Part shown: piece after piece, positions 1-64,000 of the stretch | Numbering within the stretch: the first letter of the stretch is position 1 | Layout of the letters: each line of letters begins with the position of its first letter | Assembly (NCBI GenBank): GCA_031266775.1 | Contig: JAISAQ010000093.1 | Span: forward strand, 1-64,000 | DNA: 64,000 nucleotides | Direction: 5' to 3' | From: Treponema sp. | GTDB lineage: Bacteria > Spirochaetota > Spirochaetia > Treponematales > Breznakiellaceae | Notes under the pieces: model-generated | The model's input: the letters and a program-made list of their open reading frames with translations, nothing else | Told to the model about the DNA's origin: nothing | The model's database searches: none | Program-made: the position numbers and the translations under genes

Positions 1-87
1 GCGGAAGAAACGGAAGAGGCGGCCCGCGAAGAATTCGCGGCGGAGCTTGAACCCGTTGAGGAGGAATTCGCGGCAATAACTTTCTGA
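1..87 (+). CDS. C-terminal end of an unidentified acidic protein (5' truncated by window)
   Basis: An open frame enters from the left edge and stops at TGA 85-87. The 28 visible residues are mostly Glu and Ala with a few Phe, giving a strongly acidic tail without a recognisable motif. A small hairpin (CGAACC at 95-100, GGTTCG at 104-109) follows and could end its transcript. The family cannot be named from this piece. Confidence 0.55.
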   Translation, partial: AEETEEAAREEFAAELEPVEEEFAAITF

Positions 88-94
88 ACCACAA

Positions 95-109
95 CGAACC
101 TTTGGTTCG
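95..109 (+). terminator. Short hairpin after the truncated first gene
   Basis: CGAACC, a TTT loop and GGTTCG form a perfect 6-bp stem 7 nt after the stop codon. There is no T-run after it, so a role in mRNA 3' end formation is possible but weak. Confidence 0.3.
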
Positions 110-640
110 CCCTCACGGAGCTATGATAAAAACATGCGGTTATCCGGTATAGTGCAGGAGTTCGGTCGGACTAAAGTCCGCGAACAACTACCGGTTGCTG
201 TTCGTCCTGGGGCAGAACACTGACCCCGTAACCACGATTAACAACCGGCAGGGTAGCTGCTTACGCAGCAATCAGAAAGCATGTGCTTCTTGAGGACTGG
301 TCCTGATACGATCAGTACCCCGAATAGACGAATGGTCCAACCATACCGGAGTTCCGCCGGACAATCAAGTTTTGCGAAGGTACGTTATGCAATGTATCGG
401 GATTGATGTACACACCAACCGGTTCCCCTGCTGTTACCGGGACGAGGGGCCGACGGAGAAACGGATAGAAACCTTCGAACTGGACGAGGCGGGGCTGGCG
501 GCGTTTTACCGGACCCTGACGGCCGACACCTATGTGCCGGTGGAAGCGACCATCACGAGTTTTTGCTTTGTACGGCTGTTCAAGGACCGGGTGAAGGAGG
601 CCATTATAGCCACATGCTACGGGCTTGTGTACAGAGAAAG
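110..640 (+). mobile_element. Remnant of an IS110-family insertion sequence (left end plus truncated transposase)
   Basis: The stretch holds about 270 bp of hairpin-rich non-coding DNA followed by the first ~83 codons of an IS110-type (DEDD) transposase. The rest of the transposase and the right end are missing. IS110 elements have no terminal inverted repeats, so exact borders cannot be set by eye; 110 and 640 are estimates from the end of the preceding gene and the end of transposase similarity. A separate inverted-repeat structure (642-750) begins where the similarity ends, which suggests a second insertion or a deletion broke the element. Confidence 0.7.
121..365 (+). ncRNA. Candidate IS110 bridge RNA region (left-end structured RNA)
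   Basis: Immediately upstream of the transposase start, the plus strand can form a chain of hairpins. They include GTTCG...GGACT/AGTCC...CGAAC (160-185); CTACC/GGTAG (188-192, 252-256) enclosing GGTTG/CAACC (193-197, 242-246) and GGGG/CCCC (209-212, 224-227) with an 11-nt loop; GCTGC/GCAGC (256-269); AAGCA/TGCTT (277-288); AGGAC/GTCCT (293-304); CTGAT/ATCAG (303-315, sharing two bases with the last); and GTCC/GGAC (335-338, 359-362). IS110-group elements are known to encode a bridge RNA with target- and donor-binding loops in exactly this 5' non-coding end. Assignment of the loops, and whether a broken element still makes the RNA, are unknown. Confidence 0.45.
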
Positions 641-740
641 GACCGCGGGCAGTAATTCCGAATTCAAAACAGCCACGGACAGACACGGACCAGTACGGAC
701 AAAATATAAATCTGAACCAAAAGTCCGGTTCTGTCCGTGA
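387..740 (+). pseudogene. IS110-family transposase, N-terminal fragment
   Basis: The frame starts at ATG 387 (TTG 372 is also in frame). Residues 4-8 read IGIDVHTNRF-like with the first catalytic Asp, and a VEAT motif near residue 57 carries the conserved Glu of the DEDD (RuvC-like) domain. Similarity to IS110 transposases ends after about 83 codons (near 636). The open frame to 740 then runs through an unrelated inverted-repeat segment. The DKIDADK motif and the C-terminal serine-containing transposase_20 domain are absent, so the product cannot be an active recombinase. Confidence 0.8.
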
Positions 741-750
741 GGTCCGCGGT
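642..750. repeat. Nested inverted repeat at the break point of the IS110 remnant
   Basis: ACCGCGG at 642-648 pairs with CCGCGGT at 744-750, and inside it CACGGACAG at 674-682 pairs with CTGTCCGTG at 731-739. The interior also holds short direct copies of ACGGAC. It starts within a few bases of the end of transposase similarity. It may be a small palindromic insertion, or a terminator between the remnant and fliS. Confidence 0.45.
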
Positions 751-958
751 TAAAAATTCTTCCAAACCCCGGTAATTTCCCGGTATATGAAAATAAATGC
801 CGCCGCCCCGGTTTCCGGAGCTTTCCCCCTATTATTTTTTCCGGTTTTTCTTTAAAATTTCCTTTGATAACAGGAAATCCCTGCCGATAAAGAAGAGTGT
901 ATCTGTATTCAGGGATGAAGACAGAAAATTCCGGCTTTTGAACAGGGAGGGGGTTATT
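751..958 (+). promoter_or_regulatory. fliS upstream region with a sigma-28-like -10 element
   Basis: This gene-free stretch carries GCCGATAA at 883-890, an exact match to the -10 element of flagellar sigma-28 (FliA) promoters, about 70 bp before fliS. No TAAA lies at the usual 15-bp distance (that position reads TTGA), so the match is half a promoter only. ATTTCCT (857-863) and AGGAAAT (872-878) form a 7-bp dyad just upstream. Nothing else was recognised here. Confidence 0.3.
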
Positions 959-1402
959 TTGGCATACACAAACGGATTATCGGCCTACCGTGAAACAAGG
1001 GTCAAAACGGCAAGCCAGGGGCAGCTTATCATCATGCTCTACGATGAGGCGATAAAAACCCTGGACCGGGGGCTTGAGCTGTTGGGAACGAACAGATCAA
1101 AGAAAGATCCCGGAAAAATCGAGGACATCAACAAGTGTATACTCAAGGCGCAGGAAATTATTACGGAACTCACCGTATCCCTGGACTTTGAACAGGGGGG
1201 AGACATTGCGAAAAACCTTTTTGCCCTGTACACATGGTTCAACAAGGAGCTTTTGGAGGCCAATATCAACAGGAACGTGCAGCAGATTACGGTTATACGG
1301 AATATGATAAACGAACTGCGGGACGCCTGGAACGAGATCGTGTCCAGAAATCCCGCCGAAACTTCATACAAAGAGGTGAATGGCGTCAACATTGCCGGCT
1401 GA
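959..1402 (+). CDS. fliS: Flagellin export chaperone FliS
   Basis: FliS binds the disordered C-terminus of flagellin in the cytoplasm, prevents early polymerisation and helps export. The 147-residue product begins AYTNGLSAYRETRV, followed by the QGQLIIMLYDEAIK segment typical of the FliS four-helix bundle, and the length is normal for the family. TTG 959 is chosen because a strong ribosome site (GGGAGGGGG at 946-954) lies just upstream. The longer frame from 797 would add about 54 residues that no FliS has. A FlgN-like gene follows 58 bp later, probably in one flagellar transcript. A sigma-28-like -10 box (883-890) lies upstream. Confidence 0.9.
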   Translation: MAYTNGLSAYRETRVKTASQGQLIIMLYDEAIKTLDRGLELLGTNRSKKDPGKIEDINKCILKAQEIITELTVSLDFEQGGDIAKNLFALYTWFNKELLEANINRNVQQITVIRNMINELRDAWNEIVSRNPAETSYKEVNGVNIAG

Positions 1403-1404
1403 CG

Positions 1405-1432
1405 GTTTGCCGCGCTTCGCGCATAAAACCCG
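1405..1432. repeat. Dispersed repeat, copy 1
   Basis: A 28-nt segment right after the fliS stop begins with GTTTGCCGCGCTTC and matches 5454-5482 at about 25 positions. In the other copy it encodes the N-terminus of the ECF ATPase. It looks like an intergenic repeat family rather than part of a gene. Confidence 0.5.
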
Positions 1433-1460
1433 CAAACACAGCAGGTTCTGGGGAGGGGAT

Positions 1461-1979
1461 ATGGCGGTAGTTACTGAAGAAAGAAAACCGGATGCCAAGG
1501 ACATTGATCCCGGGGAACTGGAACAGCGTGTGCTTGTCCTGCGGCGTTTCAGGACGCTTTTGCAGGAACAGCGGGATCGTTTCCGCTCGTACCTTGACGT
1601 ACTGGACAGGCAGAAGGACGTTATTGAAACCGGCACGGCGGGGGAACTGCTTGCCCATGTGGAGCTTGAAGAGAAGATAGTCGCGGATATTTTTTCCATT
1701 CAAAAGGTTATCAACCCGCTGGAAGACATGTACCGCTCCATAAAGCGCGAAGGCGGGCAGCGGGCCGGCAGGGAAGACGATGTGCCGGATCTCAAGGCCG
1801 CGCTGGAGGATCTGAAAAGCGAGGCGCTGATCCGTTCAAGCAGAAACAGGGAACTCCTTTCCCGGCGCATGCTGGAACTCCGGTCCGAAATTAAATCCCT
1901 CAGGAGCAACCCCTACGCCGCCGCAAAACCGGCCTTTTCCGACATAAACACCGCGTCTTTTATCGATATTAAAGGGTGA
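1461..1979 (+). CDS. FlgN-like flagellar chaperone
   Basis: The 172-residue product is almost wholly helical and highly charged, with Leu-rich heptads (RVLVLRRFRTLLQEQ, then LEEKIVADIF and a C-terminal RRMLELRSEIKSLR). This is the pattern and size of FlgN, the export chaperone for hook-associated proteins. ATG 1461 has a GGGGAGGGG ribosome site directly upstream; the longer frame from 1380 lacks one and overlaps fliS. The call rests on coiled-coil character, length and the adjacent fliS more than on fixed residues, so flagellar chaperone is sure only at family level. Confidence 0.65.
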   Translation: MAVVTEERKPDAKDIDPGELEQRVLVLRRFRTLLQEQRDRFRSYLDVLDRQKDVIETGTAGELLAHVELEEKIVADIFSIQKVINPLEDMYRSIKREGGQRAGREDDVPDLKAALEDLKSEALIRSSRNRELLSRRMLELRSEIKSLRSNPYAAAKPAFSDINTASFIDIKG

Positions 1980-1981
1980 GC

Positions 1982-2027
1982 CTGTTTCAAAACCCGGTTG
2001 ATGCGAACTTTCGGTTCGATGAAACAG
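1982..2027. terminator. Hairpin between convergent flgN-like gene and SAM hydroxide adenosyltransferase
   Basis: CTGTTTCA (1982-1989) pairs with TGAAACAG (2020-2027), with an inner CGAAC/GTTCG stem (2004-2008, 2014-2018). It lies between two convergent genes and could end both transcripts. It belongs to the palindrome family described in the findings. Confidence 0.5.
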
Positions 2028-2033
2028 CCCCGG

Positions 2034-2891
2034 TCAGGATTTCGTAAACACGACTTCCCAGGCGGCGCCGTAGCCAAGCCCGTAGGCGGCGGAACAATTC
2101 CCCTCCGCCACAGCCATGGCGATGTTCATGAGTTCGTTGTTGTATATAACAGGCTTCCCTTTTTCGGCGTATCCAAAGGACCTGGCGAAGAGTACATGTT
2201 CGTCAAAGATCGTCTTTCCGCCGTGCAGTACGACGGCGCGCAGCGTGTCGCCGTATGAGAAACCGGCCTCCGTAAACATCGCAAGCGGTATGTTTGTCCA
2301 CATGTTGCCGAAATTCGGATCGTCTATCTCGAATATGCCCCGCACCTCGCGGTTGTCCGCCGGTCCCGCCATGGAAGGCTCGATGATGGGGAGTCGTTTG
2401 ATGTCGTCCACGGAATAGGCGGGCCCTGTTTCCTCAAACGTGATGATCCCGGAGGCAAGCCGCGCGGCGCAGTAGCCGAAGAGGTCCCTCCCGTGAAAAA
2501 CCGAAACGCCCCGTGTGCCGTCAAGGCGGTTTACACGCTCGTCGATTTCCCGTACTTCCGCAATGCCGATCTTCGCCGCCGTATGGGTAAGGCTGCCGTT
2601 GTCCGGGGTGACGACGGTATAGCCGCCGGCGGTTCTGGCGGCTGCGGCCCTGCGCCCCGTCCCCACGCCCGGGTCCACCACGGAAACAAATATCGTGCCC
2701 TTTGGCCAGAATTCCATGCTCTGGTACAGCCTGTACGAAGCGCTCCAGATATCGAATTTCGGCAGTTCATGGCTGCCGTCGAAGATCTCAAGTTCGCGGT
2801 CTACGGTCTTGACCACGCCGTACATCGCCGAGACCGCCCCTTCCTTGTAGGTAAAGTCGGTCTGAAAAACCAGAATCGGCTTTCTGTTCAT
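2034..2891 (-). CDS. SAM hydroxide adenosyltransferase (DUF62 family)
   Basis: Enzymes of this family hydrolyse S-adenosylmethionine with hydroxide to adenosine and methionine; they are relatives of fluorinase and chlorinase. The 285-residue product has the N-terminal QTDF (Asp12), the VVDPGVGTGRR segment with Asp73 and Arg80, and FHGRD with His133. This reproduces the Asp-Arg-His triad that marks the hydroxide-using group rather than halogenases. A ribosome site (AAGGAAGGGAAC) precedes ATG 2891. It is the last gene of the ECF transporter operon, 27 bp after the T component, which suggests a link to uptake or recycling of a nucleoside- or vitamin-like compound. The physiological role of the family is still debated. 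Confidence 0.85.
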   Translation of the reverse strand: MNRKPILVFQTDFTYKEGAVSAMYGVVKTVDRELEIFDGSHELPKFDIWSASYRLYQSMEFWPKGTIFVSVVDPGVGTGRRAAAARTAGGYTVVTPDNGSLTHTAAKIGIAEVREIDERVNRLDGTRGVSVFHGRDLFGYCAARLASGIITFEETGPAYSVDDIKRLPIIEPSMAGPADNREVRGIFEIDDPNFGNMWTNIPLAMFTEAGFSYGDTLRAVVLHGGKTIFDEHVLFARSFGYAEKGKPVIYNNELMNIAMAVAEGNCSAAYGLGYGAAWEVVFTKS

Positions 2892-2918
2892 GTTCCCTTC
2901 CTTATATTATAAAGTCCG

Positions 2919-3752
2919 TTATACAAACGGATTGAAAAACCGGCTGCGGTTGACAAACACGGAGATCAGAATGGAGGCCGCGAAAATCGCCGCCGAGATC
3001 GCGATGGCCGCCCAGTCAATCAGGCTGAACGCGCCGCGCGAATACCATGTCCGCGTCTTCTTTTTTCCGAATCCCCGCAGATCCATCGCGTTGCTGATGC
3101 CTTCAATGCGGTCTACCGTGGAAAGGATCAGCGGGATTATGATGAGGAGCGCGTTTCTGAAACGGCGGGAGAGCTTTGCCTTTTTGCTCATATCAAGCCC
3201 CCGCGCCTGCTGCGCCATGCTGATGTCGTTATAGGTCCGCTGTATGTCGGGGAAGTACCGCAGCGTAAGGGCTACCGCGTAGGCCGCCTTGTAGTGTACC
3301 TTGACGCCGTTGAGCGCCGACGCGAATTCGCTGGGATTCGTGGTAAAAAGGAAAATGATGCCCAGCGGAATCACCGAGGCGTACTTCATTGTTTTTGTGC
3401 CCTGGTAAAGAAGCTGCTCCAGCGTAAAGGTGTAGCTGCCGTAGATGCGCAGGAATTCGTGATGCGTACCGTATATCATGGGTCCCTGTTCCGGCGAAAA
3501 GAGATAGGACAGGATGAAATTGATCACGAGGAATACCGCCACGTAAATGACCATCGTCCTGATCTGCGAATACCGTATCCGCGATACGCGGAACGCCCAC
3601 ATCGAAAAGGCCATGACGCCCAGGATGACCCTGATGTCGAATGAAAACATCACCGTAAAGGTGAGCAGGAGAAAGCATATGAATTTTGAAAGCCCGCTCA
3701 TGCGGTGAACGGGCGTATCCAGGCGGCTGTAGGAGAATATCCGTATCTTCAC
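2919..3752 (-). CDS. ecfT: ECF transporter transmembrane T component
   Basis: This is the membrane scaffold of an energy-coupling-factor importer, linking the ATPases to the substrate-binding S protein. The 277-residue product has an N-terminal hydrophobic pair (FICFLLLTFTVMF and following), further helices at about 65-85 and 125-140, and a last helix near 245-270. Two coupling motifs are visible, AQQARG near residue 185 and MDLRG near 227, the Ala/Leu-Arg-Gly signatures that touch the ATPases. GTG 3752 overlaps the TGA of the ATPase gene (GTGA), with a GGAG ribosome site upstream, so translation is coupled. Confidence 0.88.
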   Translation of the reverse strand: MKIRIFSYSRLDTPVHRMSGLSKFICFLLLTFTVMFSFDIRVILGVMAFSMWAFRVSRIRYSQIRTMVIYVAVFLVINFILSYLFSPEQGPMIYGTHHEFLRIYGSYTFTLEQLLYQGTKTMKYASVIPLGIIFLFTTNPSEFASALNGVKVHYKAAYAVALTLRYFPDIQRTYNDISMAQQARGLDMSKKAKLSRRFRNALLIIIPLILSTVDRIEGISNAMDLRGFGKKKTRTWYSRGAFSLIDWAAIAISAAIFAASILISVFVNRSRFFNPFV

Positions 3753-5473
3753 TGCCGCTCCGCCCCCGGTTCGTAATCAATAAAAGCCTGCACAAATTCC
3801 GCTTCGTTTTCAATTCCCGCCTTCTGCGCCAGCGTATACAGCGACGTTTCCCTGAGGTTCGCCTTTCGTATCACTTCGCCGTTTGTAAGAATGCTGCTGG
3901 CGGGCGCGTCGGCAACCAGCGCGCCATCGGAGAGCACAACCGCCCGCGGCGTATATTCAAGCATCAGATGCATGTCGTGGGTAATGAGGATCACGGTAAC
4001 GCCGCGCCTGTTCAGCGTTTTAAGGAAGTCCATGAATTCGGAATAGTGGCGGTAATCCTGCCCCGCGGTGGGCTCGTCCAGAATAAGTACGCGCGGCTCA
4101 AGAACAAGTATGGACGCGACGGTGACCCGCTTCTTCTGCCCGAAACTGAGCGCGGAAACGGGCCAGCCGGCAAAGGGCGCAAGGCCGCAGATTTCAAGCG
4201 TTTTCACGACGCGCTTTTCCCTTTCCGCCTCGCCCACTCCGCGCAGCTTGAGCCCAAGGCCCACTTCATCCCGGATCATCGTTTCGGATATCATCTGATT
4301 CGGATTCTGCATGACAAAGCCTATGTATTCCGCCCGTTCCCGTATCGTCTCGTCCCTGATGTCCCTGCCCCTGAAAAAAATGCTTCCCGAAGAAGGAAGC
4401 TCAAAACCGCAGAGAAGCCTGGCCAGCGTTGATTTTCCCGCGCCGTTTCTTCCTATAATCGAAATCATTTCCCCTTCGCCTATATCGAAACTGACGTCGC
4501 GGAGAACTTCCCTGCCCGGTTCATACGAGAATGACAGATGTTCGATTGCAAGGATGTTTTTGGGGGAAGGCGGCCGCTCCTTCTTTTTCGCCCCGGTGAA
4601 CCATTTTCGAAGCGGCGCCCCGGCGGCGTTCATATCAAGGGTGCCGATATAGCCGGGGTGTATTTCGGGCTTTACGTCCACGCCCGCGTATCCAAGGGCG
4701 GTGATGTAAAGCGGCTCCCGTATGCCGTTCTCTTTGAGTATGCCGGAACTGAGCAGGTGATCGCTGTCCATGTCGGCGGCTATGCGGCCGTCTGAGATGG
4801 TAATGATGCGGTCGACATGCCTGTGGAGCACGTCTTCCAGGCGGTGTTCTATGATGATGATGGTCTTGCCCGTTTCGGCGTGAATTTCGTCGATAAGTTC
4901 AATCGCCGTTTTTCCTGTTGCCGGATCAAGATTCGCCAGGGGTTCATCGAAAACAAGAATATCCGCGCCGCCCGTCATGACTCCCGCCAGCGAGGTCCGC
5001 TGTTTCTGCCCCCCCGAAAGCTCAAAGGGCGAGGAATCAAGCAGCCTGTCCATGTCCACCATCGCCGCGGCCTTTGCCACGCGCCTGTGCATTTCGTCTA
5101 CGGCCGCCGCGTCGTTTTCAAGCGAAAAGGCAATATCCTCGCCTACGGTAAGGCCGACAAACTGGCTGTCGCTGTCCTGCAGCACCGTCCCTACCTGTTT
5201 TGAAAGCTCAAAAATATTCAGGGCGGCGGCGCTTCTGCCGCCAATGAAAAGAGCGCCGCCTGTTTTTCCCCTGTATGAAAAAGGGATAAGGCCGTTAAGG
5301 CACCGGCCGAGCGTACTCTTGCCGCTGCCGCTTGCCCCGATTATCAGGATCTTTTCGCCGGGCTCTATATCCAGCTGTATGTCATGCAGCGTATTTTCCG
5401 CCTGGCTGAAATACCGGAACGTGAAATTGCTGAAACTGATAACGGGGCCGGCAGTTTGCCGCGCTTCACGCAT
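3749..5473 (-). CDS. ECF transporter ATPase, two fused ABC domains
   Basis: One polypeptide (574 residues from ATG 5473) carries both ATPase domains of an ECF importer, like YkoD-type fusions. Domain 1 has Walker A GASGSGKST (about 46-54), signature LSGGQ and Walker B ILVFDEP. After a linker of about 50 residues, domain 2 has GRNGAGKST, a signature written SFGQK, and VLILDEP. ATG 5473 has GGGA 5 nt upstream; TTG 5497 would add eight residues. The first ~10 residues are encoded by a dispersed repeat (5454-5482), so the native N-terminus may start even later. It sits 38 bp after the S component, separated by a 10-bp-arm hairpin. Confidence 0.9.
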   Translation of the reverse strand: MREARQTAGPVISFSNFTFRYFSQAENTLHDIQLDIEPGEKILIIGASGSGKSTLGRCLNGLIPFSYRGKTGGALFIGGRSAAALNIFELSKQVGTVLQDSDSQFVGLTVGEDIAFSLENDAAAVDEMHRRVAKAAAMVDMDRLLDSSPFELSGGQKQRTSLAGVMTGGADILVFDEPLANLDPATGKTAIELIDEIHAETGKTIIIIEHRLEDVLHRHVDRIITISDGRIAADMDSDHLLSSGILKENGIREPLYITALGYAGVDVKPEIHPGYIGTLDMNAAGAPLRKWFTGAKKKERPPSPKNILAIEHLSFSYEPGREVLRDVSFDIGEGEMISIIGRNGAGKSTLARLLCGFELPSSGSIFFRGRDIRDETIRERAEYIGFVMQNPNQMISETMIRDEVGLGLKLRGVGEAEREKRVVKTLEICGLAPFAGWPVSALSFGQKKRVTVASILVLEPRVLILDEPTAGQDYRHYSEFMDFLKTLNRRGVTVILITHDMHLMLEYTPRAVVLSDGALVADAPASSILTNGEVIRKANLRETSLYTLAQKAGIENEAEFVQAFIDYEPGAERQ

Positions 5474-5482
5474 ACAATCCCG
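5454..5482. repeat. Dispersed repeat, copy 2 (inside the start of the ECF ATPase gene)
   Basis: The 29-nt copy shares the 14-mer GTTTGCCGCGCTTC and most of the following bases with 1405-1432. On the minus strand it supplies the start codon and first residues (MREARQT) of the ATPase. Confidence 0.5.
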
Positions 5483-5513
5483 AAAAATCGCCTGCAAGTC
5501 CCTGCGATTTTTC
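5482..5513. repeat. Intra-operon hairpin between ECF S component and ATPase
   Basis: GAAAAATCGC (5482-5491) and GCGATTTTTC (5504-5513) form a perfect 10-bp stem that includes part of the S-component stop codon. Similar GAAAAATCGC/GCGATTTTTC arms recur near 10740 and 46565. In this operon it may stabilise the upstream message or lower downstream expression. Confidence 0.5.
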
Positions 5514-6099
5514 AGGCGGCCTTTTTCAGACTGCCTTCCTTTGTGCGCGTCGCCGCGTAGATACTGAGGAGCACGGAACCGATGACGGCGCAGCTGACGG
5601 AATTCATCACAAAAGCAATGGCGCCCTGGGTAAACACAAGATTGACGGGCTCCTTGTATATCAGGATGTCAAGCGCCGGGGCAACCACAATCCACGCGAC
5701 GGCGTTTCCCGCTATCTGGATGACGTTGAACAGTACAATGCTCTTCCAGTTGAAATGCCCTTCCTTGATCCGCAGGAATTTGTACGATATGCCATAGACG
5801 AATCCACAGACGCCGCTTGCAACAACCCAGCTCCACCAGGGCGAACCGTACTGGACGGCGTCGCTTATGGCGTGCCCGATAAAGGCGATAAGCGCTCCGG
5901 CAATGGGGCCGAACAGCGCGCCGAAGAAAGCCGCGATGCCGTAGGCCGTCTGGAAACTGGTTTCCGGCACGGGCGAAGGCACCTTGACGAACATAAAGAG
6001 AAGCGTGAATATCGCCGCTCCCAAGCCAATGGCCACGATTGTTATCGTGCTGAATTCGAACAGTTTTTTCTTTTCAACTGTTTTACCGCCGTTACTCAT
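5512..6099 (-). CDS. ECF transporter substrate-binding S component (UPF0397 family)
   Basis: This is the membrane protein that binds the substrate (vitamin-like in this family, often annotated riboflavin) for the ECF importer encoded with it. The 195-residue product has about five to six hydrophobic segments. It shows the UPF0397 pattern: an early helix ending in VKVPSPVPETSFQTAYGI, then GPIAGALIAFIGHAISD and a GSPWWSWVVASGVCGFVYG stretch. ATG 6099 follows GGAGGTATAT, a near-ideal ribosome site; the longer frame to 6147 has none. It is the first gene of the operon S-ATPase-T-SAM hydroxide adenosyltransferase. The substrate cannot be told from sequence. Confidence 0.82.
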   Translation of the reverse strand: MSNGGKTVEKKKLFEFSTITIVAIGLGAAIFTLLFMFVKVPSPVPETSFQTAYGIAAFFGALFGPIAGALIAFIGHAISDAVQYGSPWWSWVVASGVCGFVYGISYKFLRIKEGHFNWKSIVLFNVIQIAGNAVAWIVVAPALDILIYKEPVNLVFTQGAIAFVMNSVSCAVIGSVLLSIYAATRTKEGSLKKAA

Positions 6100-6148
6100 A
6101 TATACCTCCGTTTTGGGCAATTTTTCCCTTTGGGAAATCTTTCCCACT

Positions 6149-6181
6149 GGTACTATAGTACCCTCCGGCGCGGTTTGACAA
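6149..6181 (-). promoter_or_regulatory. Promoter of the ECF operon with palindromic -10 region
   Basis: On the minus strand TTGTCA (6181-6176), an 18-bp spacer and TATAGT (6157-6152) form a sigma-70 promoter. A perfect 14-bp palindrome, GGTACTATAGTACC (6149-6162), is centred on the -10 box and could be an operator. The -35 box overlaps the polA -35 on the other strand. A TTTCCC/GGGAAA hairpin (about 6124-6138) lies in the leader. Confidence 0.55.
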
Positions 6182-6202
6182 TCCCCGTAAATACGGTAAA
6201 AT
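6175..6202 (+). promoter_or_regulatory. Promoter of polA
   Basis: TTGACA (6175-6180), a 16-bp spacer and TAAAAT (6197-6202) form a good sigma-70 promoter directly before polA. It is back to back with the ECF operon promoter, and the two -35 hexamers share TGACA. Confidence 0.65.
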
Positions 6203-6218
6203 TGCTGCGGAGGATTGT

Positions 6219-9170
6219 ATGCCGGGAAACAAAAAGGCGCTTTACCTTATCGACGCCTATGGTCTTATATACCGCTCGTACTTCGCCTTTCTTTCCCGTC
6301 CATTAAGGAACGCCGCCGGACGGAATGTGTCGGCGCTGTTTGGCTTTTCAAGAACCCTCATAAGCCTCCTCTGTGAAGGGGCCCCCGCCTTTGACGGCAG
6401 GGGAAAGCTTCTTGCGGAGAGGCAAAGGCCCGGGCGGCTTGCGGCGGTCTTCGATTCCCGGACGCCGACCTTTAGGCATAAAATGTACGCCGAATACAAG
6501 GCGACAAGGCAGAAAGCCCCCGAGGACCTTCATGAACAGGTTCCCCTTGTGGAAGAAGTCCTTAACGCGCTGGGCGTTCCCGTTCTGCGCGTTGACGGTT
6601 ACGAGGCGGACGATATTATCGCCACGCTGGCGGGAATGGCCCGGGCCGAAGGGCGCCAGTGTTACATCATCTCGTCGGACAAGGATCTCCTGCAGCTTGT
6701 GGGCGGGGGCGCCTGGGAACTGCGGCCCGTCAAACCGGCCAGGGCGGGCCAGGGGGGAGATCCCCCTTCCCAGGCGCCGTCGGGCACGGTGGGGGGATTT
6801 CCCTTTGAGCTTGTGGGGCCCCAGGAAGTCAAGCTCGAATGGCAGGTTGCCCCGGAAAAGATGCTTGACCTCCTTTCGCTCACAGGCGACAGTTCCGACA
6901 ATGTTCCCGGCGTCAGGGGAATAGGAGAAAAAACCGCGGTCAAGCTCATGGCCCGTTACGGATCGCTTGACGGGATCTACGAAAACCTCGCCGGTATTGA
7001 AGGTTCCACGGGAAAGAAGCTGGCCGAAGGGAAAAAAGACGCCTTTTTTTCGCGGGATCTTATCAGGCTGGAAAACAAGGTTCCCCTTCCCCTTGCGGAC
7101 ATTGAGGAACTTTCCGTGGAAAACATTGACCGCGCGGGAGGGGCCGCGGTTTTGATGCGCGAAGGGATACGGCAGGCCGCCCGCACCCTTGATCCCGGCA
7201 TAAAGGACACTTCCCCCGCCCCGTCCGTAACGCCTCCCGGAGACGCCGCTTCCCCGGAGGGCCCAAAGGCCGGGGAGAGGCCCGCCATGCCTCCGCCGCC
7301 TTCCTCTCTCTTGGGAGAGGGGGTGTACCGCATTGTTTCCGGCATGAAGGAACTTGAAAAGATATTTGCCCTGGCAAAAAAACAAAAGTTCCTCGCGCTT
7401 GATTTTGAGACCGATTCCCTTGACGCCTGGAATTCCCGTCCCATAGGGATCTCGTTCTCGCTGAAACCAAAGGAGGCGTTTTACGCGCCGGTGGCCGCGC
7501 ACGGCCTTCCCTTTCCCGGCGCGGCGGCGGAAAACACTGGGGCGAAAAGCGCGGCAAAGGAAGGCGGCGCGGAAGGTGATTTTCTTGATCCTGTGGAGGT
7601 CCGTTCCCTTCTTGCCCCGCTGCTTGACGATCCGTCCATGACAATTGCCGCCCACAACGCCAAATACGACTACAAGGTAAGCCGGGGCTGGGGCATTCCG
7701 GAGTGGAAGTGCCGCATATGGGATACCATGGTCGCCGCGTGGGTAGATGATCCTGAGCGGAACAACTATTCCCTTGATTCACTTGCCGGCCATCATTTCG
7801 ATTATACTCCCATTACCTATAACGACGTTGTTCCCAAAGGCGGAACCTTCGATATGGTGGATCTGAAAACCGCATGCCGCTATTCGGCGGAAGACGCGGA
7901 TCTTACCGTGCGCCTAAAGGAGTACCTGGAGCCCCGGCTAAAAGAGACCGGATCGCTTTCACTCTTTTTGAATATGGAAATGCCCCTGCTTCCCATTCTT
8001 GCCGAAATGGAAGGAGCGGGAATAAGGATAGAAAGCGCCAGGCTTAAAAATTACGGGAAGGAGATGTTTGATGAAATGAACCGCGTTCAGGCGGAAGCCT
8101 GGAAAACGGTGGGCCATGAATTTAATCTTGGTTCCCCCAAACAGCTGCAGGAAGTGCTCTTCAGGGAACGGAAGCTCAGGCCGGGAAAAAAGACCAAAAC
8201 CGGCTATTCAACCGATGTTGACGTTCTTGAAGATCTTGCCCGCGAAGATCCTGTTCCGGCCCTTATCCTCCGGCACCGGACACTGGCGAAGCTCAGGTCA
8301 ACGTATGTGGACGCCCTTGTAGATACCGCCGACAGGGAAGGGCGCATTCACACAAGTTTTGTACAGACCGGCACCGCCACGGGCCGGCTTTCCAGCCGGG
8401 AGCCGAACCTCCAGAACATTCCCATACGCGAGGAAGAAGGGCGGCGCATCAGGGAGGCCTTTGCCGCCCGGCCGGGGAGCCTTCTTGTTTCGGCCGACTA
8501 CAGTCAGATAGAACTGGTTATTCTGGCGCACCTTTCGGAAGACAGGGAACTCTGCGCCGCCTTCCGCGAGGGCAAGGATGTACACGCCAGGACGGCGGCG
8601 CTCATCTTCGGCGTAAAAGAGGAAGACGTGCGGGGGGATCAGCGCCGTATTGCCAAGACAATTAACTTCGGGGTAATGTACGGGATGAGCGCCTTCCGCC
8701 TTGCCAACGAACTGGGGCTAAGCAGAACGGCCGCCGCGGCTTTTATAGACGCCTATTTCAAAACCTACTGGGGGGTAAGCCGCTTCATAGGAGAACTGAT
8801 ACAGCAGGCCGAAGAGAAAGGTTACGCCTCGACTATCTCCGGCCGCCGCCGCTATATACGGACGATCAACTCGCGGAACAAAACCGAAAAGGCCGCCGCC
8901 GAACGGGTCGCGGTCAACACGCCCATACAGGGCTCCGCCGCCGACATCGTAAAGACCGCGATGATAAAACTCGACGGGGCCCTCAAGGCGGCAAAGAGCC
9001 CCGCCCGCCTGCTTTTGCAGGTACATGACGAACTTATCCTTGAATGCCCCAAAGAGGCGGCGGAAGCGGCGGCAAAACTTGCGCGGGAAGTGATGGAAAA
9101 CGCGGTGAGCCTCCGCGTCCCGCTCCGGGTCAGCGTAGAGACCGGAAAGCGCTGGGGAGATTTCCATTAG
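6219..9170 (+). CDS. polA: DNA polymerase I
   Basis: The 983-residue enzyme fills gaps and removes primers during replication and repair. Domains in order are: a 5'-3' flap nuclease (about 1-300, with VDGYEADDIIATLA and SLTGDSSDNVPGVRGIGEKTA); a 3'-5' exonuclease whose motifs are intact (DFETD near 394, AHNAKYD, YSAEDAD); and the polymerase domain with motif A ADYSQIELVI (near 757), motif B KTINFGVMYG (near 810) and motif C VHDE (near 935). Low-complexity Gly/Pro/Ala inserts (about 170-190, 330-365, 430-445) make it longer than E. coli Pol I. ATG 6219 has a GGAGG site. Confidence 0.97.
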   Translation: MPGNKKALYLIDAYGLIYRSYFAFLSRPLRNAAGRNVSALFGFSRTLISLLCEGAPAFDGRGKLLAERQRPGRLAAVFDSRTPTFRHKMYAEYKATRQKAPEDLHEQVPLVEEVLNALGVPVLRVDGYEADDIIATLAGMARAEGRQCYIISSDKDLLQLVGGGAWELRPVKPARAGQGGDPPSQAPSGTVGGFPFELVGPQEVKLEWQVAPEKMLDLLSLTGDSSDNVPGVRGIGEKTAVKLMARYGSLDGIYENLAGIEGSTGKKLAEGKKDAFFSRDLIRLENKVPLPLADIEELSVENIDRAGGAAVLMREGIRQAARTLDPGIKDTSPAPSVTPPGDAASPEGPKAGERPAMPPPPSSLLGEGVYRIVSGMKELEKIFALAKKQKFLALDFETDSLDAWNSRPIGISFSLKPKEAFYAPVAAHGLPFPGAAAENTGAKSAAKEGGAEGDFLDPVEVRSLLAPLLDDPSMTIAAHNAKYDYKVSRGWGIPEWKCRIWDTMVAAWVDDPERNNYSLDSLAGHHFDYTPITYNDVVPKGGTFDMVDLKTACRYSAEDADLTVRLKEYLEPRLKETGSLSLFLNMEMPLLPILAEMEGAGIRIESARLKNYGKEMFDEMNRVQAEAWKTVGHEFNLGSPKQLQEVLFRERKLRPGKKTKTGYSTDVDVLEDLAREDPVPALILRHRTLAKLRSTYVDALVDTADREGRIHTSFVQTGTATGRLSSREPNLQNIPIREEEGRRIREAFAARPGSLLVSADYSQIELVILAHLSEDRELCAAFREGKDVHARTAALIFGVKEEDVRGDQRRIAKTINFGVMYGMSAFRLANELGLSRTAAAAFIDAYFKTYWGVSRFIGELIQQAEEKGYASTISGRRRYIRTINSRNKTEKAAAERVAVNTPIQGSAADIVKTAMIKLDGALKAAKSPARLLLQVHDELILECPKEAAEAAAKLAREVMENAVSLRVPLRVSVETGKRWGDFH

Positions 9171-9196
9171 ACGGGCGGCATGGCAGAAGCATACAG

Positions 9197-9214
9197 GACA
9201 AAAAAGCGTAAACA
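9197..9214 (+). repeat. 18-bp direct repeat flanking the AT-rich FAD gene, left copy
   Basis: GACAAAAAAGCGTAAACA at 9197-9214 recurs without mismatch at 10564-10581. The two copies bracket the AT-rich gene 9250-10287. GTTAGGCG (near 9221) and its complement CGCCTAAC (near 10352) also bracket it. Confidence 0.6.
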
Positions 9215-9249
9215 AGGCCTGTTAGGCGCAGTTGGGGCGTATTCATTGT

Positions 9250-10287
9250 TTATTTCCTTATTGTTTTTATCCCGCTTTTCATTATTATCTTTCTCAAAAT
9301 TTTATTGTACATAAAAGGCATTTTAAATATCTTGAATAGTAATTTAATTCTAATTCCCAGTGTACCCATAAAATATTTGTATCCAATATTGTCAAAATCA
9401 CTATTTATTATTTCCGCCAGTTTTTTTGCACTCTCCATGGAATAACTAATTCCTTCTAAAGAACTTGGGCTGATCATGCCTGCCGCTTCCCCTATTAAAT
9501 ATGATCCATTTTTTCCTGCACACGTACCCATAACCCCTTTATTCAAATATACAAAACAGCCTTCTCTTTTTACCAATTCTCCAAAAGAAATCCCGGTATT
9601 TTTCATTTTCTCTTTTAACTTCTCAAATCTTGTATTCATATCCTTCACGGGAAATGCCCCTCCAATAATAAAATAATTGTCTTTGGATATTGTCCAGCAA
9701 TACGAATCTGTTATCTCCTTGTCAAAGATGCAAGAATAAAAAGGGGAATTTTTGTTATCCTTGTACCATTCCTGAATAGATATATATTTTTGTATTTTGC
9801 TTTTCGGGTAAAATGTATTTCGAACAATGGAATTTGCGCCATCGGCCCCAATTATTATTCTTGATTTTTCCATTCTTTTTATTCCGTCTGTTTTTAATAT
9901 TAAGCTGTATGTATTATTTTCCTTCTCTATCTTTGTACAGATAGTATTATTGTTTATTTCTATATTGGCTGGAATTAACGAGATTAAAAAATCGTCAAAT
10001 TTTGCCCTGTTCATATTTATATAGAATCTATGATAAAATTTCTCAATATGGTTATCCAGGTCTATGGTTTTTACAGAGAATATTTGGGGATCGACTAAAA
10101 CATCTTTTGGCAAACAAATATCAAACTGAGCCAATATTTTCTGTGCGTCCGGGGATAACAGACCTCCACAGCATTTGCCGGTTTCAGGTTTTTTTCTGTC
10201 TATTGCAATTACTTTGTACTTTTTGTCTAACAGCCTTGCCAATGTAGCGCCGGCGGGTCCTAATCCAATAATTGCAATGTCATACAC
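9250..10287 (-). CDS. FAD-dependent oxidoreductase, geranylgeranyl-reductase-like (AT-rich, probably acquired)
   Basis: The 345-residue product opens with a dinucleotide-binding motif (YDIAIIGLGPAGATLARLL, then IDRK) and has a CCGGLLSPDAQK segment seen in flavin-dependent dehydrogenases of the geranylgeranyl reductase/lycopene cyclase group. A second FAD motif (IIGADGANS) lies near 155, and GEAAGMISPSSLEGI near 270 closes the FAD site. Substrate unknown. The start is taken as GTG 10287 because GGAGGG lies 7 nt upstream; the ATG at 10302 overlaps that ribosome site. Base composition is far more AT-rich than both neighbours, with many AAA and ATT codons, and an 18-bp direct repeat flanks it: signs of lateral transfer. 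Confidence 0.75.
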   Translation of the reverse strand: MYDIAIIGLGPAGATLARLLDKKYKVIAIDRKKPETGKCCGGLLSPDAQKILAQFDICLPKDVLVDPQIFSVKTIDLDNHIEKFYHRFYINMNRAKFDDFLISLIPANIEINNNTICTKIEKENNTYSLILKTDGIKRMEKSRIIIGADGANSIVRNTFYPKSKIQKYISIQEWYKDNKNSPFYSCIFDKEITDSYCWTISKDNYFIIGGAFPVKDMNTRFEKLKEKMKNTGISFGELVKREGCFVYLNKGVMGTCAGKNGSYLIGEAAGMISPSSLEGISYSMESAKKLAEIINSDFDNIGYKYFMGTLGIRIKLLFKIFKMPFMYNKILRKIIMKSGIKTIRK

Positions 10288-10484
10288 TTGAAAACCCTCC
10301 ATAATTTCATTCGGGATTTTACAATATTTTTTAAAACATGTTTAGCCTCCATTACGCCTAACGTTCCGGCCGTTTAGAGGATGCTGCTTGCGCGGCAATC
10401 AGAAAGTTTTGGCGGCCCGGATAAGGGCTTTGCGCGGCATCGTACCGAAGGGACGCGACCAGGGTCGTCAAAATGCGGGTGGAG

Positions 10485-10524
10485 AAAAACCGCACAAAGG
10501 GCGTAAGCCCGGCTGCGGTTTTTT
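10485..10524 (+). terminator. Strong intrinsic terminator-like hairpin
   Basis: AAAAACCGCA (10485-10494) pairs with TGCGGTTTTT (10514-10523). Inside is GGGC-GTAA-GCCC (10499-10510), a stem capped by a GNRA tetraloop, and a T-run follows. Read on the plus strand it is a textbook intrinsic terminator, though no gene precedes it on that strand within 1 kb. An untranslated RNA could end here. Confidence 0.55.
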
Positions 10525-10563
10525 GTAGCTCGATCCGTCCAACAGGCCCGGTAAGGCCTGCAA

Positions 10564-10581
10564 GACAAAAAAGCGTAAACA
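10564..10581 (+). repeat. 18-bp direct repeat flanking the AT-rich FAD gene, right copy
   Basis: GACAAAAAAGCGTAAACA, identical to 9197-9214. It lies about 280 bp upstream of the FAD gene start, beyond the IS110-like segment, so the repeated unit would include that segment as well. Confidence 0.6.
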
Positions 10582-10620
10582 GTCCCTACACCGTTTTTTC
10601 CCACGGATTGTCTTTCTTGT

Positions 10621-10661
10621 TTGAAGCTGTTCCAAAACTTCAGTTTTTGGAACAGCTTCAA
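10621..10661. repeat. Palindrome with 17-bp arms
   Basis: TTGAAGCTGTTCCAAAA (10621-10637) and its exact complement (10645-10661) flank a 7-nt loop. It belongs to a family of similar palindromes in this window (20883, 23503) that share a GTTC-CAAAA...TTTTGGAAC-like core. Confidence 0.65.
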
Positions 10662-10702
10662 TTCTCTTAAATTATTTATTTCCATATTTTCAGAAACTGG
10701 AC

Positions 10703-10733
10703 TTGTTTAGTAACCCGATTGGTTACTAAACAA
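10703..10733. repeat. Palindrome with 13-bp arms
   Basis: TTGTTTAGTAACC (10703-10715) and GGTTACTAAACAA (10721-10733) flank CGATT. No coding frame spans it. It is the second of three adjacent palindromes. Confidence 0.6.
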
Positions 10734-10739
10734 ATCTTG

Positions 10740-10781
10740 CGATTTTTCAGGCTAAAGCATGGCTTTAGCCTTGCAAAATCG
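10740..10781. repeat. Nested palindrome
   Basis: CGATTTT (10740-10746) pairs with AAAATCG (10775-10781), and inside GGCTAAAGC (10750-10758) pairs with GCTTTAGCC (10762-10770). Its GCGATTTTTCAGGC start matches the hairpin at 5504-5517. Confidence 0.55.
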
Positions 10782-11163
10782 TATTTTTAAGCGGAAGTTG
10801 TTCAATAACTGAAGTTTTTAGAGGTCCCCTTTTGTAAATTTTTCAGAAAAGATGGCGCGCTGCAGGTCCGTATATGTTTCGCCCGCCGTTGACGGGCTCG
10901 GGGTTCCGTGTAGCCAGGTCATTTGCTTCCTCGCCGGTTTTGACGCGCGCGCTTGTACGCATGGGGGAATCCGTATATACTTACACTGATCATGCGGGTA
11001 TCTTCCATTATTTTTCTTCCCGTAAGGCGCCGGTGCTGTTCGTGTCTTGCGGTGATTCTCGAAAGCATAGCGACAGGTTTTCCCGCCGGTCTTACAGTGG
11101 TTCTTTTTGGATACTTTGCCGGCCTTGCCGGTGCCAGGCGGCGGTGTTTCTGCGAGGTTCTTT

Positions 11164-13809
11164 TTGAACGGCTTTCCGGCGCTTCCCGCCAACCCTGACG
11201 GCGGGGAATTGCCCCCGGGCAGCGAAAGTTCCCGTGAACGGCCAGACGGGGACCGTGAAAATTTCCAGGGATATATTGTGCACTGTTACGCCGATCCGGG
11301 GCGGAACCGGCTTTACTGTGCCGGCCGCCTTGATGACGGAAGATCCTTTGCCGCGGTGGAGGAAGCGTGGCGGCCCTTTATTCATGTTTTTGAGGAAGAC
11401 AGGAAAAGGGTCCTTTCTTCTCTTGCATCCCTGCGTTTCAGGGAAAGCCGTTCGGATCTGGAATCCTTTGCGGGAAGGGAAAGGCTCCTCCGTCTTGATT
11501 TTTTCCGTTACGGCGATCGTCTCCGGGCAGCGGATCTTCTGGAGGCGGCCGGCATTCCCAGTCCCGACGCGGATATAAAACCGGCGGTTCTTTTTCTTTC
11601 CGAAAAAAAGATACTGGGGCCCGTGTTAATAGAAGGCCGCGCCGGGGCGGGGCGCCGCGCCGGCATTGTGATACTGGAGCCCCGGTTTACCCCCTGCGAC
11701 GCTCCGGCTGTCCTGCCCCTCATCGTCGCGTCGGTAGACATAGAAACCGATACCAGGGACAATTCAATCCGCGCGATAGCGGTGGTCTGCGCCCGCGGCG
11801 CGGACATGGACTCAGGCGGTCCGGGGGCGGCCGGCTCCGGGGAAGCGCCGGGCGGAAGCGGCATTGTCCGGGTGCGCCTCTCTCATGGCGCGGAGGCTTC
11901 AGGCGGGGAGGGCGGTCTTTTTTTTCACGAGGACGAAGCGTCCCTTCTTGCCGCGTTCTTTGAGGACATAAGGCGCATGGACCCGGATATTCTTACCGGG
12001 TGGAATTTTCTTGATTTTGATTTCCGCGTCATGGCCGAACGCTGCGGGAAACTCGGCGTCCCGTTCAGGCCGGGAAGATCCTCGGACGAGGGGAAATTTT
12101 TCCCCGGTTCGGGCCGCCGTTCCGCCGCCGCGATTGCGCCGGGCCGCCAGGTGATAGACGCGCTTCGCATAGTGCGTTCGGGCTTCCAGGGTTCATCCCG
12201 GGGACCTGGGGACTTTACCCTTGAGGCCGTTTCACGCGCCGTGCTGGGAGAGGGGAAATCCGTCGCCTCATCGGGCAAAAACAAGATTGCCGATCTCGAC
12301 AGGCTCTACGCGGAAGACCCCCGGCTGTTCGGCGGGTACTGCCGGAGGGACGCCGAACTTGTTCTTCGCATACTTGCGAAAACAGGGCTCTTTACCTTAA
12401 CGGTAAAACGGGCCCTTTTAACCGGGGCGGGCATCGACAAGGCGTGGACCAGCGTCGTGAGTTTTGAGCGCATCTACGGCATAGAACTTGCCCGGAGGAA
12501 CACGGCGCCGCCTCCTCCTTCCGCGGACAGCGTTTCCGGCGCGGCGGGAGGAACCGTTCTTGATCCTCTGCCGGGGCTTTTCGGTAATGTCGCCGTCTTT
12601 GATTTCCGCAGCCTTTATCCCACAATAATCAGGACCTTTAACATCGATCCGCTTGCCCGCGCCAGAAGCGGCGTACAAAGACAGGATAACGCCGGTTTGG
12701 ACGCCCGCGCGGAGGACGCCATTACCGCTCCCAACGGCGCGTCCTTTTCACGAAGTCCGGGCGTGCTTCCTTCCCTTATTGCCGGATATTTTTCGGCGCG
12801 CCGGAAGGCCATGGACGAAGGGGACGAAACCGCCGCCAGGGTGTACAAGATCCTCATGAACAGTTTTTACGGGGTCATGGGTACTTCGGCATGCCGTTAC
12901 GGACGGACCGATCTTGCCGGGGCCATCACGTCCTTTGCCCGCAAATGGCTTTATTTTTCAAGGGACTGGTTTACCGGAAAGGGCTTCAGCGTGCTCTACG
13001 GGGATACCGATTCCCTGTTTGTTGAAACAGGATTCGGCGACGAGGCGGCCTCCGGTGATTTTCTTGTTCCCTGTGAAAAACTTGCCGGGGAACTTAACGC
13101 CTTTCTTTCCGAAACAATATGGAAGGAGTACCGCCTTGAATCCTTTATGGAGCTCCGCTTTGAAAAAGCGTACCGCCGTTTTCTTATTCCGCCGCTCAGG
13201 GCGCCGCACACGGGGGCCGCGCCTTCCTCAGGCGGGCACGAAGGGCAGCGGGGCAGGGCCAAAGGATACGGGGGTTATCTTGTTAACGCGGACGGCTCGT
13301 ATACGGTTGAGGTCAAGGGAATGGAGGCGGTGCGGAGCGACGTTACCCCCCTTGCCCGCCGGCTGCAGGTGGAGCTTCTTGAACTGGTTTTTTCCGGGGC
13401 GGATGAGGATGCGTTCAGGAAGAAGATACGCGGCTGTCTTGAAGATCTCCGTTCGGGAAAACTTGACGGCGAACTTGTGTACCGCAAGCGGCTTTCGCGG
13501 CCGCCTGAATCGTATACGTCTTCCACTCCTCCCCAGGTAAAGGCAGCCCGCGCCCTGGGCTGGAAGGGCCGCCGGGGCGCCGTGGAATTTGTGTGGACCA
13601 GAACGGGCGCGGAACCCTATGCCGATGAAAACCGCGTTCTTCTTCCCCACAGCCCGCTTGATTATGATCATTACGCCGGTTCACAGGTGCTTCCCGTTGC
13701 CCTGTCCATTGCCTCGGCTGTCCACTGGGACATATCTGTTTTTTTTGAAGGCAAAAGCGGCCGCCGTTACGCGCATGAAAACGGACAGGCCGAATTTGAT
13801 TTTGGCTGA
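11164..13809 (+). CDS. polB: Family-B DNA polymerase (Pol II-like)
   Basis: A replicative/repair-type family-B polymerase with proofreading. Exonuclease motifs are intact: Exo I VDIETD (near 190), Exo II NFLDFDFRV, Exo III YCRRDAEL. Polymerase motif A is DFRSLYPT (near 480), motif B KILMNSFYG (near 562) and motif C YGDTDS (near 612). E. coli Pol II is about 100 residues shorter; the extra length is mainly Gly/Ala/Ser-rich inserts near 215-255 and 680-700. The start is uncertain: TTG 11164 has GAGG 6 nt upstream, while TTG 11107 and GTG 11131 are in frame without a ribosome site. It converges on dhaL. Confidence 0.92.
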   Translation: MNGFPALPANPDGGELPPGSESSRERPDGDRENFQGYIVHCYADPGRNRLYCAGRLDDGRSFAAVEEAWRPFIHVFEEDRKRVLSSLASLRFRESRSDLESFAGRERLLRLDFFRYGDRLRAADLLEAAGIPSPDADIKPAVLFLSEKKILGPVLIEGRAGAGRRAGIVILEPRFTPCDAPAVLPLIVASVDIETDTRDNSIRAIAVVCARGADMDSGGPGAAGSGEAPGGSGIVRVRLSHGAEASGGEGGLFFHEDEASLLAAFFEDIRRMDPDILTGWNFLDFDFRVMAERCGKLGVPFRPGRSSDEGKFFPGSGRRSAAAIAPGRQVIDALRIVRSGFQGSSRGPGDFTLEAVSRAVLGEGKSVASSGKNKIADLDRLYAEDPRLFGGYCRRDAELVLRILAKTGLFTLTVKRALLTGAGIDKAWTSVVSFERIYGIELARRNTAPPPPSADSVSGAAGGTVLDPLPGLFGNVAVFDFRSLYPTIIRTFNIDPLARARSGVQRQDNAGLDARAEDAITAPNGASFSRSPGVLPSLIAGYFSARRKAMDEGDETAARVYKILMNSFYGVMGTSACRYGRTDLAGAITSFARKWLYFSRDWFTGKGFSVLYGDTDSLFVETGFGDEAASGDFLVPCEKLAGELNAFLSETIWKEYRLESFMELRFEKAYRRFLIPPLRAPHTGAAPSSGGHEGQRGRAKGYGGYLVNADGSYTVEVKGMEAVRSDVTPLARRLQVELLELVFSGADEDAFRKKIRGCLEDLRSGKLDGELVYRKRLSRPPESYTSSTPPQVKAARALGWKGRRGAVEFVWTRTGAEPYADENRVLLPHSPLDYDHYAGSQVLPVALSIASAVHWDISVFFEGKSGRRYAHENGQAEFDFG

Positions 13810-13821
13810 AATGAAGAACCC

Positions 13822-13870
13822 GGAAGCGGGCCCGAAGCAGGCAAACAAGCTCGCCTGCATGGCCGCTTCC
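13822..13870. terminator. Bidirectional terminator hairpin between polB and dhaL
   Basis: GGAAGCGG (13822-13829) pairs with CCGCTTCC (13863-13870), with an inner GCAGGC/GCCTGC stem. It lies between two convergent genes, 13 bp after the polB stop and 2 bp before the dhaL stop. Confidence 0.55.
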
Positions 13871-13872
13871 GG

Positions 13873-14514
13873 TCAGGCGCACAGTTCCGTTATGCCGTCC
13901 GCCATGGCTTCAAGGATGATCCTGCACGAAGTAGCGCCCGCGTCATGGACTCCTTTGGAGCGTTCCCCGAGGCGGCTTGAACGGCCGAACTTCGCCTCGA
14001 GGTCCTTTGTGGATTCCCAGCCGAGGGCCGCCGCTTCCTTTAATCCGGCAAGGGCCGCCGCGAGATCCGTTTCCTGTTCGGCGGCGGCGTCCATGGCGTC
14101 GCAGGCGGGAGCCAGGGTATCGATGAGGGTTTTGTCGCCGGGACGGGCTTCCACAATATCGTAAAGGGCAAGCAGGGAGGAACGCAGCATGGCCGCAAGT
14201 TCGGAAGTTCCAATCTCGTCATATTCCGAACCGGTTTCCGCCATCTGCATGAAGATCGTTCCATAAATAGGGCCCATGGAACCTCCTATTTTGCTGAAGA
14301 GAAGGTTTCCCAGTTCGTCCAGCCCTTCGGTAAAGCCCGCCTCCCGGCCCGCTATGCTTTCGGCAAACATGGTAAAGCCCTTGTTCATGTTCATGCCGTG
14401 ATCCCCGTCGCCTATGAGGCCGTCCACTTCGGAAAGGTAATCTTTGTTCTTTTGCACGGCCTCCGCCATTTTAAGCAGCACCGTTTTTCCGCCGCTGTTT
14501 TTGAAAGCGCTCAT
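13873..14514 (-). CDS. dhaL: Dihydroxyacetone kinase subunit L (nucleotide-binding)
   Basis: DhaL carries the ADP/ATP used to phosphorylate the substrate held by DhaK. The 213-residue product has the DGLIGDGDHGMNMNKGF motif with the metal-binding Asp residues, then GSMGPIYG and a C-terminal DPGATS-like segment (HDAGATSCRII). Start ATG 14514 overlaps the dhaK stop (ATGA), so the two are translationally coupled. The PTS partner gene dhaM is not next to them; such pairs often use ATP directly, or DhaM may lie elsewhere. Confidence 0.9.
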   Translation of the reverse strand: MSAFKNSGGKTVLLKMAEAVQKNKDYLSEVDGLIGDGDHGMNMNKGFTMFAESIAGREAGFTEGLDELGNLLFSKIGGSMGPIYGTIFMQMAETGSEYDEIGTSELAAMLRSSLLALYDIVEARPGDKTLIDTLAPACDAMDAAAEQETDLAAALAGLKEAAALGWESTKDLEAKFGRSSRLGERSKGVHDAGATSCRIILEAMADGITELCA

Positions 14515-15518
14515 GACGGTCCCTGTTTCTGTTTCAGGCCCGCGCTGTAGCACGGCGCGTCAATGAGGGGGGCAAGTTCGCCGTCAAGCTTCATGACGGT
14601 CAGCGTGGCGCCCATCATGTCAAGGGAGGTAAAATAATTTCCCACATAGGCCCGGTGTATTTTTATGCCTTCGCCGGAAAGTATTTTTTCAATTTCATCG
14701 TAGAGCACGTACAGTTCCATTACCGGCGTCGCCCCCAGTCCCGATACGAGCACCACAGTTTCATCTCCCCTTGCGAAAGGAAGATCGGGGAGCACGATGC
14801 CGGTCATCCGTTTGGCGAGCCCCGCGGCGTTTTCCAGCGGGCAGACTTCAATTCCAGGCTCCCCGTGATGCCCTATGCCCACCTCCATAGTTCCCGGTTT
14901 TATCTCAAAATTGGGATGCCCCACGGCCGGAAGCGTGCAGGGGGTCAGTCCTATGCCGACGCTGCGGGTGTTGTTTATCGCCTTCTGCGCGGCGGCGATG
15001 ACTTCGTCAAGGCCCGCCCCCGACGCGGCCTTTGCCCCGCCGGCCTTCCACATCAGCACCTCGCCCGCGACTCCCCGGCGTTTGGCCGCCTCGGAAAGGG
15101 GAGCCGACGCGGCGTCGTCATTGGCAATGACGGTCTTTACTTCTATGCCTTCTTTTGCCGCCATCTTGACCGCCATTTTGACGTTCATGTTGTCCCCCGA
15201 ATAATTGCCGTACAGGCACGCGACGCCCTTTCCCCGGCTGGCCGCCCTGAACGCGTCAAGAAAGGCGGCGGCGCTTGGAGACGTGCAGATTTCCCCGACG
15301 GCGGCCGCGTCCACAAGGTTTTCCCCTATATAGCCTATAAAAGCGGGTTTGTGCCCGCTTCCTCCGCCCGTAACGATTCCGACGCGGTCTTTACCCATGT
15401 CCGCCCTTTTCAGCACGCGCGGATTTCCGGTAACCGCTACGATATCGGAATGGGCCTTTACAAAACCCTTAAGCATTTCGTCAACTATGTCGTCGGCGTT
15501 GTTCAGTATTCTTTGCAT
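14511..15518 (-). CDS. dhaK: Dihydroxyacetone kinase subunit K (substrate-binding)
   Basis: DhaK binds a short ketose (dihydroxyacetone or a C4 ketose such as erythrulose) covalently through a His. The 335-residue product shows GGGSGHKPAFIGYIG, YGNYSGDNMN and GIGHHGEPG, the last containing the active His near residue 217. ATG 15518 has TAAGGAGAACGCG upstream; the longer frame to 15602 overlaps the dehydrogenase gene. It lies 14 bp after a GolD-like dehydrogenase. This arrangement (golD, dhaK, dhaL) is known from glycerol and tetritol/pentitol catabolic operons, so the substrate may not be dihydroxyacetone itself. Confidence 0.92.
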   Translation of the reverse strand: MQRILNNADDIVDEMLKGFVKAHSDIVAVTGNPRVLKRADMGKDRVGIVTGGGSGHKPAFIGYIGENLVDAAAVGEICTSPSAAAFLDAFRAASRGKGVACLYGNYSGDNMNVKMAVKMAAKEGIEVKTVIANDDAASAPLSEAAKRRGVAGEVLMWKAGGAKAASGAGLDEVIAAAQKAINNTRSVGIGLTPCTLPAVGHPNFEIKPGTMEVGIGHHGEPGIEVCPLENAAGLAKRMTGIVLPDLPFARGDETVVLVSGLGATPVMELYVLYDEIEKILSGEGIKIHRAYVGNYFTSLDMMGATLTVMKLDGELAPLIDAPCYSAGLKQKQGPS

Positions 15519-15532
15519 CGCGTTCTCCTTAT

Positions 15533-16300
15533 TTATTTGGCGGTATAGCCGCCGTCTACAAGAAGGTTGTGTCCTGTTATCATGGCGGCGGCGTCGCTGC
15601 ACAGAAACCCTATAACGGCGGCGATTTCATCGGGCTCCGCGAAACGTCCGGCCGGAATTTCCTTTTTAAAGGCGTCTCCGGCAGGTCCGTCCCATGCCTT
15701 GTGTCCCAGCTCGGTAAGCACCACCGTCGGGGAAACGGCGTTTACCCGTATGCCGTATTTTCCCCATTCAAGGGCAAGGACCTGGGTCATGGAAATGACG
15801 CCCCCCTTGCTCGCGCAGTAGGCGGCGTGGCGGTCCAGCGCGATAACCCCCGCCTGTGACGCCATGTTGACGATACAGCCCGGCCGCCCGTTTTCAATGA
15901 GCCATGCGCCGAAGGCTTGCGCCATCATGAAGCCGGCCGTAAGGTTAATGGAGATAGTCTTTTCCCAGTCGCTTTCGCTTAAGACTTCGGCCTTTTCAAG
16001 CGCGACTATGCCCGCGCTGTTGACGAGTATATCCGCCCCGCCGAAACTGCGGGCGGCCGTATCAATGACTTTTTGCCGGTAGGCCCTGTCGCGGATATCC
16101 CCCGGAACCCCCGCGTTTTTTGCCCCGAGTTTTTTTGCGATTGCGTCCGCCTCAGGATTCAGGTCGGCGATTACCAGGTTAACGCCCTTTTTGGCAAAGA
16201 ATTCGGCCGTCGCGAATCCTATACCGGCGGCTCCCCCGGTTATGACGGCGGTCTTGCCTTCAAGAGAATAACCGGCGTCAACTTTTCCGTATGAAATCAT
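15533..16300 (-). CDS. Short-chain dehydrogenase, GolD-like polyol dehydrogenase
   Basis: NAD(P)-dependent alcohol dehydrogenase of the short-chain family. The 255-residue product has TGGAAGIG (21-28), NSAG (94-97), catalytic Ser148 and the YCASK motif with Tyr161 and Lys165. The N-terminal SLEGKTAVITGGAAGIGFA and the partnership with dhaK-dhaL resemble GolD/D-threitol dehydrogenases, which make dihydroxyacetone or erythrulose for the kinase. The exact polyol is an inference. ATG 16300 has AAGGAGG upstream; the frame to 16411 has no site. It heads the operon and is divergent from iclR. Confidence 0.85.
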   Translation of the reverse strand: MISYGKVDAGYSLEGKTAVITGGAAGIGFATAEFFAKKGVNLVIADLNPEADAIAKKLGAKNAGVPGDIRDRAYRQKVIDTAARSFGGADILVNSAGIVALEKAEVLSESDWEKTISINLTAGFMMAQAFGAWLIENGRPGCIVNMASQAGVIALDRHAAYCASKGGVISMTQVLALEWGKYGIRVNAVSPTVVLTELGHKAWDGPAGDAFKKEIPAGRFAEPDEIAAVIGFLCSDAAAMITGHNLLVDGGYTAK

Positions 16301-16341
16301 GACAGGCCTCCTTGCTACCGTTCCACAATCATGCTTTTCTG

Positions 16342-16365
16342 AAACCGCCTGATTTGAAGCGGTTT
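16342..16365. repeat. Hairpin in the golD leader
   Basis: AAACCGC (16342-16348) pairs with GCGGTTT (16359-16365), between the golD promoter and its start codon. It could be a leader attenuator or one of the dispersed palindromes. Confidence 0.4.
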
Positions 16366-16382
16366 TACGTTTTTCCGCCTCT

Positions 16383-16411
16383 ATCATGCAGCCAAAGAGG
16401 CGCCCTGTCAA
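16383..16411 (-). promoter_or_regulatory. Promoter of the golD-dhaK-dhaL operon
   Basis: On the minus strand TTGACA (16411-16406), a 17-bp spacer and CATGAT (16388-16383). The -35 is perfect and the -10 matches four of six. It gives a leader of about 75 nt. Confidence 0.5.
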
Positions 16412-16473
16412 TGTAACGCCGGGTTTCAGGAGCCCTGCCGCGTCCGTTTTTTAACCGCGGCCTGCAAAGCCCA

Positions 16474-16510
16474 TTGTCAATTTTTCATTTTTCTGTAAAA
16501 TTGGTTACAG
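16474..16510 (+). promoter_or_regulatory. iclR promoter with overlapping operator
   Basis: TTGTCA (16474-16479), a 16-bp spacer and TAAAAT (16496-16501). A dyad CTGTAA-AATTGG-TTACAG (16493-16510) covers the -10 box. TGTAA...TTACA-type dyads are common for IclR-family regulators, so autoregulation is likely. Confidence 0.55.
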
Positions 16511-16516
16511 GTTATT

Positions 16517-17302
16517 ATGGAAAAGCAGATCAGCGCAGGCGTAAAAAAAAATCAATCCCTTGGAAAGGCTCTTCATATCCTTGAGGGGTTGTCGAAAATT
16601 GAAACGCCGGCCCGGCTGCAGGACATAGCCAAGAACCTCAAGATGCCCCAAAGTACCCTGCTCCGTTTTCTTGGCACGTTCATTGATTTTGGGTATGTGG
16701 GCCAGGATCTTTCTACCTCCTGTTACTACCTTACCATGAAACTGGCGGAACTGGGGCTCAGGGCGCGGAACAGTTTTCCCTTTCAGAGTTCCCTTACCAA
16801 ATACGTCAAACAGGCCGCGGCCTTTTCCAATGAGTCGGCTTCCCTCTGCATTGAACAGAATATGCAGATGGTGTACATAGCCACCGAAGAGGGGCCCAAT
16901 CACATGCTGCAGACCTTACGGAGAATAGGGCATGTGGCTCCCATGCACGCTACCGGAGTGGGAAAACTCCACCTGCTCAATTATTCCGACGACAAGCTTT
17001 TGGAATTCAAAAGAGTATGCGGATTTCCCAGGTTTACAAAACATACCATTACCAGCCTGAGCGCCCTCAAAAAGGAGCTGGCCTCTGTCAGAAAATCAGG
17101 CTATGCCATGGATAACGAGGAATGCGAGGACGGCGTACAGTGTATCGCGGTGCCGGTAAGGAATTTTGAAAACCTCGTAGTGGCGGGAATCAGCATTTCC
17201 GCCCCGGCGATCCGGCTGGATGAAAAAAAGATCGAAGATATTATCGCCTGTCTTAAAGACATAAGCGTCAAGGCGTCCCGCGAAATGGGCTGGGAAGCGT
17301 AG
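16517..17302 (+). CDS. IclR-family transcriptional regulator
   Basis: The 261-residue product has an N-terminal winged helix (about 12-75: SLGKALHILEGLSKIETPARLQDIAK, then MPQSTLLRFLGTFIDFGYV) and a C-terminal ligand-binding GAF-like domain with GHVAPMHATGVGK and the late YAMDNEECEDGVQCIAVPV motif. IclR proteins sense small acids or sugars and usually repress or activate a neighbouring catabolic operon. It is divergent from golD-dhaK-dhaL and immediately precedes the lactonase operon, so either or both may be its target. Its ribosome site is weak (ACAGGTTATT). Two hairpins follow the stop. Confidence 0.9.
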   Translation: MEKQISAGVKKNQSLGKALHILEGLSKIETPARLQDIAKNLKMPQSTLLRFLGTFIDFGYVGQDLSTSCYYLTMKLAELGLRARNSFPFQSSLTKYVKQAAAFSNESASLCIEQNMQMVYIATEEGPNHMLQTLRRIGHVAPMHATGVGKLHLLNYSDDKLLEFKRVCGFPRFTKHTITSLSALKKELASVRKSGYAMDNEECEDGVQCIAVPVRNFENLVVAGISISAPAIRLDEKKIEDIIACLKDISVKASREMGWEA

Positions 17303-17311
17303 AACGAAGAA

Positions 17312-17410
17312 CCCGGGAGCAAATTCCCGGGCATGGACCATCGCCAGTACAATAAATTTCCTGTCCAACGGAGATACCCAGGAGATTGTTCCTGGGTATC
17401 TTCATTTTTC
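17312..17410 (+). terminator. Terminators after iclR
   Basis: A CCCGGGA/TCCCGGG hairpin (near 17311-17330) is followed by GATACCCAGGA (17373-17383) pairing with TCCTGGGTATC (17390-17400) and then TTCATTTTT. The second is a clear intrinsic terminator. Confidence 0.7.
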
Positions 17411-17455
17411 CAAAAAACCGCCGCGTTATTCCCGTCCTGGCGCGGAATTGTTCTG

Positions 17456-17508
17456 TTGACAGTCCTGTTTTACCGGTCTACAATGACAATCATTCTAAAA
17501 ATTGGAAT
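17456..17508 (+). promoter_or_regulatory. Lactonase-ABC operon promoter and 17-bp operator (site A)
   Basis: TTGACA (17456-17461), a 17-bp spacer and TACAAT (17479-17484) form a near-consensus promoter. Just downstream, at the expected transcript start, lies ATTCTAAAAATTGGAAT (17492-17508). Its reverse complement matches sites at 24689 and 31057 (ATTCCAAT-N4-AGAAY). Placement suggests a repressor site. Confidence 0.65.
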
Positions 17509-17543
17509 TTAGTTCTATTTTTGGATTCTGGAGGAAGAAAAGC

Positions 17544-18431
17544 ATGAAACCGGAAATTGTAAAATTCAGTACAGCCGCGGATCGCCTGTTCCCCGCCGGC
17601 GGGGATCTGCGTAAACTCTCGGGAGGCTACCGCTTTTCCGAAGGCCCGGTCTGGGACAAAAGACAAAACAGGCTTTATTTTACCGATTTTTTCAATGACA
17701 GGATCTATCAGTGGACCGAAAAGGAAGGGGCCGCGCTCTACCGGGAGAAGTCGAACTGGGCGGTTGGTCTTTCCATGGATTCCCTTGGCCGTATAGTCGC
17801 GGCCGAGGGAACCAGCCGCGGCGTGGCCTATACGGATCATGAAAAGAGCGTCATGGTAGTGGGAAAATATCAGGGGAAAATACTCTGTGGTCCCAATGAC
17901 GTTGTAGTCTCCAGGAGCGGCGATTTCTTTTTTACCGATCAGTACCCCAAGGATACAGGAGGCCCCCGGGAGCTTGCGTATAACGGAGTGTACCGGACTA
18001 CCCCCGGCGGGGAGATAAGCCTCCTCAACAATGAAATAGGCCGTCCCAATGGCATTGCCTTTTCACCGGATGAATCTATCCTCTATGTAAACGATACCGA
18101 TACGCAGGAAATTTTTTCGTTTTGTATGAAGCCGGATGGAACGGTTTCCGAAAAGAAGGTTTTTGCCGTTTTGGACAGATCTTACGGAGACGGGGCTCCT
18201 GACGGCATGAAGGTTGATATCGAAGGCAATGTATATGTAACCGGTCCCGGCGGAATATGGATTATCGATCCCTCAGGCGCCCCGCTGGCCGTGCTTGCAT
18301 GTCCTGAATATGCGGGAAATCTCTGTTTTGGCGGCGGAGACGACAAAACCCTCTTTATTACCGCCAGCACTTCTCTTTACGCTCTGTCCATGGGAATACC
18401 CGGCATAGTGCCGTACAGGAACGGAGAGTAG
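17544..18431 (+). CDS. SMP-30/gluconolactonase-family sugar lactonase
   Basis: Six-bladed beta-propeller lactonases of this family open sugar-acid lactones with a bound divalent metal. The 296-residue product shows the family start (RFSEGPVWDKRQNRLYFTD, with the metal-ligand Glu), a NDVVVSRSGDFFFTDQY stretch and late PDGMKVDIEGNVYVTGPGGIW and FGGGDDKTLFIT motifs. ATG 17544 follows TGGAGGAAG; the frame from 17502 has no site. It is the first gene of the transport operon and likely acts on a lactone made by a sugar dehydrogenase, possibly the aldo-keto reductase at 23554. Confidence 0.88.
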   Translation: MKPEIVKFSTAADRLFPAGGDLRKLSGGYRFSEGPVWDKRQNRLYFTDFFNDRIYQWTEKEGAALYREKSNWAVGLSMDSLGRIVAAEGTSRGVAYTDHEKSVMVVGKYQGKILCGPNDVVVSRSGDFFFTDQYPKDTGGPRELAYNGVYRTTPGGEISLLNNEIGRPNGIAFSPDESILYVNDTDTQEIFSFCMKPDGTVSEKKVFAVLDRSYGDGAPDGMKVDIEGNVYVTGPGGIWIIDPSGAPLAVLACPEYAGNLCFGGGDDKTLFITASTSLYALSMGIPGIVPYRNGE

Positions 18432-18434
18432 GCC

Positions 18435-19493
18435 ATGGGTTGTTCCATAAAGAAGGAAATACAGTTTGGGCTTGAAGTAGTTACCCTGGAGAATGAGTTT
18501 GTCAGGGCTGTGGTTTTGGCGGGAAAAGGGGCGGATCTTCTGGAATTTGTCTGGAAGCCTCTGGAAATTGACTGTCTTCTCAAAACGGATGTTACCCTGG
18601 CCGGCTTTAAAGGTATGAATCTTCACAAGAAACGGCTCGGAAGCCACAGGGATCACAGCCTTGGAGGCTGGATGGACGTGCTTCCCCACCTGGGGGAATA
18701 CAAAGATGTGGTTATTTCCGAATCGAACGGCGGCGTGGCTACTACTCTGCCCTGGGATTGCGAAATTATCCAGGGGGATGACTCTGTGTCCGTCCGGTGT
18801 ACCGTGGAGCTTCCCTTGCTTCCCCTTACAGTTGACAAGACTTTTACCATACGCCGCGGGGGGACCGCCCTGGAAATCGGAGAGCGCCTTACCATGGGAG
18901 GGGACGCTCCCGCCCGTTTTACCTGGGTTCAACACGCCATGTTTTCGGGAAATTTTGTGAATGAAAGTACCATTGTGCATTTGCCTACGGACAAGGTTTT
19001 CAACGCATGGGAGCACATGCGGAACTCAGGCGGCGGGGAACCATGCGATTTTGTGTACCCGGTGGATGCCGTTTATTTTTCCCGCCGCGGCAAACCTTTC
19101 GACCTCCACCGTCCCCTGCCCCAGTCGTATGACGGCTGGGAATTTGTCGTGTTTTCAGAGCTTCGGGAAGGCCGCGTTTCGCTGTCAAATCCTGAGGCAA
19201 ACCTTACTGTGGAACTCACCTGGGATTTGAAACGCTTTCCCTATTTGCGATCCCTGTATCATTCCGGGCGCCATGGCGTTACGGTCGGCCTGGAACCCGG
19301 CGACGATTTCTTTGCCGGATTTGATCATTCCCTCAAGTACGGAACCTGCACCACCATGAAACCCGGAGAAGTCTCCGGCACATGGCTCAAGCTGGAATAC
19401 AGGGAGAACGGGAAAACCGCGAATTCCTTGTCGAATAATACTGTTGACAGAATTGACATTACGCCCCATAATAAATCAGTTTCTAAAATTTAA
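18435..19493 (+). CDS. Aldose-epimerase-like protein (DUF4432 type)
   Basis: The 352-residue product has the beta-rich galactose-mutarotase-like pattern: an early LENEFVRAVVLAGKGADLLEFVW, a GGWMDVLPHLGE segment, ERLTMGG and a late LEPGDDF. These resemble DUF4432/aldose 1-epimerase proteins, which bind sugars and may interconvert anomers. No catalytic activity is proven for this subgroup. It starts 3 bp after the lactonase stop with GGAGAG as ribosome site, so it is in the same transcript. Confidence 0.65.
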   Translation: MGCSIKKEIQFGLEVVTLENEFVRAVVLAGKGADLLEFVWKPLEIDCLLKTDVTLAGFKGMNLHKKRLGSHRDHSLGGWMDVLPHLGEYKDVVISESNGGVATTLPWDCEIIQGDDSVSVRCTVELPLLPLTVDKTFTIRRGGTALEIGERLTMGGDAPARFTWVQHAMFSGNFVNESTIVHLPTDKVFNAWEHMRNSGGGEPCDFVYPVDAVYFSRRGKPFDLHRPLPQSYDGWEFVVFSELREGRVSLSNPEANLTVELTWDLKRFPYLRSLYHSGRHGVTVGLEPGDDFFAGFDHSLKYGTCTTMKPGEVSGTWLKLEYRENGKTANSLSNNTVDRIDITPHNKSVSKI

Positions 19494-19500
19494 AACTTGA

Positions 19501-19578
19501 TGTTACATATTAAGAATATTTTCAGACCGCGTTGCGGCCCGGAAAATGTCTGATGTAACAGGAAAATCAGGTTTTTCC
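19501..19578 (+). repeat. Intra-operon hairpins before the binding-protein gene
   Basis: TGTTACAT (19501-19508) pairs with ATGTAACA (19553-19560) around ATTTTC/GAAAAT and CCGC/GCGG stems. GGAAAA/TTTTCC (19561-19578) follows. Such hairpins before a binding-protein gene may protect its mRNA or separate its expression from upstream genes. Confidence 0.5.
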
Positions 19579-19589
19579 AGGAGGAAAAG

Positions 19590-20879
19590 ATGAAAAGAAA
19601 CGTTGTCTTTTTATTGGGAACGGCTGTTCTTGCGGCCCTTGTGCTCGCCGGCTGCGGCAAGAAGTCCGAAACTTCCGGTGAGCCCGTTACGTTGAAGATA
19701 AATTTCCAGAATTACTGGAGGGGTGTGCAGGATGAATATATCCAAAAGGCCCTCGAGGAACGTTTTTATCCGTCCCATCCCAATATCAGAGTTGAGTTCA
19801 ATTATACCGGACAGAACGAACTCCTTGCCAATATCCTCTCGCAGCACGCGGTTGGCGGAAGTGACGACGCCCTGTTTATAATTCCAATAAACGCCGTACC
19901 TGTGCTTGCGCAGCCGGGGGCCATCTCCGACATAAGCGACAGGATGAACAAATCCGGGATGGGCAGGCCCGGTTATTTTTTTGAGGCGATTGCTGATAAA
20001 TACTGCAAGTACAACGGTAAATGGTACGCGGTCCCCTTTGAAGTAGATGGAATGGCGCTTATGTATAACAAAAAGATGTTTGAAGACTGGGGAGTGCAGC
20101 CTCCCAAAACAATGGACGAGATGAAGGAAATCATGAAGATCGCGAGGCAGCACGATGTTGCCGGTTATGCGTACCCAATGGGGAGTATCGCGACCGCTAC
20201 CCATTGTCTTGGCATCTTCTATCATGCCGACGGCGGCGAATACGTTGCCTCCGATGGAGCCGGATGGTACAAGGCGGTCTTCGAGGGGCCGGAAGCGGAG
20301 TCCTTTGTACAGTGGGGCAGGGATGTCCAGCAGTATATGCCGAGGGACGCCATCACCTATGACTGGAACAGGCTTTATACCGGATTCGCGGAGGGCAGGT
20401 TTGCCATGATGTTCATGGGGCCCTGGATCTACGGCCAGTTTGGCGTTACCATTCCTGAAGATATGCCTTATGGCCTTGTGCCTATACCTCCGGGCAAAAA
20501 ATCGGCCGCGACAATTCTTGGCGGCTGGGTTTATGTGATCAACAGCGATTTTCCGCACCAGGAAGAGGCTTTCCAGCTGCTGGAATTCCTCAATACTCCG
20601 CAGTCAGGCGCCGAATGTATCGCCGGAATGTCCGCTGTAAAAGACGCCTATAATTACGCGCCCCTGAACGATCCCAAATTCGCGCCGTTTTCGGAAGCCC
20701 TGAACGCCGCCCGCGGGATTTTGCAGGACGGCTGTCCTCTTGGCACCAATGTTGAAGAAGGATTCGGAGCCGCGTATAACGAGGTTGTATTTGACTCTAC
20801 CGGCAGTCTGAAGTCCGATGCCGCCGCCCTTAATGCTGTGCTTCAAAGAATACTGGATACGAATAAACCGAATGATTAA
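19590..20879 (+). CDS. Sugar ABC transporter substrate-binding lipoprotein (importer 1)
   Basis: Extracytoplasmic binding protein of family 1 that captures a carbohydrate for the two permeases downstream. The 429-residue product has a lipoprotein signal peptide (charged MKRN, hydrophobic core, lipobox LAGC with Cys23) and typical internal motifs such as YAVPFEVDGMALMYNKKMFEDWGV, EGRFAMMFMGPWIYGQFG and GGWVYVINSDFPHQEEAFQLLEFL. Ribosome site CCAGGAGG. It comes after the epimerase-like gene behind two hairpins. The substrate cannot be read from sequence; lactone and sugar-acid enzymes nearby suggest a sugar or derivative. Confidence 0.93.
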   Translation: MKRNVVFLLGTAVLAALVLAGCGKKSETSGEPVTLKINFQNYWRGVQDEYIQKALEERFYPSHPNIRVEFNYTGQNELLANILSQHAVGGSDDALFIIPINAVPVLAQPGAISDISDRMNKSGMGRPGYFFEAIADKYCKYNGKWYAVPFEVDGMALMYNKKMFEDWGVQPPKTMDEMKEIMKIARQHDVAGYAYPMGSIATATHCLGIFYHADGGEYVASDGAGWYKAVFEGPEAESFVQWGRDVQQYMPRDAITYDWNRLYTGFAEGRFAMMFMGPWIYGQFGVTIPEDMPYGLVPIPPGKKSAATILGGWVYVINSDFPHQEEAFQLLEFLNTPQSGAECIAGMSAVKDAYNYAPLNDPKFAPFSEALNAARGILQDGCPLGTNVEEGFGAAYNEVVFDSTGSLKSDAAALNAVLQRILDTNKPND

Positions 20880-20882
20880 TAG

Positions 20883-20982
20883 AGTTGTTCAATAACTGGA
20901 GTTTTGAACAACTTCCGTTTAAAAACGCGGCATTTGCCGGTTTTTTCATATTCCGGCTTTCCTTCACGGGAAGCCGGAATAT
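20883..20982 (+). repeat. Two hairpins between binding protein and permease genes
   Basis: AGTTGTTCAA (20883-20892) pairs with TTGAACAACT (20904-20913). Then a 15-bp stem with one wobble runs from 20948-20962 to 20968-20982 and ends directly before ATG 20983. Stems here commonly lower permease relative to binding-protein expression. The first is a full version of the half copy at 10797-10818. Confidence 0.6.
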
Positions 20983-21933
20983 ATGCAGGGGGAGTTGATA
21001 CAGGTCGCGGTTATGGATACAGCGTTTCACAGGCCGGCCCACAGGCATTTGGGAGATCAGTTTTATGGTTTTCTGCTGACAACGCCCGGTATTTTATTGA
21101 TCGTATTTTTTACTGTCTTTCCCTTCATCCTTAACATCTATGTCAGCTTCACCGGGTATACCCTCATAAACCAGAATCTTTCTCCTGTCGGCCTTGTCAA
21201 TTACCGGCAGGTCATAAAGGACGGGATACTCTGGAATACGACCTTGCGCACATTGATCTGGACCGCCGGCAGCTTTATCCCGATTTTTCTGCTGGGGGTT
21301 CTATGCAGCCTTGTGATGAATTCGCGCATACGGGGAATCAGCATTCTGCGCGCTCTGATCCTTCTTCCGTGGATCATGCCGGAAGTTGTCACCGGGTATA
21401 ATTTCCAGTGGATGTTTTCAGGCGATTACGGAATCGTTTGGACGTATCTTGTAAAGTGGGGAACTATATCGAAAGATTTCACTTTTTTTACAAGTCCCGC
21501 CGGGGCCCTGTTTGCGGTTATCCTTGCGAATGTGTGGAGGGGGTTTCCCTTTGTCGCGGTGATGTCGTATGCAAAACTTAAAACAATTCCGGCCGAACAG
21601 ATTGAGGCGGCAATAATTGAAGGCACCAACCCGCTTCAGCGTTTTGTTTATATCACCATTCCATGGCTCTTTCCAATACTCAAGCGCTGTGCTTTTTTGG
21701 TTTTTGTCTGGAATTTCAATTCCTTCTCGATCATTTACACGATGACAAAAGGCGGCCCGGGCGCAACGACGGAAACATTCCCGGTTATGATTCAGAGAAT
21801 TGCCTTCAGGATGCTGGATTTCAGGCAGGCGACTACGCTGGGTACATTTTCGGCGCTGATCGTTGTTGTCGTGCTTGTGGCTGTCTATGTCATGAGCATG
21901 ATTATCAGGAAAGGGAGGGTTCGGCATACATGA
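20983..21933 (+). CDS. Sugar ABC transporter permease (MalF type, importer 1)
   Basis: Integral membrane subunit with six predicted helices, starting with GFLLTTPGILLIVFFTVFPFILNIYVSF. The cytoplasmic EAA loop reads EQIEAAIIEGTNPLQRFVYITIPWL, the contact with the ATPase. The start is unclear: ATG 20983 abuts a hairpin with no room for a ribosome site, and ATG 21013 lies 18 nt after AGGGGGAG. The stop codon overlaps the next permease start (ATGA). Confidence 0.9.
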   Translation: MQGELIQVAVMDTAFHRPAHRHLGDQFYGFLLTTPGILLIVFFTVFPFILNIYVSFTGYTLINQNLSPVGLVNYRQVIKDGILWNTTLRTLIWTAGSFIPIFLLGVLCSLVMNSRIRGISILRALILLPWIMPEVVTGYNFQWMFSGDYGIVWTYLVKWGTISKDFTFFTSPAGALFAVILANVWRGFPFVAVMSYAKLKTIPAEQIEAAIIEGTNPLQRFVYITIPWLFPILKRCAFLVFVWNFNSFSIIYTMTKGGPGATTETFPVMIQRIAFRMLDFRQATTLGTFSALIVVVVLVAVYVMSMIIRKGRVRHT

Positions 21934-22784
21934 AGAACAAACACAAAATCAGGCTCTGGAAACTGGCGGAAGACGGCCTTACTTATTGCACGATGATTGT
22001 GATTATCCTTGTCATTATTTTTCCATTTTTCTGGATTCTGTCGACTTCCCTGAAACCAAAGAATGAGGTGTATCAGATCCCTCCAAAATTCATTCCGAAT
22101 CATCCCACTCTTGAGAATTATATCGGCGAAGGCAAGAGAAATAATCTGCTCATGTATACGAAGAACAGCATTATTACATCGTTGTCCACTGTTGTTCTGA
22201 CAATATCGCTGGCAACGATGTCCGCTTATGTCATGAGTTTTCTGAAATTCAAATTCAATAAATTGTATAACTCGGTGTTTGTTGTAATTCAGATCCTGCC
22301 TGTTGTAACCGCGGTGGTCCCGTTGTTTATGATGTTCAGGGTTATGGGTATTATTAATACCCGTCTTTCCCTTGTTTTGACCTATTCGGCTTCCGCATGG
22401 GGAATTCCTATTGCGATCATTCTTCTTTCGGGGTATTTAAGCGAGATACCTGTCGAGATTTTTGAGGCGGCCAGGATTGACGGATGTTCGACGGTAGGCG
22501 TGTTTTGGCGCATTGTTTTGCGGCTTGGAATGCCGGGTATTGTCACAACCAGTATTTATGTATTCATCAGTGTGTGGCAGGAACTGCTGATTGTCTACAG
22601 GCTGATCTCAAGGGAAAATCTCAAAACCCTTCCGCCCGGACTTGAAAGTTTTGTTGGACAGTACACTACCGACTGGGGAGGGCTGATGGCGACATCCGTT
22701 GTCATTGCGGTTCCCGCAATGGTTTTGTTTCTCGCGGTTCAGAAGTATTTTATCAACAATCTGGCGGGCGCGGTAAAGGGTTAG
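21930..22784 (+). CDS. Sugar ABC transporter permease (MalG type, importer 1)
   Basis: 284-residue membrane subunit. It has an N-terminal helix (MIVIILVIIFPFFWILSTSLKP) with the SLKP motif common in MalG proteins. The EAA loop VEIFEAARIDGCSTVGVFWRIVLRLGMPG and a C-terminal helix follow. ATG 21930 has GGGAGGG upstream and overlaps the previous stop by 4 nt. No ATP-binding subunit follows, so a shared ATPase (MsmK/UgpC type) encoded elsewhere must drive this importer. Confidence 0.92.
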   Translation: MKNKHKIRLWKLAEDGLTYCTMIVIILVIIFPFFWILSTSLKPKNEVYQIPPKFIPNHPTLENYIGEGKRNNLLMYTKNSIITSLSTVVLTISLATMSAYVMSFLKFKFNKLYNSVFVVIQILPVVTAVVPLFMMFRVMGIINTRLSLVLTYSASAWGIPIAIILLSGYLSEIPVEIFEAARIDGCSTVGVFWRIVLRLGMPGIVTTSIYVFISVWQELLIVYRLISRENLKTLPPGLESFVGQYTTDWGGLMATSVVIAVPAMVLFLAVQKYFINNLAGAVKG

Positions 22785-22786
22785 GC

Positions 22787-23494
22787 ATGCGGTTGCTGGA
22801 AAATTTGTATGTGATCGACGGTCCCTGTTTCGGAAAACTCTGTTACGTATATGCCATAGAATATTCAGGCGGTTTGGCAATCATTGACGCCGGTGTCGCG
22901 GGTGTTTCCGAAGAAACCACGTCCCAATGGCTGAACTATTGGGGACTTGACAGTCGAAAAATAACCCACGTATTTCTAACACACGGCCACTGGGACCATG
23001 TCGGGCTGGCCGCCCGCTGGCGATCGGAAGGGGCGCTGGTCGCCGCACAGAAGAAGGATAGTGCGGTGATTGAAAAGGGCGGTCCCGATCCGGACAACCC
23101 TTTTGATCATCAGGCTTTTCCGCCTTGCAGGATAGACATGGTTCTTGAAGGGGACTGTAGAATTACCGTTGGGGAACTTGAATTCGATGTTATCGCCGTA
23201 CCCGGTCACTCCCCGGGTTCCTGTATCTACCGCCTCAATCTTGACGGCAAGGATCTTTGGTTTACGGGGGATTTTCTTTGTCCCGACGGTATTCCTGAGC
23301 ACGGTGAAAAGATATGGTGGACCGGAGACGTGCGTTATTCGGCCGCGGATCATATTGCAAGCTGTAAAAAAGTCTGGAAACAGCATCCCGGCGCGGTACT
23401 GGGCGGCCATGGTTACCTCCGCATGGGCGGGGCCGGGTATATCCTGCGGGAAAACTACAAGAATGTTCTTAAAATGACGCAGTCCCGCGGATAA
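22787..23494 (+). CDS. Metallo-beta-lactamase-fold hydrolase
   Basis: The 235-residue product carries the zinc-binding signature THGHWDH (His66, His68, Asp70, His71), a later GHSPGS (third His) and TGDFL, and HGY near the end. This is the glyoxalase-II/lactonase-type architecture. In this operon it may hydrolyse a lactone or thioester related to the imported sugar, which is inferred from position only. It begins 2 bp after the permease stop with a weak ribosome site and is the last gene of the transcript. Confidence 0.85.
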   Translation: MRLLENLYVIDGPCFGKLCYVYAIEYSGGLAIIDAGVAGVSEETTSQWLNYWGLDSRKITHVFLTHGHWDHVGLAARWRSEGALVAAQKKDSAVIEKGGPDPDNPFDHQAFPPCRIDMVLEGDCRITVGELEFDVIAVPGHSPGSCIYRLNLDGKDLWFTGDFLCPDGIPEHGEKIWWTGDVRYSAADHIASCKKVWKQHPGAVLGGHGYLRMGGAGYILRENYKNVLKMTQSRG

Positions 23495-23502
23495 CTGCCA
23501 GG

Positions 23503-23541
23503 TGAGGCGGTTCCAAAATATCAGATTTCGGAACCGCCTCA
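23503..23541. terminator. Bidirectional terminator palindrome
   Basis: TGAGGCGGTTCC (23503-23514) and GGAACCGCCTCA (23530-23541) form a 12-bp stem between the convergent hydrolase and aldo-keto reductase genes. It is a member of the GTTC-CAAAA palindrome family. Confidence 0.65.
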
Positions 23542-23553
23542 GATTGTTCCGTA

Positions 23554-24627
23554 TTACTTCTTCGGCAAAAGTTCCGCGGGCTGGGTCGCGGGACTCAGCT
23601 CCCCCCAGCCTTCGTAGGACCACGGCGCCGGACCTCCGGTACCGGGGAAGATCTCGTCGATCCGTTTCAAGGTTGACTCATCCAGCTTTATGCCGTCCGC
23701 ATGAATGAGTTCTTCAAGGTCTTTGGGAGTACAGGGGCCGATGATCGAGGCGGTGATTGCCGGGTGGGCAAGCTGCCAGGCAATGGTTACCGCGCCTACC
23801 GGTTCACCAATATCGTGGCAGAGCCCGGCATACTGGATAAGCTGCGGCCGGTATTTTTCCACCACCCGCTGAGCCTCATCGCTAAGGGGCCGTTTTCCCG
23901 GTTCAAGGAGATCGACGCCCAGCACGCCCCGGTACAGGGGGCTCATCAGCGTAATGCCAATCCCCTGATCCAGCGCCATGGGAAGTACTTCGTATTCAGG
24001 CTGGCGAATAATGGGATTGTACACATGCTGTTCATTTACGATTCCCAGAAGATTTCTGCGCTGGGCCGCTTCCTGGCCCTTCATGATTTCCCAGGCCGAT
24101 CCGTTACTCGTGCCAACGTAATCCACTTCCCCGCTTCTGATAAGGCGTTCAAGGGCGTCCCAGGTTTCATCCCATGACCGGGGCTTGACAATGTCGTGGA
24201 GCAGATACAGTTCCACATGCTCTGTCCTGAGCCGTTTTAAGGATTCCTTAAAATGCCTGTGTATCTTGTAGAGGGAAATGTTGCGCAGGGCGTTGGGACC
24301 TTCCCATGTTTCCACATTGTCCATTACATGCCCTACCTTGGTTGTAAGCACTACCCGTTCCCGGCGGCCCCTGCCCCCGGCAAACCATCTTCCTACAATG
24401 TCTTCCGCCATGCCGCTGTAACTGCCTTTCCCAAAGGCGCCGTAAGCGTCCGCGGTGTCGAAAAAGTTGATTCCTGCTTCTACGGCCATATCCATAAGAT
24501 AATGAGCGTCCTTTTCCACCACAGAACCCCAGTTGCCGTAGCCATTACCTCCGCCGCCGAAAGTACCGGTGCCAAGGCAGATCCGGCTTACCAGCATTTC
24601 CGTTCTTCCCAGCCGATTATAATGCAT
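23554..24627 (-). CDS. Aldo-keto reductase
   Basis: NADPH-dependent TIM-barrel oxidoreductase. The catalytic tetrad is visible: Asp57 and Tyr62 (FFDTADAYG), Lys97 (LTTKVGH) and His144 (YLLHD). Length 357 fits the sugar-oxidising/reducing subgroup that includes L-glucose/galactose dehydrogenase-like proteins. ATG 24627 has AAAGGAG upstream. It is transcribed from its own promoter at 24673-24701, whose -35 box overlaps a copy of the ATTCCAAT-N4-AGAAY operator. It is therefore likely co-controlled with the neighbouring operons. The sugar substrate is unknown. Confidence 0.88.
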   Translation of the reverse strand: MHYNRLGRTEMLVSRICLGTGTFGGGGNGYGNWGSVVEKDAHYLMDMAVEAGINFFDTADAYGAFGKGSYSGMAEDIVGRWFAGGRGRRERVVLTTKVGHVMDNVETWEGPNALRNISLYKIHRHFKESLKRLRTEHVELYLLHDIVKPRSWDETWDALERLIRSGEVDYVGTSNGSAWEIMKGQEAAQRRNLLGIVNEQHVYNPIIRQPEYEVLPMALDQGIGITLMSPLYRGVLGVDLLEPGKRPLSDEAQRVVEKYRPQLIQYAGLCHDIGEPVGAVTIAWQLAHPAITASIIGPCTPKDLEELIHADGIKLDESTLKRIDEIFPGTGGPAPWSYEGWGELSPATQPAELLPKK

Positions 24628-24672
24628 ATAAAACTCCTTTGTTTGTCTGTGCCCTGTTAATTGGCCCTGTTT

Positions 24673-24725
24673 ACTGTATCATTTCTTAATTCCAATTTCA
24701 AGAATCTTATTCTAATTTTCAAAAA
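24673..24725 (-). promoter_or_regulatory. Aldo-keto reductase promoter and tandem operator (site B)
   Basis: On the minus strand TTGAAA (24701-24696), a 17-bp spacer and TACAGT (24678-24673). The plus-strand 17-mer ATTCCAATTTCAAGAAT (24689-24705) covers the -35, and a weaker second copy (ATTCTAAT, 24709-24725) follows. The core matches sites at 17492 and 31057. Confidence 0.6.
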
Positions 24726-24996
24726 TGAAAAATCACGGGATAACAAGCGGCGTCAATCCGCCTCGGGGCTGTTCCCCGGAACGGGTAACGGTCAAGCCGT
24801 ATGTTTTTTCATACGGCTCAAGCCGGGTTCCATGAGGTTTCTTTATCTTTCGCCGGAACAAATTTCTGTTGACACATAATTCTGGCCGTATTATACTGTT
24901 CCGGTACTGCTAAATTTTAGTATTGTGTTTTATTTTGTGGAATTGCAAAATTCCTTGCCGGTCAGGGTTCCGGTAAAATAATTCAGGAGGGACGGG
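24726..24996 (+). promoter_or_regulatory. Importer 2 upstream region with strong promoter
   Basis: TTGACA (24869-24874), a 17-bp spacer and TATACT (24892-24897) form a near-consensus promoter with a leader of about 90 nt. A dyad CTAAATTTTAG (24910-24920) lies just downstream and could be an operator. No gene was seen in the rest of the gap. Confidence 0.65.
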
Positions 24997-26295
24997 ATGA
25001 AAAGGAAGCCAGGTTTTGGTCTGTTGATTGCGCTGTTACTGCCGGTTTTAATGCTTTCCTGCAACAGGAAAGCCGGACAAACTGTTTCGGAAGACGATCC
25101 CCGCATGAAGAAAATCGTTGTCTGGGGCTGGAGTAATTCACCCGAATATAAAAGCGAATTTGTGTATTTTAAGGAAGATACGGGGATGGATATAGAAATA
25201 GTCGTCACCGCATCGGAAGATGTGGCGCCAAAACTCCAGACAACTTTGGCCGGCGGAGGAGAACTGCCTGACATTGCGTGGATAGAAGCGTCATTTCGGG
25301 GCAACCTGCTTGCCATGGATATTTGGGAGGATATTTCCGCGCCGCCATACAATGTGGACAAAAGTCAGGTACTTGACTATCTTGTCCCGCTGGAAACAAC
25401 CCCGTCCGGCAAATGGGTAGGTCCCGAATGTCCGTCGGTAGCCGGTATGGCGTACAAGAGGCCTCTGGCCAAAGAGTATTTTGGGACCGACGATCCCTAC
25501 GAACTGGAAAAGTTGTTTCCCACCTGGGATGCCTTTGTACAGGCCGGCATTGAGGTTCAAAGGAAATCGGGCGGAAAAGTATTTATGATGGCAACATTGA
25601 ATGATGCGGCGACCTTTTTATGCGGACAGACATCGGAACCCTTTGTCATCGGGGACAAGGTAAATTTGGAAAAATCCGCTATGCCGGTCATTGAAAGACT
25701 GATTCAATTCAAGAAAAACAGGATCGTTGACCAGATAGACGCCGGAAGTCCCGGCGAGAATGCTTCCTACACGACCGATGAACATATTTTCTATCCCTGC
25801 GCCAACTGGTCTGTCGTATATGTCATCAAGATGAATGACCGGAACAGCATGGGCCGGTGGGGATTTATGCTTCCGCCTGAAGGCCCCTTCCCCTGGGGCG
25901 GTACGGTCATGGGCGTTCCCACCAGGGCAATCAACAAAAAAGGGGCGGTTACGTTTATTACATGGAATTTCCTGACGGAAAAGGGCGCAACCCTTGAAAG
26001 GGACATCATGGGTAATTTTCAGCCGTGGAAGCCTCTTTATTACGAAATGGAAAACTTCTACAGCAGCCAAGACCCTTACTTTGCCGGCCAGGATGTATTG
26101 AAGGATATTAGTGACCGGGTTTTGCCGAATATTGGAAAGGTCAGAGTTCCTACAAGGTATGATCAGGATGTTAATCAGGTAATAGGCGTGGCGGTAAGAA
26201 GTATTAATGCTTCAAACGGTAATAGTAATGCCGGGGAAGTTGTAGATCGGATGATTGACGATCTTGTCAACAGACGGTCTTCGCTGAGCAGGTAA
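24997..26295 (+). CDS. Sugar ABC transporter substrate-binding lipoprotein (importer 2)
   Basis: The 432-residue family-1 binding protein has a lipoprotein signal (MKRKPGF, hydrophobic stretch, LMLSC with Cys24). Its typical core includes KKIVVWGWSNSPEYKSEF, a DIAWIEASF segment and late WGFMLPPEGPFPWGGTVMGVP. Ribosome site AGGAGGGACGGG. It is only distantly like the binding protein of importer 1, so a different substrate is probable. A terminator-like stem follows the gene. Confidence 0.93.
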   Translation: MKRKPGFGLLIALLLPVLMLSCNRKAGQTVSEDDPRMKKIVVWGWSNSPEYKSEFVYFKEDTGMDIEIVVTASEDVAPKLQTTLAGGGELPDIAWIEASFRGNLLAMDIWEDISAPPYNVDKSQVLDYLVPLETTPSGKWVGPECPSVAGMAYKRPLAKEYFGTDDPYELEKLFPTWDAFVQAGIEVQRKSGGKVFMMATLNDAATFLCGQTSEPFVIGDKVNLEKSAMPVIERLIQFKKNRIVDQIDAGSPGENASYTTDEHIFYPCANWSVVYVIKMNDRNSMGRWGFMLPPEGPFPWGGTVMGVPTRAINKKGAVTFITWNFLTEKGATLERDIMGNFQPWKPLYYEMENFYSSQDPYFAGQDVLKDISDRVLPNIGKVRVPTRYDQDVNQVIGVAVRSINASNGNSNAGEVVDRMIDDLVNRRSSLSR

Positions 26296-26303
26296 AGACA
26301 AAA

Positions 26304-26352
26304 AGCCTTTTGCCCCCGTTGCCGGGGGTTCTTTTGGCATTTTCAAAAGGCT
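26304..26352 (+). terminator. Intra-operon attenuator hairpin after the binding protein
   Basis: AGCCTTTTG (26304-26312) pairs with CAAAAGGCT (26344-26352), enclosing CCCCCG/CGGGGG. It likely lets more binding protein than permease be made. Confidence 0.6.
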
Positions 26353-26375
26353 GGTTGTCGTGCGGAGGTAAAGTT

Positions 26376-27269
26376 GTGGGCAAAAAAGCCGTTCCTTACA
26401 TTATGCTTGCTCCCTTTTTTGTCATTTACTTTGTTTTTAACCTGTTTCCGTTGTTTTTTTCATTGGGAATCAGTTTCTCCGCGTGGGACGGCTTTAACGA
26501 AACCGTTTTTGTGAAATTTGAAAACTATATCCGTCTTTTTACAAGAGATAAATTTTTCTATCAGGCTCTTTTCAATACGGTCCTGCTTCTGTGCTTTAAT
26601 ACTCCTGTTGTTATTCTTGCAGGACTCTTGGCCGCTGTTTTTCTAAAGGATTTTTTCCGCCGGACGAAGGGGGCGATTCAGCTCATAAACTTTCTTCCCT
26701 GTATAACGACGCCGGTTGCGGTCGGGCTCCTTTTTCAACTGATGTTTGACGTAAAAACGGGAGTTGTGAACGGATTCCTCAGTCTATGCGGACTGGAACC
26801 TTATTATTGGCTTGGTTATCCCTGGTCGGCCCGGATGGTGGTTGTTATAATGACCGTCTGGAATGGTTATGGTTATATGATGATCATGCTTACCGCCGGT
26901 CTGACAACAATTTCCGATGAGCTTTATGAGGCCGCGACAATAGATGGTTCTTCGTGGCTCAATTCTTTCTTCAAAATTACCATTCCCATGCTAAGACCCA
27001 TATTCGCGTTTATCATTACAACCAGTATTATCAACGGACTTAAACTTTTTGATGAGCCTTCGCTTTTGTTTGTTACTTCAGGACAGCAGGACGGTGCATT
27101 TGGCGGGCCGGATCGATCGGTTTTGACAGTGGTTATGCGTTTTTATGAGGTATCCTTCAGACAGTTTGAATTTGGCTACGGATCGGCCATGGCGTATATT
27201 CTGTTCATAATTATTGCCTTTGTTTCGTTTTTTAGCGTGAGACTGTTGAACAGGGATAATCAAGCCTGA
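26376..27269 (+). CDS. Sugar ABC transporter permease (MalF type, importer 2)
   Basis: 297-residue membrane subunit with helices beginning YIMLAPFFVIYFVFNLFPLFFSL. The EAA loop reads ISDELYEAATIDGSSWLNSFFKITIPMLRP. GTG 26376 is chosen for its GCGGAGG ribosome site 7 nt upstream; the frame from 26310 runs through the attenuator hairpin. The MalG-type gene follows after 9 bp. Confidence 0.92.
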   Translation: MGKKAVPYIMLAPFFVIYFVFNLFPLFFSLGISFSAWDGFNETVFVKFENYIRLFTRDKFFYQALFNTVLLLCFNTPVVILAGLLAAVFLKDFFRRTKGAIQLINFLPCITTPVAVGLLFQLMFDVKTGVVNGFLSLCGLEPYYWLGYPWSARMVVVIMTVWNGYGYMMIMLTAGLTTISDELYEAATIDGSSWLNSFFKITIPMLRPIFAFIITTSIINGLKLFDEPSLLFVTSGQQDGAFGGPDRSVLTVVMRFYEVSFRQFEFGYGSAMAYILFIIIAFVSFFSVRLLNRDNQA

Positions 27270-27278
27270 GGGGATGAT

Positions 27279-28106
27279 ATGGTTTTGTTTTGCAAGAGGC
27301 TCATAAGGCTGCCGGTTTATGTTTTTATGATTCTCCTGTCAGTAATCGCCTTGCTGCCTTTTTATATGATGATCATGATGGGTACCTATATTACCGAGGA
27401 TCTTTTTCTGGGTACGAAACTGTTTCCCGGCAGTTATTTTGGAGAAAATTTACAGTCGGTTGTCAATTCCGGATTTTTCAGATCGTATATCAACAGCTTT
27501 ATCGTGGCAATCCCGCATACCGCCGGCGCGGTGCTGGTAAGCGCCCTCACAGGATATGCCTTTGCAAAATACCGGTTCAGGGGAAAGAATGCGCTGTTTG
27601 CTTTTGTGCTGGCAACTATTGCCGTCCCGTCTCAGGTCGGCCTCGTTGGTTTTGTGGTGGAAATGAAAATGATAGGCTGGATAAACACATTACTGCCGCT
27701 TATATTTCCAGGAATGGCGAATGCCTTTGTTGTTTTCTGGATGACTCAATATATTGGCAGTGCCGTTCCCAATGAAATTCTTGAAAGCGGCTGCCTTGAC
27801 GGCTGTAACGATTTTGGTGTTTTCTTTCGGCTGGTATTGCCGATCATCCGGCCTGCGGTGGTGTGCATGTCACTGCTCCTTTTCCTCTGGTCGTGGAACA
27901 ATTACATGACTCCGCTGGTTATTGTCAGTAGAGTGACTCTCTACACCGTTCCGCTGGCAATAGCCCTTTTACAGGGAGAATTCCGGGTTGATGTAGCGGC
28001 GCGTATTTTGGCTCTTGGAATGGGTATTATCCCGATACTGATCATGTTTGCCGCCGGTTCAAGGCAGCTGATACAGGGCATGACGGCCGGAAGCATCAAG
28101 GGATAA
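27279..28106 (+). CDS. Sugar ABC transporter permease (MalG type, importer 2)
   Basis: 275-residue membrane subunit with six hydrophobic segments. The EAA loop is NEILESGCLDGCNDFGVFFRLVLPIIRP, and a late LWSWNNYMTPLVI stretch is typical of MalG. GAGGGGATGAT precedes ATG 27279. As with importer 1, no ATPase gene is near. Confidence 0.92.
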   Translation: MVLFCKRLIRLPVYVFMILLSVIALLPFYMMIMMGTYITEDLFLGTKLFPGSYFGENLQSVVNSGFFRSYINSFIVAIPHTAGAVLVSALTGYAFAKYRFRGKNALFAFVLATIAVPSQVGLVGFVVEMKMIGWINTLLPLIFPGMANAFVVFWMTQYIGSAVPNEILESGCLDGCNDFGVFFRLVLPIIRPAVVCMSLLLFLWSWNNYMTPLVIVSRVTLYTVPLAIALLQGEFRVDVAARILALGMGIIPILIMFAAGSRQLIQGMTAGSIKG

Positions 28107-28150
28107 AAATCAAACGGCTGTGTAAAATTAAAGATTTATGGAGAAGGAAC

Positions 28151-29491
28151 ATGAAAAAGACGGTAACAGAGAAGGAAAACGAAAGAACCGTATTGGCGGA
28201 AGCCGATGTAGTAGTTCTTGGGGGCGGTCCTGCCGGTATCGGAGCGGCAATCGGAGCGGCCGACGCGGGCGCGTCGGTTATTGTCGTTGAACGCTATGGC
28301 TTTCTGGGCGGAATTCCAACCATCTGCAACATGGAACCTTCTTCCTGGTGCAGGCAGAAGGAAACCGTAATGCCCGGCGGTGTCCAGGCCCTTCTGGAAA
28401 AAAAGATGCTTGAGCGGGACGCCGCGATTCCGTCTTTTTTTACACCGTCGGCTTCACTGGTTTATGATACAGAATTGATGAAGCAGATACTGGATGATTT
28501 TGTTCTTGCGCATAATGTAAAGCCAATTTTTCACTGTATGGTATCGGAGCCGTATTATGAAAACGGGAAACTGCGGGGCGTTTTTATTGAAAGCAAATCA
28601 GGCAGGGAAATAATACTGGGCAGCCGTTTTGTGGACTGTACGGGAGATGCTGATTTTGCCGCGCGCTGCGGCTGTCCCTTTGAAATGTGCAGTCTGGGGT
28701 CTGATGAGAAAACCGATCTTATGTTTGGTACGACGATTTTCGGCGTATCAGACGTGGATACGGAAAAAGTAATGGAAAATTTGAAGGCTCACCCTGAAAT
28801 GCTTGATCGTATCCGCCACGAATTTATCAGCGACGGTTTTAAAAGAGCAATGGCCGACGGGTATCCGGTTCCGCCGGAAGGTTTTGCGGACAAGATCATC
28901 TTTAACCGGATGACGCGGGCCGAAGTAACCGCGATTAACCGGGTGAGGGTTCCCGTTAACGGTACGGATGTTTTGAGCATAACGGAAGCCGAGATAAAAT
29001 CCAGAAAATGCTGTCTTGCCACGCTGGAATTATTGAAACGTTATGAACCCGGTTTTGAAGAGGCCAGGCTTCGTCATTTTTCAACTGCCATGGGAGTGCG
29101 GGAAACAAGGCGCATAAAGGGAAATTATCAGCTTACCCTGGAAGATATTGACGGTGAACGCCGTTTTGATGATTCGGTAGGCGTTTATCCTGTTTGTTCC
29201 GACGGTCCGGCGAGGGTAATGGTTGCTACCGGCGCGTATTTTCAGATACCTTTCAGAATGCTGGTTCCCGCCGGTCCCAGGGAAGCGGCCCGCCTCCTGG
29301 TAGCGGGACGTTGTGTTTCTTCGACAAAAGACGCCACACATACGACACGCGGCGTTGATTTTGCCTTTGCGAGCGGGCAGGCGGCGGGTGTAGCCAGTGC
29401 GCTTTCGATAAAAGAAAACCTGGACAGCGGCAGTGTCAATCTTTCCGGTCTTCAGAATGAGTTAAAACGGCAGGGAGTTCGTATTGATTAA
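28151..29491 (+). CDS. FAD-dependent oxidoreductase 1 (PF12831-like)
   Basis: The 446-residue product has an N-terminal FAD-binding Rossmann motif (GGGPAGIGAAIGAADAGASVIVVER), a RFVDCTGDADFA segment and a C-terminal VAGRCVSSTKDATHTTR...SGQAAGVAS that completes the FAD site. These features mark the FAD_oxidored group often found in carbohydrate gene clusters. The reaction is not known. A GGAG ribosome site precedes ATG 28151. It is likely paralogous to the next gene, and the pair may act on related intermediates of the imported compound. Confidence 0.82.
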   Translation: MKKTVTEKENERTVLAEADVVVLGGGPAGIGAAIGAADAGASVIVVERYGFLGGIPTICNMEPSSWCRQKETVMPGGVQALLEKKMLERDAAIPSFFTPSASLVYDTELMKQILDDFVLAHNVKPIFHCMVSEPYYENGKLRGVFIESKSGREIILGSRFVDCTGDADFAARCGCPFEMCSLGSDEKTDLMFGTTIFGVSDVDTEKVMENLKAHPEMLDRIRHEFISDGFKRAMADGYPVPPEGFADKIIFNRMTRAEVTAINRVRVPVNGTDVLSITEAEIKSRKCCLATLELLKRYEPGFEEARLRHFSTAMGVRETRRIKGNYQLTLEDIDGERRFDDSVGVYPVCSDGPARVMVATGAYFQIPFRMLVPAGPREAARLLVAGRCVSSTKDATHTTRGVDFAFASGQAAGVASALSIKENLDSGSVNLSGLQNELKRQGVRID

Positions 29492-29537
29492 AAACCGCAT
29501 TGGTAATTTGTGCTGATTGAACAAGGAGGGTACAGGC

Positions 29538-30935
29538 GTGGAGCATGTAGAGGTTTCCGGGTTGAAGATTCCGGTGGCGGAAGAGGCGGATCTTTTTGTC
29601 GCGGGCGGAGGGAGCGCCGGGGTCGGGGCGGCCATTGCCGCGGGGAGATTGGGGCTCAAGACCTTTGTGGCGGAACGAATGTTTGCCCTGGGCGGCATGA
29701 TGACTTCCGGCCTGATGAGCAAGATTGCCATTTCCGCTTCGAACCATGGAATAGCCGAAGAACTGCTGGGGAGGCTGGATGCGCACCAGAAATCCGACTT
29801 TCTTTCGGGCCGGCACGAGGTTCCCATTGATCCCGAGCTTGCCAAGTGGATGTTGGACAAAATGGTTATTGATGAGGCCGGCGCCGGCGTTCGTTTCGGG
29901 ACTACCATAACCGGGGTAATCAGGGAAGGCCGGAACATCAAGTGTGCAATCGTTGACAGTATAAACGGCCTTGAAGCGGTAAAGGCGAAGTACTATGCGG
30001 ACTGCACCGGCGACGGGCAATTGAGTTTCAAGGCCGGCGCATCATATGTTGCAGGCAACGAACAAGGTTATAGTTCTTCCCCAACTCTCATGTTCAGAAT
30101 CGCAAATGTTGATATAGAAAAACTTATTGCCGAAATGGAATCTCATCCCGGCGTATATAAATCTGAACAGGATACCTATTCCAACCACAAGATAAGTCCG
30201 GCCCAGAACCGGAAAAATATCGCCGGTGACAAGTATGCGCATTTTGCCGATTTTATTCCCTTTATTCGTCAAAAACAAAAAGAAAACCCCGGGTTTCTGA
30301 ACGAATGGGAGCTTGAGATGATGCTGCAGCGCGGGCTTATCTTCATGAATCAGCCGCAGGGGAACCACGTACTGGTCAATTCAACGAGAATCCCCTACTT
30401 TAAGGGGAATGACAGTAAAGAGCTTGGTGACGCAATGGTTGCCGGAAGAAAGCAGGTTGCGGCAACCTTTCGTTTTATGAAAGCCTTTGTGCCGGGATTT
30501 GAAAATTCTTTTATAATGGACACGGGAAGCATGCTGGGCATCCGTGAATCCCGCCGTATTAACGGAGATTATATCTTTACCGGTGATGACGTAAACAAAC
30601 TGCGCAGATTCGAAGATGGCGTTGTCAGTAATTTCGGCGGTGTGGAAATTCATTCCGTTGACGGGAAAAGTACGGATATTAAAGAACTTCAGGGCGGTTT
30701 TTATACGGTTCCCTACCGCAGTATCATCGCCAAAGATTTTGATAATCTTTATATTGCGGGGCGCTGTTTCAGCGCCAGCCACACGGCGCTTTCTGCCGCG
30801 CGCAATATCGCGTACTGTATGGCCCTTGGGCAGGCCGCCGGAACTGCCGCCGCGCAGTTGCTGCACAGGAACAGGGACAATGTCCGCGATATTGATATCA
30901 AGCCGCTCCAGAAAGATCTGGAACCGGTTATCTAG
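29538..30935 (+). CDS. FAD-dependent oxidoreductase 2 (PF12831-like)
   Basis: 465-residue paralogue of the preceding gene. It has GGGSAGVGAAIAAGRLGLKTFVAER near the N-terminus, YYADCTGDGQLSFKAG in the middle, GIRESRRINGDY, and YIAGRCFSASHTALSAARNIAYCMALGQAAG at the end. GTG 29538 is taken as start because AAGGAGGG lies 7 nt upstream; TTG 29517 overlaps that site. The substrate is unknown. A hairpin (30943-30973) and a new promoter (31017) follow. Confidence 0.82.
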   Translation: MEHVEVSGLKIPVAEEADLFVAGGGSAGVGAAIAAGRLGLKTFVAERMFALGGMMTSGLMSKIAISASNHGIAEELLGRLDAHQKSDFLSGRHEVPIDPELAKWMLDKMVIDEAGAGVRFGTTITGVIREGRNIKCAIVDSINGLEAVKAKYYADCTGDGQLSFKAGASYVAGNEQGYSSSPTLMFRIANVDIEKLIAEMESHPGVYKSEQDTYSNHKISPAQNRKNIAGDKYAHFADFIPFIRQKQKENPGFLNEWELEMMLQRGLIFMNQPQGNHVLVNSTRIPYFKGNDSKELGDAMVAGRKQVAATFRFMKAFVPGFENSFIMDTGSMLGIRESRRINGDYIFTGDDVNKLRRFEDGVVSNFGGVEIHSVDGKSTDIKELQGGFYTVPYRSIIAKDFDNLYIAGRCFSASHTALSAARNIAYCMALGQAAGTAAAQLLHRNRDNVRDIDIKPLQKDLEPVI

Positions 30936-30942
30936 GGAGTCG

Positions 30943-30973
30943 CCGGTTTATTCACATGCGGATAAATCGGCGC
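30943..30973 (+). terminator. Hairpin after FAD oxidoreductase 2
   Basis: GCCGGTTTAT and ATAAATCGGC form a 10-bp stem with one wobble. It has no T-run, so it is more an attenuator than a full terminator, ahead of a separate promoter. Confidence 0.4.
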
Positions 30974-31016
30974 CTTCTTGAGTGTTTCCAATATCCTGAA
31001 GTGAAATCACGGGAGA

Positions 31017-31073
31017 TTGACAAGCCGTCATTCCCCATTTATAATAATGAAATATGATTCCAATAATAAGAAC
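31017..31073 (+). promoter_or_regulatory. Perfect consensus promoter and operator (site C) for the ThDP enzyme unit
   Basis: TTGACA (31017-31022), exactly 17 bp, then TATAAT (31040-31045). Both hexamers are consensus. ATTCCAATAATAAGAAC (31057-31073) starts about 5 bp after the expected transcript start and matches the operator core at 17492 and 24689. A promoter this strong needs repression, which the operator would give. Confidence 0.75.
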
Positions 31074-31095
31074 ATAGAAACGGAGGGTTCTATTC

Positions 31096-32763
31096 ATGGT
31101 TGTTTCAGAAGTTGTTGTAAAAATACTCGAAAAGGAAGGCGTTACCGACGCTTTTGGCATTCCGGGCGCGGGAATAAATTCGCTTTATAAATATCTGGAA
31201 AAGGCAAAAATAAGGCATTACCTTGTGCGTCACGAAGAAGCGGCGGTTCACGCCGCCGACTGCTATTTCAGGGCGGGAGGCAAAATAGCGGCGGCTCTCT
31301 GTACGTCAGGTCCCGGGGCGACCAATTTTGTAACGGGCATGTACACCGCCTGGCAGGACTCAATTCCCCTTGTTGCCGTTACCGGTCAGGCGGTAACTTC
31401 CCAGCTTGGAAAAGGGGCTTTTCAGTGTGTGGATATTGCGGAAATTGTAAGAACAGTTTCCAAGAAATCCTGGTGTGTCAGAAACGCCAATATGGTCCCT
31501 TCCGTATTGAGGGAAGCGTTTGAAACGGCCCTTTCCGGGAGGCCCGGCCCCGTTCTTGTCGATCTTCCGCTGGATGTACAGCAGGCGGAAATCGAGTTCG
31601 ATCTGGATTTATACGAGCCTTCCCGGCTCAGGACGCCCCGGCCTTCCCCTTCCCTGATCAAAAAGGCGCTTGAAATGCTTGACGGCGCGAAAAGCCCGGT
31701 GATCATAATGGGCGGCGGCGTGATTCTTGCAAAGGCCGAAAAGGCCCTTGTCGAATTTGCGGAATACATGGACATTCCGGTAATTACGACCTATATGGCC
31801 AAAGGAGGCATTCCCGACTATCATCCCCTCAACGCGGGGCAGGCCGGCATACAGGTTGGGGCGGCTTCCAGCGGAAACGGAGTGCTGCTTGCCGCGGATG
31901 TGGTTCTTGGGGTGGGCTGCCGTTTTACCGACAGGCATACGGGTAATATCGCGGTATATCAGGGTGAAAGGAAGTTTATACATATCGACATCGATCCGTC
32001 GGAAATAGGCAAAATCGTAAAAACCGCCCTGGGCATAACCGCCGACGCCGCCGACGCGGTTCCCATGCTTCTTGAGGCCGCAAAGGCTTCGGGAAAAGCG
32101 CGGAAGCGTTCCCCCCCGGCCGTTTCCTATGCCGATATACGGAAACAATTTATTCATTATCCTGATTTCGAGAGGAAGATCATGGACCCCCGGGAAGTGT
32201 TTGAACTCGTCAATCAGGCCTTTGACGATGATACCCGGTTTACAACAGGCTGCGGCATTACCCAGATATGGAGCGGCCAATACCAGCGCATCAACAAACC
32301 CGGAAAATATTTTCCGTCGGGCGGCGCGGGAACGCTTGGTTATGATATTCCCGCGGCTATCGGCGCCTGTGTTGCTTCGGGCGGCAGTCCCGCCGTTTGC
32401 CTCATGGGGGATTTCGGCTTTACGTTTCTTGTGGAAGAACTGGGGGTTGCGGCGGCCTATGAATTGCCGGTAAAAGTCCTTATAATCAACAATGCCTATC
32501 TGGGGCTCATCAGGCAGAATCAAAAATACGCGTACGGCTATGAATATGCCGTCGCGATGAAAGAAAACAAGACCCTGATGGATTATGTAAAAGTCGCCGA
32601 AGGTTTTGCCTGCGGGGCGGAGCGGGTTTTTACCTACGGCGAATTGAACAAGGCGCTAAAAAACGCCGCCGCCGCCCGTGGTCCCTATGTCATTGATATT
32701 ATTGTTGACGACAATACGGACTGCGATATGGGAAACGATATTGCCGGCATAAGACATTTTTAA
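31096..32763 (+). CDS. Thiamine-diphosphate carboligase, glyoxylate carboligase/acetolactate synthase-like
   Basis: The 555-residue product follows the three-domain plan of ThDP carboligases. The Pyr domain starts FGIPGAGINSLYKYL, with Glu47 in RHEEAAVHAAD. The central domain has IIMGGGVILAKAE, and the PP domain has MGDFGFTF (ThDP/Mg) and NNAYLGLIRQNQ. Several stretches (VDLPLDVQQAEIEFDLDLYEP, NNAYLGLIRQ) are closest to glyoxylate carboligase. E. coli Gcl has Val at the position of Glu47, whereas this protein keeps the usual catalytic Glu. So the reaction may be a carboligation or decarboxylation of another 2-oxo acid. GGAGGG precedes ATG 31096. It shares a unit with an alcohol dehydrogenase and a LarA-like racemase. 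Confidence 0.85.
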   Translation: MVVSEVVVKILEKEGVTDAFGIPGAGINSLYKYLEKAKIRHYLVRHEEAAVHAADCYFRAGGKIAAALCTSGPGATNFVTGMYTAWQDSIPLVAVTGQAVTSQLGKGAFQCVDIAEIVRTVSKKSWCVRNANMVPSVLREAFETALSGRPGPVLVDLPLDVQQAEIEFDLDLYEPSRLRTPRPSPSLIKKALEMLDGAKSPVIIMGGGVILAKAEKALVEFAEYMDIPVITTYMAKGGIPDYHPLNAGQAGIQVGAASSGNGVLLAADVVLGVGCRFTDRHTGNIAVYQGERKFIHIDIDPSEIGKIVKTALGITADAADAVPMLLEAAKASGKARKRSPPAVSYADIRKQFIHYPDFERKIMDPREVFELVNQAFDDDTRFTTGCGITQIWSGQYQRINKPGKYFPSGGAGTLGYDIPAAIGACVASGGSPAVCLMGDFGFTFLVEELGVAAAYELPVKVLIINNAYLGLIRQNQKYAYGYEYAVAMKENKTLMDYVKVAEGFACGAERVFTYGELNKALKNAAAARGPYVIDIIVDDNTDCDMGNDIAGIRHF

Positions 32764-32776
32764 GGGGTAACAAACA

Positions 32777-34069
32777 ATGAACGAACTTTTTTCCAGGGCG
32801 CGGGAACTGCTGCATGACTGGAAGGGCGGCGCGTATATTTTCGGGCGGGGGGTGCTGCCCGAGCTGGGAAAACATGCCGCCCGTTTCGGGAAAAAGGCCC
32901 TTGTGGTCTGCAATACGGCGCACATGAAACCCCTGGCGGACATTGTCATGCAGAGCCTTGATGAATCGGGAATCGGCGTTGCGGGGCATATAGTTCCCGA
33001 TGCCGGGCCTAACGCTCCCCGCGCCGATGTGTACCGCATTGAAACGTACATACTGCATCACAGGCCGGATATGATAATCGCGGTGGGCGGAGGGTCAACC
33101 ATCGACGCCTGCAAGGCGGCGAATTTTCTGGCCGCCCTTGGGGGGGATGTTACCCCGGAGATCGATTACTGGTTCGGTACAAACATTGTAAGTGACGCAG
33201 TCAAGAAAACAGGCAAAAAACTTTTCCCCCTTGTTGCCGTTGAAATTTCGGCAAGCTCGGGAGCTCACCTTACCAAGTACGCGAATATCACCGATCCTTC
33301 CGCGGCGCAGAAAAAACTGGTAGTGGACGAAAGCATAGTTCCCGCTCTGTCCCTCTTCGATTATGACATAACGGCCACCATGCCCATTTCGGTGACCATA
33401 GACGGTGCCCTGGATTCCATAGCCCACTGCTTTGAGGTTTTCAGCGGCATTCCGGCGGAAAAATACGATCTTGCTTCTTCCCTTGCCGAATGCGCCCTTG
33501 AACTTACCGTCCGGTATGCTCCCCGCGTCATACAAGATCCCGCTGACATGGAGGCGCGGGAAGCCCTGGGGATGTCTACGGATCTGGGGGGGTATGCCAT
33601 AATGATAGGGGGAACCAACGGCGCGCATCTAACCAGTTTTTCCCTGGTAGATCTTGCGGGCCACGGCACGGCCTGCGGCATCATGAACCCCTACTATGCG
33701 GTGTTTTTTTCCCCGGTCATAGAAAAACAGCTGCGGCTTGTGGGAAGCATTTTCAAAAAGTACGGGTACATGTCAAAAGATCCAAAGGAACTTTCGGGCA
33801 GGGATTTGGGAATAGCCGTGGCGGAAGGCATGACCGCGTTCGGCAGGGCCATCAACGCCCCTGTAACCCTGAAAGAGCTCCCCGGCTGGAACGACGCCCG
33901 CATCGCCAGGATTCTTAAGGCCGCAAAGGACCCGCAGCTTGACATGAAGCTTAAAAACATGCCTGTTCCCCTTACCGCTTCCACGGTTGACGAGTACATG
34001 GGATCTGTCATCAGGGCCGCGGTCTCAGGTGATTTCTCGGCAGTCAAGACAATGGATTTGTCTCGGTAA
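32777..34069 (+). CDS. Iron-containing alcohol dehydrogenase
   Basis: NAD(P)-dependent group III alcohol dehydrogenase of 430 residues. The nucleotide loop is AVGGGSTIDACKA near residue 98-110. The metal ligands are Asp near 209 and His near 213 (IDGALDSIAHCFE), then His near 283 (NGAHLTSF) and His near 295 (LAGHGTACG). Its substrate could be the aldehyde or semialdehyde made by the preceding ThDP enzyme. A weak AAGGGG site precedes ATG 32777, 13 bp after the carboligase stop. Confidence 0.92.
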   Translation: MNELFSRARELLHDWKGGAYIFGRGVLPELGKHAARFGKKALVVCNTAHMKPLADIVMQSLDESGIGVAGHIVPDAGPNAPRADVYRIETYILHHRPDMIIAVGGGSTIDACKAANFLAALGGDVTPEIDYWFGTNIVSDAVKKTGKKLFPLVAVEISASSGAHLTKYANITDPSAAQKKLVVDESIVPALSLFDYDITATMPISVTIDGALDSIAHCFEVFSGIPAEKYDLASSLAECALELTVRYAPRVIQDPADMEAREALGMSTDLGGYAIMIGGTNGAHLTSFSLVDLAGHGTACGIMNPYYAVFFSPVIEKQLRLVGSIFKKYGYMSKDPKELSGRDLGIAVAEGMTAFGRAINAPVTLKELPGWNDARIARILKAAKDPQLDMKLKNMPVPLTASTVDEYMGSVIRAAVSGDFSAVKTMDLSR

Positions 34070-34082
34070 CTCCAATACCATA

Positions 34083-35351
34083 ATGCCTGATTTTTTGTTT
34101 CCCTACGGAAAGGGATTTCTTTCATATACTGTTCCTTCTTCCCGTTTCAGGGGAGAGATGGTTTCGCTTCTGCACCGCTACCGGCCATCAAAGCCGCAGG
34201 AAGAACTGGTGGATGAGTCCCTCTCTCATCCTGTGGGAACTCTTCCCCTGCATAAACTTGCCGAAGGAAAAAAGCGCGCCGTTCTTGTCGCAAGCGATCA
34301 TACAAGGCCCGTGCCCAGCAGGATCATAATTCCCCGGATGCTGGCGGAAATGCGCCGGGGAAATCCCGCCATTGACATTACCATACTTGTCGCGACAGGC
34401 TGCCACCGGGAAACCTGCCCTTCGGAACTGGAAGCCAAATTTGGCCCTGAAATTTCGGGGAACGAGCGGATCGTCGTGCACAACTGTGACTCGCCTGACA
34501 TGGCGAATCTGGGAAAGCTCCCTTCGGGAGGCGATCTTGTCGTTAACAGGCTTGCCGCCGAAACGGATCTGCTTGCCGCCGAAGGATGCATAGAGCCTCA
34601 TTTTTTCGCGGGTTATTCAGGAGGACGGAAAAGCATTCTTCCGGGCATTGCCGGCCGCGGAACCGTGCTTTACAATCACAACGCGAAGTTTATTGCCCAT
34701 CCTGCCGCCCGGGCCGGCGTTCTTGACGGGAATCCCGTACATGAAGACATGATGTTCGCCGCCAGGGCGGCCCGTCTTGCCTTTATCTGCAATGTGGTGA
34801 TTAACGCGGAAAAGGAAGTGATATACGCGGTCTCGGGGGACTGCGACGCGGCCCACCGTGAAGGCGCCGCTTTTCTTTCCGCGCGGTGCGCCGCCCCTCG
34901 CGCCGGGGCGGATATTGTCATTTCTACCAACGGCGGATACCCTCTGGATCAGAATATATACCAGGCGGTTAAAGGCATGACGGCGGCGGAAGCCGCCGTC
35001 AAAAAGGGCGGCGTGATCATCATGATAGCCGAATCGGCCGACGGGCACGGGGGTGAAGAATTTTACAAAACATTCAGGGACGAAAAAAACATTGATCGCA
35101 TGCTTGCCTCTTTCATGAATACCCCTCCCGAAAAAACGTGCGCCGATCAATGGCAGTCCCAGATCTTCGCCCGTGTTCTAAAGCATGCCCGGATTGTCTA
35201 TGTCTCAAACGCGCCGTGCGGCATGGTCCGGGATCTTCACATGATTCCCGCCCGTTCCGTCGGGGAAGCGGTGGAAAAAGCGGACGCAATGACAGGCGGA
35301 AATCCTTCAATAGCCGTCATTCCCGACGGAGTTTCGGTGATTGTTACATAA
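34083..35351 (+). CDS. LarA-like nickel-dependent 2-hydroxyacid racemase
   Basis: LarA enzymes interconvert D- and L-2-hydroxy acids by hydride transfer with a nickel-pincer nucleotide. The 422-residue product has SDHTRPVPSRI near 70, ATGCHRE with a His near 107, and EPHFFAGYSGGRKSILPG near 172-186. These match the two His and the cofactor-binding Lys of lactate racemase. The family includes racemases for malate and other hydroxy acids, so lactate is not assured. The cofactor genes larB, larC and larE are not in the window. ATG 34083 follows the dehydrogenase by 13 bp with no clear ribosome site. Its stop overlaps the stop of cls by 8 bp. Confidence 0.85.
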   Translation: MPDFLFPYGKGFLSYTVPSSRFRGEMVSLLHRYRPSKPQEELVDESLSHPVGTLPLHKLAEGKKRAVLVASDHTRPVPSRIIIPRMLAEMRRGNPAIDITILVATGCHRETCPSELEAKFGPEISGNERIVVHNCDSPDMANLGKLPSGGDLVVNRLAAETDLLAAEGCIEPHFFAGYSGGRKSILPGIAGRGTVLYNHNAKFIAHPAARAGVLDGNPVHEDMMFAARAARLAFICNVVINAEKEVIYAVSGDCDAAHREGAAFLSARCAAPRAGADIVISTNGGYPLDQNIYQAVKGMTAAEAAVKKGGVIIMIAESADGHGGEEFYKTFRDEKNIDRMLASFMNTPPEKTCADQWQSQIFARVLKHARIVYVSNAPCGMVRDLHMIPARSVGEAVEKADAMTGGNPSIAVIPDGVSVIVT

Positions 35352-36939
35352 GCGGGGCGAAAAGCCTTAAGATATCTTGGACAATCCGCTGCAGGGCGTT
35401 GCGGGCGCAGTCGGCGGGGGTAATGCGGTGGCACAGGGGAAGCGTTTCAAGGAAGTCGCGCTTGATGCCCTCTATCACGCTGTTGCCGTATACCAGCACG
35501 CCGCATTCAAAGTGAAGGTAGAGGCTGCGAAAATCAAGGTTGGTTGTTCCCACTGTCGCCACCTTGTCGTCGGATACGAAGGTCTTGCTGTGGTTAAAGC
35601 CCGAAGTGTATTCGTACACCTTTACCCCCGAGGACACCAGCTGCCGGTAATAGGAACGCGAGGTAATGGCGACCATCCATTTGTCCCACCGGTGGGGGGT
35701 AATGACGCGCACGTCCACGCCGCTTTTGGCGGCAAGTGTCAGCGCCGAAAGGAGGTTGTCGTCAACGACAAGGTACGGGGTGTTGATGTACACGTACCGT
35801 TTCGCGCTGTTGATGATCTTGATATACACATGCTCCCCGACATTCTCGTCATCAACGGGGCTGTCCGCGTAGGGCTGCACATAACCGCTGGATTCTTCCG
35901 CGCAGGGTTCGTTTTTCCACGGATAAAATGATTCGAAATCGTCCCTTTCCTTCTGGTAGTAGTTCCATGTATTGAGGAATATCAGAGTAAGGGACCACGC
36001 CGCGTGTCCGGTTATCATGATTGCGGCGTCCTTCCAGTGGCCAAAGCGGTTTATGGCGTTGATGTATTCATCCGCCAGATTCATTCCCCCGGTAAACGCC
36101 GTCTTTCCGTCTATGGAAACGATCTTCCTGTGATCACGGTTGTTTTGCAGCGACGAAAGGATGGGCCTGAAAGGATTGAAGATCACGCACTTTATTCCCT
36201 TTTCTTTAAGGCTTTTCTTGAAATTCGGGGGCAGCGACATGAAACATCCCAGATCGTCGTAGATGATCCTCACGTCAAGTCCCGCGCGCGCCTTCCGTTC
36301 AAGGATCGCGATGATAGGATCAAGCATGACCCCCTGCCTGAGTATGAAGAATTCCATGAAGATGTACCGCTCCGCCTTTTCCAGTTCCCCAAGGACACAT
36401 TCAAAAAAAGCCTCGCCTGAACCAAGGTACTTTGCGCGCGTGCGGGTGTAAACGGGAAACCCCGCGCATTCCTGAACGTAATACCCCTGGGATCGGTGTT
36501 CGGGACAGGCGGCGGAGAACGAAGAGAGGCTGTTCCCCGGCAGGAGGAAAAGAGCCTTCGTTTTCCCGTCGACTTCGGACATGATCCGCTTTAACGTGCG
36601 GGGGTTCGACTGAACGTAAAAGATAATGTAGAGGATGCCGCCGAAGATGGGAAACATCAGTATCAAAAAAATCCAGGTAAGCTTGTAAGCCGGTTTTTCC
36701 TTTTTGTTGAGGATATAAAGGCCTACAAGAATGCTTATTATGTTGAGGGTCCAGCTTAGATAATGAAAGTACCTGCTTGAGCCGGCGATGAGGAATATCA
36801 GAAACAGGATCTGGGCAAGCAGAATGGCCATTATCAGAACCCGTCTTCTGAATACCACCCGCACCCATTTTTTGCTTATTTCCCGGGGGTTTGGCACGGC
36901 GGGCTTTTCACCGGCAAAAAACATCATGCTCACAAACAT
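35344..36939 (-). CDS. cls: Cardiolipin synthase (phospholipase D family)
   Basis: Membrane enzyme that joins two phosphatidylglycerols into cardiolipin. The 531-residue product has two N-terminal helices (about 35-55 and 60-75) and a third near 85-105. The two HKD motifs are HRKIVSIDGKTAFTGGMN near 268 and HSKTFVSDDKVATVGTTN near 448. ATG 36939 has AGGAGA close upstream. It is the last gene of a three-gene minus-strand unit (unknown protein, YciO-like, cls) and converges on the LarA-like gene, the two reading frames overlapping by 8 bp at their stops. Confidence 0.92.
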   Translation of the reverse strand: MFVSMMFFAGEKPAVPNPREISKKWVRVVFRRRVLIMAILLAQILFLIFLIAGSSRYFHYLSWTLNIISILVGLYILNKKEKPAYKLTWIFLILMFPIFGGILYIIFYVQSNPRTLKRIMSEVDGKTKALFLLPGNSLSSFSAACPEHRSQGYYVQECAGFPVYTRTRAKYLGSGEAFFECVLGELEKAERYIFMEFFILRQGVMLDPIIAILERKARAGLDVRIIYDDLGCFMSLPPNFKKSLKEKGIKCVIFNPFRPILSSLQNNRDHRKIVSIDGKTAFTGGMNLADEYINAINRFGHWKDAAIMITGHAAWSLTLIFLNTWNYYQKERDDFESFYPWKNEPCAEESSGYVQPYADSPVDDENVGEHVYIKIINSAKRYVYINTPYLVVDDNLLSALTLAAKSGVDVRVITPHRWDKWMVAITSRSYYRQLVSSGVKVYEYTSGFNHSKTFVSDDKVATVGTTNLDFRSLYLHFECGVLVYGNSVIEGIKRDFLETLPLCHRITPADCARNALQRIVQDILRLFAPLM

Positions 36940-36963
36940 CGTCTCCTGTGTTCAAAATCCGCC

Positions 36964-37626
36964 CTAGGCCGGCCAGGGGCCCGCTCCCCGCCTGAGGAGG
37001 CGTATTTCGTTTCCTGAAAGATCCAGGACAGTGGAGAAGATCCGGTTCCGCTCCCCGCCGCCGTCAAGGATCATGTCGACACCGTTGATGTCTTCCAGTT
37101 CCCATCCGCCCTCAAAAAGATCCTCCTCGGGTATTGGGGCGAACCTGTCGTCTCCCTGCGGCGGGGGATCTTCGTACCGGGCGCCGGCCATGCTCCGTTT
37201 CGCGGTTATCGAATAGAGCGGAACGCCAAGGGATCCGATGATCCGCAGGGGCACAGGATGATCGGGGATGCGTATTCCCGCTTCGCTGCGGCGGAGGCCG
37301 AGGGCTTTTTCGGTTCCGGCAAGGGTCTTGAGAATAAACACGTAGGGCCCCGGCGAAAGGCGTTTTATCAGCCTGAAACGGGTGTTGTCCATGCTGCACC
37401 ATTCGCTGAACTGGGAAATGTCCGAGCAGAGAAGGGTAAAGTGCCGCTCGTCACGTTCGAAGGAAAGCGCCCGCAGCCGCTTTATTCCTTCGCGGGCCCG
37501 GGACGAACAGACAAGGCTCCAGCTTGTGTCCGTCGGCAGGGCCGCGACGCCCCCCGCTTCAAGCAGCCGCGCCGTCCTGGCCGCGACCCGGTCGTCCATG
37601 TTGCCGGGAACAACATATTCGATCAT
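36964..37626 (-). CDS. YciO-like protein (Sua5/YrdC/YciO family)
   Basis: 220-residue member of the family that includes the threonylcarbamoyl-AMP synthase TsaC. The fold pattern is clear (AGGVAALPTDTSWSLVCSS, HFTLLCSDISQFSEWC, LIKRLSPGPYVFILK, GIRIPDHPVPLRI). The KxR substrate motif of TsaC is missing: the equivalent stretch reads LSFERDERHFTL, as in E. coli YciO. YciO proteins show little or no TsaC activity in known cases, so the tRNA-modifying enzyme is probably encoded elsewhere. The Sua5 C-terminal domain is absent. Weak ribosome site; 13 bp after the upstream gene. Confidence 0.82.
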   Translation of the reverse strand: MIEYVVPGNMDDRVAARTARLLEAGGVAALPTDTSWSLVCSSRAREGIKRLRALSFERDERHFTLLCSDISQFSEWCSMDNTRFRLIKRLSPGPYVFILKTLAGTEKALGLRRSEAGIRIPDHPVPLRIIGSLGVPLYSITAKRSMAGARYEDPPPQGDDRFAPIPEEDLFEGGWELEDINGVDMILDGGGERNRIFSTVLDLSGNEIRLLRRGAGPWPA

Positions 37627-37639
37627 GAAAACCGCGCTT

Positions 37640-38083
37640 TCAGGGAACCCATATGAGCTTGTCCGGCTCCGATTCGTTCAGGAAGATCTTGCGGTAACGC
37701 CCCGAATGTTCGACGCCGGGATTTTCGGGAAAGTAGGTTTTTCTGAAAAACCACACAACATCCGCCATTGCGGCCGAGGAGTTGGACGGGGCATAACGGA
37801 ACCATACCTCCTTGTCTTCAAGAATCTGCCGTGTCTTTTCGTCGCCCGCAAGTTCGCTGTCCGTAAGGCGGCGTATTTCCGAACGGAGGCCGCCGTAGTG
37901 GGTGTCTCCCACAGACAAAAGACGCAGATGGCTGTGTTCATCCATCCAGTAGATTTCGTAAATACCCGCTACGGAAGGAACCTTCGCGTTGATGGTCCAC
38001 CGTTCGGTAAGACTGAGCGGAGACCAGTTGATAAAATAATAAACGTCTTCACCCTTTTCCCGGGCGGTAATTCCGTAATCCAT
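37640..38083 (-). CDS. Unknown small protein, possibly GIY-YIG-like fold
   Basis: 147 residues without a family I can name surely. A stretch AGIYEIYWMDEHSHLRLLSVGDT followed by an Arg/Glu-rich helix (GGLRSEIRRLTDSEL) has the spacing of a degenerate GIY-YIG domain. The YIG part is replaced by SVG, so nuclease activity is doubtful. The C-terminal part is rich in Trp, Phe and Tyr. A promoter -10 box (TATGAT, 38095-38090) ends 6 nt before the ATG and no ribosome site exists, so the message may be leaderless. It heads the unit with yciO-like and cls. Confidence 0.6.
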   Translation of the reverse strand: MDYGITAREKGEDVYYFINWSPLSLTERWTINAKVPSVAGIYEIYWMDEHSHLRLLSVGDTHYGGLRSEIRRLTDSELAGDEKTRQILEDKEVWFRYAPSNSSAAMADVVWFFRKTYFPENPGVEHSGRYRKIFLNESEPDKLIWVP

Positions 38084-38089
38084 GATGTA

Positions 38090-38118
38090 ATCATATCACA
38101 ATTCGTTATGGTTTCCAA
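38090..38118 (-). promoter_or_regulatory. Promoter of the unknown-yciO-cls unit
   Basis: On the minus strand TTGGAA (38118-38113), a 17-bp spacer and TATGAT (38095-38090). The expected transcript start falls on or next to the A of ATG 38083, which would make a leaderless mRNA. Confidence 0.45.
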
Positions 38119-38194
38119 TACATCAAATTTGGGAAAAAGTATAAAAAAACATACCAAAACGGATTTCCCCGCGGCCCTGTATTTCATTTGTAAT

Positions 38195-38215
38195 TGTATT
38201 TCTTTGTAATACAAC
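38195..38215. promoter_or_regulatory. Dyad upstream of the sigma-54 promoter
   Basis: TTGTATT and AATACAA form a 7-bp dyad about 40 bp before the -24 element. It could bind an activator, although sigma-54 enhancers usually lie 80-200 bp upstream. Confidence 0.3.
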
Positions 38216-38248
38216 GAATTAAAAATAATACGGCAAAAGGCATGAATA

Positions 38249-38264
38249 TGGCACGGAAATTGCT
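38249..38264 (+). promoter_or_regulatory. Sigma-54 (-24/-12) promoter of the sigma-70-family gene
   Basis: TGGCACGGAAATTGCT matches the sigma-54 consensus TGGCACG-N4-TTGCW at every defined base, with the required 10 bp between GG (38250-38251) and GC (38262-38263). The predicted transcript start (about 38275) leaves an 18-nt leader containing the GGAG ribosome site of the gene. Confidence 0.72.
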
Positions 38265-38292
38265 ATATAATAACCGGATCTGGAGATATAAT

Positions 38293-39132
38293 ATGAAGAA
38301 AACAGATGAAGATGACGGTTCCATCCGGTTTTATTTCAGCCGGATAAAGACCATTCCGCTTCTTGGCTTTGAAGAGGAACAGCGGCTTTCCCGGCTGATT
38401 CAGGAAGGGAACAAAACGGCGCTGAGCCGCCTTGTAGAGGCGAATCTCAGGCTGGTGGTAAAAATTGCCAGGGCCTATATTTCGCATGATTTTTCCCTGC
38501 AGGATCTTATTCAGGAAGGGAACCTGGGCCTTATCCGCGCCGCGGAAAAATACGATTTTAGAAAGAACGTCCGGTTTTCAACCTATGCCGCCTGGTGGAT
38601 ACGGCAGTCCATAAACCGTTATCTTTCCAGCCGGCGGCGTACCATACGGCTTCCCCAGCGCAAAGAAGAAATACTGCGGAAGGTACAGCGGTGCTACCAT
38701 CATTTAAGCCAGACGCTGGGGCGCCAGCCGAAAATAGAGGATATTTCCAGAGAGATAGGCGTTCCGCCCAGGGACATTGATTGTATCCTCAATATGACCA
38801 ACGGCGTCCTGTCCCTTGACGTGGAAACCCGGGGGGAAGAAAGCGCCGCCATCATGGATCTTCATGAGGATTATACCTACAGCCCCGAGCGGGCCCTGCT
38901 GCGCAAGTCTTCCCGTGATGAGACGATACGTTTTCTTGACCGCCTCAAGGACAGGGAAAAGCGCATCCTTATGTACCGGTATCAGCTTAACGGCGGCGAA
39001 CGTTATACACTGAAAAAAATAAGCGAAAAAATGGGAATTTCCCCGGAAACGGTGCGCCAGATTGAGATGAAGGCGCTGCGGAAGATCCGTTCACAGGCAG
39101 AGGAACTGCGGAACTGCATGTACGCCACGTAG
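38293..39132 (+). CDS. Alternative sigma factor of the sigma-70 family
   Basis: The 279-residue product directs RNA polymerase to a subset of promoters. Region 1.2/2 is complete (FYFSRIKTIPLLGFEEEQRLSRLI, DLIQEGNLGLIRAAEKYDF, RFSTYAAWWIRQSI). Region 3 follows (ILRKVQRCYHHLSQTLGRQPKIEDISREIGV), and region 4 has a helix-turn-helix (TLKKISEKMGISPETVRQIEMKALRKIR). It lacks the long region 1.1 of RpoD and is closest in plan to RpoS/RpoH-size factors. ATG 38293 has TGGAG 8 nt upstream; the frame to 38194 crosses the promoter. An exact sigma-54 promoter precedes it, suggesting an RpoN-controlled sigma cascade as for Borrelia rpoS. Confidence 0.9.
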   Translation: MKKTDEDDGSIRFYFSRIKTIPLLGFEEEQRLSRLIQEGNKTALSRLVEANLRLVVKIARAYISHDFSLQDLIQEGNLGLIRAAEKYDFRKNVRFSTYAAWWIRQSINRYLSSRRRTIRLPQRKEEILRKVQRCYHHLSQTLGRQPKIEDISREIGVPPRDIDCILNMTNGVLSLDVETRGEESAAIMDLHEDYTYSPERALLRKSSRDETIRFLDRLKDREKRILMYRYQLNGGERYTLKKISEKMGISPETVRQIEMKALRKIRSQAEELRNCMYAT

Positions 39133-39179
39133 GCGGGCCCGGGAACCTTGGCCGGTCTTTGCGGAAGAAGGCGGGCGCG

Positions 39180-39206
39180 AAAAAACGGCGGCCGGCGCGT
39201 TTTTTT
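39180..39206 (+). terminator. Terminator of the sigma factor gene
   Basis: AAAAAACG (39180-39187) pairs with CGTTTTTT (39198-39205) around a GC-rich loop and ends in a T-run. Confidence 0.6.
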
Positions 39207-39208
39207 GA

Positions 39209-39238
39209 TTGACAAACCGTTAAAAAGGGGTTTATAAC
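39209..39238 (+). promoter_or_regulatory. Promoter of the candidate small RNA
   Basis: TTGACA (39209-39214), an 18-bp spacer and TATAAC (39233-39238). The expected transcript start is near 39245. A second TATAAT (39251-39256) lies inside the transcript without a good -35. Confidence 0.55.
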
Positions 39239-39244
39239 GAATCT

Positions 39245-39337
39245 AAGTGGTATAATAAATATCCACTTTAGGGCGTCCCTGCGGCGACCCTGTTGGGCCG
39301 GAAACGGCCCTGGCCCTCTGCGGAGGGCCGTTTTTTT
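39245..39337 (+). ncRNA. Candidate small RNA or leader RNA (~93 nt)
   Basis: Between the sigma factor terminator and the next gene lies a self-contained unit: a promoter, then hairpin AAGTGG/CCACTT (39245-39250, 39263-39268), GGGCCG-GAAA-CGGCCC (39295-39310, a GNRA-capped stem), and GGCCCTC/GAGGGCC (39312-39329) with a T7 tail. There is no reading frame of note inside. It lacks the SRP RNA and 6S RNA signatures I know. It could be a trans-acting small RNA or a terminated leader of the downstream gene. Confidence 0.55.
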
Positions 39338-39358
39338 AGGAAGCAGGGCAATGTGTCT

Positions 39359-39389
39359 GCGGAATTTTGCGCTTTGCGCAAAATTCCGC
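39359..39389. repeat. 14-bp-arm palindrome
   Basis: GCGGAATTTTGCGC (39359-39372) and its exact complement (39376-39389) flank TTT. It separates the small RNA unit from the deacetylase gene. Confidence 0.6.
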
Positions 39390-39459
39390 GATTAGCCGCA
39401 AGTTAACCGGCGCCGCTCTAAGGCTCCCCGGTAAAAAAGCCGAAACTGTACAGGTAACC

Positions 39460-40692
39460 GTGAAAGATCCCCGTTCCCCCCAAAAAGCGCTTTCCCCAAA
39501 AAAACACAAGCCCCCTTCCGGCCGCGGCGTCTTCCGGGGCGGAAAAGGCAGGCGGAAAAGGCGCGGCGCGCCTGACCGCCGGGATATTCTTCACGCGCTT
39601 GCCTTGACCGCCGTTCTGATAGCGGCGGCGGTCCTCGTTTCCGCTTTGGCGCTCATCCTCCGCGGCCCGTCCCGTTCTCCGGCCGCCGCCCGCCCCGCGC
39701 CCGGCAGCTCTGTTCCCACGGCTGCCCGCCCTGCGTCCGGCAGCTCTGTCCCCATAGCCCCGCGTCCCGCTCCTGAGCCCGCCGCCGCCCCAGTGGTTCC
39801 CGTGTCTCGGCCGGAAGCTCCCGCCGCGCCTCTGTCCGTCCGTACCCCGCCCGCCGGGGGCGGCTCTGTCCCCGCGGCCGCCCGCCCCGCGTCCGGCGGT
39901 TCTGTCCCCGCCGCTGCCCGCTCCGCGCCCGGCAGCTCTGTCCCTATAGCCCCGCCTCCCGCGCCTGAGCCCGTTGCTGTTCGTACCGTTCCTGAAACCG
40001 CTGTGCCGCGCCGGGGGACGGTGGTGTTTATGATTGACGATGCGGGTAACAACCTCCGGGAACTGGAGCCTTTTCTCCGTTTTCCGGGCCCCCTTACCAT
40101 TGCGGTTCTGCCGGGACTTCCCCATTCGGCGGAAGCGGCAAGGCGAATACGGGCGGCCGGCAAGGAGGTGTTCCTTCATCAGCCCATGGAGGCCATAGGC
40201 GGCCAGGACCCCGGACCGGGGGCCGTCTATTCGGGAATGGACGGCGAAACGATACGTTCGGTGATCAAGGCAAACCTCGCGGAAGTGGGCCCCGTCGCGG
40301 GGATGAATAACCACCAGGGATCGAAGATCACGATGGATGTGAAGGCCATGGAAACCGTTCTTGCCCTTTGCCGCGAGGAAGGCATATATTTTCTTGATTC
40401 AAGAACCATCGCCGGAACGGTGGTTCCCGAAACGGCCCGGCGGCTGGGCGTCGCCATAGGGGAGCGGGATGTGTTTATCGACAACAGCCAGGAAAGATCT
40501 TCCATGCTGAAATATATTGAAGAAGGCCTGACAAAGGCCGAAAGCCGGGGTTCCGCCGTCATGATAGGCCACGCGTGGTCGCCCGGACTTGCCCCCATCC
40601 TTGCCGAACTGTACCCCGGCCTTTCATCGCGCGGTTATTCCCTTTCTACAGCATCGGGCCTTGCGGGAACGGGAAAGCGGGACGGGCCGTGA
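39460..40692 (+). CDS. Divergent polysaccharide deacetylase (YibQ family) with Ala/Pro repeat linker
   Basis: The 410-residue product has a basic N-terminus, one membrane helix (about 47-70, ALALTAVLIAAAVLVSALALIL) and a ~110-residue linker of Ala-Arg-Pro-Gly-Ser-Val repeats. The catalytic-like domain follows (VVFMIDDAGNNLRELEPFL, FLHQPMEA, GMNNHQGSKIT, YFLDSRT, VFIDNSQ and GHAWSPG). YibQ-type domains resemble NodB deacetylases; their substrate is unclear. The domain probably lies outside the inner membrane with the linker spanning the periplasm. GTG 39460 has CAGG upstream; the frame from 39367 crosses a palindrome. The stop overlaps the tsaD start (GTGA). Confidence 0.82.
   Translation: MKDPRSPQKALSPKKHKPPSGRGVFRGGKGRRKRRGAPDRRDILHALALTAVLIAAAVLVSALALILRGPSRSPAAARPAPGSSVPTAARPASGSSVPIAPRPAPEPAAAPVVPVSRPEAPAAPLSVRTPPAGGGSVPAAARPASGGSVPAAARSAPGSSVPIAPPPAPEPVAVRTVPETAVPRRGTVVFMIDDAGNNLRELEPFLRFPGPLTIAVLPGLPHSAEAARRIRAAGKEVFLHQPMEAIGGQDPGPGAVYSGMDGETIRSVIKANLAEVGPVAGMNNHQGSKITMDVKAMETVLALCREEGIYFLDSRTIAGTVVPETARRLGVAIGERDVFIDNSQERSSMLKYIEEGLTKAESRGSAVMIGHAWSPGLAPILAELYPGLSSRGYSLSTASGLAGTGKRDGP
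39690..39990 (+). repeat. Degenerate 36-bp tandem repeats in the deacetylase linker
   Basis: Units encoding ARPA(P/S)GSSVP(T/I)A-like 12-residue blocks recur about six times. The interspersed blocks (IAPRPAPEPAAAP and IAPPPAPEPVAV) suggest larger duplications too. Copy number may vary between strains. Confidence 0.6.
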
Positions 40693-41750
40693 AAGTTCTG
40701 GGAATTGAATCTTCCTGCGACGAATGCGCCGCCGCGGTGGTTGAAGACGGAACGCGGATACTTTCAAACGTGGTGGCTACGCAGATTCCCTTTCACGCGG
40801 CGTACAAGGGGGTAGTTCCCGAAATAGCGAGCCGCAAGCATACCGAATGGATCTACACGGTGGTAAAAGAGGTGCTTGACACGGCGGGGCTGAAGCCCGG
40901 CGGAATAGAAGGCGTTGCCGCCGCTTCAAGGCCGGGTCTTCTGGGATCGCTCATCGTCGGCTTGAGCTTTGCCAAATCCTTCGCGTGGGCCCGCGGCATT
41001 CCCTTTATTGCCGTGGATCATATGCTGGCCCACCTTTACGCCTCGCAGCTGGATTTTGGGGATCGCACCGCCGCCTGTAGTTCCGCCGGCGCGGATAAGC
41101 CCGCTTATCCTTTTTTGGGACTGCTTGTTTCCGGGGGGCACAGCATCATCTGCCGCGCCGGCGCTTTTGACGAAGTCGCCGTTCTGGGAACCACCATGGA
41201 CGACGCTGTGGGGGAAGCCTTCGACAAGGTGGCGAAACACTACGGATTCGGTTATCCGGGCGGGGCGGTAATAGACAGGCTTGCCGGATCGGGCGACGCG
41301 GACGCTTTTCGTTTTCCCGTGCCGAATCTTCATAAAGGCGAACACCGTTATGACGTTTCCTATTCGGGACTCAAAAACGCCGTTATCAATCAGCTTGAAC
41401 AATTCAGGACGCGGCCTTCGCGCGGCGGCGAAGCGGAAAAGGCCGACATAGCGGCTTCTTTCCAGAAAACCGCCGTCACGATTCTTCTCCGCGCCCTTTT
41501 CAACGCGGCGGAGGACACCGGGCTTGCAACCGTCGTGGCCGGAGGCGGAGTCGCCGCCAATTCATGCCTCCGCGCCCTTTTGGCCGGGCGGAAAGATCTG
41601 CGCTGTTTCTTTCCTCCTCCCGAATTCTGCGGGGACAACGGCGCCATGATAGCGGGCATCGGCTGCCGGTATCTTGAACGGGGAGACTTTTCCCCCCTCA
41701 GCACGACGGCTCAGGCGCGGGTAACGGATTTCAAAAAGAAGCGCCCCTAA
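40689..41750 (+). CDS. tsaD: tRNA threonylcarbamoyladenosine transferase TsaD
   Basis: TsaD transfers the threonylcarbamoyl group to A37 of ANN-decoding tRNAs, with TsaB and TsaE. The 353-residue product begins VLGIESSCDECAAAVV and has the metal-binding pair His111/His115 (VDHMLAHLYA), LLVSGGH, a GEAFDKVAKHYGFGYPGG segment, GGVAANSCLR and CGDNGAMIA. All are family hallmarks and the length is normal. GTG 40689 overlaps the previous stop; ATG starts upstream would sit inside the deacetylase gene. Confidence 0.95.
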   Translation: MKVLGIESSCDECAAAVVEDGTRILSNVVATQIPFHAAYKGVVPEIASRKHTEWIYTVVKEVLDTAGLKPGGIEGVAAASRPGLLGSLIVGLSFAKSFAWARGIPFIAVDHMLAHLYASQLDFGDRTAACSSAGADKPAYPFLGLLVSGGHSIICRAGAFDEVAVLGTTMDDAVGEAFDKVAKHYGFGYPGGAVIDRLAGSGDADAFRFPVPNLHKGEHRYDVSYSGLKNAVINQLEQFRTRPSRGGEAEKADIAASFQKTAVTILLRALFNAAEDTGLATVVAGGGVAANSCLRALLAGRKDLRCFFPPPEFCGDNGAMIAGIGCRYLERGDFSPLSTTAQARVTDFKKKRP

Positions 41751-41818
41751 CCCGCGCCGCTTCAGCCCTTGACTATATGCCGCAAATCTGCCATCGTGAA
41801 TTAAAGGCTTTGACAACC

Positions 41819-43642
41819 ATGTCCGTTTCAAAAGAACAACAGCAGAGCGAAAAACTCGCCCTTATACGTCATTCGGTAAGCCATATCATGGCCCAGGCGG
41901 TAACCCGCCTCTTTCCGGGGACGCTGGTTGCCATAGGGCCGTCCATAGAGAACGGTTTTTATTATGATTTTCAGTTTTCCGCATCTGGAAACGGAACGCC
42001 CATAAGCGCCGGGGATCTTCCCGCCGTTGAGGCGGAGATGAAGAGGATCATAGACAGCCGGCAGGATTTTGTGAAGGTTATAGCCGGCCGTGAAGAAGCG
42101 CTTGCCCGTTTTTCCGGCGAGCCTTTCAAATGTGAACTCATCAACGAACTTCCCGCCGGCGCGGAAATTTCCGTGTACGAAAACCGGGATGCCGAAGGAA
42201 AAGTCATCTGGGCGGATCTCTGCCGGGGTCCCCATGTGCAAAATACCCGCGAGATCAATTCTTCCGCCTTTAAGCTTCAAAACATAGCGGGGGCCTACTG
42301 GCGGGGCGATGAAAAACGGCCCATGCTTACACGCATCTACGGTACCGCCTGGGAAAATCCAAAGGACCTCAAGGCGTATCTTGCCTTTCTTGACGAAGTG
42401 GAAAAGCGGGATCACCGCCGGGTGGGAAAAGAGATGGATCTCTATTCCATTCACGAGGAAGCCGGCGCCGGGCTCATCTATTGGCATCCCTCAGGCGGCC
42501 GCATGCGGGTGGCCGTTGAGGATTTCTGGCGTAAGGAACATTACCGCAACGGGTACGAGATCCTCTACACCCCCCACATCGGGAAAAGCTGGCTGTGGGA
42601 AACATCGGGCCATCTGGGTTTCTACAAGTCGAATATGTACAGCCCCATGAAAATTGACGATCAGGATTACATCATCAAACCGATGAACTGTCCTTTCCAC
42701 ATTATGATCTATAAAAACAGGGGACGAAGCTACCGGGATCTTCCCCTTCGCTGGGCGGAACTGGGTACGGTGTACCGCTATGAGCGGAGCGGGGTCCTCC
42801 ACGGCCTCTTGCGTGTCCGGGGCTTTACCCAGGACGACGCCCATATTTTCTGTACGCCGGAACAGATAGAAAGCGAGATCCTCGAGGTTCTCCGTTTCAG
42901 CCTGCGCATCTGGAAAATTTTCGGTTTTAAGGATATCAAGGCGTATCTTGCCACCAAGCCCGCCGAGTCGGTGGGTGAACAGGCCCGGTGGGATCAGGCG
43001 CTGGAAAGCCTCCGCAAGGCGGTTATCGCCGAGGATCTTCCCTACGAAATGGACGAAGGAGGCGGCGCTTTTTACGGTCCCAAAATAGACCTTAAAATAA
43101 AGGACGCCTTGGGCCGCGAATGGCAGATGACGACCATACAGTTCGATTTTAACGAACCTGAACGGTTCGATATGACCTACGTTGATTCGGACGGCGCTCA
43201 CAAGCGGCCCTACATGGTTCACCGGGCCCTTCTGGGCAGTCTGGAACGTTTTTTCGGCGTACTCATCGAACATTTCGGCGGCGCTTTTCCCGTGTGGATA
43301 GCCCCGGAGCAGATTGCCGTGATCCCTGTCGCGGAAAATTTCAACGCTTATGCGGAAAAAGTGACGGCGGAACTCCGGGCCAGGTCCCGCGAAAAGGGGT
43401 ACGATCTCCGGGTTTGCGCCGAACTGGACGACGGGCGGCTTAACGCGAAGATCCGTTCCTGCCAAAACCGGAAGATCCCCTATATGCTGGTGGTGGGCCA
43501 GCGGGAGGCCGATGAAGGTACAGTTTCCGTCCGCCTCAGGGACGGCGGGCTTCGGAATGAAGCGCCGCTTTCTCCCATGAAGATTGCCGAATTTGCCGAT
43601 TATGCCGTAAAAAAAGCCGAAATGATGGATCTGGAATTATAA
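41819..43642 (+). CDS. thrS: Threonyl-tRNA synthetase without TGS domain
   Basis: The 607-residue class II synthetase charges tRNA-Thr. It starts almost directly with the editing domain (IRHSVSHIMAQAV, the HxxxH pair; LCRGPHV with the editing Cys), so the N-terminal TGS domain of E. coli ThrRS is missing. The catalytic core has MNCPFHIMIY (zinc Cys), LHGLLRVRGFTQDDAHIF (zinc His) and MVHRALLGSLERF (zinc His). The anticodon-binding domain ends the protein. ATG 41819 is preferred to ATG 41777; neither has a strong ribosome site. It lies 68 bp after tsaD, both serving tRNA for ANN/Thr codons. Confidence 0.95.
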   Translation: MSVSKEQQQSEKLALIRHSVSHIMAQAVTRLFPGTLVAIGPSIENGFYYDFQFSASGNGTPISAGDLPAVEAEMKRIIDSRQDFVKVIAGREEALARFSGEPFKCELINELPAGAEISVYENRDAEGKVIWADLCRGPHVQNTREINSSAFKLQNIAGAYWRGDEKRPMLTRIYGTAWENPKDLKAYLAFLDEVEKRDHRRVGKEMDLYSIHEEAGAGLIYWHPSGGRMRVAVEDFWRKEHYRNGYEILYTPHIGKSWLWETSGHLGFYKSNMYSPMKIDDQDYIIKPMNCPFHIMIYKNRGRSYRDLPLRWAELGTVYRYERSGVLHGLLRVRGFTQDDAHIFCTPEQIESEILEVLRFSLRIWKIFGFKDIKAYLATKPAESVGEQARWDQALESLRKAVIAEDLPYEMDEGGGAFYGPKIDLKIKDALGREWQMTTIQFDFNEPERFDMTYVDSDGAHKRPYMVHRALLGSLERFFGVLIEHFGGAFPVWIAPEQIAVIPVAENFNAYAEKVTAELRARSREKGYDLRVCAELDDGRLNAKIRSCQNRKIPYMLVVGQREADEGTVSVRLRDGGLRNEAPLSPMKIAEFADYAVKKAEMMDLEL

Positions 43643-43652
43643 GGAGTTTGCC

Positions 43653-44183
43653 ATGAAAACGACAACGACATTGACGGACCTTAAAACCCGGCGAAGTATC
43701 CGCGCATACAGGCCGGATCAGATCACGGATGAGGAACTCGACGCCATTCTGGAGGCGGGAACTTATGCGCCAAGCGGTATGGGAGCCCAGTCGGCGGTAA
43801 TGGTGGTGGTACAGGACGGGGCCCTCATTTCAAAACTCGAAAAACTCAACGGGGCTGTCCTCGAAGATCCGGAGGCAAAACCCTTTTACGGCGCCCCTAC
43901 GGTGGTGAACGTGCTGGTTGACAAGACCCAGGTAACCCCCGGGCAGGACGGCGATCTGGTCATGGGGAACCTCATGAACGCCGCCGCGGCTCTGGGCATC
44001 GGTTCCTGCTGGATCAACCGTGCCAGGGAAGTTTTTGAAAGCGCCGAAGGCAGGACCCTGCTTGGGGAGTGGGGACTCGATGAAAAGAAATACCAGGGAA
44101 TCGCCCACTGCGTCCTGGGTTACCCCGCCGAATCGCCCGCGGTAAAGCCCCGGAAAACGGGGTATATCATCAAGGTGCGTTAG
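43653..44183 (+). CDS. Nitroreductase-family flavoprotein
   Basis: The 176-residue product has the FMN-binding RRSIRAYRPDQITDEELDAILEAGTYAPSG start and NLMNAAAALGIGSCWINR in the middle, both typical of small NAD(P)H nitroreductase-like enzymes that reduce quinones or nitro compounds. AAGGAG precedes ATG 43653, 10 bp after thrS, so it is probably cotranscribed. The physiological substrate is unknown. Confidence 0.9.
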   Translation: MKTTTTLTDLKTRRSIRAYRPDQITDEELDAILEAGTYAPSGMGAQSAVMVVVQDGALISKLEKLNGAVLEDPEAKPFYGAPTVVNVLVDKTQVTPGQDGDLVMGNLMNAAAALGIGSCWINRAREVFESAEGRTLLGEWGLDEKKYQGIAHCVLGYPAESPAVKPRKTGYIIKVR

Positions 44184-44499
44184 CGGCAGGGCCCCGGCGT
44201 TGCCGGCGTGTAAGGTCTCTTCTCTTTAGACTATAGAATTGTAGAATTTTCCCGGAAAAACAGAGGCTTTCCCGAAACCGGCCGGGTTTTGGGAAAGCCT
44301 TCTTAATAACGAAGGTTTTTTCAATATTGAAGTTTTGAAACAAATTCCATATCAAACGTAATATTCTTCGAAAAAAAAGTTTTCGAATGAAACGATTTTT
44401 CTTGACTATTTTAGTAATTTTTGTATCTTAAAGACAAGGAACGGCTCTAAAGCCCTTCCAACCGGTGGCTGCCAATCAACGAAAAGAGAGGAAAGAACT
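44184..44499 (+). promoter_or_regulatory. Region between nitroreductase and deoR: terminator, dyad and promoter
   Basis: GGCTTTCCC (44265-44273) pairs with GGGAAAGCC (44291-44299), with AAACC/GGTTT inside, forming a terminator for the upstream genes. TTCGAAAA (44367-44374) and TTTTCGAA (44380-44387) form a dyad like DeoR-family operators. TTGACT (44402-44407), 16 bp, TATCTT (44424-44429) is the likely deoR promoter. No gene is seen in this stretch. Confidence 0.55.
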
Positions 44500-45261
44500 A
44501 TGACTAACAGACACACGAAGATTCTGGAAACGCTGACACGGAACCAGAAAATGGAAGTAACCACGCTGGCGGAAATGCTGGAAGTTTCGCAGGTAACGGT
44601 GAGGAAAGATTTGGATCAGCTTGAAGAACGCGGGCTTATACGCCGGGAACACGGGTACGCCTGCCTTGACGGTACCGATGATATCGGCAAGCGGATGGCC
44701 TTTCACTACGACATAAAGAAACGGATAGCCCGGGCCGCCGTGTCAATGGTGGAAGACGGCGAGACGATCATGATTGAGTCCGGTTCATGCTGCGCCCTGC
44801 TCGCGGAGGAACTGGCGGACAGGAAAAAGGACGTTACTATCGTAACCAATTCGGTCTTTATTGCCAACCATGTGCGTTTTGCCTCTACCGTAAAAGTGAT
44901 ACTTCTGGGCGGCTATTATCAGGGTGAATCGCAGGTACTGGTGGGGCCCATGACCCGTAAATCCGCCGAAATCTTCTTTTCGGACAAATTCTTCATCGGC
45001 GCCGACGGTTTTATGGAACATTTCGGCTTTACCGGCAACAACCACCAGCGCACCCAGACTGTTCAGGACCTGGCCGAACAGGCCCGTCAGATCATCGTAC
45101 TGACCGAATCGGAGAAATTTCTGCATAAGGGGGTGGTGGGGCTTGTACGATCCGAAAGTATCAATACGGTGTACACCGACGAAGGCATTCCCCTGGAAAT
45201 CGAAACGCTTCTGCGGGAAAAGAACGTCAACATCTGCAAAGTCGCCGAAGCCGGTGAATGA
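44500..45261 (+). CDS. DeoR/GlpR-family transcriptional regulator
   Basis: The 253-residue product has the DeoR helix-turn-helix (VTTLAEMLEVSQVTVRKDLDQLEERGLIRREHG, about 20-52). A sugar-phosphate-binding C-terminal domain follows, with MIESGSCCALLAEEL, VTIVTNSV and a FFIGADGF stretch. These proteins usually repress sugar catabolic genes until a phosphorylated sugar binds. No obvious target is adjacent; it may control itself through the 44367-44387 dyad, or one of the sugar operons. GAGAGGAAAG precedes ATG 44500. Confidence 0.92.
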   Translation: MTNRHTKILETLTRNQKMEVTTLAEMLEVSQVTVRKDLDQLEERGLIRREHGYACLDGTDDIGKRMAFHYDIKKRIARAAVSMVEDGETIMIESGSCCALLAEELADRKKDVTIVTNSVFIANHVRFASTVKVILLGGYYQGESQVLVGPMTRKSAEIFFSDKFFIGADGFMEHFGFTGNNHQRTQTVQDLAEQARQIIVLTESEKFLHKGVVGLVRSESINTVYTDEGIPLEIETLLREKNVNICKVAEAGE

Positions 45262-45340
45262 ACCGTTTTTACGGCGGGCGCTTGTTAAAACGGGCTTTGA
45301 ACAAAGGCGCGGGCAGAAAAACGCGGGTTAATGTCCCCCT

Positions 45341-45400
45341 GGAAAACGGGAAAACCCCTGAAAACTCCGGTTTTTGGGGATTTTCCGGTTTTTTTTAAAA
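45341..45400 (+). terminator. Terminator between deoR and rpsL
   Basis: AAAACCCCTGAAAAC and GTTTTTGGGGATTTT form a long stem that ends in GGTTTTTTTT. It closes the deoR transcript; the rpsL promoter must lie in the ~100 bp after it but is not clear. Confidence 0.6.
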
Positions 45401-45500
45401 AAAATTGCTTTTTTGCCCTTCCGGCACTTGATCTTTTTTTTTCTTTCTGTTAGTTTTTGGATCTCGTTTTAAGCATGTCAGGATGAGGAGTTTTTTACGC

Positions 45501-45875
45501 ATGCCGACAATTAATCAGCTGGTTCGTTTCGGACGGCAGCAGGTCAGTTCCAAGACGAAGTCTCCGGCCCTTCAGGCTTGTCCCCAGAAACGGGGGGTTT
45601 GTACGCGGGTTATGACCGTAACTCCCAAAAAGCCCAATTCGGCCCTGCGTAAGGTGGCCCGTGTGAGGCTTTCACACGGGACCGAAGTAACCGCCTATAT
45701 TCCCGGCATAGGCCACAATCTGCAGGAACATTCGGTGGTGCTGGTCCGCGGCGGCCGGGTCAAGGATCTCCCCGGGGTCCGTTATCATATTATCCGGGGC
45801 GCCAAGGATACCCTGGGCGTGGAAGATCGCAAGCGCAGCCGTTCCAAGTACGGCGCCAAGCGGCCCAAGGCGTAG
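45501..45875 (+). CDS. rpsL: 30S ribosomal protein S12
   Basis: S12 lies at the decoding centre. The 124-residue product starts [13 protein letters not shown] and keeps Lys43 in [11 protein letters not shown] and Lys near 88 in [12 protein letters not shown], the positions where streptomycin-resistance changes occur, so this is the sensitive form. ATG 45501 follows GAGGAG by 10 nt; the frame from 45483 adds six unusual residues. First gene of an rpsL-rpsG pair. Confidence 0.97.
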
Positions 45876-45891
45876 GCTGTTCAGGTTTATT

Positions 45892-46362
45892 ATGGGAAGA
45901 AAAAAGAAGAGTATAGACAGAGGTATAGCCCCGGACCCCATGTACAACAGCGTGGTGCTTTCCAAATTTGTCAATCGTATGATGTGGGAAGGCAAGCGTT
46001 CCGTGGGGCTGCGCATCGTTCACCGGGCGCTGGGAATTCTCCGTGAAAAGGCCGACAAGGAGCCTCTGGAGGTTTTTCTCAAGGCCATTGACAATGTCAA
46101 GCCGGTCATAGAGGTAAAATCCCGGCGTGTCGGCGGCGCGACGTATCAGGTGCCGGTGGAAATCCGGGAATCCCGGCGGGAAGCGCTGGGAATGCGCTGG
46201 CTTATTACCGCCGCCCGGGCGCGTTCCGGCCACGGCATGGAAGAGCGGCTTGCCTCGGAACTGCTGGATGCGTATAATAATACGGGGACTGCCTTCAAGA
46301 AAAAGGAAGACACCCACAAGATGGCGGAGGCCAACAAGGCGTTTGCCCATTACAGGTGGTAG
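45892..46362 (+). CDS. rpsG: 30S ribosomal protein S7
   Basis: S7 starts assembly of the 30S head and binds the 3' domain of 16S rRNA. The 156-residue product shows [22 protein letters not shown], a [24 protein letters not shown] strand and [41 protein letters not shown] at the end, all typical. It is 16 bp after rpsL. fusA, which follows rpsG in many bacteria, is absent here. Confidence 0.97.
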
Positions 46363-46768
46363 GGTAAAGGCCGGATGATTCCGGATGGTTTTTGAAATGC
46401 AGGATGCAGCCCCGAACGGCAGTGAGGGGGCCGCGCCGCGGAATACGGACGCTGGTCCGGGTGTTTGCGGTGCGGGTTTTCTGTTTCCAAACCGATCATC
46501 GGACGGCTTGAAAGGCCGTTATGCGTTTGCTGAGATGAGACAGGTGGAACGGGACAGCGGCTGAAAATCGCGGGATTTTCGGCTTGAAGTTCCCCTTTGG
46601 GGAATTTCGGGGATTGAAAGAGTTGTAACGCAATTCTTCATAATCTTCTGTTAATCGTTTCTATATCTCTCTTAAATCAATTGACGCTGATGTTTCGCGG
46701 GAATGTTATTTCCGCGTTTATACTGTTTAAGTGCAATTTTATGAGTGCCCATGTAAGGAGGACACGGA
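46363..46768 (+). other. 406-bp gap between rpsG and tuf with hairpins and leader
   Basis: No supported gene. A 55-codon frame (46397-46564) has only a weak ribosome site and no known family. Hairpins include GAAAATC/GATTTTC (near 46564-46580), TTCCCC/GGGGAA (near 46591-46605), and CGCGGGAAT/ATTTCCGCG (near 46697-46716). TTGACG (46681-46686) and TATACT (46719-46724) are promoter-like but 32 bp apart, so the tuf promoter is not settled. The size suggests a regulated tuf leader. Confidence 0.45.
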
Positions 46769-47959
46769 ATGGCAAAAGATAAGTTCAATAGAACAAAGGT
46801 TCATATGAACGTTGGAACCATAGGCCACGTTGACCATGGAAAAACCACTCTTTCCGCCGCTATTACTATGTACTGTGCCAAGAAATACGGCGACAAGGTG
46901 ATGAAGTACGACGAAATCGATAACGCGCCGGAAGAAAAGGCCCGTGGTATTACCATTAATACCCGGCATCTGGAATATCAGTCCGACAAACGGCATTACG
47001 CTCATATCGACTGTCCCGGACACGCCGACTACATTAAAAACATGATCACCGGCGCCGCGCAGATGGACGGGGCCGTTCTTGTTGTGTCCGCCCCGGATTC
47101 GGTTATGCCCCAGACCCGCGAACACATCATTCTGGCCCGTCAGGTCGGCGTCCCCAATATGATAGTGTACCTCAACAAGATCGATCTGGTTGACGATCCC
47201 GAACTTTTGGAGCTGGTCGAAGAGGAAATCAAGGACGTTCTTACCGATAACGGCTTCCCCGGCGACAAGATCCCCATCATCAAGGGTTCCGCTTTCAAGG
47301 CCATGACCGAGCCGGACAATCCCGACGCGGTCAAGTCCGTCGAGGAACTGCTTGTCGCCATGGACAGCTACTTCCCCGATCCGGTCCGTGATTCCGACAA
47401 GCCTTTCCTTATGCCTATCGAGGACGTGTTTACCATCTCCGGCCGCGGCACTGTCGTTACCGGCAAGGTGGAACGGGGCATTCTCAAACTCAACGAAGAA
47501 GTCGAGATCGTCGGCATTAAGCCCACGAAGAAGACCGTCGTTACCGGCATTGAAATGTTCAACAAGCTGCTTGACGAAGCCCGTGCCGGCGATAATGTCG
47601 GTACGCTGCTTCGCGGCATAGACAAAAAGGATGTGGAAAGGGGTCAGGTGCTTTCCAAGCCCGCTTCCATTACCCCCCACAGCAAGTTCAAGGGCCAGAT
47701 TTACTGCCTTTCCCAAGATGAAGGCGGACGGAAGACCCCCTTCTTTACCGGTTACCGGCCCCAGTTCTATTTCAGAACCACGGACATTACCGGTACGGTA
47801 AAACTTCCCGAGGGCAAGGAAATGGTAATGCCCGGGGATAACGCCGAAATTTTCGGCGAACTTATCCACCCTATCGCCATGGAAAAGGGGCTCCGTTTTG
47901 CCATCCGCGAAGGCGGCAAGACCGTCGCGTCCGGACAGGTAGTGGATATCGTAGAATAG
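46769..47959 (+). CDS. tuf: Elongation factor Tu
   Basis: EF-Tu carries aminoacyl-tRNA to the ribosome as a GTP complex. The 396-residue product has G1 GHVDHGKT (about 19-26), the switch I region with RGITINT, G3 DCPGHADY, and G4 NKID. The beta-barrel domains follow, with the normal [31 protein letters not shown] end. Ribosome site TAAGGAGGACACGG. It directly precedes rpsJ, as in Treponema pallidum. Confidence 0.98.
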
Positions 47960-47980
47960 CTTCCCTTCTGTGGAGGAATG

Positions 47981-48289
47981 ATGGCTAAGGAACGAATTCG
48001 CGTAAGGCTGCGCGGCTTCGATGTTGAGTTGATCGATCAGAGCGCGAAGTCTATCGTTCAAACGGTTCAAAAGGCGGGGGCAAAGGTCACAGGGCCTATT
48101 CCCCTGCCTACCCGCATCAACAAGGTGACGGTGCTCCGTTCACCCCATGTGAACAAGAAGTCGCGCGAACAGTTCGAGATGCGGACCCATAAACGGCTGA
48201 TCGATATTATCAGCCCCTCCGCGGAAGTAATGGATTCTCTTATGAAACTTGAACTTCCCGCGGGGGTTGATGTAGAGATCAAGCAGTAG
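47981..48289 (+). CDS. rpsJ: 30S ribosomal protein S10
   Basis: 102-residue S10, a 30S head protein that also binds NusB in antitermination. It reads [18 protein letters not shown], then [40 protein letters not shown], all canonical. Two ATGs are adjacent; 47981 is preferred because GGAGG lies at the better distance. First gene of the S10-spc-alpha series, 21 bp after tuf. Confidence 0.97.
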
Positions 48290-48298
48290 GAGCAGGTG

Positions 48299-48919
48299 AT
48301 GCTGGGGCTTTTTGCCAGAAAAGTGGGTATGACGCAGGTTTTTGATGAAAACGGCAATCTTGTACCGGTAACGGTGATCCGCTTTGATCCGAATGTTGTC
48401 ATTGCCCACAAGACTGTTGACAAGGACGGCTACAGGGCGGTAGTTATCGGCTTGGGCGACAAAAAGAAGAAGCTGGTAACAAAGCCGTACGGCGGCCAGT
48501 TTCCCGAATCCATTCCTCCTAAAAAGATCCTGCGTGAAATAAGGGATTTTGAAAAGGAAACCGCCGTGGGCGATTCCCTTGGGGTGGAGGCGCTGGAAGG
48601 CTGCCGTTATGTGGATGTTTCCGGCGTTTCAAAGGGCAAAGGTTTTCAGGGCGTGGTGCGGCGCTACGGGTTTGGCGGCGGGCGGCACACGCACGGTTCA
48701 AAGTTTCACCGTGAGCCCGGTTCCACAGGAAATTCAACCTATCCCCATCATACTTTCAAAAACACAAAACTTCCGGGCCGCATGGGCCGGGAACGGGTAA
48801 CGGTCCTGAGCCTCAAGGTCGAACGTATCGACGCGGAAAAACAGCTCCTTTTGGTGCGGGGAGCGGTGCCCGGGATCAACGAGGGCCTCCTTATGGTGCG
48901 GTCAGCGGTAAAGCGGTAG
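48299..48919 (+). CDS. rplC: 50S ribosomal protein L3
   Basis: 206-residue L3, an early assembly protein near the peptidyl-transferase centre. It starts LGLFARKVGMTQVFDENGNLVPVTVI and has the conserved loop GGGRHTHGSKFHREPGS near 120-140 and LPGRMGRERVT. ATG 48299 has GGAGCAGG upstream; the adjacent GTG 48296 is less likely. 9 bp after rpsJ. Confidence 0.97.
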   Translation: MLGLFARKVGMTQVFDENGNLVPVTVIRFDPNVVIAHKTVDKDGYRAVVIGLGDKKKKLVTKPYGGQFPESIPPKKILREIRDFEKETAVGDSLGVEALEGCRYVDVSGVSKGKGFQGVVRRYGFGGGRHTHGSKFHREPGSTGNSTYPHHTFKNTKLPGRMGRERVTVLSLKVERIDAEKQLLLVRGAVPGINEGLLMVRSAVKR

Positions 48920-48934
48920 TACAGGCGGAATGCG

Positions 48935-49573
48935 ATGAATAGCAGGGTATATTCCATAGCCGGAAAAGAACTGAGGGACATAGAGCTGGACGACGCCGTT
49001 TTCGGCCTTCCGGTAAACGAAGACGTAATATGGTACGCCATTAACAATGAGCTGGCGAACAAGAGGCAGGGAACCGCCAGCACCAGGGACAGGGGCGAGG
49101 TTCACGGTTCCAACGCCAAGCCGTATAAGCAGAAGGGTACCGGCCGGGCCCGGCGGGGCGACAAAAAATCGCCCCTGCTTGTCGGCGGGGGAACGGTTTT
49201 CGGTCCCAAACCCAGGGATTTTTCCTATTCCATGCCAAAAAAGGCAAAACGGCTTGCCTTTAAAAGCATACTCAGCCTCAAGGCCCAAAGCGGCGGCATG
49301 AAGGTAGTCGAGGATTTTACTATTGAATCGGGAAAAACCAAAGAGCTTGCGGGCCTGCTTGACAACTTCGGCCCCGGCGAAAGGACGGTCATTATCCTCA
49401 AGGATGACGATTCGCTTATCAAGCGGGCGGGGGCCAATATCCCCTGGCTTTCCTTTCTTTCCTACAACCGCCTGCGGGCCCACGATCTTTTTTACGGCCG
49501 CCGCATACTGATGCTGGAAAGCGCGGTTAAAAATTTGAACGAATTCTATAATTCCCGGGAGGCCGGTAAATGA
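48935..49573 (+). CDS. rplD: 50S ribosomal protein L4
   Basis: 212-residue L4, whose extended loop lines the exit tunnel. The loop is visible as [34 protein letters not shown] (about 65-98). The C-terminal domain ([29 protein letters not shown]) is normal. Any autogenous control by L4, known in enterobacteria, cannot be seen here. The stop overlaps rplW by 4 nt. Confidence 0.96.
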
Positions 49574-49857
49574 CAGCGTGGGAAGATATACTTCTTGAAC
49601 CGGTGCTTTCCGAAAAGGCGAATCTCCTGCGGGAAGAAGGCAAATACGTGTTCAAGGTGCTTCAATCGGCCACCAAGCCCCAGATTAAGGAAGCGGTGCG
49701 CCGGCTTTTCAATGTTCATCCCATTTCCTGTACCACAATGGTGGTGGGGGGTAAACCCAAACGGCAGCGGTACCGGGAGGGGCTTACCTCGACCTGGAAG
49801 AAGGCCATAGTGCGCCTTCCCAAGGAAGAGAAAATAAGCCTCTTCGAGGGGGTGTAA
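49570..49857 (+). CDS. rplW: 50S ribosomal protein L23
   Basis: 95-residue L23, the docking site of trigger factor and SRP at the tunnel exit. It reads [43 protein letters not shown], then [17 protein letters not shown], matching the family. ATG 49570 overlaps the rplD stop (ATGA), and rplB follows after 4 bp. Confidence 0.96.
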
Positions 49858-49861
49858 GGCA

Positions 49862-50692
49862 ATGGGCGTCAAGACATACAAGCCGGTTACACCGGGCATG
49901 CGGGCGTGGACGAGCCTTGATTTCAAGGATCTTACCAAAGGGGTAAGGCCTGAAAAAAGCCTTACGTCGGGGCGGGCCGAAAAGGCCGGCCGCGGCGCGA
50001 ACGGCAGGATCAGCGTATGGCACAAGGGCGGCGGCCACAAACGGCTGTACCGCGACATAGATTTCAAGCGGGACAAAACCGGCGTTCCCGGTGTGGTGGC
50101 TTCCATTGAATATGATCCGAACCGCAGCGCCAATATCGCCCTTGTTAAATATGCTGACGGGGACAAGCGCTACATCATAGCCCCCAGGGGGCTTCTTGTA
50201 AACGCGAAGATCATGAGCGGTCCTTCCGCGGCCATAGAAACCGGAAACGCCCTTCCGCTGGAAAATATCCCGCTGGGTTTTACGGTGCATAACATAGAGC
50301 TGACCCTGGGCAAAGGCGGCCAGATGGCCCGTTCCGCCGGTACAAGCGCCCTTATCGCCGCCAAGGAAGGGGACTATGTGACTCTTAAGCTCCCCTCGGG
50401 CGAAATGCGCATGGTCTTCAAGAAGTGCTGCGCCACCATAGGCGTCGTAGGAAATGAAGATCACATGAATGTTACCTACGGCAAGGCCGGCAGAAAACGC
50501 TGGCTTGGGGTGCGTCCTACGGTGCGGGGCATGGTGATGAATCCCGTCGATCATCCCCACGGGGGCGGCGAAGGAAAAAACAAGGGCATACATCCGGTTA
50601 CCCCCTGGGGGCAGCCAACCAAAGGGTACAAGACCCGGAAAAAGCACAAGCCTTCGTCACGGTTCATCGTCAGCCGCGGCAAGAAGAAGTAA
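49862..50692 (+). CDS. rplB: 50S ribosomal protein L2
   Basis: 276-residue L2, needed for subunit joining and peptidyl transfer. [17 protein letters not shown] (about 58-74), a [20 protein letters not shown] segment and the catalytically important [13 protein letters not shown] near 225-237 with its conserved His are all present. The N-terminus differs slightly from the E. coli form. Ribosome site GGGGGTGTAAGGC. Confidence 0.97.
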
Positions 50693-50704
50693 CGGAGGAG
50701 CAGG

Positions 50705-50983
50705 GTGTCAAGGTCTATCAAGAAAGGGCCCTTCATAGAAAAGAGCCTCTATAAAAAGGTGCTGGAACTGAACAAGTCCGGGGACCGGAAAATGGTAAAA
50801 ACCTATTCCCGCTGTTCCACTATTATTCCTGAAATGGTCGGCGGAACCATTTCCGTGTACAACGGGAAAACATGGGTTCCTGTGTATATTACGGAAAATC
50901 TCGTCGGCCACAAGCTGGGTGAATTTGCCCCCACCCGTATTTTCCGCGGGCACGGCGGTTCCGATAAAAAGGCCGCGAAGTAG
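50705..50983 (+). CDS. rpsS: 30S ribosomal protein S19
   Basis: 92-residue S19 of the 30S head, contacting the A-site tRNA and S13. It reads [61 protein letters not shown]. The start is GTG with GGAGGAGCAGG upstream. 12 bp after rplB. Confidence 0.97.
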
Positions 50984-50989
50984 GAGAAC

Positions 50990-51358
50990 ATGGATAATAA
51001 ATCTGGGTTCAGGGCGGTAACCAAATTCCTCATTGCTTCACCTTTCAAGATCAGGCCCGTGGCCGATCTGATACGGCGCAAGCCGTATCCCGAGGCGATT
51101 TCGCTTCTTGAGGCCATGCCTCACCGCGGCGCCCGGCTGATACGGAAGACGGTCAAGTCCGCCGCTTCAAATGCCCTGAGCGGCAACAAGCGGCTTGATG
51201 AGGACATGCTCTATGTAAGGGATGTGCTGATAGACGAAGGCCCCCGGATGAAGCGGGTATGGTTCCGCGCCAGGGGAAGGGCGGACATGCTTCTTAAAAG
51301 GATGTGCCACATTACGGTAGTGGTAGATGAAACCTCGCGGGCCGCGGGTTCGCGTTAA
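50990..51358 (+). CDS. rplV: 50S ribosomal protein L22
   Basis: 122-residue L22 with a beta-hairpin lining the exit tunnel. Family features are [46 protein letters not shown] and the C-terminal [31 protein letters not shown]. Start ATG 50990 after TAGGAGAAC, 6 bp after rpsS. Confidence 0.96.
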
Positions 51359-51373
51359 AGGCGGGGGAACAAG

Positions 51374-52078
51374 GTGGGACAAAAAGTAAATCCTGTCGGA
51401 TTGCGGGTGGGAGTTAACAGGACTTGGGGATCACGGTGGTATGTCGATCCCAAGGAGTACGCCGATACCCTTCACGAGGATCTTAAACTCAGAAAGATGA
51501 TCATGGGGATGCCCGAAACAAAGGGCGCGGATATCGCCGAGCTGGAAATTATACGGCATCCGCAGCGCATTACCATAACCATACACACCGCCAGGCCCGG
51601 GGTCATCATCGGGGTCAAAGGCGCCAACATCGAAAAAATAGGCGCGGAGCTGCAGAAGCACGTTGCCAGGAAAATACAGATCAAGATTAAGGAAGTGCGG
51701 AACGCCGACAACAACGCACAGATTATAGCGCAGGGTATAGCCCGCCAGCTTTTGGCCCGGTCTTCCTTCAGGCGGACCATGAAGCAGGCCATCAGTAACG
51801 CGATCAAAAAGGGCAGCGCCCAGGGCGTCAAGGTAAGGCTTTCGGGCAGGCTCGGCGGCGCGGAAATGTCCCGCACGGAGGAAGCCAAAGAGGGCCGCAT
51901 TCCCCTGCATACCCTGCGGGCGGACATTGATTACGGTTTTACCGAGGCCCATACCACGTTCGGTTCCATAGGGGTAAAGGTGTGGGTATACAACGGCATG
52001 AAGTACGGCAAGGAACAGAAGGAAGACGCCGGGGCGCTTGTCCGCAAGCGGCGTTCTCCCGCGGCCGCGAGAAGCTAG
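51374..52078 (+). CDS. rpsC: 30S ribosomal protein S3
   Basis: 234-residue S3 at the mRNA entry channel. It starts [21 protein letters not shown] and has a KH domain with [19 protein letters not shown] (about 75-95) and a C-terminal [35 protein letters not shown] start with GGGGGAACAAG upstream, 15 bp after rplV. Confidence 0.97.
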
Positions 52079-52103
52079 GCCCAAAGGCCGATGAGAGGGT
52101 AGT

Positions 52104-52529
52104 ATGTTAAGTCCGAAGCGAGTCAGACATCGCAAGGTGCAGCGGGGCAACATGCCGGGAAACGCCACCCGGGGAAATACCGTGGTCTTTGGGGATTACG
52201 CCCTGGTTGCCATGGACAGAATGTGGATTACCAACCGTCAAATAGAGGCGGCTCGTATAGCCCTGAACCGTCATATAAAACGCGGCGGGAAAATATGGAT
52301 ACGCATCTATCCCGACAAGCCTTTTTCCAAAAAGCCCGCGGAAACCCGCATGGGCAAGGGGAAAGGCGCCCCCGAATACTGGGTGGCGGTGGTAAAGCCG
52401 GGGACGGTAATGTTTGAGCTGGGCGGCGTAGAGCGGTCCATAGCCGAAGAGGCCATGACTCTGGCGGGGGCCAAACTTCCCATCAAAACCCGGTTTGTGT
52501 CGCGGGCCGATATGGAACTGGGAGCATAG
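52104..52529 (+). CDS. rplP: 50S ribosomal protein L16
   Basis: 141-residue L16, which helps place A-site t[27 protein letters not shown] at the start, [37 protein letters not shown] in the middle with the conserved Arg, and a standard end. AGAGGGTAGT precedes ATG 52104, 25 bp after rpsC. Confidence 0.97.
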
Positions 52530-52538
52530 GAGCGGGGT

Positions 52539-52751
52539 ATGAAGAATAATTTCAAGAACCTCAGCTTCTCCGAACTTAAAGTCAAGCGGGAGGAGCTTAA
52601 AAGAAAGTACATGGAATTCCGTTTTCAGGTTGTTATCGGCCATGTCGATAATCCCCTGCAGAAACGGACGATGCGCCGTCAGATTGCCCGTCTTAATACC
52701 CTGATTCGGCAGCATGAATTGAGCGCGGCCGCGCCGCCGCCGAAGGAGTAA
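52539..52751 (+). CDS. rpmC: 50S ribosomal protein L29
   Basis: 70-residue helical-hairpin protein at the tunnel exit. [49 protein letters not shown] is characteristic. A short Ala/Pro-rich tail (SAAAPPPKE) extends it a little. 9 bp after rplP and 4 bp before rpsQ. Confidence 0.95.
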
Positions 52752-52755
52752 AACC

Positions 52756-53028
52756 GTGTCGGAAGAGGCTGTCAAACAGAAGAGCGGGAAAAAAGAGTTT
52801 GTGGGGATTGTCAAGAGCGACAAGATGGACAAAACCATCGTGGTGGCCGTCGAGACGCTTGCCCTTCATTCCCTGTACAAGAAATACGTCAAACGGATCA
52901 AGAAGGTAAAGGCCCACGATGAAAAGAACGACGCAAAAACAGGCGACCGCGTCCGTGTAAGGGAATGCCGCCCCATCAGCAGGGAAAAATGCTGGCGGCT
53001 GGTGGAAATTCTGGAACGCGCCAGGTAG
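52756..53028 (+). CDS. rpsQ: 30S ribosomal protein S17
   Basis: 90-residue S17, an OB-fold protein that starts 30S assembly. [74 protein letters not shown] matches the family. A lysine-rich N-terminal extension of about 13 residues precedes it. GTG start with AAGGAG upstream. Confidence 0.96.
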
Positions 53029-53041
53029 GGAGCGGAAGAAA

Positions 53042-53413
53042 ATGATTCAGACCGAAACTTTCCTGAATGTCGCGGACAATTCAGGGGCAAAGATAGTGCA
53101 GTGTATCAAGGTGCTGGGCGGTTCCAAACGAAGGTACGCGGGCATAGGGGACATCATCGTAGTGGCGGTGAAGGATGCCCTTCCTACCTCGGCCATCAAG
53201 AAAGGCACCGTTGAAAAGGCGGTGGTAGTGCGGACCCACAAGGAGTACCGCCGCCCCGACGGGACCTATATACGTTTTGACGACAATGCCTGTGTTATCA
53301 TCGACGCGGGCATGAACCCCAAAGGAAAGCGGATCTTCGGGCCTGTGGCCCGGGAACTGCGGGAAAAGGGCGATTTTATGAAGATAGTGTCCCTTGCACC
53401 GGAGGTTTTATAA
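53042..53413 (+). CDS. rplN: 50S ribosomal protein L14
   Basis: 123-residue L14, a beta-barrel at the subunit interface. [46 protein letters not shown] and the [35 protein letters not shown] end are almost canonical. It overlaps the rplX start by 1 nt (TAATG), suggesting translational coupling. Confidence 0.97.
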
Positions 53414-53736
53414 TGACTGCGGCGGCGCATAAATTCAAACTTAAAAAAGAGGATACGGTCCAGATCATTTCCGGCAAGGACAAGGGAAAGCGCGGCCGTA
53501 TTCTTAAAATACTGCGGGACAAAGACCGGGTGCTGGTCGAAGGGGCGAATATCGTCAAAAAGGCGAAGAAACGCCGGAACCAGCAGGACAGGGGCGGCAT
53601 CATTGAAATAGAGGCGCCGCTTCATTATTCAAAGGTGCAGATAGTCTGCAAAAAATGCGGCCCGACCCGCATAGGGTACAGGATAAACGGGGACACAAAA
53701 ACCCGGGTGTGCAGGAAATGCGGGGAGGCCCTGTGA
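53413..53736 (+). CDS. rplX: 50S ribosomal protein L24
   Basis: 107-residue L24, an assembly starter with a KOW motif ([24 protein letters not shown], about 9-32). The tail contains [29 protein letters not shown], four Cys in a zinc-ribbon-like pattern also seen in some other bacterial L24 proteins. The stop overlaps the rplE start (TGATG). Confidence 0.96.
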
Positions 53737-54287
53737 TGAAAGGCTATGAGTCCCGGCTCAAGAAAATATACCGCGAACAGATAGCGCCTGAGCTGTTTAA
53801 GGAATTCGGTTATACTTCTCCCATGCAGACCCCGAGGCTTGAAAAGATAGTGGTGAGCATGGGGGTAGGCGAGGCGCTGCAGAACAAGAAGCTTCTGGAC
53901 GCGGCCATTGACGATCTGACCCTTATTACGGGGCAGAAGGCGGTCAAGACCAAAGCGCGTAAAAGCATCGCCAATTTCAAGATCAGGGAGGGGCAGGAAA
54001 TAGGCGCCAAGGTGACCCTTCGGGGCACCATGATGTACGAATTCCTTGACCGGCTGGTAAACGTGGCCCTTCCGCGGGTCAAGGATTTCCGGGGCGTGAA
54101 CCAAAATGCGTTTGACGGCCACGGAAATTATTCCCTGGGCATAACGGAACAGATAATTTTCCCGGAAATAGATTTTGATAAAATCGAACGGGTTGCCGGA
54201 CTTAATATCGTCATCGTAACGACGGCGGGAACCGATGCGGAGGCAAAAGCCTTCCTCGCCCGGTTCGGCATGCCGTTTAGAAAGTAA
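53736..54287 (+). CDS. rplE: 50S ribosomal protein L5
   Basis: 183-residue L5, binder of 5S rRNA in the central protuberance. Features are [57 protein letters not shown] and [38 protein letters not shown] 53736 has GGGGAGG upstream; the longer frame from 53655 lies inside rplX. Confidence 0.97.
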
Positions 54288-54296
54288 GGAGGCGGC

Positions 54297-54482
54297 ATGG
54301 CAAGAAAAGCAATGATCATCAAGGCGCTGCGGACGCCCAAATATAAGACGAGGAAAGTTAACCGCTGCCGGATCTGCGGACGGGCCAGGGGCTACCTCCG
54401 CAAGTTTGAGATGTGCCGCCTTTGTTTCCGCAAACTCGCGAGCGAAGGGTTGATTCCCGGTGTCACCAAATCAAGCTGGTAA
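54297..54482 (+). CDS. rpsN: 30S ribosomal protein S14, zinc-binding type
   Basis: 61-residue S14 of the short, zinc-binding (type Z) form. Cys24, Cys27, Cys40 and Cys43 in [26 protein letters not shown] bind the metal. The N-terminal [11 protein letters not shown] and the end GVTKSSW fit the family. Ribosome site AAGGAGGC, 9 bp after rplE. Confidence 0.97.
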
Positions 54483-54497
54483 AGGCAGGAGAAAAGG

Positions 54498-54896
54498 ATG
54501 AGCGTATCTGATCCCGTTGCGGACATGCTGACCAAAATCCGGAACGCCGGAATGGCAAAACATGAAAAGGTTGATATCCCCACCTCGAAACTCAAGCTTG
54601 AGATCGTCAAGATTTTAAAAACCGAAGGGTATATCAAGAATTTCAAGAAAGCGAACCAGGACGGCGTTAATGTCATCCGGGTTTTCCTTAAATATGACGA
54701 GGGAACTTCGCCTATCATTCACGGCATAGAAAAGGTGTCGAAGCCCGGCCGGCGGGTGTACACCGGCTATAAAAATATGCCAAGGGTGTATAACGGCTAT
54801 GGTACCCTCATCGTCTCTACGTCCATGGGAGTCACCACGGGCAAGAAGGCCGCCGAGAAAAAAGTCGGCGGTGAAATAATCTGTACTGTCTGGTGA
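54498..54896 (+). CDS. rpsH: 30S ribosomal protein S8
   Basis: 132-residue S8, which binds helix 21 of 16S rRNA and in E. coli represses the spc operon. [48 protein letters not shown] and the [26 protein letters not shown] end are typical. AGGAGAAAAGG precedes the ATG. Confidence 0.97.
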
Positions 54897-54915
54897 TCGA
54901 TCCAGGAGGAAGTAA

Positions 54916-55455
54916 ATGTCGCGTATCGGAAAAATTCCGGTCAAGGTTCCCGCCGGGGTCAAGGTTGCCTTTGAGAACAGTATTATGACTGTGGAAGGTC
55001 CCAAGGGGAAGCTGAGCCAAAAGTACCACCCTGTTATCACTTTTGAAAACAAGGGGGAAGAGATTGTCGTAAGCCGGCAGAACGAGGAAAAGCAGACCAT
55101 GGCTTTTCACGGGCTTTACCGCAACCTTCTTAACAACATGGTTACCGGCGTTTCGGCGGGTTTCAGCAAATCGCTCATTATTACCGGCGTTGGTTACCGG
55201 GCCGAGGTGCAGGGGAAGATCCTTTCCATGAGCCTCGGTTATTCCAACGATATTTTTGTGGGAATTCCCGAAGGGCTCGCGGTTACAACCGAACCCAACG
55301 GCAAGGTAACGGTGAGCGGCATTGATAAACAGAGGGTGGGGGAATTTGCCTCTCAAATCCGCAAACTCAGGCTTCCCGAACCGTACAAGGGCAAGGGAAT
55401 CCGGTATGAAAACGAACGTATCAGAAGGAAAGTCGGAAAATCCGGGGTTAAATAG
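54916..55455 (+). CDS. rplF: 50S ribosomal protein L6
   Basis: 179-residue L6 with two similar alpha/beta domains near the sarcin-ricin loop. It starts [16 protein letters not shown], has [21 protein letters not shown] in the middle and ends [24 protein letters not shown], the RNA-binding motif. An 83-bp gap to rplR follows, the longest within the spc part except before rpmJ. Confidence 0.97.
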
Positions 55456-55538
55456 TATGTGTCCATAATGCGGGCACACGTTTAACCGGAGCGGCCGCCC
55501 CCGCGGCTGTTCCACAGCAAGGAGCAGGATGTACAGTT

Positions 55539-55901
55539 ATGCTGAAAAAAATGCTTGAAAAAGACAGAAGGCGCCTTAAACGGAAGATTCATATCCGCAA
55601 GAGGATACACGGCAGCGCGGAACGGCCCAGGATGACCGTTACACGGAGCAACCGGAGTTTTTCGATTCAAGTTATTGACGATACGAAAGGCCATACCTTG
55701 GCGTCGGCTTCCACCCTTGAAAAGGATCTGCGGAGCATCAAGGCCAATCTTGAAGGGGCCGGGCAGCTTGGGGAAATAATGGGAAAACGTCTTCTGGAAA
55801 AGAACATCAAGTCGGTGATTTTTGACCGGAACGGTTATCTGTACCATGGCGTTATAAAGGCCATGGCCGACGGCGCCCGGAAGGCGGGGATAGAGTTTTA
55901 G
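55539..55901 (+). CDS. rplR: 50S ribosomal protein L18
   Basis: 120-residue L18, a 5S rRNA binder. [49 protein letters not shown] and the GHRIAE-like end ([19 protein letters not shown]) fit the family. ATG 55539 has AAGGAGCAGG about 12 nt upstream, a longer spacing than elsewhere in the cluster. Confidence 0.96.
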
Positions 55902-55909
55902 GGGGCGAA

Positions 55910-56455
55910 ATGGAACATTCACGGGAAAGAGGCGAGGGCCGGGGCGGCCGCGATGGGCGTGACCGGGGCGGCGCCGAAAAGGAATTTGTTGAAAAGCTGG
56001 TAAAGCTTAACCGGACCGCGAAGGTAGTCAAGGGCGGCCGCCGTTTTTCCTTTTCCGCGCTTACGGTAATAGGAGACAGGAAGGGAAAGGTGGGCTACGG
56101 CTTTGGCAAGGCCAACGACGTGTCCGAAGCAATACGCAAGAGTATAGACAAGGCAAAGCGGAACATGGTAAAGCTTCCGGTCAGGAATGGAACCATTCCC
56201 CATGAGATCACGGGAAACTTCAAGGCGTCGCGGGTGTTTCTTAAACCCGCCTGTTCGGGAACGGGGATCATCGCGGGCGGTCCGGTGCGGGCCATAATGG
56301 AAGCGGGCGGGGTAACCGACGTGCTTTCAAAGTCCATAGGCGCTTCCAGCCAGTACAATGTGGTTAAGGCAACCTTTGCCTGTATAAGCAGGATGTTCGA
56401 CGCGCGGACCATAGCGAAGAACCGGGGTAAATCCCTGGCCGAGTTGTGGGGTTAA
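55910..56455 (+). CDS. rpsE: 30S ribosomal protein S5
   Basis: 181-residue S5, which contributes to the accuracy of decoding and the mRNA entry helicase. The double-stranded RNA-binding-like part is [31 protein letters not shown], then [28 protein letters not shown] and [27 protein letters not shown]. The first ~25 residues are a Gly/Arg/Glu-rich extension. 8 bp after rplR. Confidence 0.97.
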
Positions 56456-56456
56456 T

Positions 56457-56645
56457 ATGGCGAAAATACGGATACGGCTGGTGAAAAGCACCATAGGCGC
56501 TCTTCCAAAGCAGCGGGCGACGGTGCGTTCTCTGGGGCTTCGGAAAATAGGTTCCTGTACCGAACAGGAAGCAAGCCCCGCCATTCTGGGAATGGTCAGG
56601 GCGGTGTCTCACCTGGTCCTGGTGGAAGAGGTTCCGACCGCCTAG
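56457..56645 (+). CDS. rpmD: 50S ribosomal protein L30
   Basis: 62-residue L30. KIRIRLVKSTIGALPKQRATVRSLGLRKIGSCTEQEASPAILGMVRAVSHLVLVEEV is the expected fold, though the usual IGR..R segment is written IGALPKQRATV. It begins 1 bp after the rpsE stop, so it is translationally coupled. Confidence 0.95.
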   Translation: MAKIRIRLVKSTIGALPKQRATVRSLGLRKIGSCTEQEASPAILGMVRAVSHLVLVEEVPTA

Positions 56646-56669
56646 CGCGGCCGGAGAGGAGTTGGCGAA

Positions 56670-57116
56670 TTGCACGATTTTAACCTGCATGCTCCCAAGG
56701 GGGCCAATAAACGGAAACGCATTCTGGGCCGCGGCCAGGGTTCCGGGCGGGGTACAACCGCCGGCAAGGGAAACAAAGGCCAGAAGGCCCGGTCGGGCGG
56801 CAAGACCTACGTAGGTTTTGAAGGGGGGCAGATGCCCCTGTACCGGCGTCTTGCCCGCCGGGGCTTTTCCAATCATCCCTTCAAAAAGGAATATCAAATA
56901 GTCAATCTTGGTGAAATAGACAGGAAATTTGAAGAATCCGAAACGGTTAACGCCGCTTCCCTTGTGAAAAAAGGCCTTGTAAAAGGCGCCGGTCCTGTCA
57001 AGATCCTCGGCAACGGGGAAATTTCGAAGAAGCTTGCGTTCAATGTTGCCGCAGTTTCTTCTTCGGCCAAAGAAAAAATAGAAAAAGCGGGAGGCGGTGT
57101 GACAATTCATGGCTAA
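56670..57116 (+). CDS. rplO: 50S ribosomal protein L15
   Basis: 148-residue L15, a late assembly protein. The N-terminal basic extension LHAPKGANKRKRILGRGQGSGRGTTAGKGNKGQKARSGG and GGQMPLYRRLARRGFSN are family hallmarks. The start is TTG 56670 with GGAGAGGAG 9 nt upstream. Its 3' end overlaps secY by 8 bp. Confidence 0.96.
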   Translation: MHDFNLHAPKGANKRKRILGRGQGSGRGTTAGKGNKGQKARSGGKTYVGFEGGQMPLYRRLARRGFSNHPFKKEYQIVNLGEIDRKFEESETVNAASLVKKGLVKGAGPVKILGNGEISKKLAFNVAAVSSSAKEKIEKAGGGVTIHG

Positions 57117-58434
57117 TCCCATAATTGGTATATGGAGAGTCAAGGAACTCAGGGAACGCGTTTTCTTTACCGCCCTCATGCTGGTTATATTCCGCATAGG
57201 CGCGGTGCTTCCCATTCCGGGGATCAATGTCCAGCAGCTTTCGGCCTATTTCCAATCCCAGCAGAATTCGGGTAACCCCATTGTGGATTATCTGGACTTC
57301 TTCGCGGGCGGGGCCTTTTCCAATTTTTCGGTTTTCATGCTGGGGATTATGCCCTACATTTCCATGTCCATCATCATGCAGCTTCTTCTTATCGTGTTTC
57401 CCAGCCTGAAGAAGATCTCCCAGGAAGAGGGGGGGCGTAAAAAGATACAGGGCTACCAGCGCGTGGGTACTGTCGGGGTCTGTCTTATACAGTCCTTCGC
57501 GGTGACGCAGTATGCCCAGAGCATTTCCCGGAGCGTCAATATTCTCAGCATTGGAATGATGCCCTTTACCATTATCGCCATATTGACGGTTACCACGGGG
57601 ACCATGTTTCTTATGTGGATAGGCGAGCAGATCACCCGCCGGGGCATAGGAAACGGCATATCCCTTCTGATTTTTGCCGGTATTGTGGCGCGGCTTCCCC
57701 AGGCGGTGTGGGAACTGGGGGGCCGGGTGCGGAGCGGCGATCTTAACCTCGTGTTTGTGGTAGTGGTCTTTGTGATGTTTGTCGCGGTTGTCGCGCTTGT
57801 TGTCTTTGAACAGCAAGGCCAGCGGAAGATACCGGTAAACTATGCCAAACGGGTTGTAGGCCGGCGTATGTACGGCGCCCAGAATACGTACATTCCCTTC
57901 AAGATCAACCCTTCGGGGGTTATTCCGGTTATCTTTGCCTCGTCCATTCTTACCTTCCCCTTGCAGATAGCGAGTACCATAGGGGGGAATGTGGCCTGGC
58001 TGGGCTCCGTTGCCCGTGTGCTGAGCCCGCAGAGGCCCCTGTACAATGTCCTTTACATTCTGCTTATCATATTTTTTGCCTATTTTTACACGCAGGTAAG
58101 CCTTAATCCCATAGAAATAGCCAAAAATATCAGGGAAAACGGCGGTTCCATTCCGGGGATCAGGACGGAGCGTATAGAAGAATACCTGACGAAGATTCTT
58201 AACCGCATCGTGCTTCCCGGTTCTCTGTATTTGGCTTTTATCGCGGTTATTCCGACCTTTATACAGTGGGCCTTCAAATTTCCTTCGTCCATTTCTTACC
58301 TCATGGGGGGTACGTCCCTTCTGATCCTCGTCGGCGTGGATCTGGATACCATGAGCCAGGTTGAAGGGCTTCTGAAGATGCACCACCACGACGGGCTGAC
58401 CAGGAAAGGGAAGCTGCGCGGGCGGAATTTGTAG
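57109..58434 (+). CDS. secY: Preprotein translocase subunit SecY
   Basis: The 441-residue channel protein of the Sec translocon has ten hydrophobic segments, starting RVFFTALMLVIFRIGAVLPIPG, with a plug-like FFAGGAFSNFSVFMLGIMPYISMSIIMQLL. Cytoplasmic loops C4 (RVVGRRMYGAQNTYIPFKINPSGVIPVIFASS) and C5 (GGSIPGIRTERIEEYLTKIL) contact SecA and the ribosome. ATG 57109 lies inside rplO. adk, map and infA, which often follow secY, are not here. Confidence 0.97.
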   Translation: MANPIIGIWRVKELRERVFFTALMLVIFRIGAVLPIPGINVQQLSAYFQSQQNSGNPIVDYLDFFAGGAFSNFSVFMLGIMPYISMSIIMQLLLIVFPSLKKISQEEGGRKKIQGYQRVGTVGVCLIQSFAVTQYAQSISRSVNILSIGMMPFTIIAILTVTTGTMFLMWIGEQITRRGIGNGISLLIFAGIVARLPQAVWELGGRVRSGDLNLVFVVVVFVMFVAVVALVVFEQQGQRKIPVNYAKRVVGRRMYGAQNTYIPFKINPSGVIPVIFASSILTFPLQIASTIGGNVAWLGSVARVLSPQRPLYNVLYILLIIFFAYFYTQVSLNPIEIAKNIRENGGSIPGIRTERIEEYLTKILNRIVLPGSLYLAFIAVIPTFIQWAFKFPSSISYLMGGTSLLILVGVDLDTMSQVEGLLKMHHHDGLTRKGKLRGRNL

Positions 58435-58455
58435 GCGCGGCGGAGATGAGGATCG

Positions 58456-58484
58456 TTGACGAACGGGGTTAAATCCGTTTTAAT
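58456..58484 (+). promoter_or_regulatory. Internal promoter before rpmJ
   Basis: TTGACG (58456-58461), a 17-bp spacer and TTTAAT (58479-58484) lie in the 101-bp gap between secY and rpmJ. It could give extra transcription of rpmJ, rpsM, rpsK, rpsD, rpoA and rplQ. Confidence 0.5.
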
Positions 58485-58535
58485 GGAAGTTCGCCCTGTT
58501 TGAGGGGGAATAGGCCTTTTAAGAGGAGACTAAGG

Positions 58536-58649
58536 ATGAAAGTCCGAACCAGTGTCAAGCCGATTTGCGACAAATGCAAGGTGATAAAGCGGAACGGCAT
58601 TGTCCGTATTATCTGCCAGAATCCCAAGCATAAACAGAAGCAGGGGTAG
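58536..58649 (+). CDS. rpmJ: 50S ribosomal protein L36, zinc-binding type
   Basis: 37 residues, the normal L36 length, starting [21 protein letters not shown]. The zinc ribbon ligands Cys11, Cys14, Cys27 and His32 are intact. AAGAGGAG precedes the ATG. It is easily missed because of its size. It sits between secY and rpsM, the standard position when infA is absent. Confidence 0.96.
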
Positions 58650-58657
58650 GAGAATTT

Positions 58658-59023
58658 ATGGCGCGTCTTTTGGGGGTTGACCTTCCGAATAAGCATGTGG
58701 ATATTGCCCTGACCTATATCTACGGAATAGGCCGGTCCAGCGCGGAGGATATTTGCACCAAGGCGAAGATAGACCGCGGGCGGCTTATCAACGATCTGAG
58801 CCAGGAAGAACTCAATGAACTCAGGCAGATTATTGAGGCGGATTACAAGGTGGAAGGGCGCCTTCGCACCGAAGTTGCCCTGAATATAAAGCGCCTTATG
58901 GATATAGGCTGTTACCGGGGGCTCAGGCACCGCAAGGGGCTTCCCCTTCGCGGCCAGAGGACCAGAACAAACGCCCGTACCAGAAAGGGCAAGAAGAAGA
59001 CCGTCGCGGGCAAGAAGAAGTAG
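58658..59023 (+). CDS. rpsM: 30S ribosomal protein S13
   Basis: 121-residue S13 of the 30S head, contacting the P-site tRNA through its tail. [38 protein letters not shown] and [35 protein letters not shown] are canonical. TAGGAG precedes ATG 58658, 8 bp after rpmJ. Confidence 0.97.
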
Positions 59024-59074
59024 GCCGCGGGAAAAACCGCGCAAGGTTTTTCCTGACATATATCGGAGGAATGA

Positions 59075-59458
59075 GTGGCTGCCAATACGAGGAAGAAGAA
59101 GGAAAAAAAGTCGGTTTACGAAGGAAACGTGTATATTCAGGCTACCTTCAACAATACCATTGTGACTATTACGGACCTTATGGGAAACACTGTTTCCTGG
59201 GCCAGTTCCGGGGAACTCAGCTTCCGCGGGGCGAAGAAGTCGACTCCTTTTGCCGCCCAGTCGGTTACCGAGACCGCCGCGCAGAAGGCCATGCAGTCGG
59301 GGCTCCGCGAGGTGCATGTATATGTAAAGGGCCCGGGCATAGGCCGTGAATCGGCGATACGTCAGCTTGGCGCTTTGGGCATCAAGGTGAAGTCCATTAA
59401 CGATGTGACTCCTATTCCCCATAACGGCTGCCGGCCGCGGAAGACGCGGCGTATTTAA
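59075..59458 (+). CDS. rpsK: 30S ribosomal protein S11
   Basis: 127-residue S11 of the platform, near the E-site m[49 protein letters not shown] and [46 protein letters not shown] are nearly invariant. GTG 59075 lies 5 nt after GGAGG. Confidence 0.97.
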
Positions 59459-59470
59459 GGAAGGGAACGT

Positions 59471-60106
59471 ATGGCAAGATATACCGGGCCTGTCTGCCGC
59501 CTCTGCCGGGCTGAACAGAAGAAGCTCATGTTGAAAGGGGATCGCTGCAAGAGCGATAAATGCCCTGTTAACAGAAAACGCCCGGCGCCGGGAAAAGATC
59601 CCAAGGCGCGGGCCGGCAAAAGATCGGATTACGGCGTACAGCTTCGCGAGAAGCAGAAGCTTAAGAGAATTTACGGCATGCAGGAAAAACAGTTCAGCCT
59701 GTTTTTTGAGCGTGCCCTGCGTATGCCCGGCATTACCGGCGAGAACCTTTTTGTTCTCCTTGAACGGCGGCTTGACAATGTGGTGTACCGGCTGCGTTTT
59801 GCCGCGAGCCGGAGCCAGGCCAGGCAGATAGTGCTGCACGGGCATGTGACGGTAAACGGAAAGCGTGTTAATGTACCCAGCTCTCTTGTGAAGCCGGAAG
59901 ATGAAATAGCTATTGGTGAGACCAGCAGGAATCTCCTCGTGGTCAAGGATTCCCTTAAGGAATTCGGGAAATCGGGAGTTATGCCCTGGCTTTCCCTTGA
60001 TCCCGACGCGATGAAGGGAAAGTTCCTTGCTTCTCCGCGGCGAAGCGACATTACGGATCTCGCGGATGTCAAGGAACAGATGGTCGTCGAACTTTATTCT
60101 AAATAG
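59471..60106 (+). CDS. rpsD: 30S ribosomal protein S4, zinc-binding type
   Basis: 211-residue S4, an early 30S assembly protein with an S4 RNA-binding domain (LERRLDNVVYRLRFAASRSQARQIVLHGHVTVNGKRVNVPS). Cys9, Cys12, Cys26 and Cys31 form the zinc site of the C+ form. In E. coli S4 represses the alpha operon; no such site is evident here. 12 bp after rpsK. Confidence 0.97.
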   Translation: MARYTGPVCRLCRAEQKKLMLKGDRCKSDKCPVNRKRPAPGKDPKARAGKRSDYGVQLREKQKLKRIYGMQEKQFSLFFERALRMPGITGENLFVLLERRLDNVVYRLRFAASRSQARQIVLHGHVTVNGKRVNVPSSLVKPEDEIAIGETSRNLLVVKDSLKEFGKSGVMPWLSLDPDAMKGKFLASPRRSDITDLADVKEQMVVELYSK

Positions 60107-60136
60107 GCTTTCTCCGGGAAAGTCCAAGGAGTCTAA

Positions 60137-61192
60137 ATGGCCCGCAAGAACCTTCTTAAAGGATTTAAGCGCCCAAAAGGCATTACCTTTGAGCATGGCG
60201 AGCTGAAACAAAACTACGGTAAATTCGCCGCCGCCCCCTTTGAACCGGGATTTGGTACCACCGTTGGTAATACCTTAAGGCGGGTCCTTCTTTCTTCGAT
60301 TCAGGGTTACGCCATTACCGCGGTAAAAATTACTTCCCGCGACGCCGACGGGACCGCGCACAGCGTTTCAAGTGAATTTGAAACCATTCCCAATATCATG
60401 GAAGACACCCTGGAGGTGATCAACAATCTCAAACAGATCAGGCTTAAACTGGCCGGCGACGCGGAGCAGGATATACTTCTTTATGAATGGTCCGGCAAAA
60501 AAGAAATAAAAAGTGATGATTTTGGCAGGGAAGGGCAGGTGGAAATACTCAGTTCCGGCCATCATATAATGACCCTGATGGACAACGCGAAGCTGGAATT
60601 TGAGGTGCAGATAGATCTGGGGCGCGGTTATGTTCCTTCCGAGGTAAACGAGCGTTATGTTGAGGTTATCGGAACCATTCCCCTGGACGCGATCTTCTCG
60701 CCGGTTAAAAAGGTAAAATTCTCCGTGGAGCCGACCCGTGTGGGGCAGCGCAGCGACTACGACAAGCTTATCCTTGAGATATGGACCGACGGTACGGTGC
60801 GTCCCGATGACGCCCTGGCCGAAGCCGCGAAAATAGCCAAGGATCATTTTTCGGTGTTTATCAATTTTGATGAAAACAATCTGGGCGGCGACGAGGATTT
60901 TGATGAGGATGATGAGCATATACGGCAGATCCTCAATACGCCGGTGGAGGAACTGGAACTTTCCGTCCGGTCTTCCAACTGTCTTAAAAACGCCAATATC
61001 GAAACGATAGGGGAGCTGACCCGGAAAACCGAAGACGACATAGCAAAAACGAGGAATTTCGGAAAGAAGTCTCTTCTTGAGATAAAGGAAAAGCTCAAAG
61101 AGTGGAATTTGAGTCTTGGGATAACCGACATGAACGTGCTGAAAAACGCCGTCAGGGTTGCTCCCCAAAAGGAAACGGAAGATGAAGCATAG
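60137..61192 (+). CDS. rpoA: RNA polymerase alpha subunit
   Basis: 351-residue alpha subunit. The N-terminal dimerisation domain has [27 protein letters not shown] (about 37-63) and the assembly residues. An acidic linker ([17 protein letters not shown]) near 255-270 leads to the C-terminal DNA-binding domain ([44 protein letters not shown]). AAGGAG precedes ATG 60137. It overlaps rplQ by 11 bp. Confidence 0.98.
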
Positions 61193-61595
61193 ACGGGGCT
61201 TTAACCCCCTTGAACGGGCTTCCGCCCATCGCAAGGCACTGCACCGCAGCATGGTAACTTCGCTGTTCCGGTACGAACGGATTAAGACTACCAAGGCCAA
61301 AGCCCTGGAAATACGGAGAAGTGCTGAAAAACTTATTACGCGGGCCAAGACGGATTCGGTTCATAACCGGCGCATTGTTTCCGGCCGCCTTTTTGACGAG
61401 GGGATAGTGGCAAAGCTTTTTACCGATATAGCGGTAAGGATGAAGGAAAGGCCCGGCGGCTACACCCGCATTATAAAGCTGGGGCAGCGTTACGGGGACG
61501 CCGCCGAAGAAGTGCTTCTTGAACTGGTGGATTACAAGCCGGACGCCGGAGACAAAAAGAAGAAGAGCAAGAAAGCCGCCAAGGCGGCCGGTTAA
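61182..61595 (+). CDS. rplQ: 50S ribosomal protein L17
   Basis: 137-residue L17 at the tunnel exit. [55 protein letters not shown] is diagnostic. The C-terminus is a Lys-rich tail. ATG 61182 inside rpoA has AAAGGAAACGGAAG upstream; the frame from 61158 would only add rpoA-antiphase residues. Confidence 0.97.
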
Positions 61596-61609
61596 CAAGA
61601 GGAGAGGAA

Positions 61610-61921
61610 ATGTCCAAAGCGCATAGAGGCAAGGGTATACGGGAATTGGCCGCGCACGGCCGGGGAGAGTGTCCGGTCTGCGGGCGGCAAAATGTAAAGA
61701 TCCTCTACGAGCAGGAATCAGGCGAGACAAAGGTCAAGATCTGCAAAGTCTGCCGCGCCGCCGTCAAACACGGCAAGAAAAGCGTAGTTGCGGCATCTGC
61801 CCCGGCGGGAAAACCCGCCGCCCGTGAAGCCGGGGCCGCCTCTCCTGCCGGAACCGAAAGCGCCGCACCGGCTGAGGCTGAAAGCCCGCCTGCGGCGGAA
61901 GACACGGCCTCCGCCGGGTAA
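61610..61921 (+). CDS. Small zinc-ribbon protein with Ala/Pro/Glu-rich tail, function unknown
   Basis: 103 residues. The first ~60 are basic and contain ECPVCGRQNVKILYE and KVKICKVCRAAVKHGKK, two CxxC pairs spaced like a zinc ribbon. The last ~45 are a low-complexity Ala/Glu/Pro tail. AGAGGAGAGG precedes ATG 61610, 14 bp after rplQ, so it rides on the ribosomal transcript and may be a ribosome-associated or RNA-binding protein. I cannot assign it to a named family. Confidence 0.7.
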   Translation: MSKAHRGKGIRELAAHGRGECPVCGRQNVKILYEQESGETKVKICKVCRAAVKHGKKSVVAASAPAGKPAAREAGAASPAGTESAAPAEAESPPAAEDTASAG

Positions 61922-61973
61922 TTTATTGCGGGGCGGGGCTCCTCTCATTACCCGGCAAAAAGTGTTCGTTAAA

Positions 61974-62717
61974 TTAAGGTATAATACCGTTATCTTTTAT
62001 GCATTTATACAGCCGTTCCGCTATCGTCTTCATTCCCTTGTCGCCGGGGTGCATTGCTACAGCGGTATTATCAAATGTGCCGTATGCCATATTGCCGGTA
62101 TTAAATGACAAGTCAGATATTGCCGCGAAGTGATACCCGTTCGCCTGAGCAATTCTTTTGTGTACGGCGGTTTTATAGCCGCTATACCAAAACGGATCAA
62201 GCATTATTACTTTTGTATTTTCCCCTTTAACACCCGCAACCAGTTTTGACAGCGCCGCATAGTAATTGTTTTTTCTGGCATAGGTTTCATTAACATTTTC
62301 GCCTAACTGCACCACAAGCAAATTAACTGTTTTTTGGGTGTTAATTTTTACAGTTTCATTAAAATTCAATTCCCAGTATCTTATTTTGTGGGTTGTATAA
62401 TTGATTCTGTAATTGTTAAATTCATTTCTTATTTTATGTATTAATTGATACACGTAATCATTTTCCGGGGAAGTTGCCGCCATGCCCCAGATTCCAAACC
62501 AGTTAACGGCGGGGTTGGGATAGTCTAACGTTATGCTGTTGCCCAAAAAATAAATGTTATAATCCGGCCTCGTATCACCTGGATCTTCAGGTACAAAATG
62601 AGTAATTGGATCAGGATGGAAAAGAAAAGTTTCCGGAGTTCTTGTCTGGCATCCAATGAAGATTAACCCGGACGCCGCAATTGCCGCCATTCTCTTTACA
62701 ATCAGTTTGTTTTTCAT
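61974..62717 (-). CDS. SGNH/GDSL-hydrolase-like lipoprotein
   Basis: 247 residues with a lipoprotein signal peptide (MKNKLIVKRMAAIAASGLIFIGC, lipid Cys23). The SGNH blocks are visible: GNSIT near 59-63 (nucleophile Ser), a VVQLGENVN segment with the Gly/Asn of blocks II-III, and AMHPGDKG near the end with the catalytic His. Such enzymes are esterases or carbohydrate deacetylases at the cell surface. The gene is clearly AT-richer than its surroundings, which suggests later acquisition. AGAGGATTATT precedes the start. Confidence 0.78.
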   Translation of the reverse strand: MKNKLIVKRMAAIAASGLIFIGCQTRTPETFLFHPDPITHFVPEDPGDTRPDYNIYFLGNSITLDYPNPAVNWFGIWGMAATSPENDYVYQLIHKIRNEFNNYRINYTTHKIRYWELNFNETVKINTQKTVNLLVVQLGENVNETYARKNNYYAALSKLVAGVKGENTKVIMLDPFWYSGYKTAVHKRIAQANGYHFAAISDLSFNTGNMAYGTFDNTAVAMHPGDKGMKTIAERLYKCIKDNGIIP

Positions 62718-62847
62718 AATAATCCTCTTTCAAGTTGGTAAAAATCACTCTAAAAAGAGTTTTATAAAAACAGAAACATACCTTTCCGCTTTATACCCCT
62801 AAAATTCCGGCATCTTTTACCTTTCTTTTTCTGCCCCTATAGACATA

Positions 62848-64000
62848 TCACCAGGGCCCTTTTTTAGTGAAAGGATTTTCCGTAAGTATTCCTGAGGGGA
62901 ATATGCTTTCCGCAAGATTCGTAAAATACGAAACGCCGATTTCGCTTCCTTTTCCTGTCTGCCGCAGCCAGTGGCGCTGCGCCAAATCATCGGTGTAGGA
63001 TGAAAGGGGATAAACCCTGAAATTCGTATAGCCTCTGTCATAGTGGGTTACGACGGGAATTATCCCCGATTGATCAATGAGCGTGTTTCCGCCTTCTTTT
63101 TTTACGCGGACATAGGCAAGGGCGCCAAGGAGGCGCGGGCTTCTGTCCTGCGCGGACAGGAAATTTCCCAGCGAATAATAGCAGAGCGTTTGGCCGCCTC
63201 CTGGCCTCGGAATGGTTTCGACAGGCTGAATGACATGGGGATGATGCCCGAGGATGAGGTCCGCGCCGTGTCCGGCCAGGAAAAGGGCGGTCTTTTTCTG
63301 GGCGGCGTTCGGGCTGTGCTCGTATTCGTTGCCCCAGTGAACGGAAACAACGAGGAAGTCGCAGAGGGGGCGGAGGGCGTCCATTTCTTCGGCCATGGTC
63401 TTTTCGTCCGCCAGCGCGACAAGCCAGGGTTTGTCCCGGGGAACAGGAAGCCCGTTGGTCCCGTATGTGTAGGACAGAAAACCCGCGCGTATGTTGTTCC
63501 GCTCGACGATAAGAGGCCGCTGTCTTTCTTCCTGTGAGCGGCGTATCCCCAGGTAGCCGACGCCGGGAACGGTGTCCCAGTAGTCCATGGTAGCGAAGAC
63601 CGCCTTTTCCCCCTTGTCCATGACATGGTTGTTCGCGTGATTGATGATGTCGAAACCCGCCGAGGCAAGAGCCGCCCCCAGTTCCTGCGGGGAATTAAAA
63701 CGAGGATACCCCGAAAGGCCGAATTCCGCGCCGCCGAGCAGCGTTTCCTGATTTATAAAGGCGATGTCCGCTTCTTTTATATAGGGGGTAATTTCGGAAT
63801 AATTGCCGGTAAAGTCCCAGTCTTCCCCCGGAGGGGGCGGGCGTATCATGGGATCGTGGTACAGATTGTCCCCGGCGGCGAGGAGGGTAAGGTAATAAAG
63901 CGGAATTGTATCCGGCCGGGATTCTGCCGCCGGGCCGGCGGCGGGAAAAGAAAGCTCCTGTCCGGGTGTGATGCGTTTTTGCAACGTGCACGAAAAAAAG
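62848..64000 (-). CDS. CapA-family protein, lipoprotein-like (5' end beyond window)
   Basis: The visible 384 codons show the CapA/PgsA-type metallophosphatase-like fold: LLAAGDNLYHDPMI, DIAFINQETLLGG, NHANNHVMDKG, SVHWGNEYEH and LGHHPHVIQPVE, with conserved metal-type His and Asp. CapA proteins take part in poly-gamma-glutamate or other capsule synthesis, but many homologues have unknown roles. Reading past the TTG at 63984, the frame stays open to the window edge as FFSCTLQKR. This looks like a lipoprotein cleavage site, so the true start lies outside. It precedes the SGNH lipoprotein gene. Confidence 0.85.
   Translation of the reverse strand, partial: FFSCTLQKRITPGQELSFPAAGPAAESRPDTIPLYYLTLLAAGDNLYHDPMIRPPPPGEDWDFTGNYSEITPYIKEADIAFINQETLLGGAEFGLSGYPRFNSPQELGAALASAGFDIINHANNHVMDKGEKAVFATMDYWDTVPGVGYLGIRRSQEERQRPLIVERNNIRAGFLSYTYGTNGLPVPRDKPWLVALADEKTMAEEMDALRPLCDFLVVSVHWGNEYEHSPNAAQKKTALFLAGHGADLILGHHPHVIQPVETIPRPGGGQTLCYYSLGNFLSAQDRSPRLLGALAYVRVKKEGGNTLIDQSGIIPVVTHYDRGYTNFRVYPLSSYTDDLAQRHWLRQTGKGSEIGVSYFTNLAESIFPSGILTENPFTKKGPW

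Follow-up and report, generated by a model that had tools for sequence, protein, structure and literature searches.

In Borrelia, sigma-54 has been shown experimentally to drive rpoS, with Rrp2 as the only activator (PMC3037356, PMC11109971); no other Borrelia gene is known so far to carry a sigma-54 promoter, and some sigma-70 transcription of rpoS has also been reported (PMC11109971). The origin of Borrelia RpoS is disputed (PMC6719511). In T. denticola, Hpk2-Rrp2, a predicted sigma-54 activator with a PAS kinase, was described as unstudied (PMC12070737), and a 2025 survey of sigma-54 regulons linked them in general terms to sigma-70/sigma-32 genes and found COG0533 (tsaD family) enriched in Spirochaetia (PMC12316311). 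No regulatory pathway of the Lyme agent has been studied more than the RpoN-RpoS cascade. Our search of the open-access literature turned up no report of it beyond Borrelia. Here, we analyzed a 64,000-nt stretch of DNA from a gut-type Treponema sp. (the window), and our main reading, to which we assign a probability of roughly 0.86, is that Borrelia rpoS has its treponeme ortholog in the gene at 38293-39132, that sigma-54 switches this gene on from a promoter at 38249-38264, and that this arrangement is ancestral in Spirochaetota.

The sigma gene and its promoter

The sequence TGGCACGGAAATTGCT at 38249-38264 of the plus strand was an exact match to TGGCACG-N4-TTGCW, which bears out the sequence-only reading that it fits the -24/-12 consensus with the right spacing. 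When both strands were scanned, it was the only perfect -24/-12 match in the window, and none was found in 100 dinucleotide shuffles of the window. Sites with two mismatches numbered 10 versus 8.9 expected, so that this level is uninformative. The letters conserved in the orthologous promoters were TTGGCA and TTGC; the base preceding TGG in TGGCACGGAAATTGCT is A, where the orthologous promoters prefer T. Counting the C of TTGC (38263) as -12, transcription is predicted to start at about 38275, giving an 18-nt leader up to the ATG at 38293 with a GGAG ribosome-binding site at 38282-38285, in agreement with the leader and ribosome site proposed earlier. A perfect TATAAT (38266-38271, plus strand) overlaps the region just 3′ of the -12 element. 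This stretch was A+T-rich in most orthologs, as expected for a sigma-54 melting region; TATAAT could also be taken for a sigma-70 -10 element, and the promoter scan found no -35 partner for it. Upstream, the regulatory region is bounded by a divergent neighbor (37640-38083, minus strand), whose start region was conserved in two congeners.

The open reading frame at 38293-39132 (plus strand) encodes a 279-aa protein in which Pfam recognized sigma-70 regions 1.2, 2, 3, and 4, so that the gene behind the promoter is of the sigma-70 family, as had been noted. With these regions and without a long N-terminal region 1.1, the protein belongs to the group-2 sigma factors. Both the RpoS and the RpoD models of NCBIfam matched it far below their own cut-offs; for the proteobacterial RpoS model TIGR02394, the score was 225.2 bits versus a cut-off of 378.7. 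An intrinsic-terminator-like hairpin followed by TTTTTTT, found by pattern scan at 39311-39330 (plus strand), suggests that transcription here covers the sigma gene alone. On the same strand lie a divergent polysaccharide deacetylase gene (39367-40692, start codon uncertain) and tsaD (40575-41750 as the listed reading frame, with the real start probably near 40689), both of which served as syntenic markers.

Conservation across Spirochaetota and orthology with Borrelia rpoS

Orthologs of the sigma gene (family A) were gathered among relatives, in named genomes, and across the phylum as a whole; 77 of them had upstream sequence, which was scored for its best site over about 300 nt. The -24/-12 site occurred with zero to three mismatches in 76 of the 77 and with zero or one mismatch in 61, whereas shuffled upstream regions gave no site with zero or one mismatch in 1,460 and 26 sites with two. 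At non-spirochete RpoS-like loci, by comparison, the best match had at least three mismatches in 43 of 47. RpoD and RpoD-like spirochete genes lacked the site (best matches, three to five mismatches), as did a third spirochete sigma group, D (five to six mismatches). The family-A site was present in the intervening orders and also in families outside the class, and rpoN was found in 77 of the 80 spirochete genomes checked. The comparison in related treponemes suggested by the sequence-only reading was thus extended to the phylum, with the promoter kept. A chance match for TGGCACGGAAATTGCT was ruled out by the window shuffles together with the ortholog conservation against the 1,460 shuffles. 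In one congener (G001), an insertion of about 125 nt after the sigma-54 site and ahead of the sigma gene makes the leader longer; both flanking elements are retained. Outside the spirochetes, a sigma-70-family gene of Verrucomicrobia bacterium LW23 has a sigma-54 site with one mismatch upstream.

A Borrelia-type sigma gene was held by seven genomes of one family, three of them being Borrelia turicatae, B. hermsii, and B. coriaceae according to their plasmid contigs, and a recognizable -24/-12 site with one to two mismatches preceded it in six of the seven. In a maximum-likelihood sigma tree (57 rows, RpoD as root), one clade with support 100/97 united Borrelia RpoS with family A and the oral-type Treponema genes, and a paralog termed B, described below, formed a separate clade (99/99). 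Long branches weaken this tree, that of Borrelia being 1.38. Grouping Borrelia RpoS with paralog B was rejected (AU p = 0.005), whereas grouping it with proteobacterial RpoS was not firmly rejected (AU p = 0.07). Gene order settled most of this doubt. In B. turicatae, rpoS, a deacetylase gene, and tsaD follow each other in the same direction throughout, and the order in the window is identical; the window deacetylase showed 26% identity (E 6e-27) to the gene adjoining rpoS in B. turicatae, and the window tsaD 45% identity (E 1e-105) to the tsaD two genes from rpoS. Among family-A loci whose flank was long enough, about half had the deacetylase and/or tsaD downstream, versus none of eight non-spirochete controls. 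By tree and gene order, then, the sigma gene at 38293-39132 is identified as the ortholog of Borrelia rpoS. This neighborhood could also explain the COG0533 enrichment reported for Spirochaetia (PMC12316311).

The rpoN genes of Borrelia varied. The region for the DNA-binding domain reads with several stops in B. turicatae (G110:C1:472400-472828); in B. hermsii (G140:C1:475649-476073), it is split in two and has one stop. The rpoS promoter is kept in both of these genomes; in B. coriaceae, the rpoN domain is open, yet the rpoS site is poor (four mismatches).

Activators, the upstream dyad, and a second sigma gene

The treponeme's own assembly (3.1 Mb in 108 contigs, 87% complete) contained rpoN (E 4.8e-52), so that a genome without rpoN, which the sequence-only reading had named as grounds for refutation, was not what we found. 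Three clear sigma-54 activators were detected: two GAF-AAA-HTH proteins, the gene of one adjoining an amtB-like ammonium transporter gene, and one NtrX-like protein of the response-regulator type, with a kinase gene upstream. Neither a family search nor a protein search of this 87%-complete assembly found an Rrp2 ortholog, which may reflect incompleteness or real loss. In B. turicatae, Rrp2 was the single activator, and HK2 adjoins it. Rrp2 orthologs with 51-55% identity to that protein were widespread, including in congeners G001, G002, and G003, and in G001 and G002 an HK2-type kinase gene directly upstream of Rrp2 forms an operon orthologous to Borrelia HK2-Rrp2. The expected Rrp2/NtrC-like activator was accordingly borne out as to sigma-54 activators in general and, as to Rrp2 itself, in congeners rather than in this assembly. 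The name "AtcR" for the treponeme Rrp2-type activators was dropped because AtcR of T. denticola has a LytTR domain (PMC12070737). Four kilobases past the window (G000:C33, about 68088; L012:2597), a sigma-54 site with one mismatch separates the gene of a GAF-type activator from that of an ammonium transporter, the whole probably forming a nitrogen control unit.

Comparison with congeners showed that the promoters of families A and B have in common a dyad, TAATTCNTT-N7-AANGAATTA, represented in the window by TATTTCTTTGTAATACAACGAATTA at 38197-38221, centered 40 nt before TGG. Within the bacterial family, 26 of 31 family-A promoters and 15 of 23 family-B promoters had it with up to three mismatches, versus 0.6-0.8% of shuffles, a somewhat generous comparison since some of the promoters counted had also served to define the pattern. 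In nearly all family-A promoters carrying the dyad, its center lay 39-42 nt before TGG; strict helical phasing was not upheld, the spacing in paralog B ranging from 39 to 62 nt with no clear 10.5-bp rule. The dyad was absent or weak in the Borrelia genomes examined and in most oral-type Treponema. In the treponeme's own genome, one further copy sat in the interval separating groES from paralog B, and another preceded a kinase-like membrane gene with a one-mismatch sigma-54 site; away from sigma-54 sites, copies lay between dnaA and gyrB and before a LacI-type gene, and there were others elsewhere. In relatives, Hsp20 and glutamine synthetase genes also had the dyad before some of their sigma-54 sites. 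These observations suggest the dyad as a candidate binding site of an activator. That it might be the activator's autoregulatory site was rejected, as no dyad came within 1.5 kb of any activator gene examined.

Genome-wide, the treponeme has 10 perfect -24/-12 sites, versus none for the reversed pattern, and two of these sit 30-32 nt before sigma-70-family genes, namely the window gene and paralog B on contig C71 (G000:C71:23203-24094). Paralog B encodes 292 aa (31% identical), has a perfect sigma-54 site and a perfect dyad, and is divergent from groES. Across spirochetes, 34 of 45 paralog B genes had a -24/-12 site with zero or one mismatch; by its sequence, this distinct second sigma-70 gene also carries a predicted sigma-54 promoter, here and in most relatives. 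The other eight perfect sites are TGGCACGGTTTTTGC followed immediately by (CT)n or (CA)n runs. Such microsatellite-linked sites (on eight of the treponeme's contigs, and at L057 and L058 in congeners) mostly precede paralogous repeat-rich lipoprotein genes (MKRMSMFF...AC). Because changes in run length would alter the start region, they are possibly phase-variable sigma-54 promoters. Perfect sigma-54 sites, some with the dyad, were also seen in relatives before glutamine synthetase and Hsp20-like genes.

Alternative explanations and comparison with known systems

According to our main reading, RNA polymerase with sigma-54 would bind the -24/-12 promoter at 38249-38264, and an AAA+ enhancer-binding protein, most likely a congener-type HK2-Rrp2 or one of the three activators of the assembly, possibly bound at the dyad centered 40 nt upstream, would remodel the closed complex. 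The sigma factor so produced would redirect polymerase to its own regulon, and in the treponeme lineage sigma-54 would also drive the second sigma-70 paralog.

That sigma-70 instead transcribes the gene from TATAAT at 38266-38271, leaving the -24/-12 match decorative or secondary, appears very improbable. This hexamer is perfect and suitably distant from the sigma gene, and -10-like hexamers were somewhat commoner in orthologs than in background (11% versus 3% with no mismatch); overlapping the promoter, it could give some sigma-70 transcription, as in Borrelia rpoS (PMC11109971). However, no -35 hexamer accompanies it, the full sigma-70 match in orthologs most often had 4/12 mismatches and was only modestly above background, and the conserved letters are of the sigma-54 type; in congener G001, moreover, the insertion parts TATAAT from a sigma-54 site that is intact. 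It is also improbable that the treponeme lineage and the Borrelia lineage each acquired sigma-54 control independently, by convergence. Sigma-54 promoters before two different sigma-70 paralogs, A and B, imply that more than one branch gained or retained this control, and the lack of the dyad in Borrelia and most oral-type Treponema would fit separate origins, but the single clade with Borrelia RpoS, the shared gene neighbors, and the presence of the site both in the orders in between and in families beyond the class all argue against it. Of the "independent or ancestral" cascade put forward from the sequence, the ancestral half is thus favored by the phylum-wide promoter, the 100/97 clade, and the common gene order, and the independent half is disfavored; the Borrelia sigma-54-rpoS cascade looks ancient rather than a Borrelia invention.

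A variant compatible with our main reading is that the promoter is used but answers to a GAF-type nitrogen/stress activator and not to Rrp2, in which case the input signal would differ from that in Borrelia. We consider this a serious possibility, somewhat short of even odds: the sole activators found in the treponeme's genome were the two GAF-AAA-HTH proteins, one beside the amtB-like gene, and the NtrX-like one, and in relatives the dyad recurs before Hsp20 and glutamine synthetase sigma-54 sites, whereas the assembly is 87% complete and two close congeners carry the HK2-Rrp2 pair. More tentatively, as a reading less likely than not, the last common ancestor of most spirochetes may already have run a two-branched sigma-54-gated cascade (A and B), with one activator at the shared dyad, as a general stress response including Hsp20, of which Borrelia kept one branch as a host-infection switch. 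Orthology by tree and gene order, together with the phylum-wide promoter, points to an inherited spirochete control circuit that is open to study in harmless relatives, free-living or from insect guts, and the dyad, at a nearly fixed distance from the -24 box, offers a testable candidate activator site.

Compared with gamma-proteobacterial RpoS (sigma-38), the treponeme protein is likewise a group-2 sigma factor with region 1.2 and regions 2-4, but it falls in a separate clade and scores 225 bits against the NCBIfam RpoS cut-off of 379; unlike the treponeme gene, proteobacterial rpoS genes mostly lack a comparable -24/-12 site. With respect to Hpk2-Rrp2 of T. denticola, Rrp2-type genes in Treponemataceae genomes were about 55% identical to B. 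turicatae Rrp2, and we propose a link between such an activator and the sigma gene. Unlike Borrelia, the treponeme has two sigma-70-family genes with sigma-54 promoters, and further genes share the site in relatives; unlike the Borrelia genomes examined, its promoter has a conserved upstream dyad, and Rrp2 was not found in its assembly. As in the Rrp2-RpoN-RpoS system of B. burgdorferi, a sigma-54 promoter lies directly before the orthologous group-2 sigma gene and rpoN is present, and the Borrelia cascade is matched further in the downstream gene order, as in B. turicatae, and in the HK2-Rrp2 pair, here carried by congeners.
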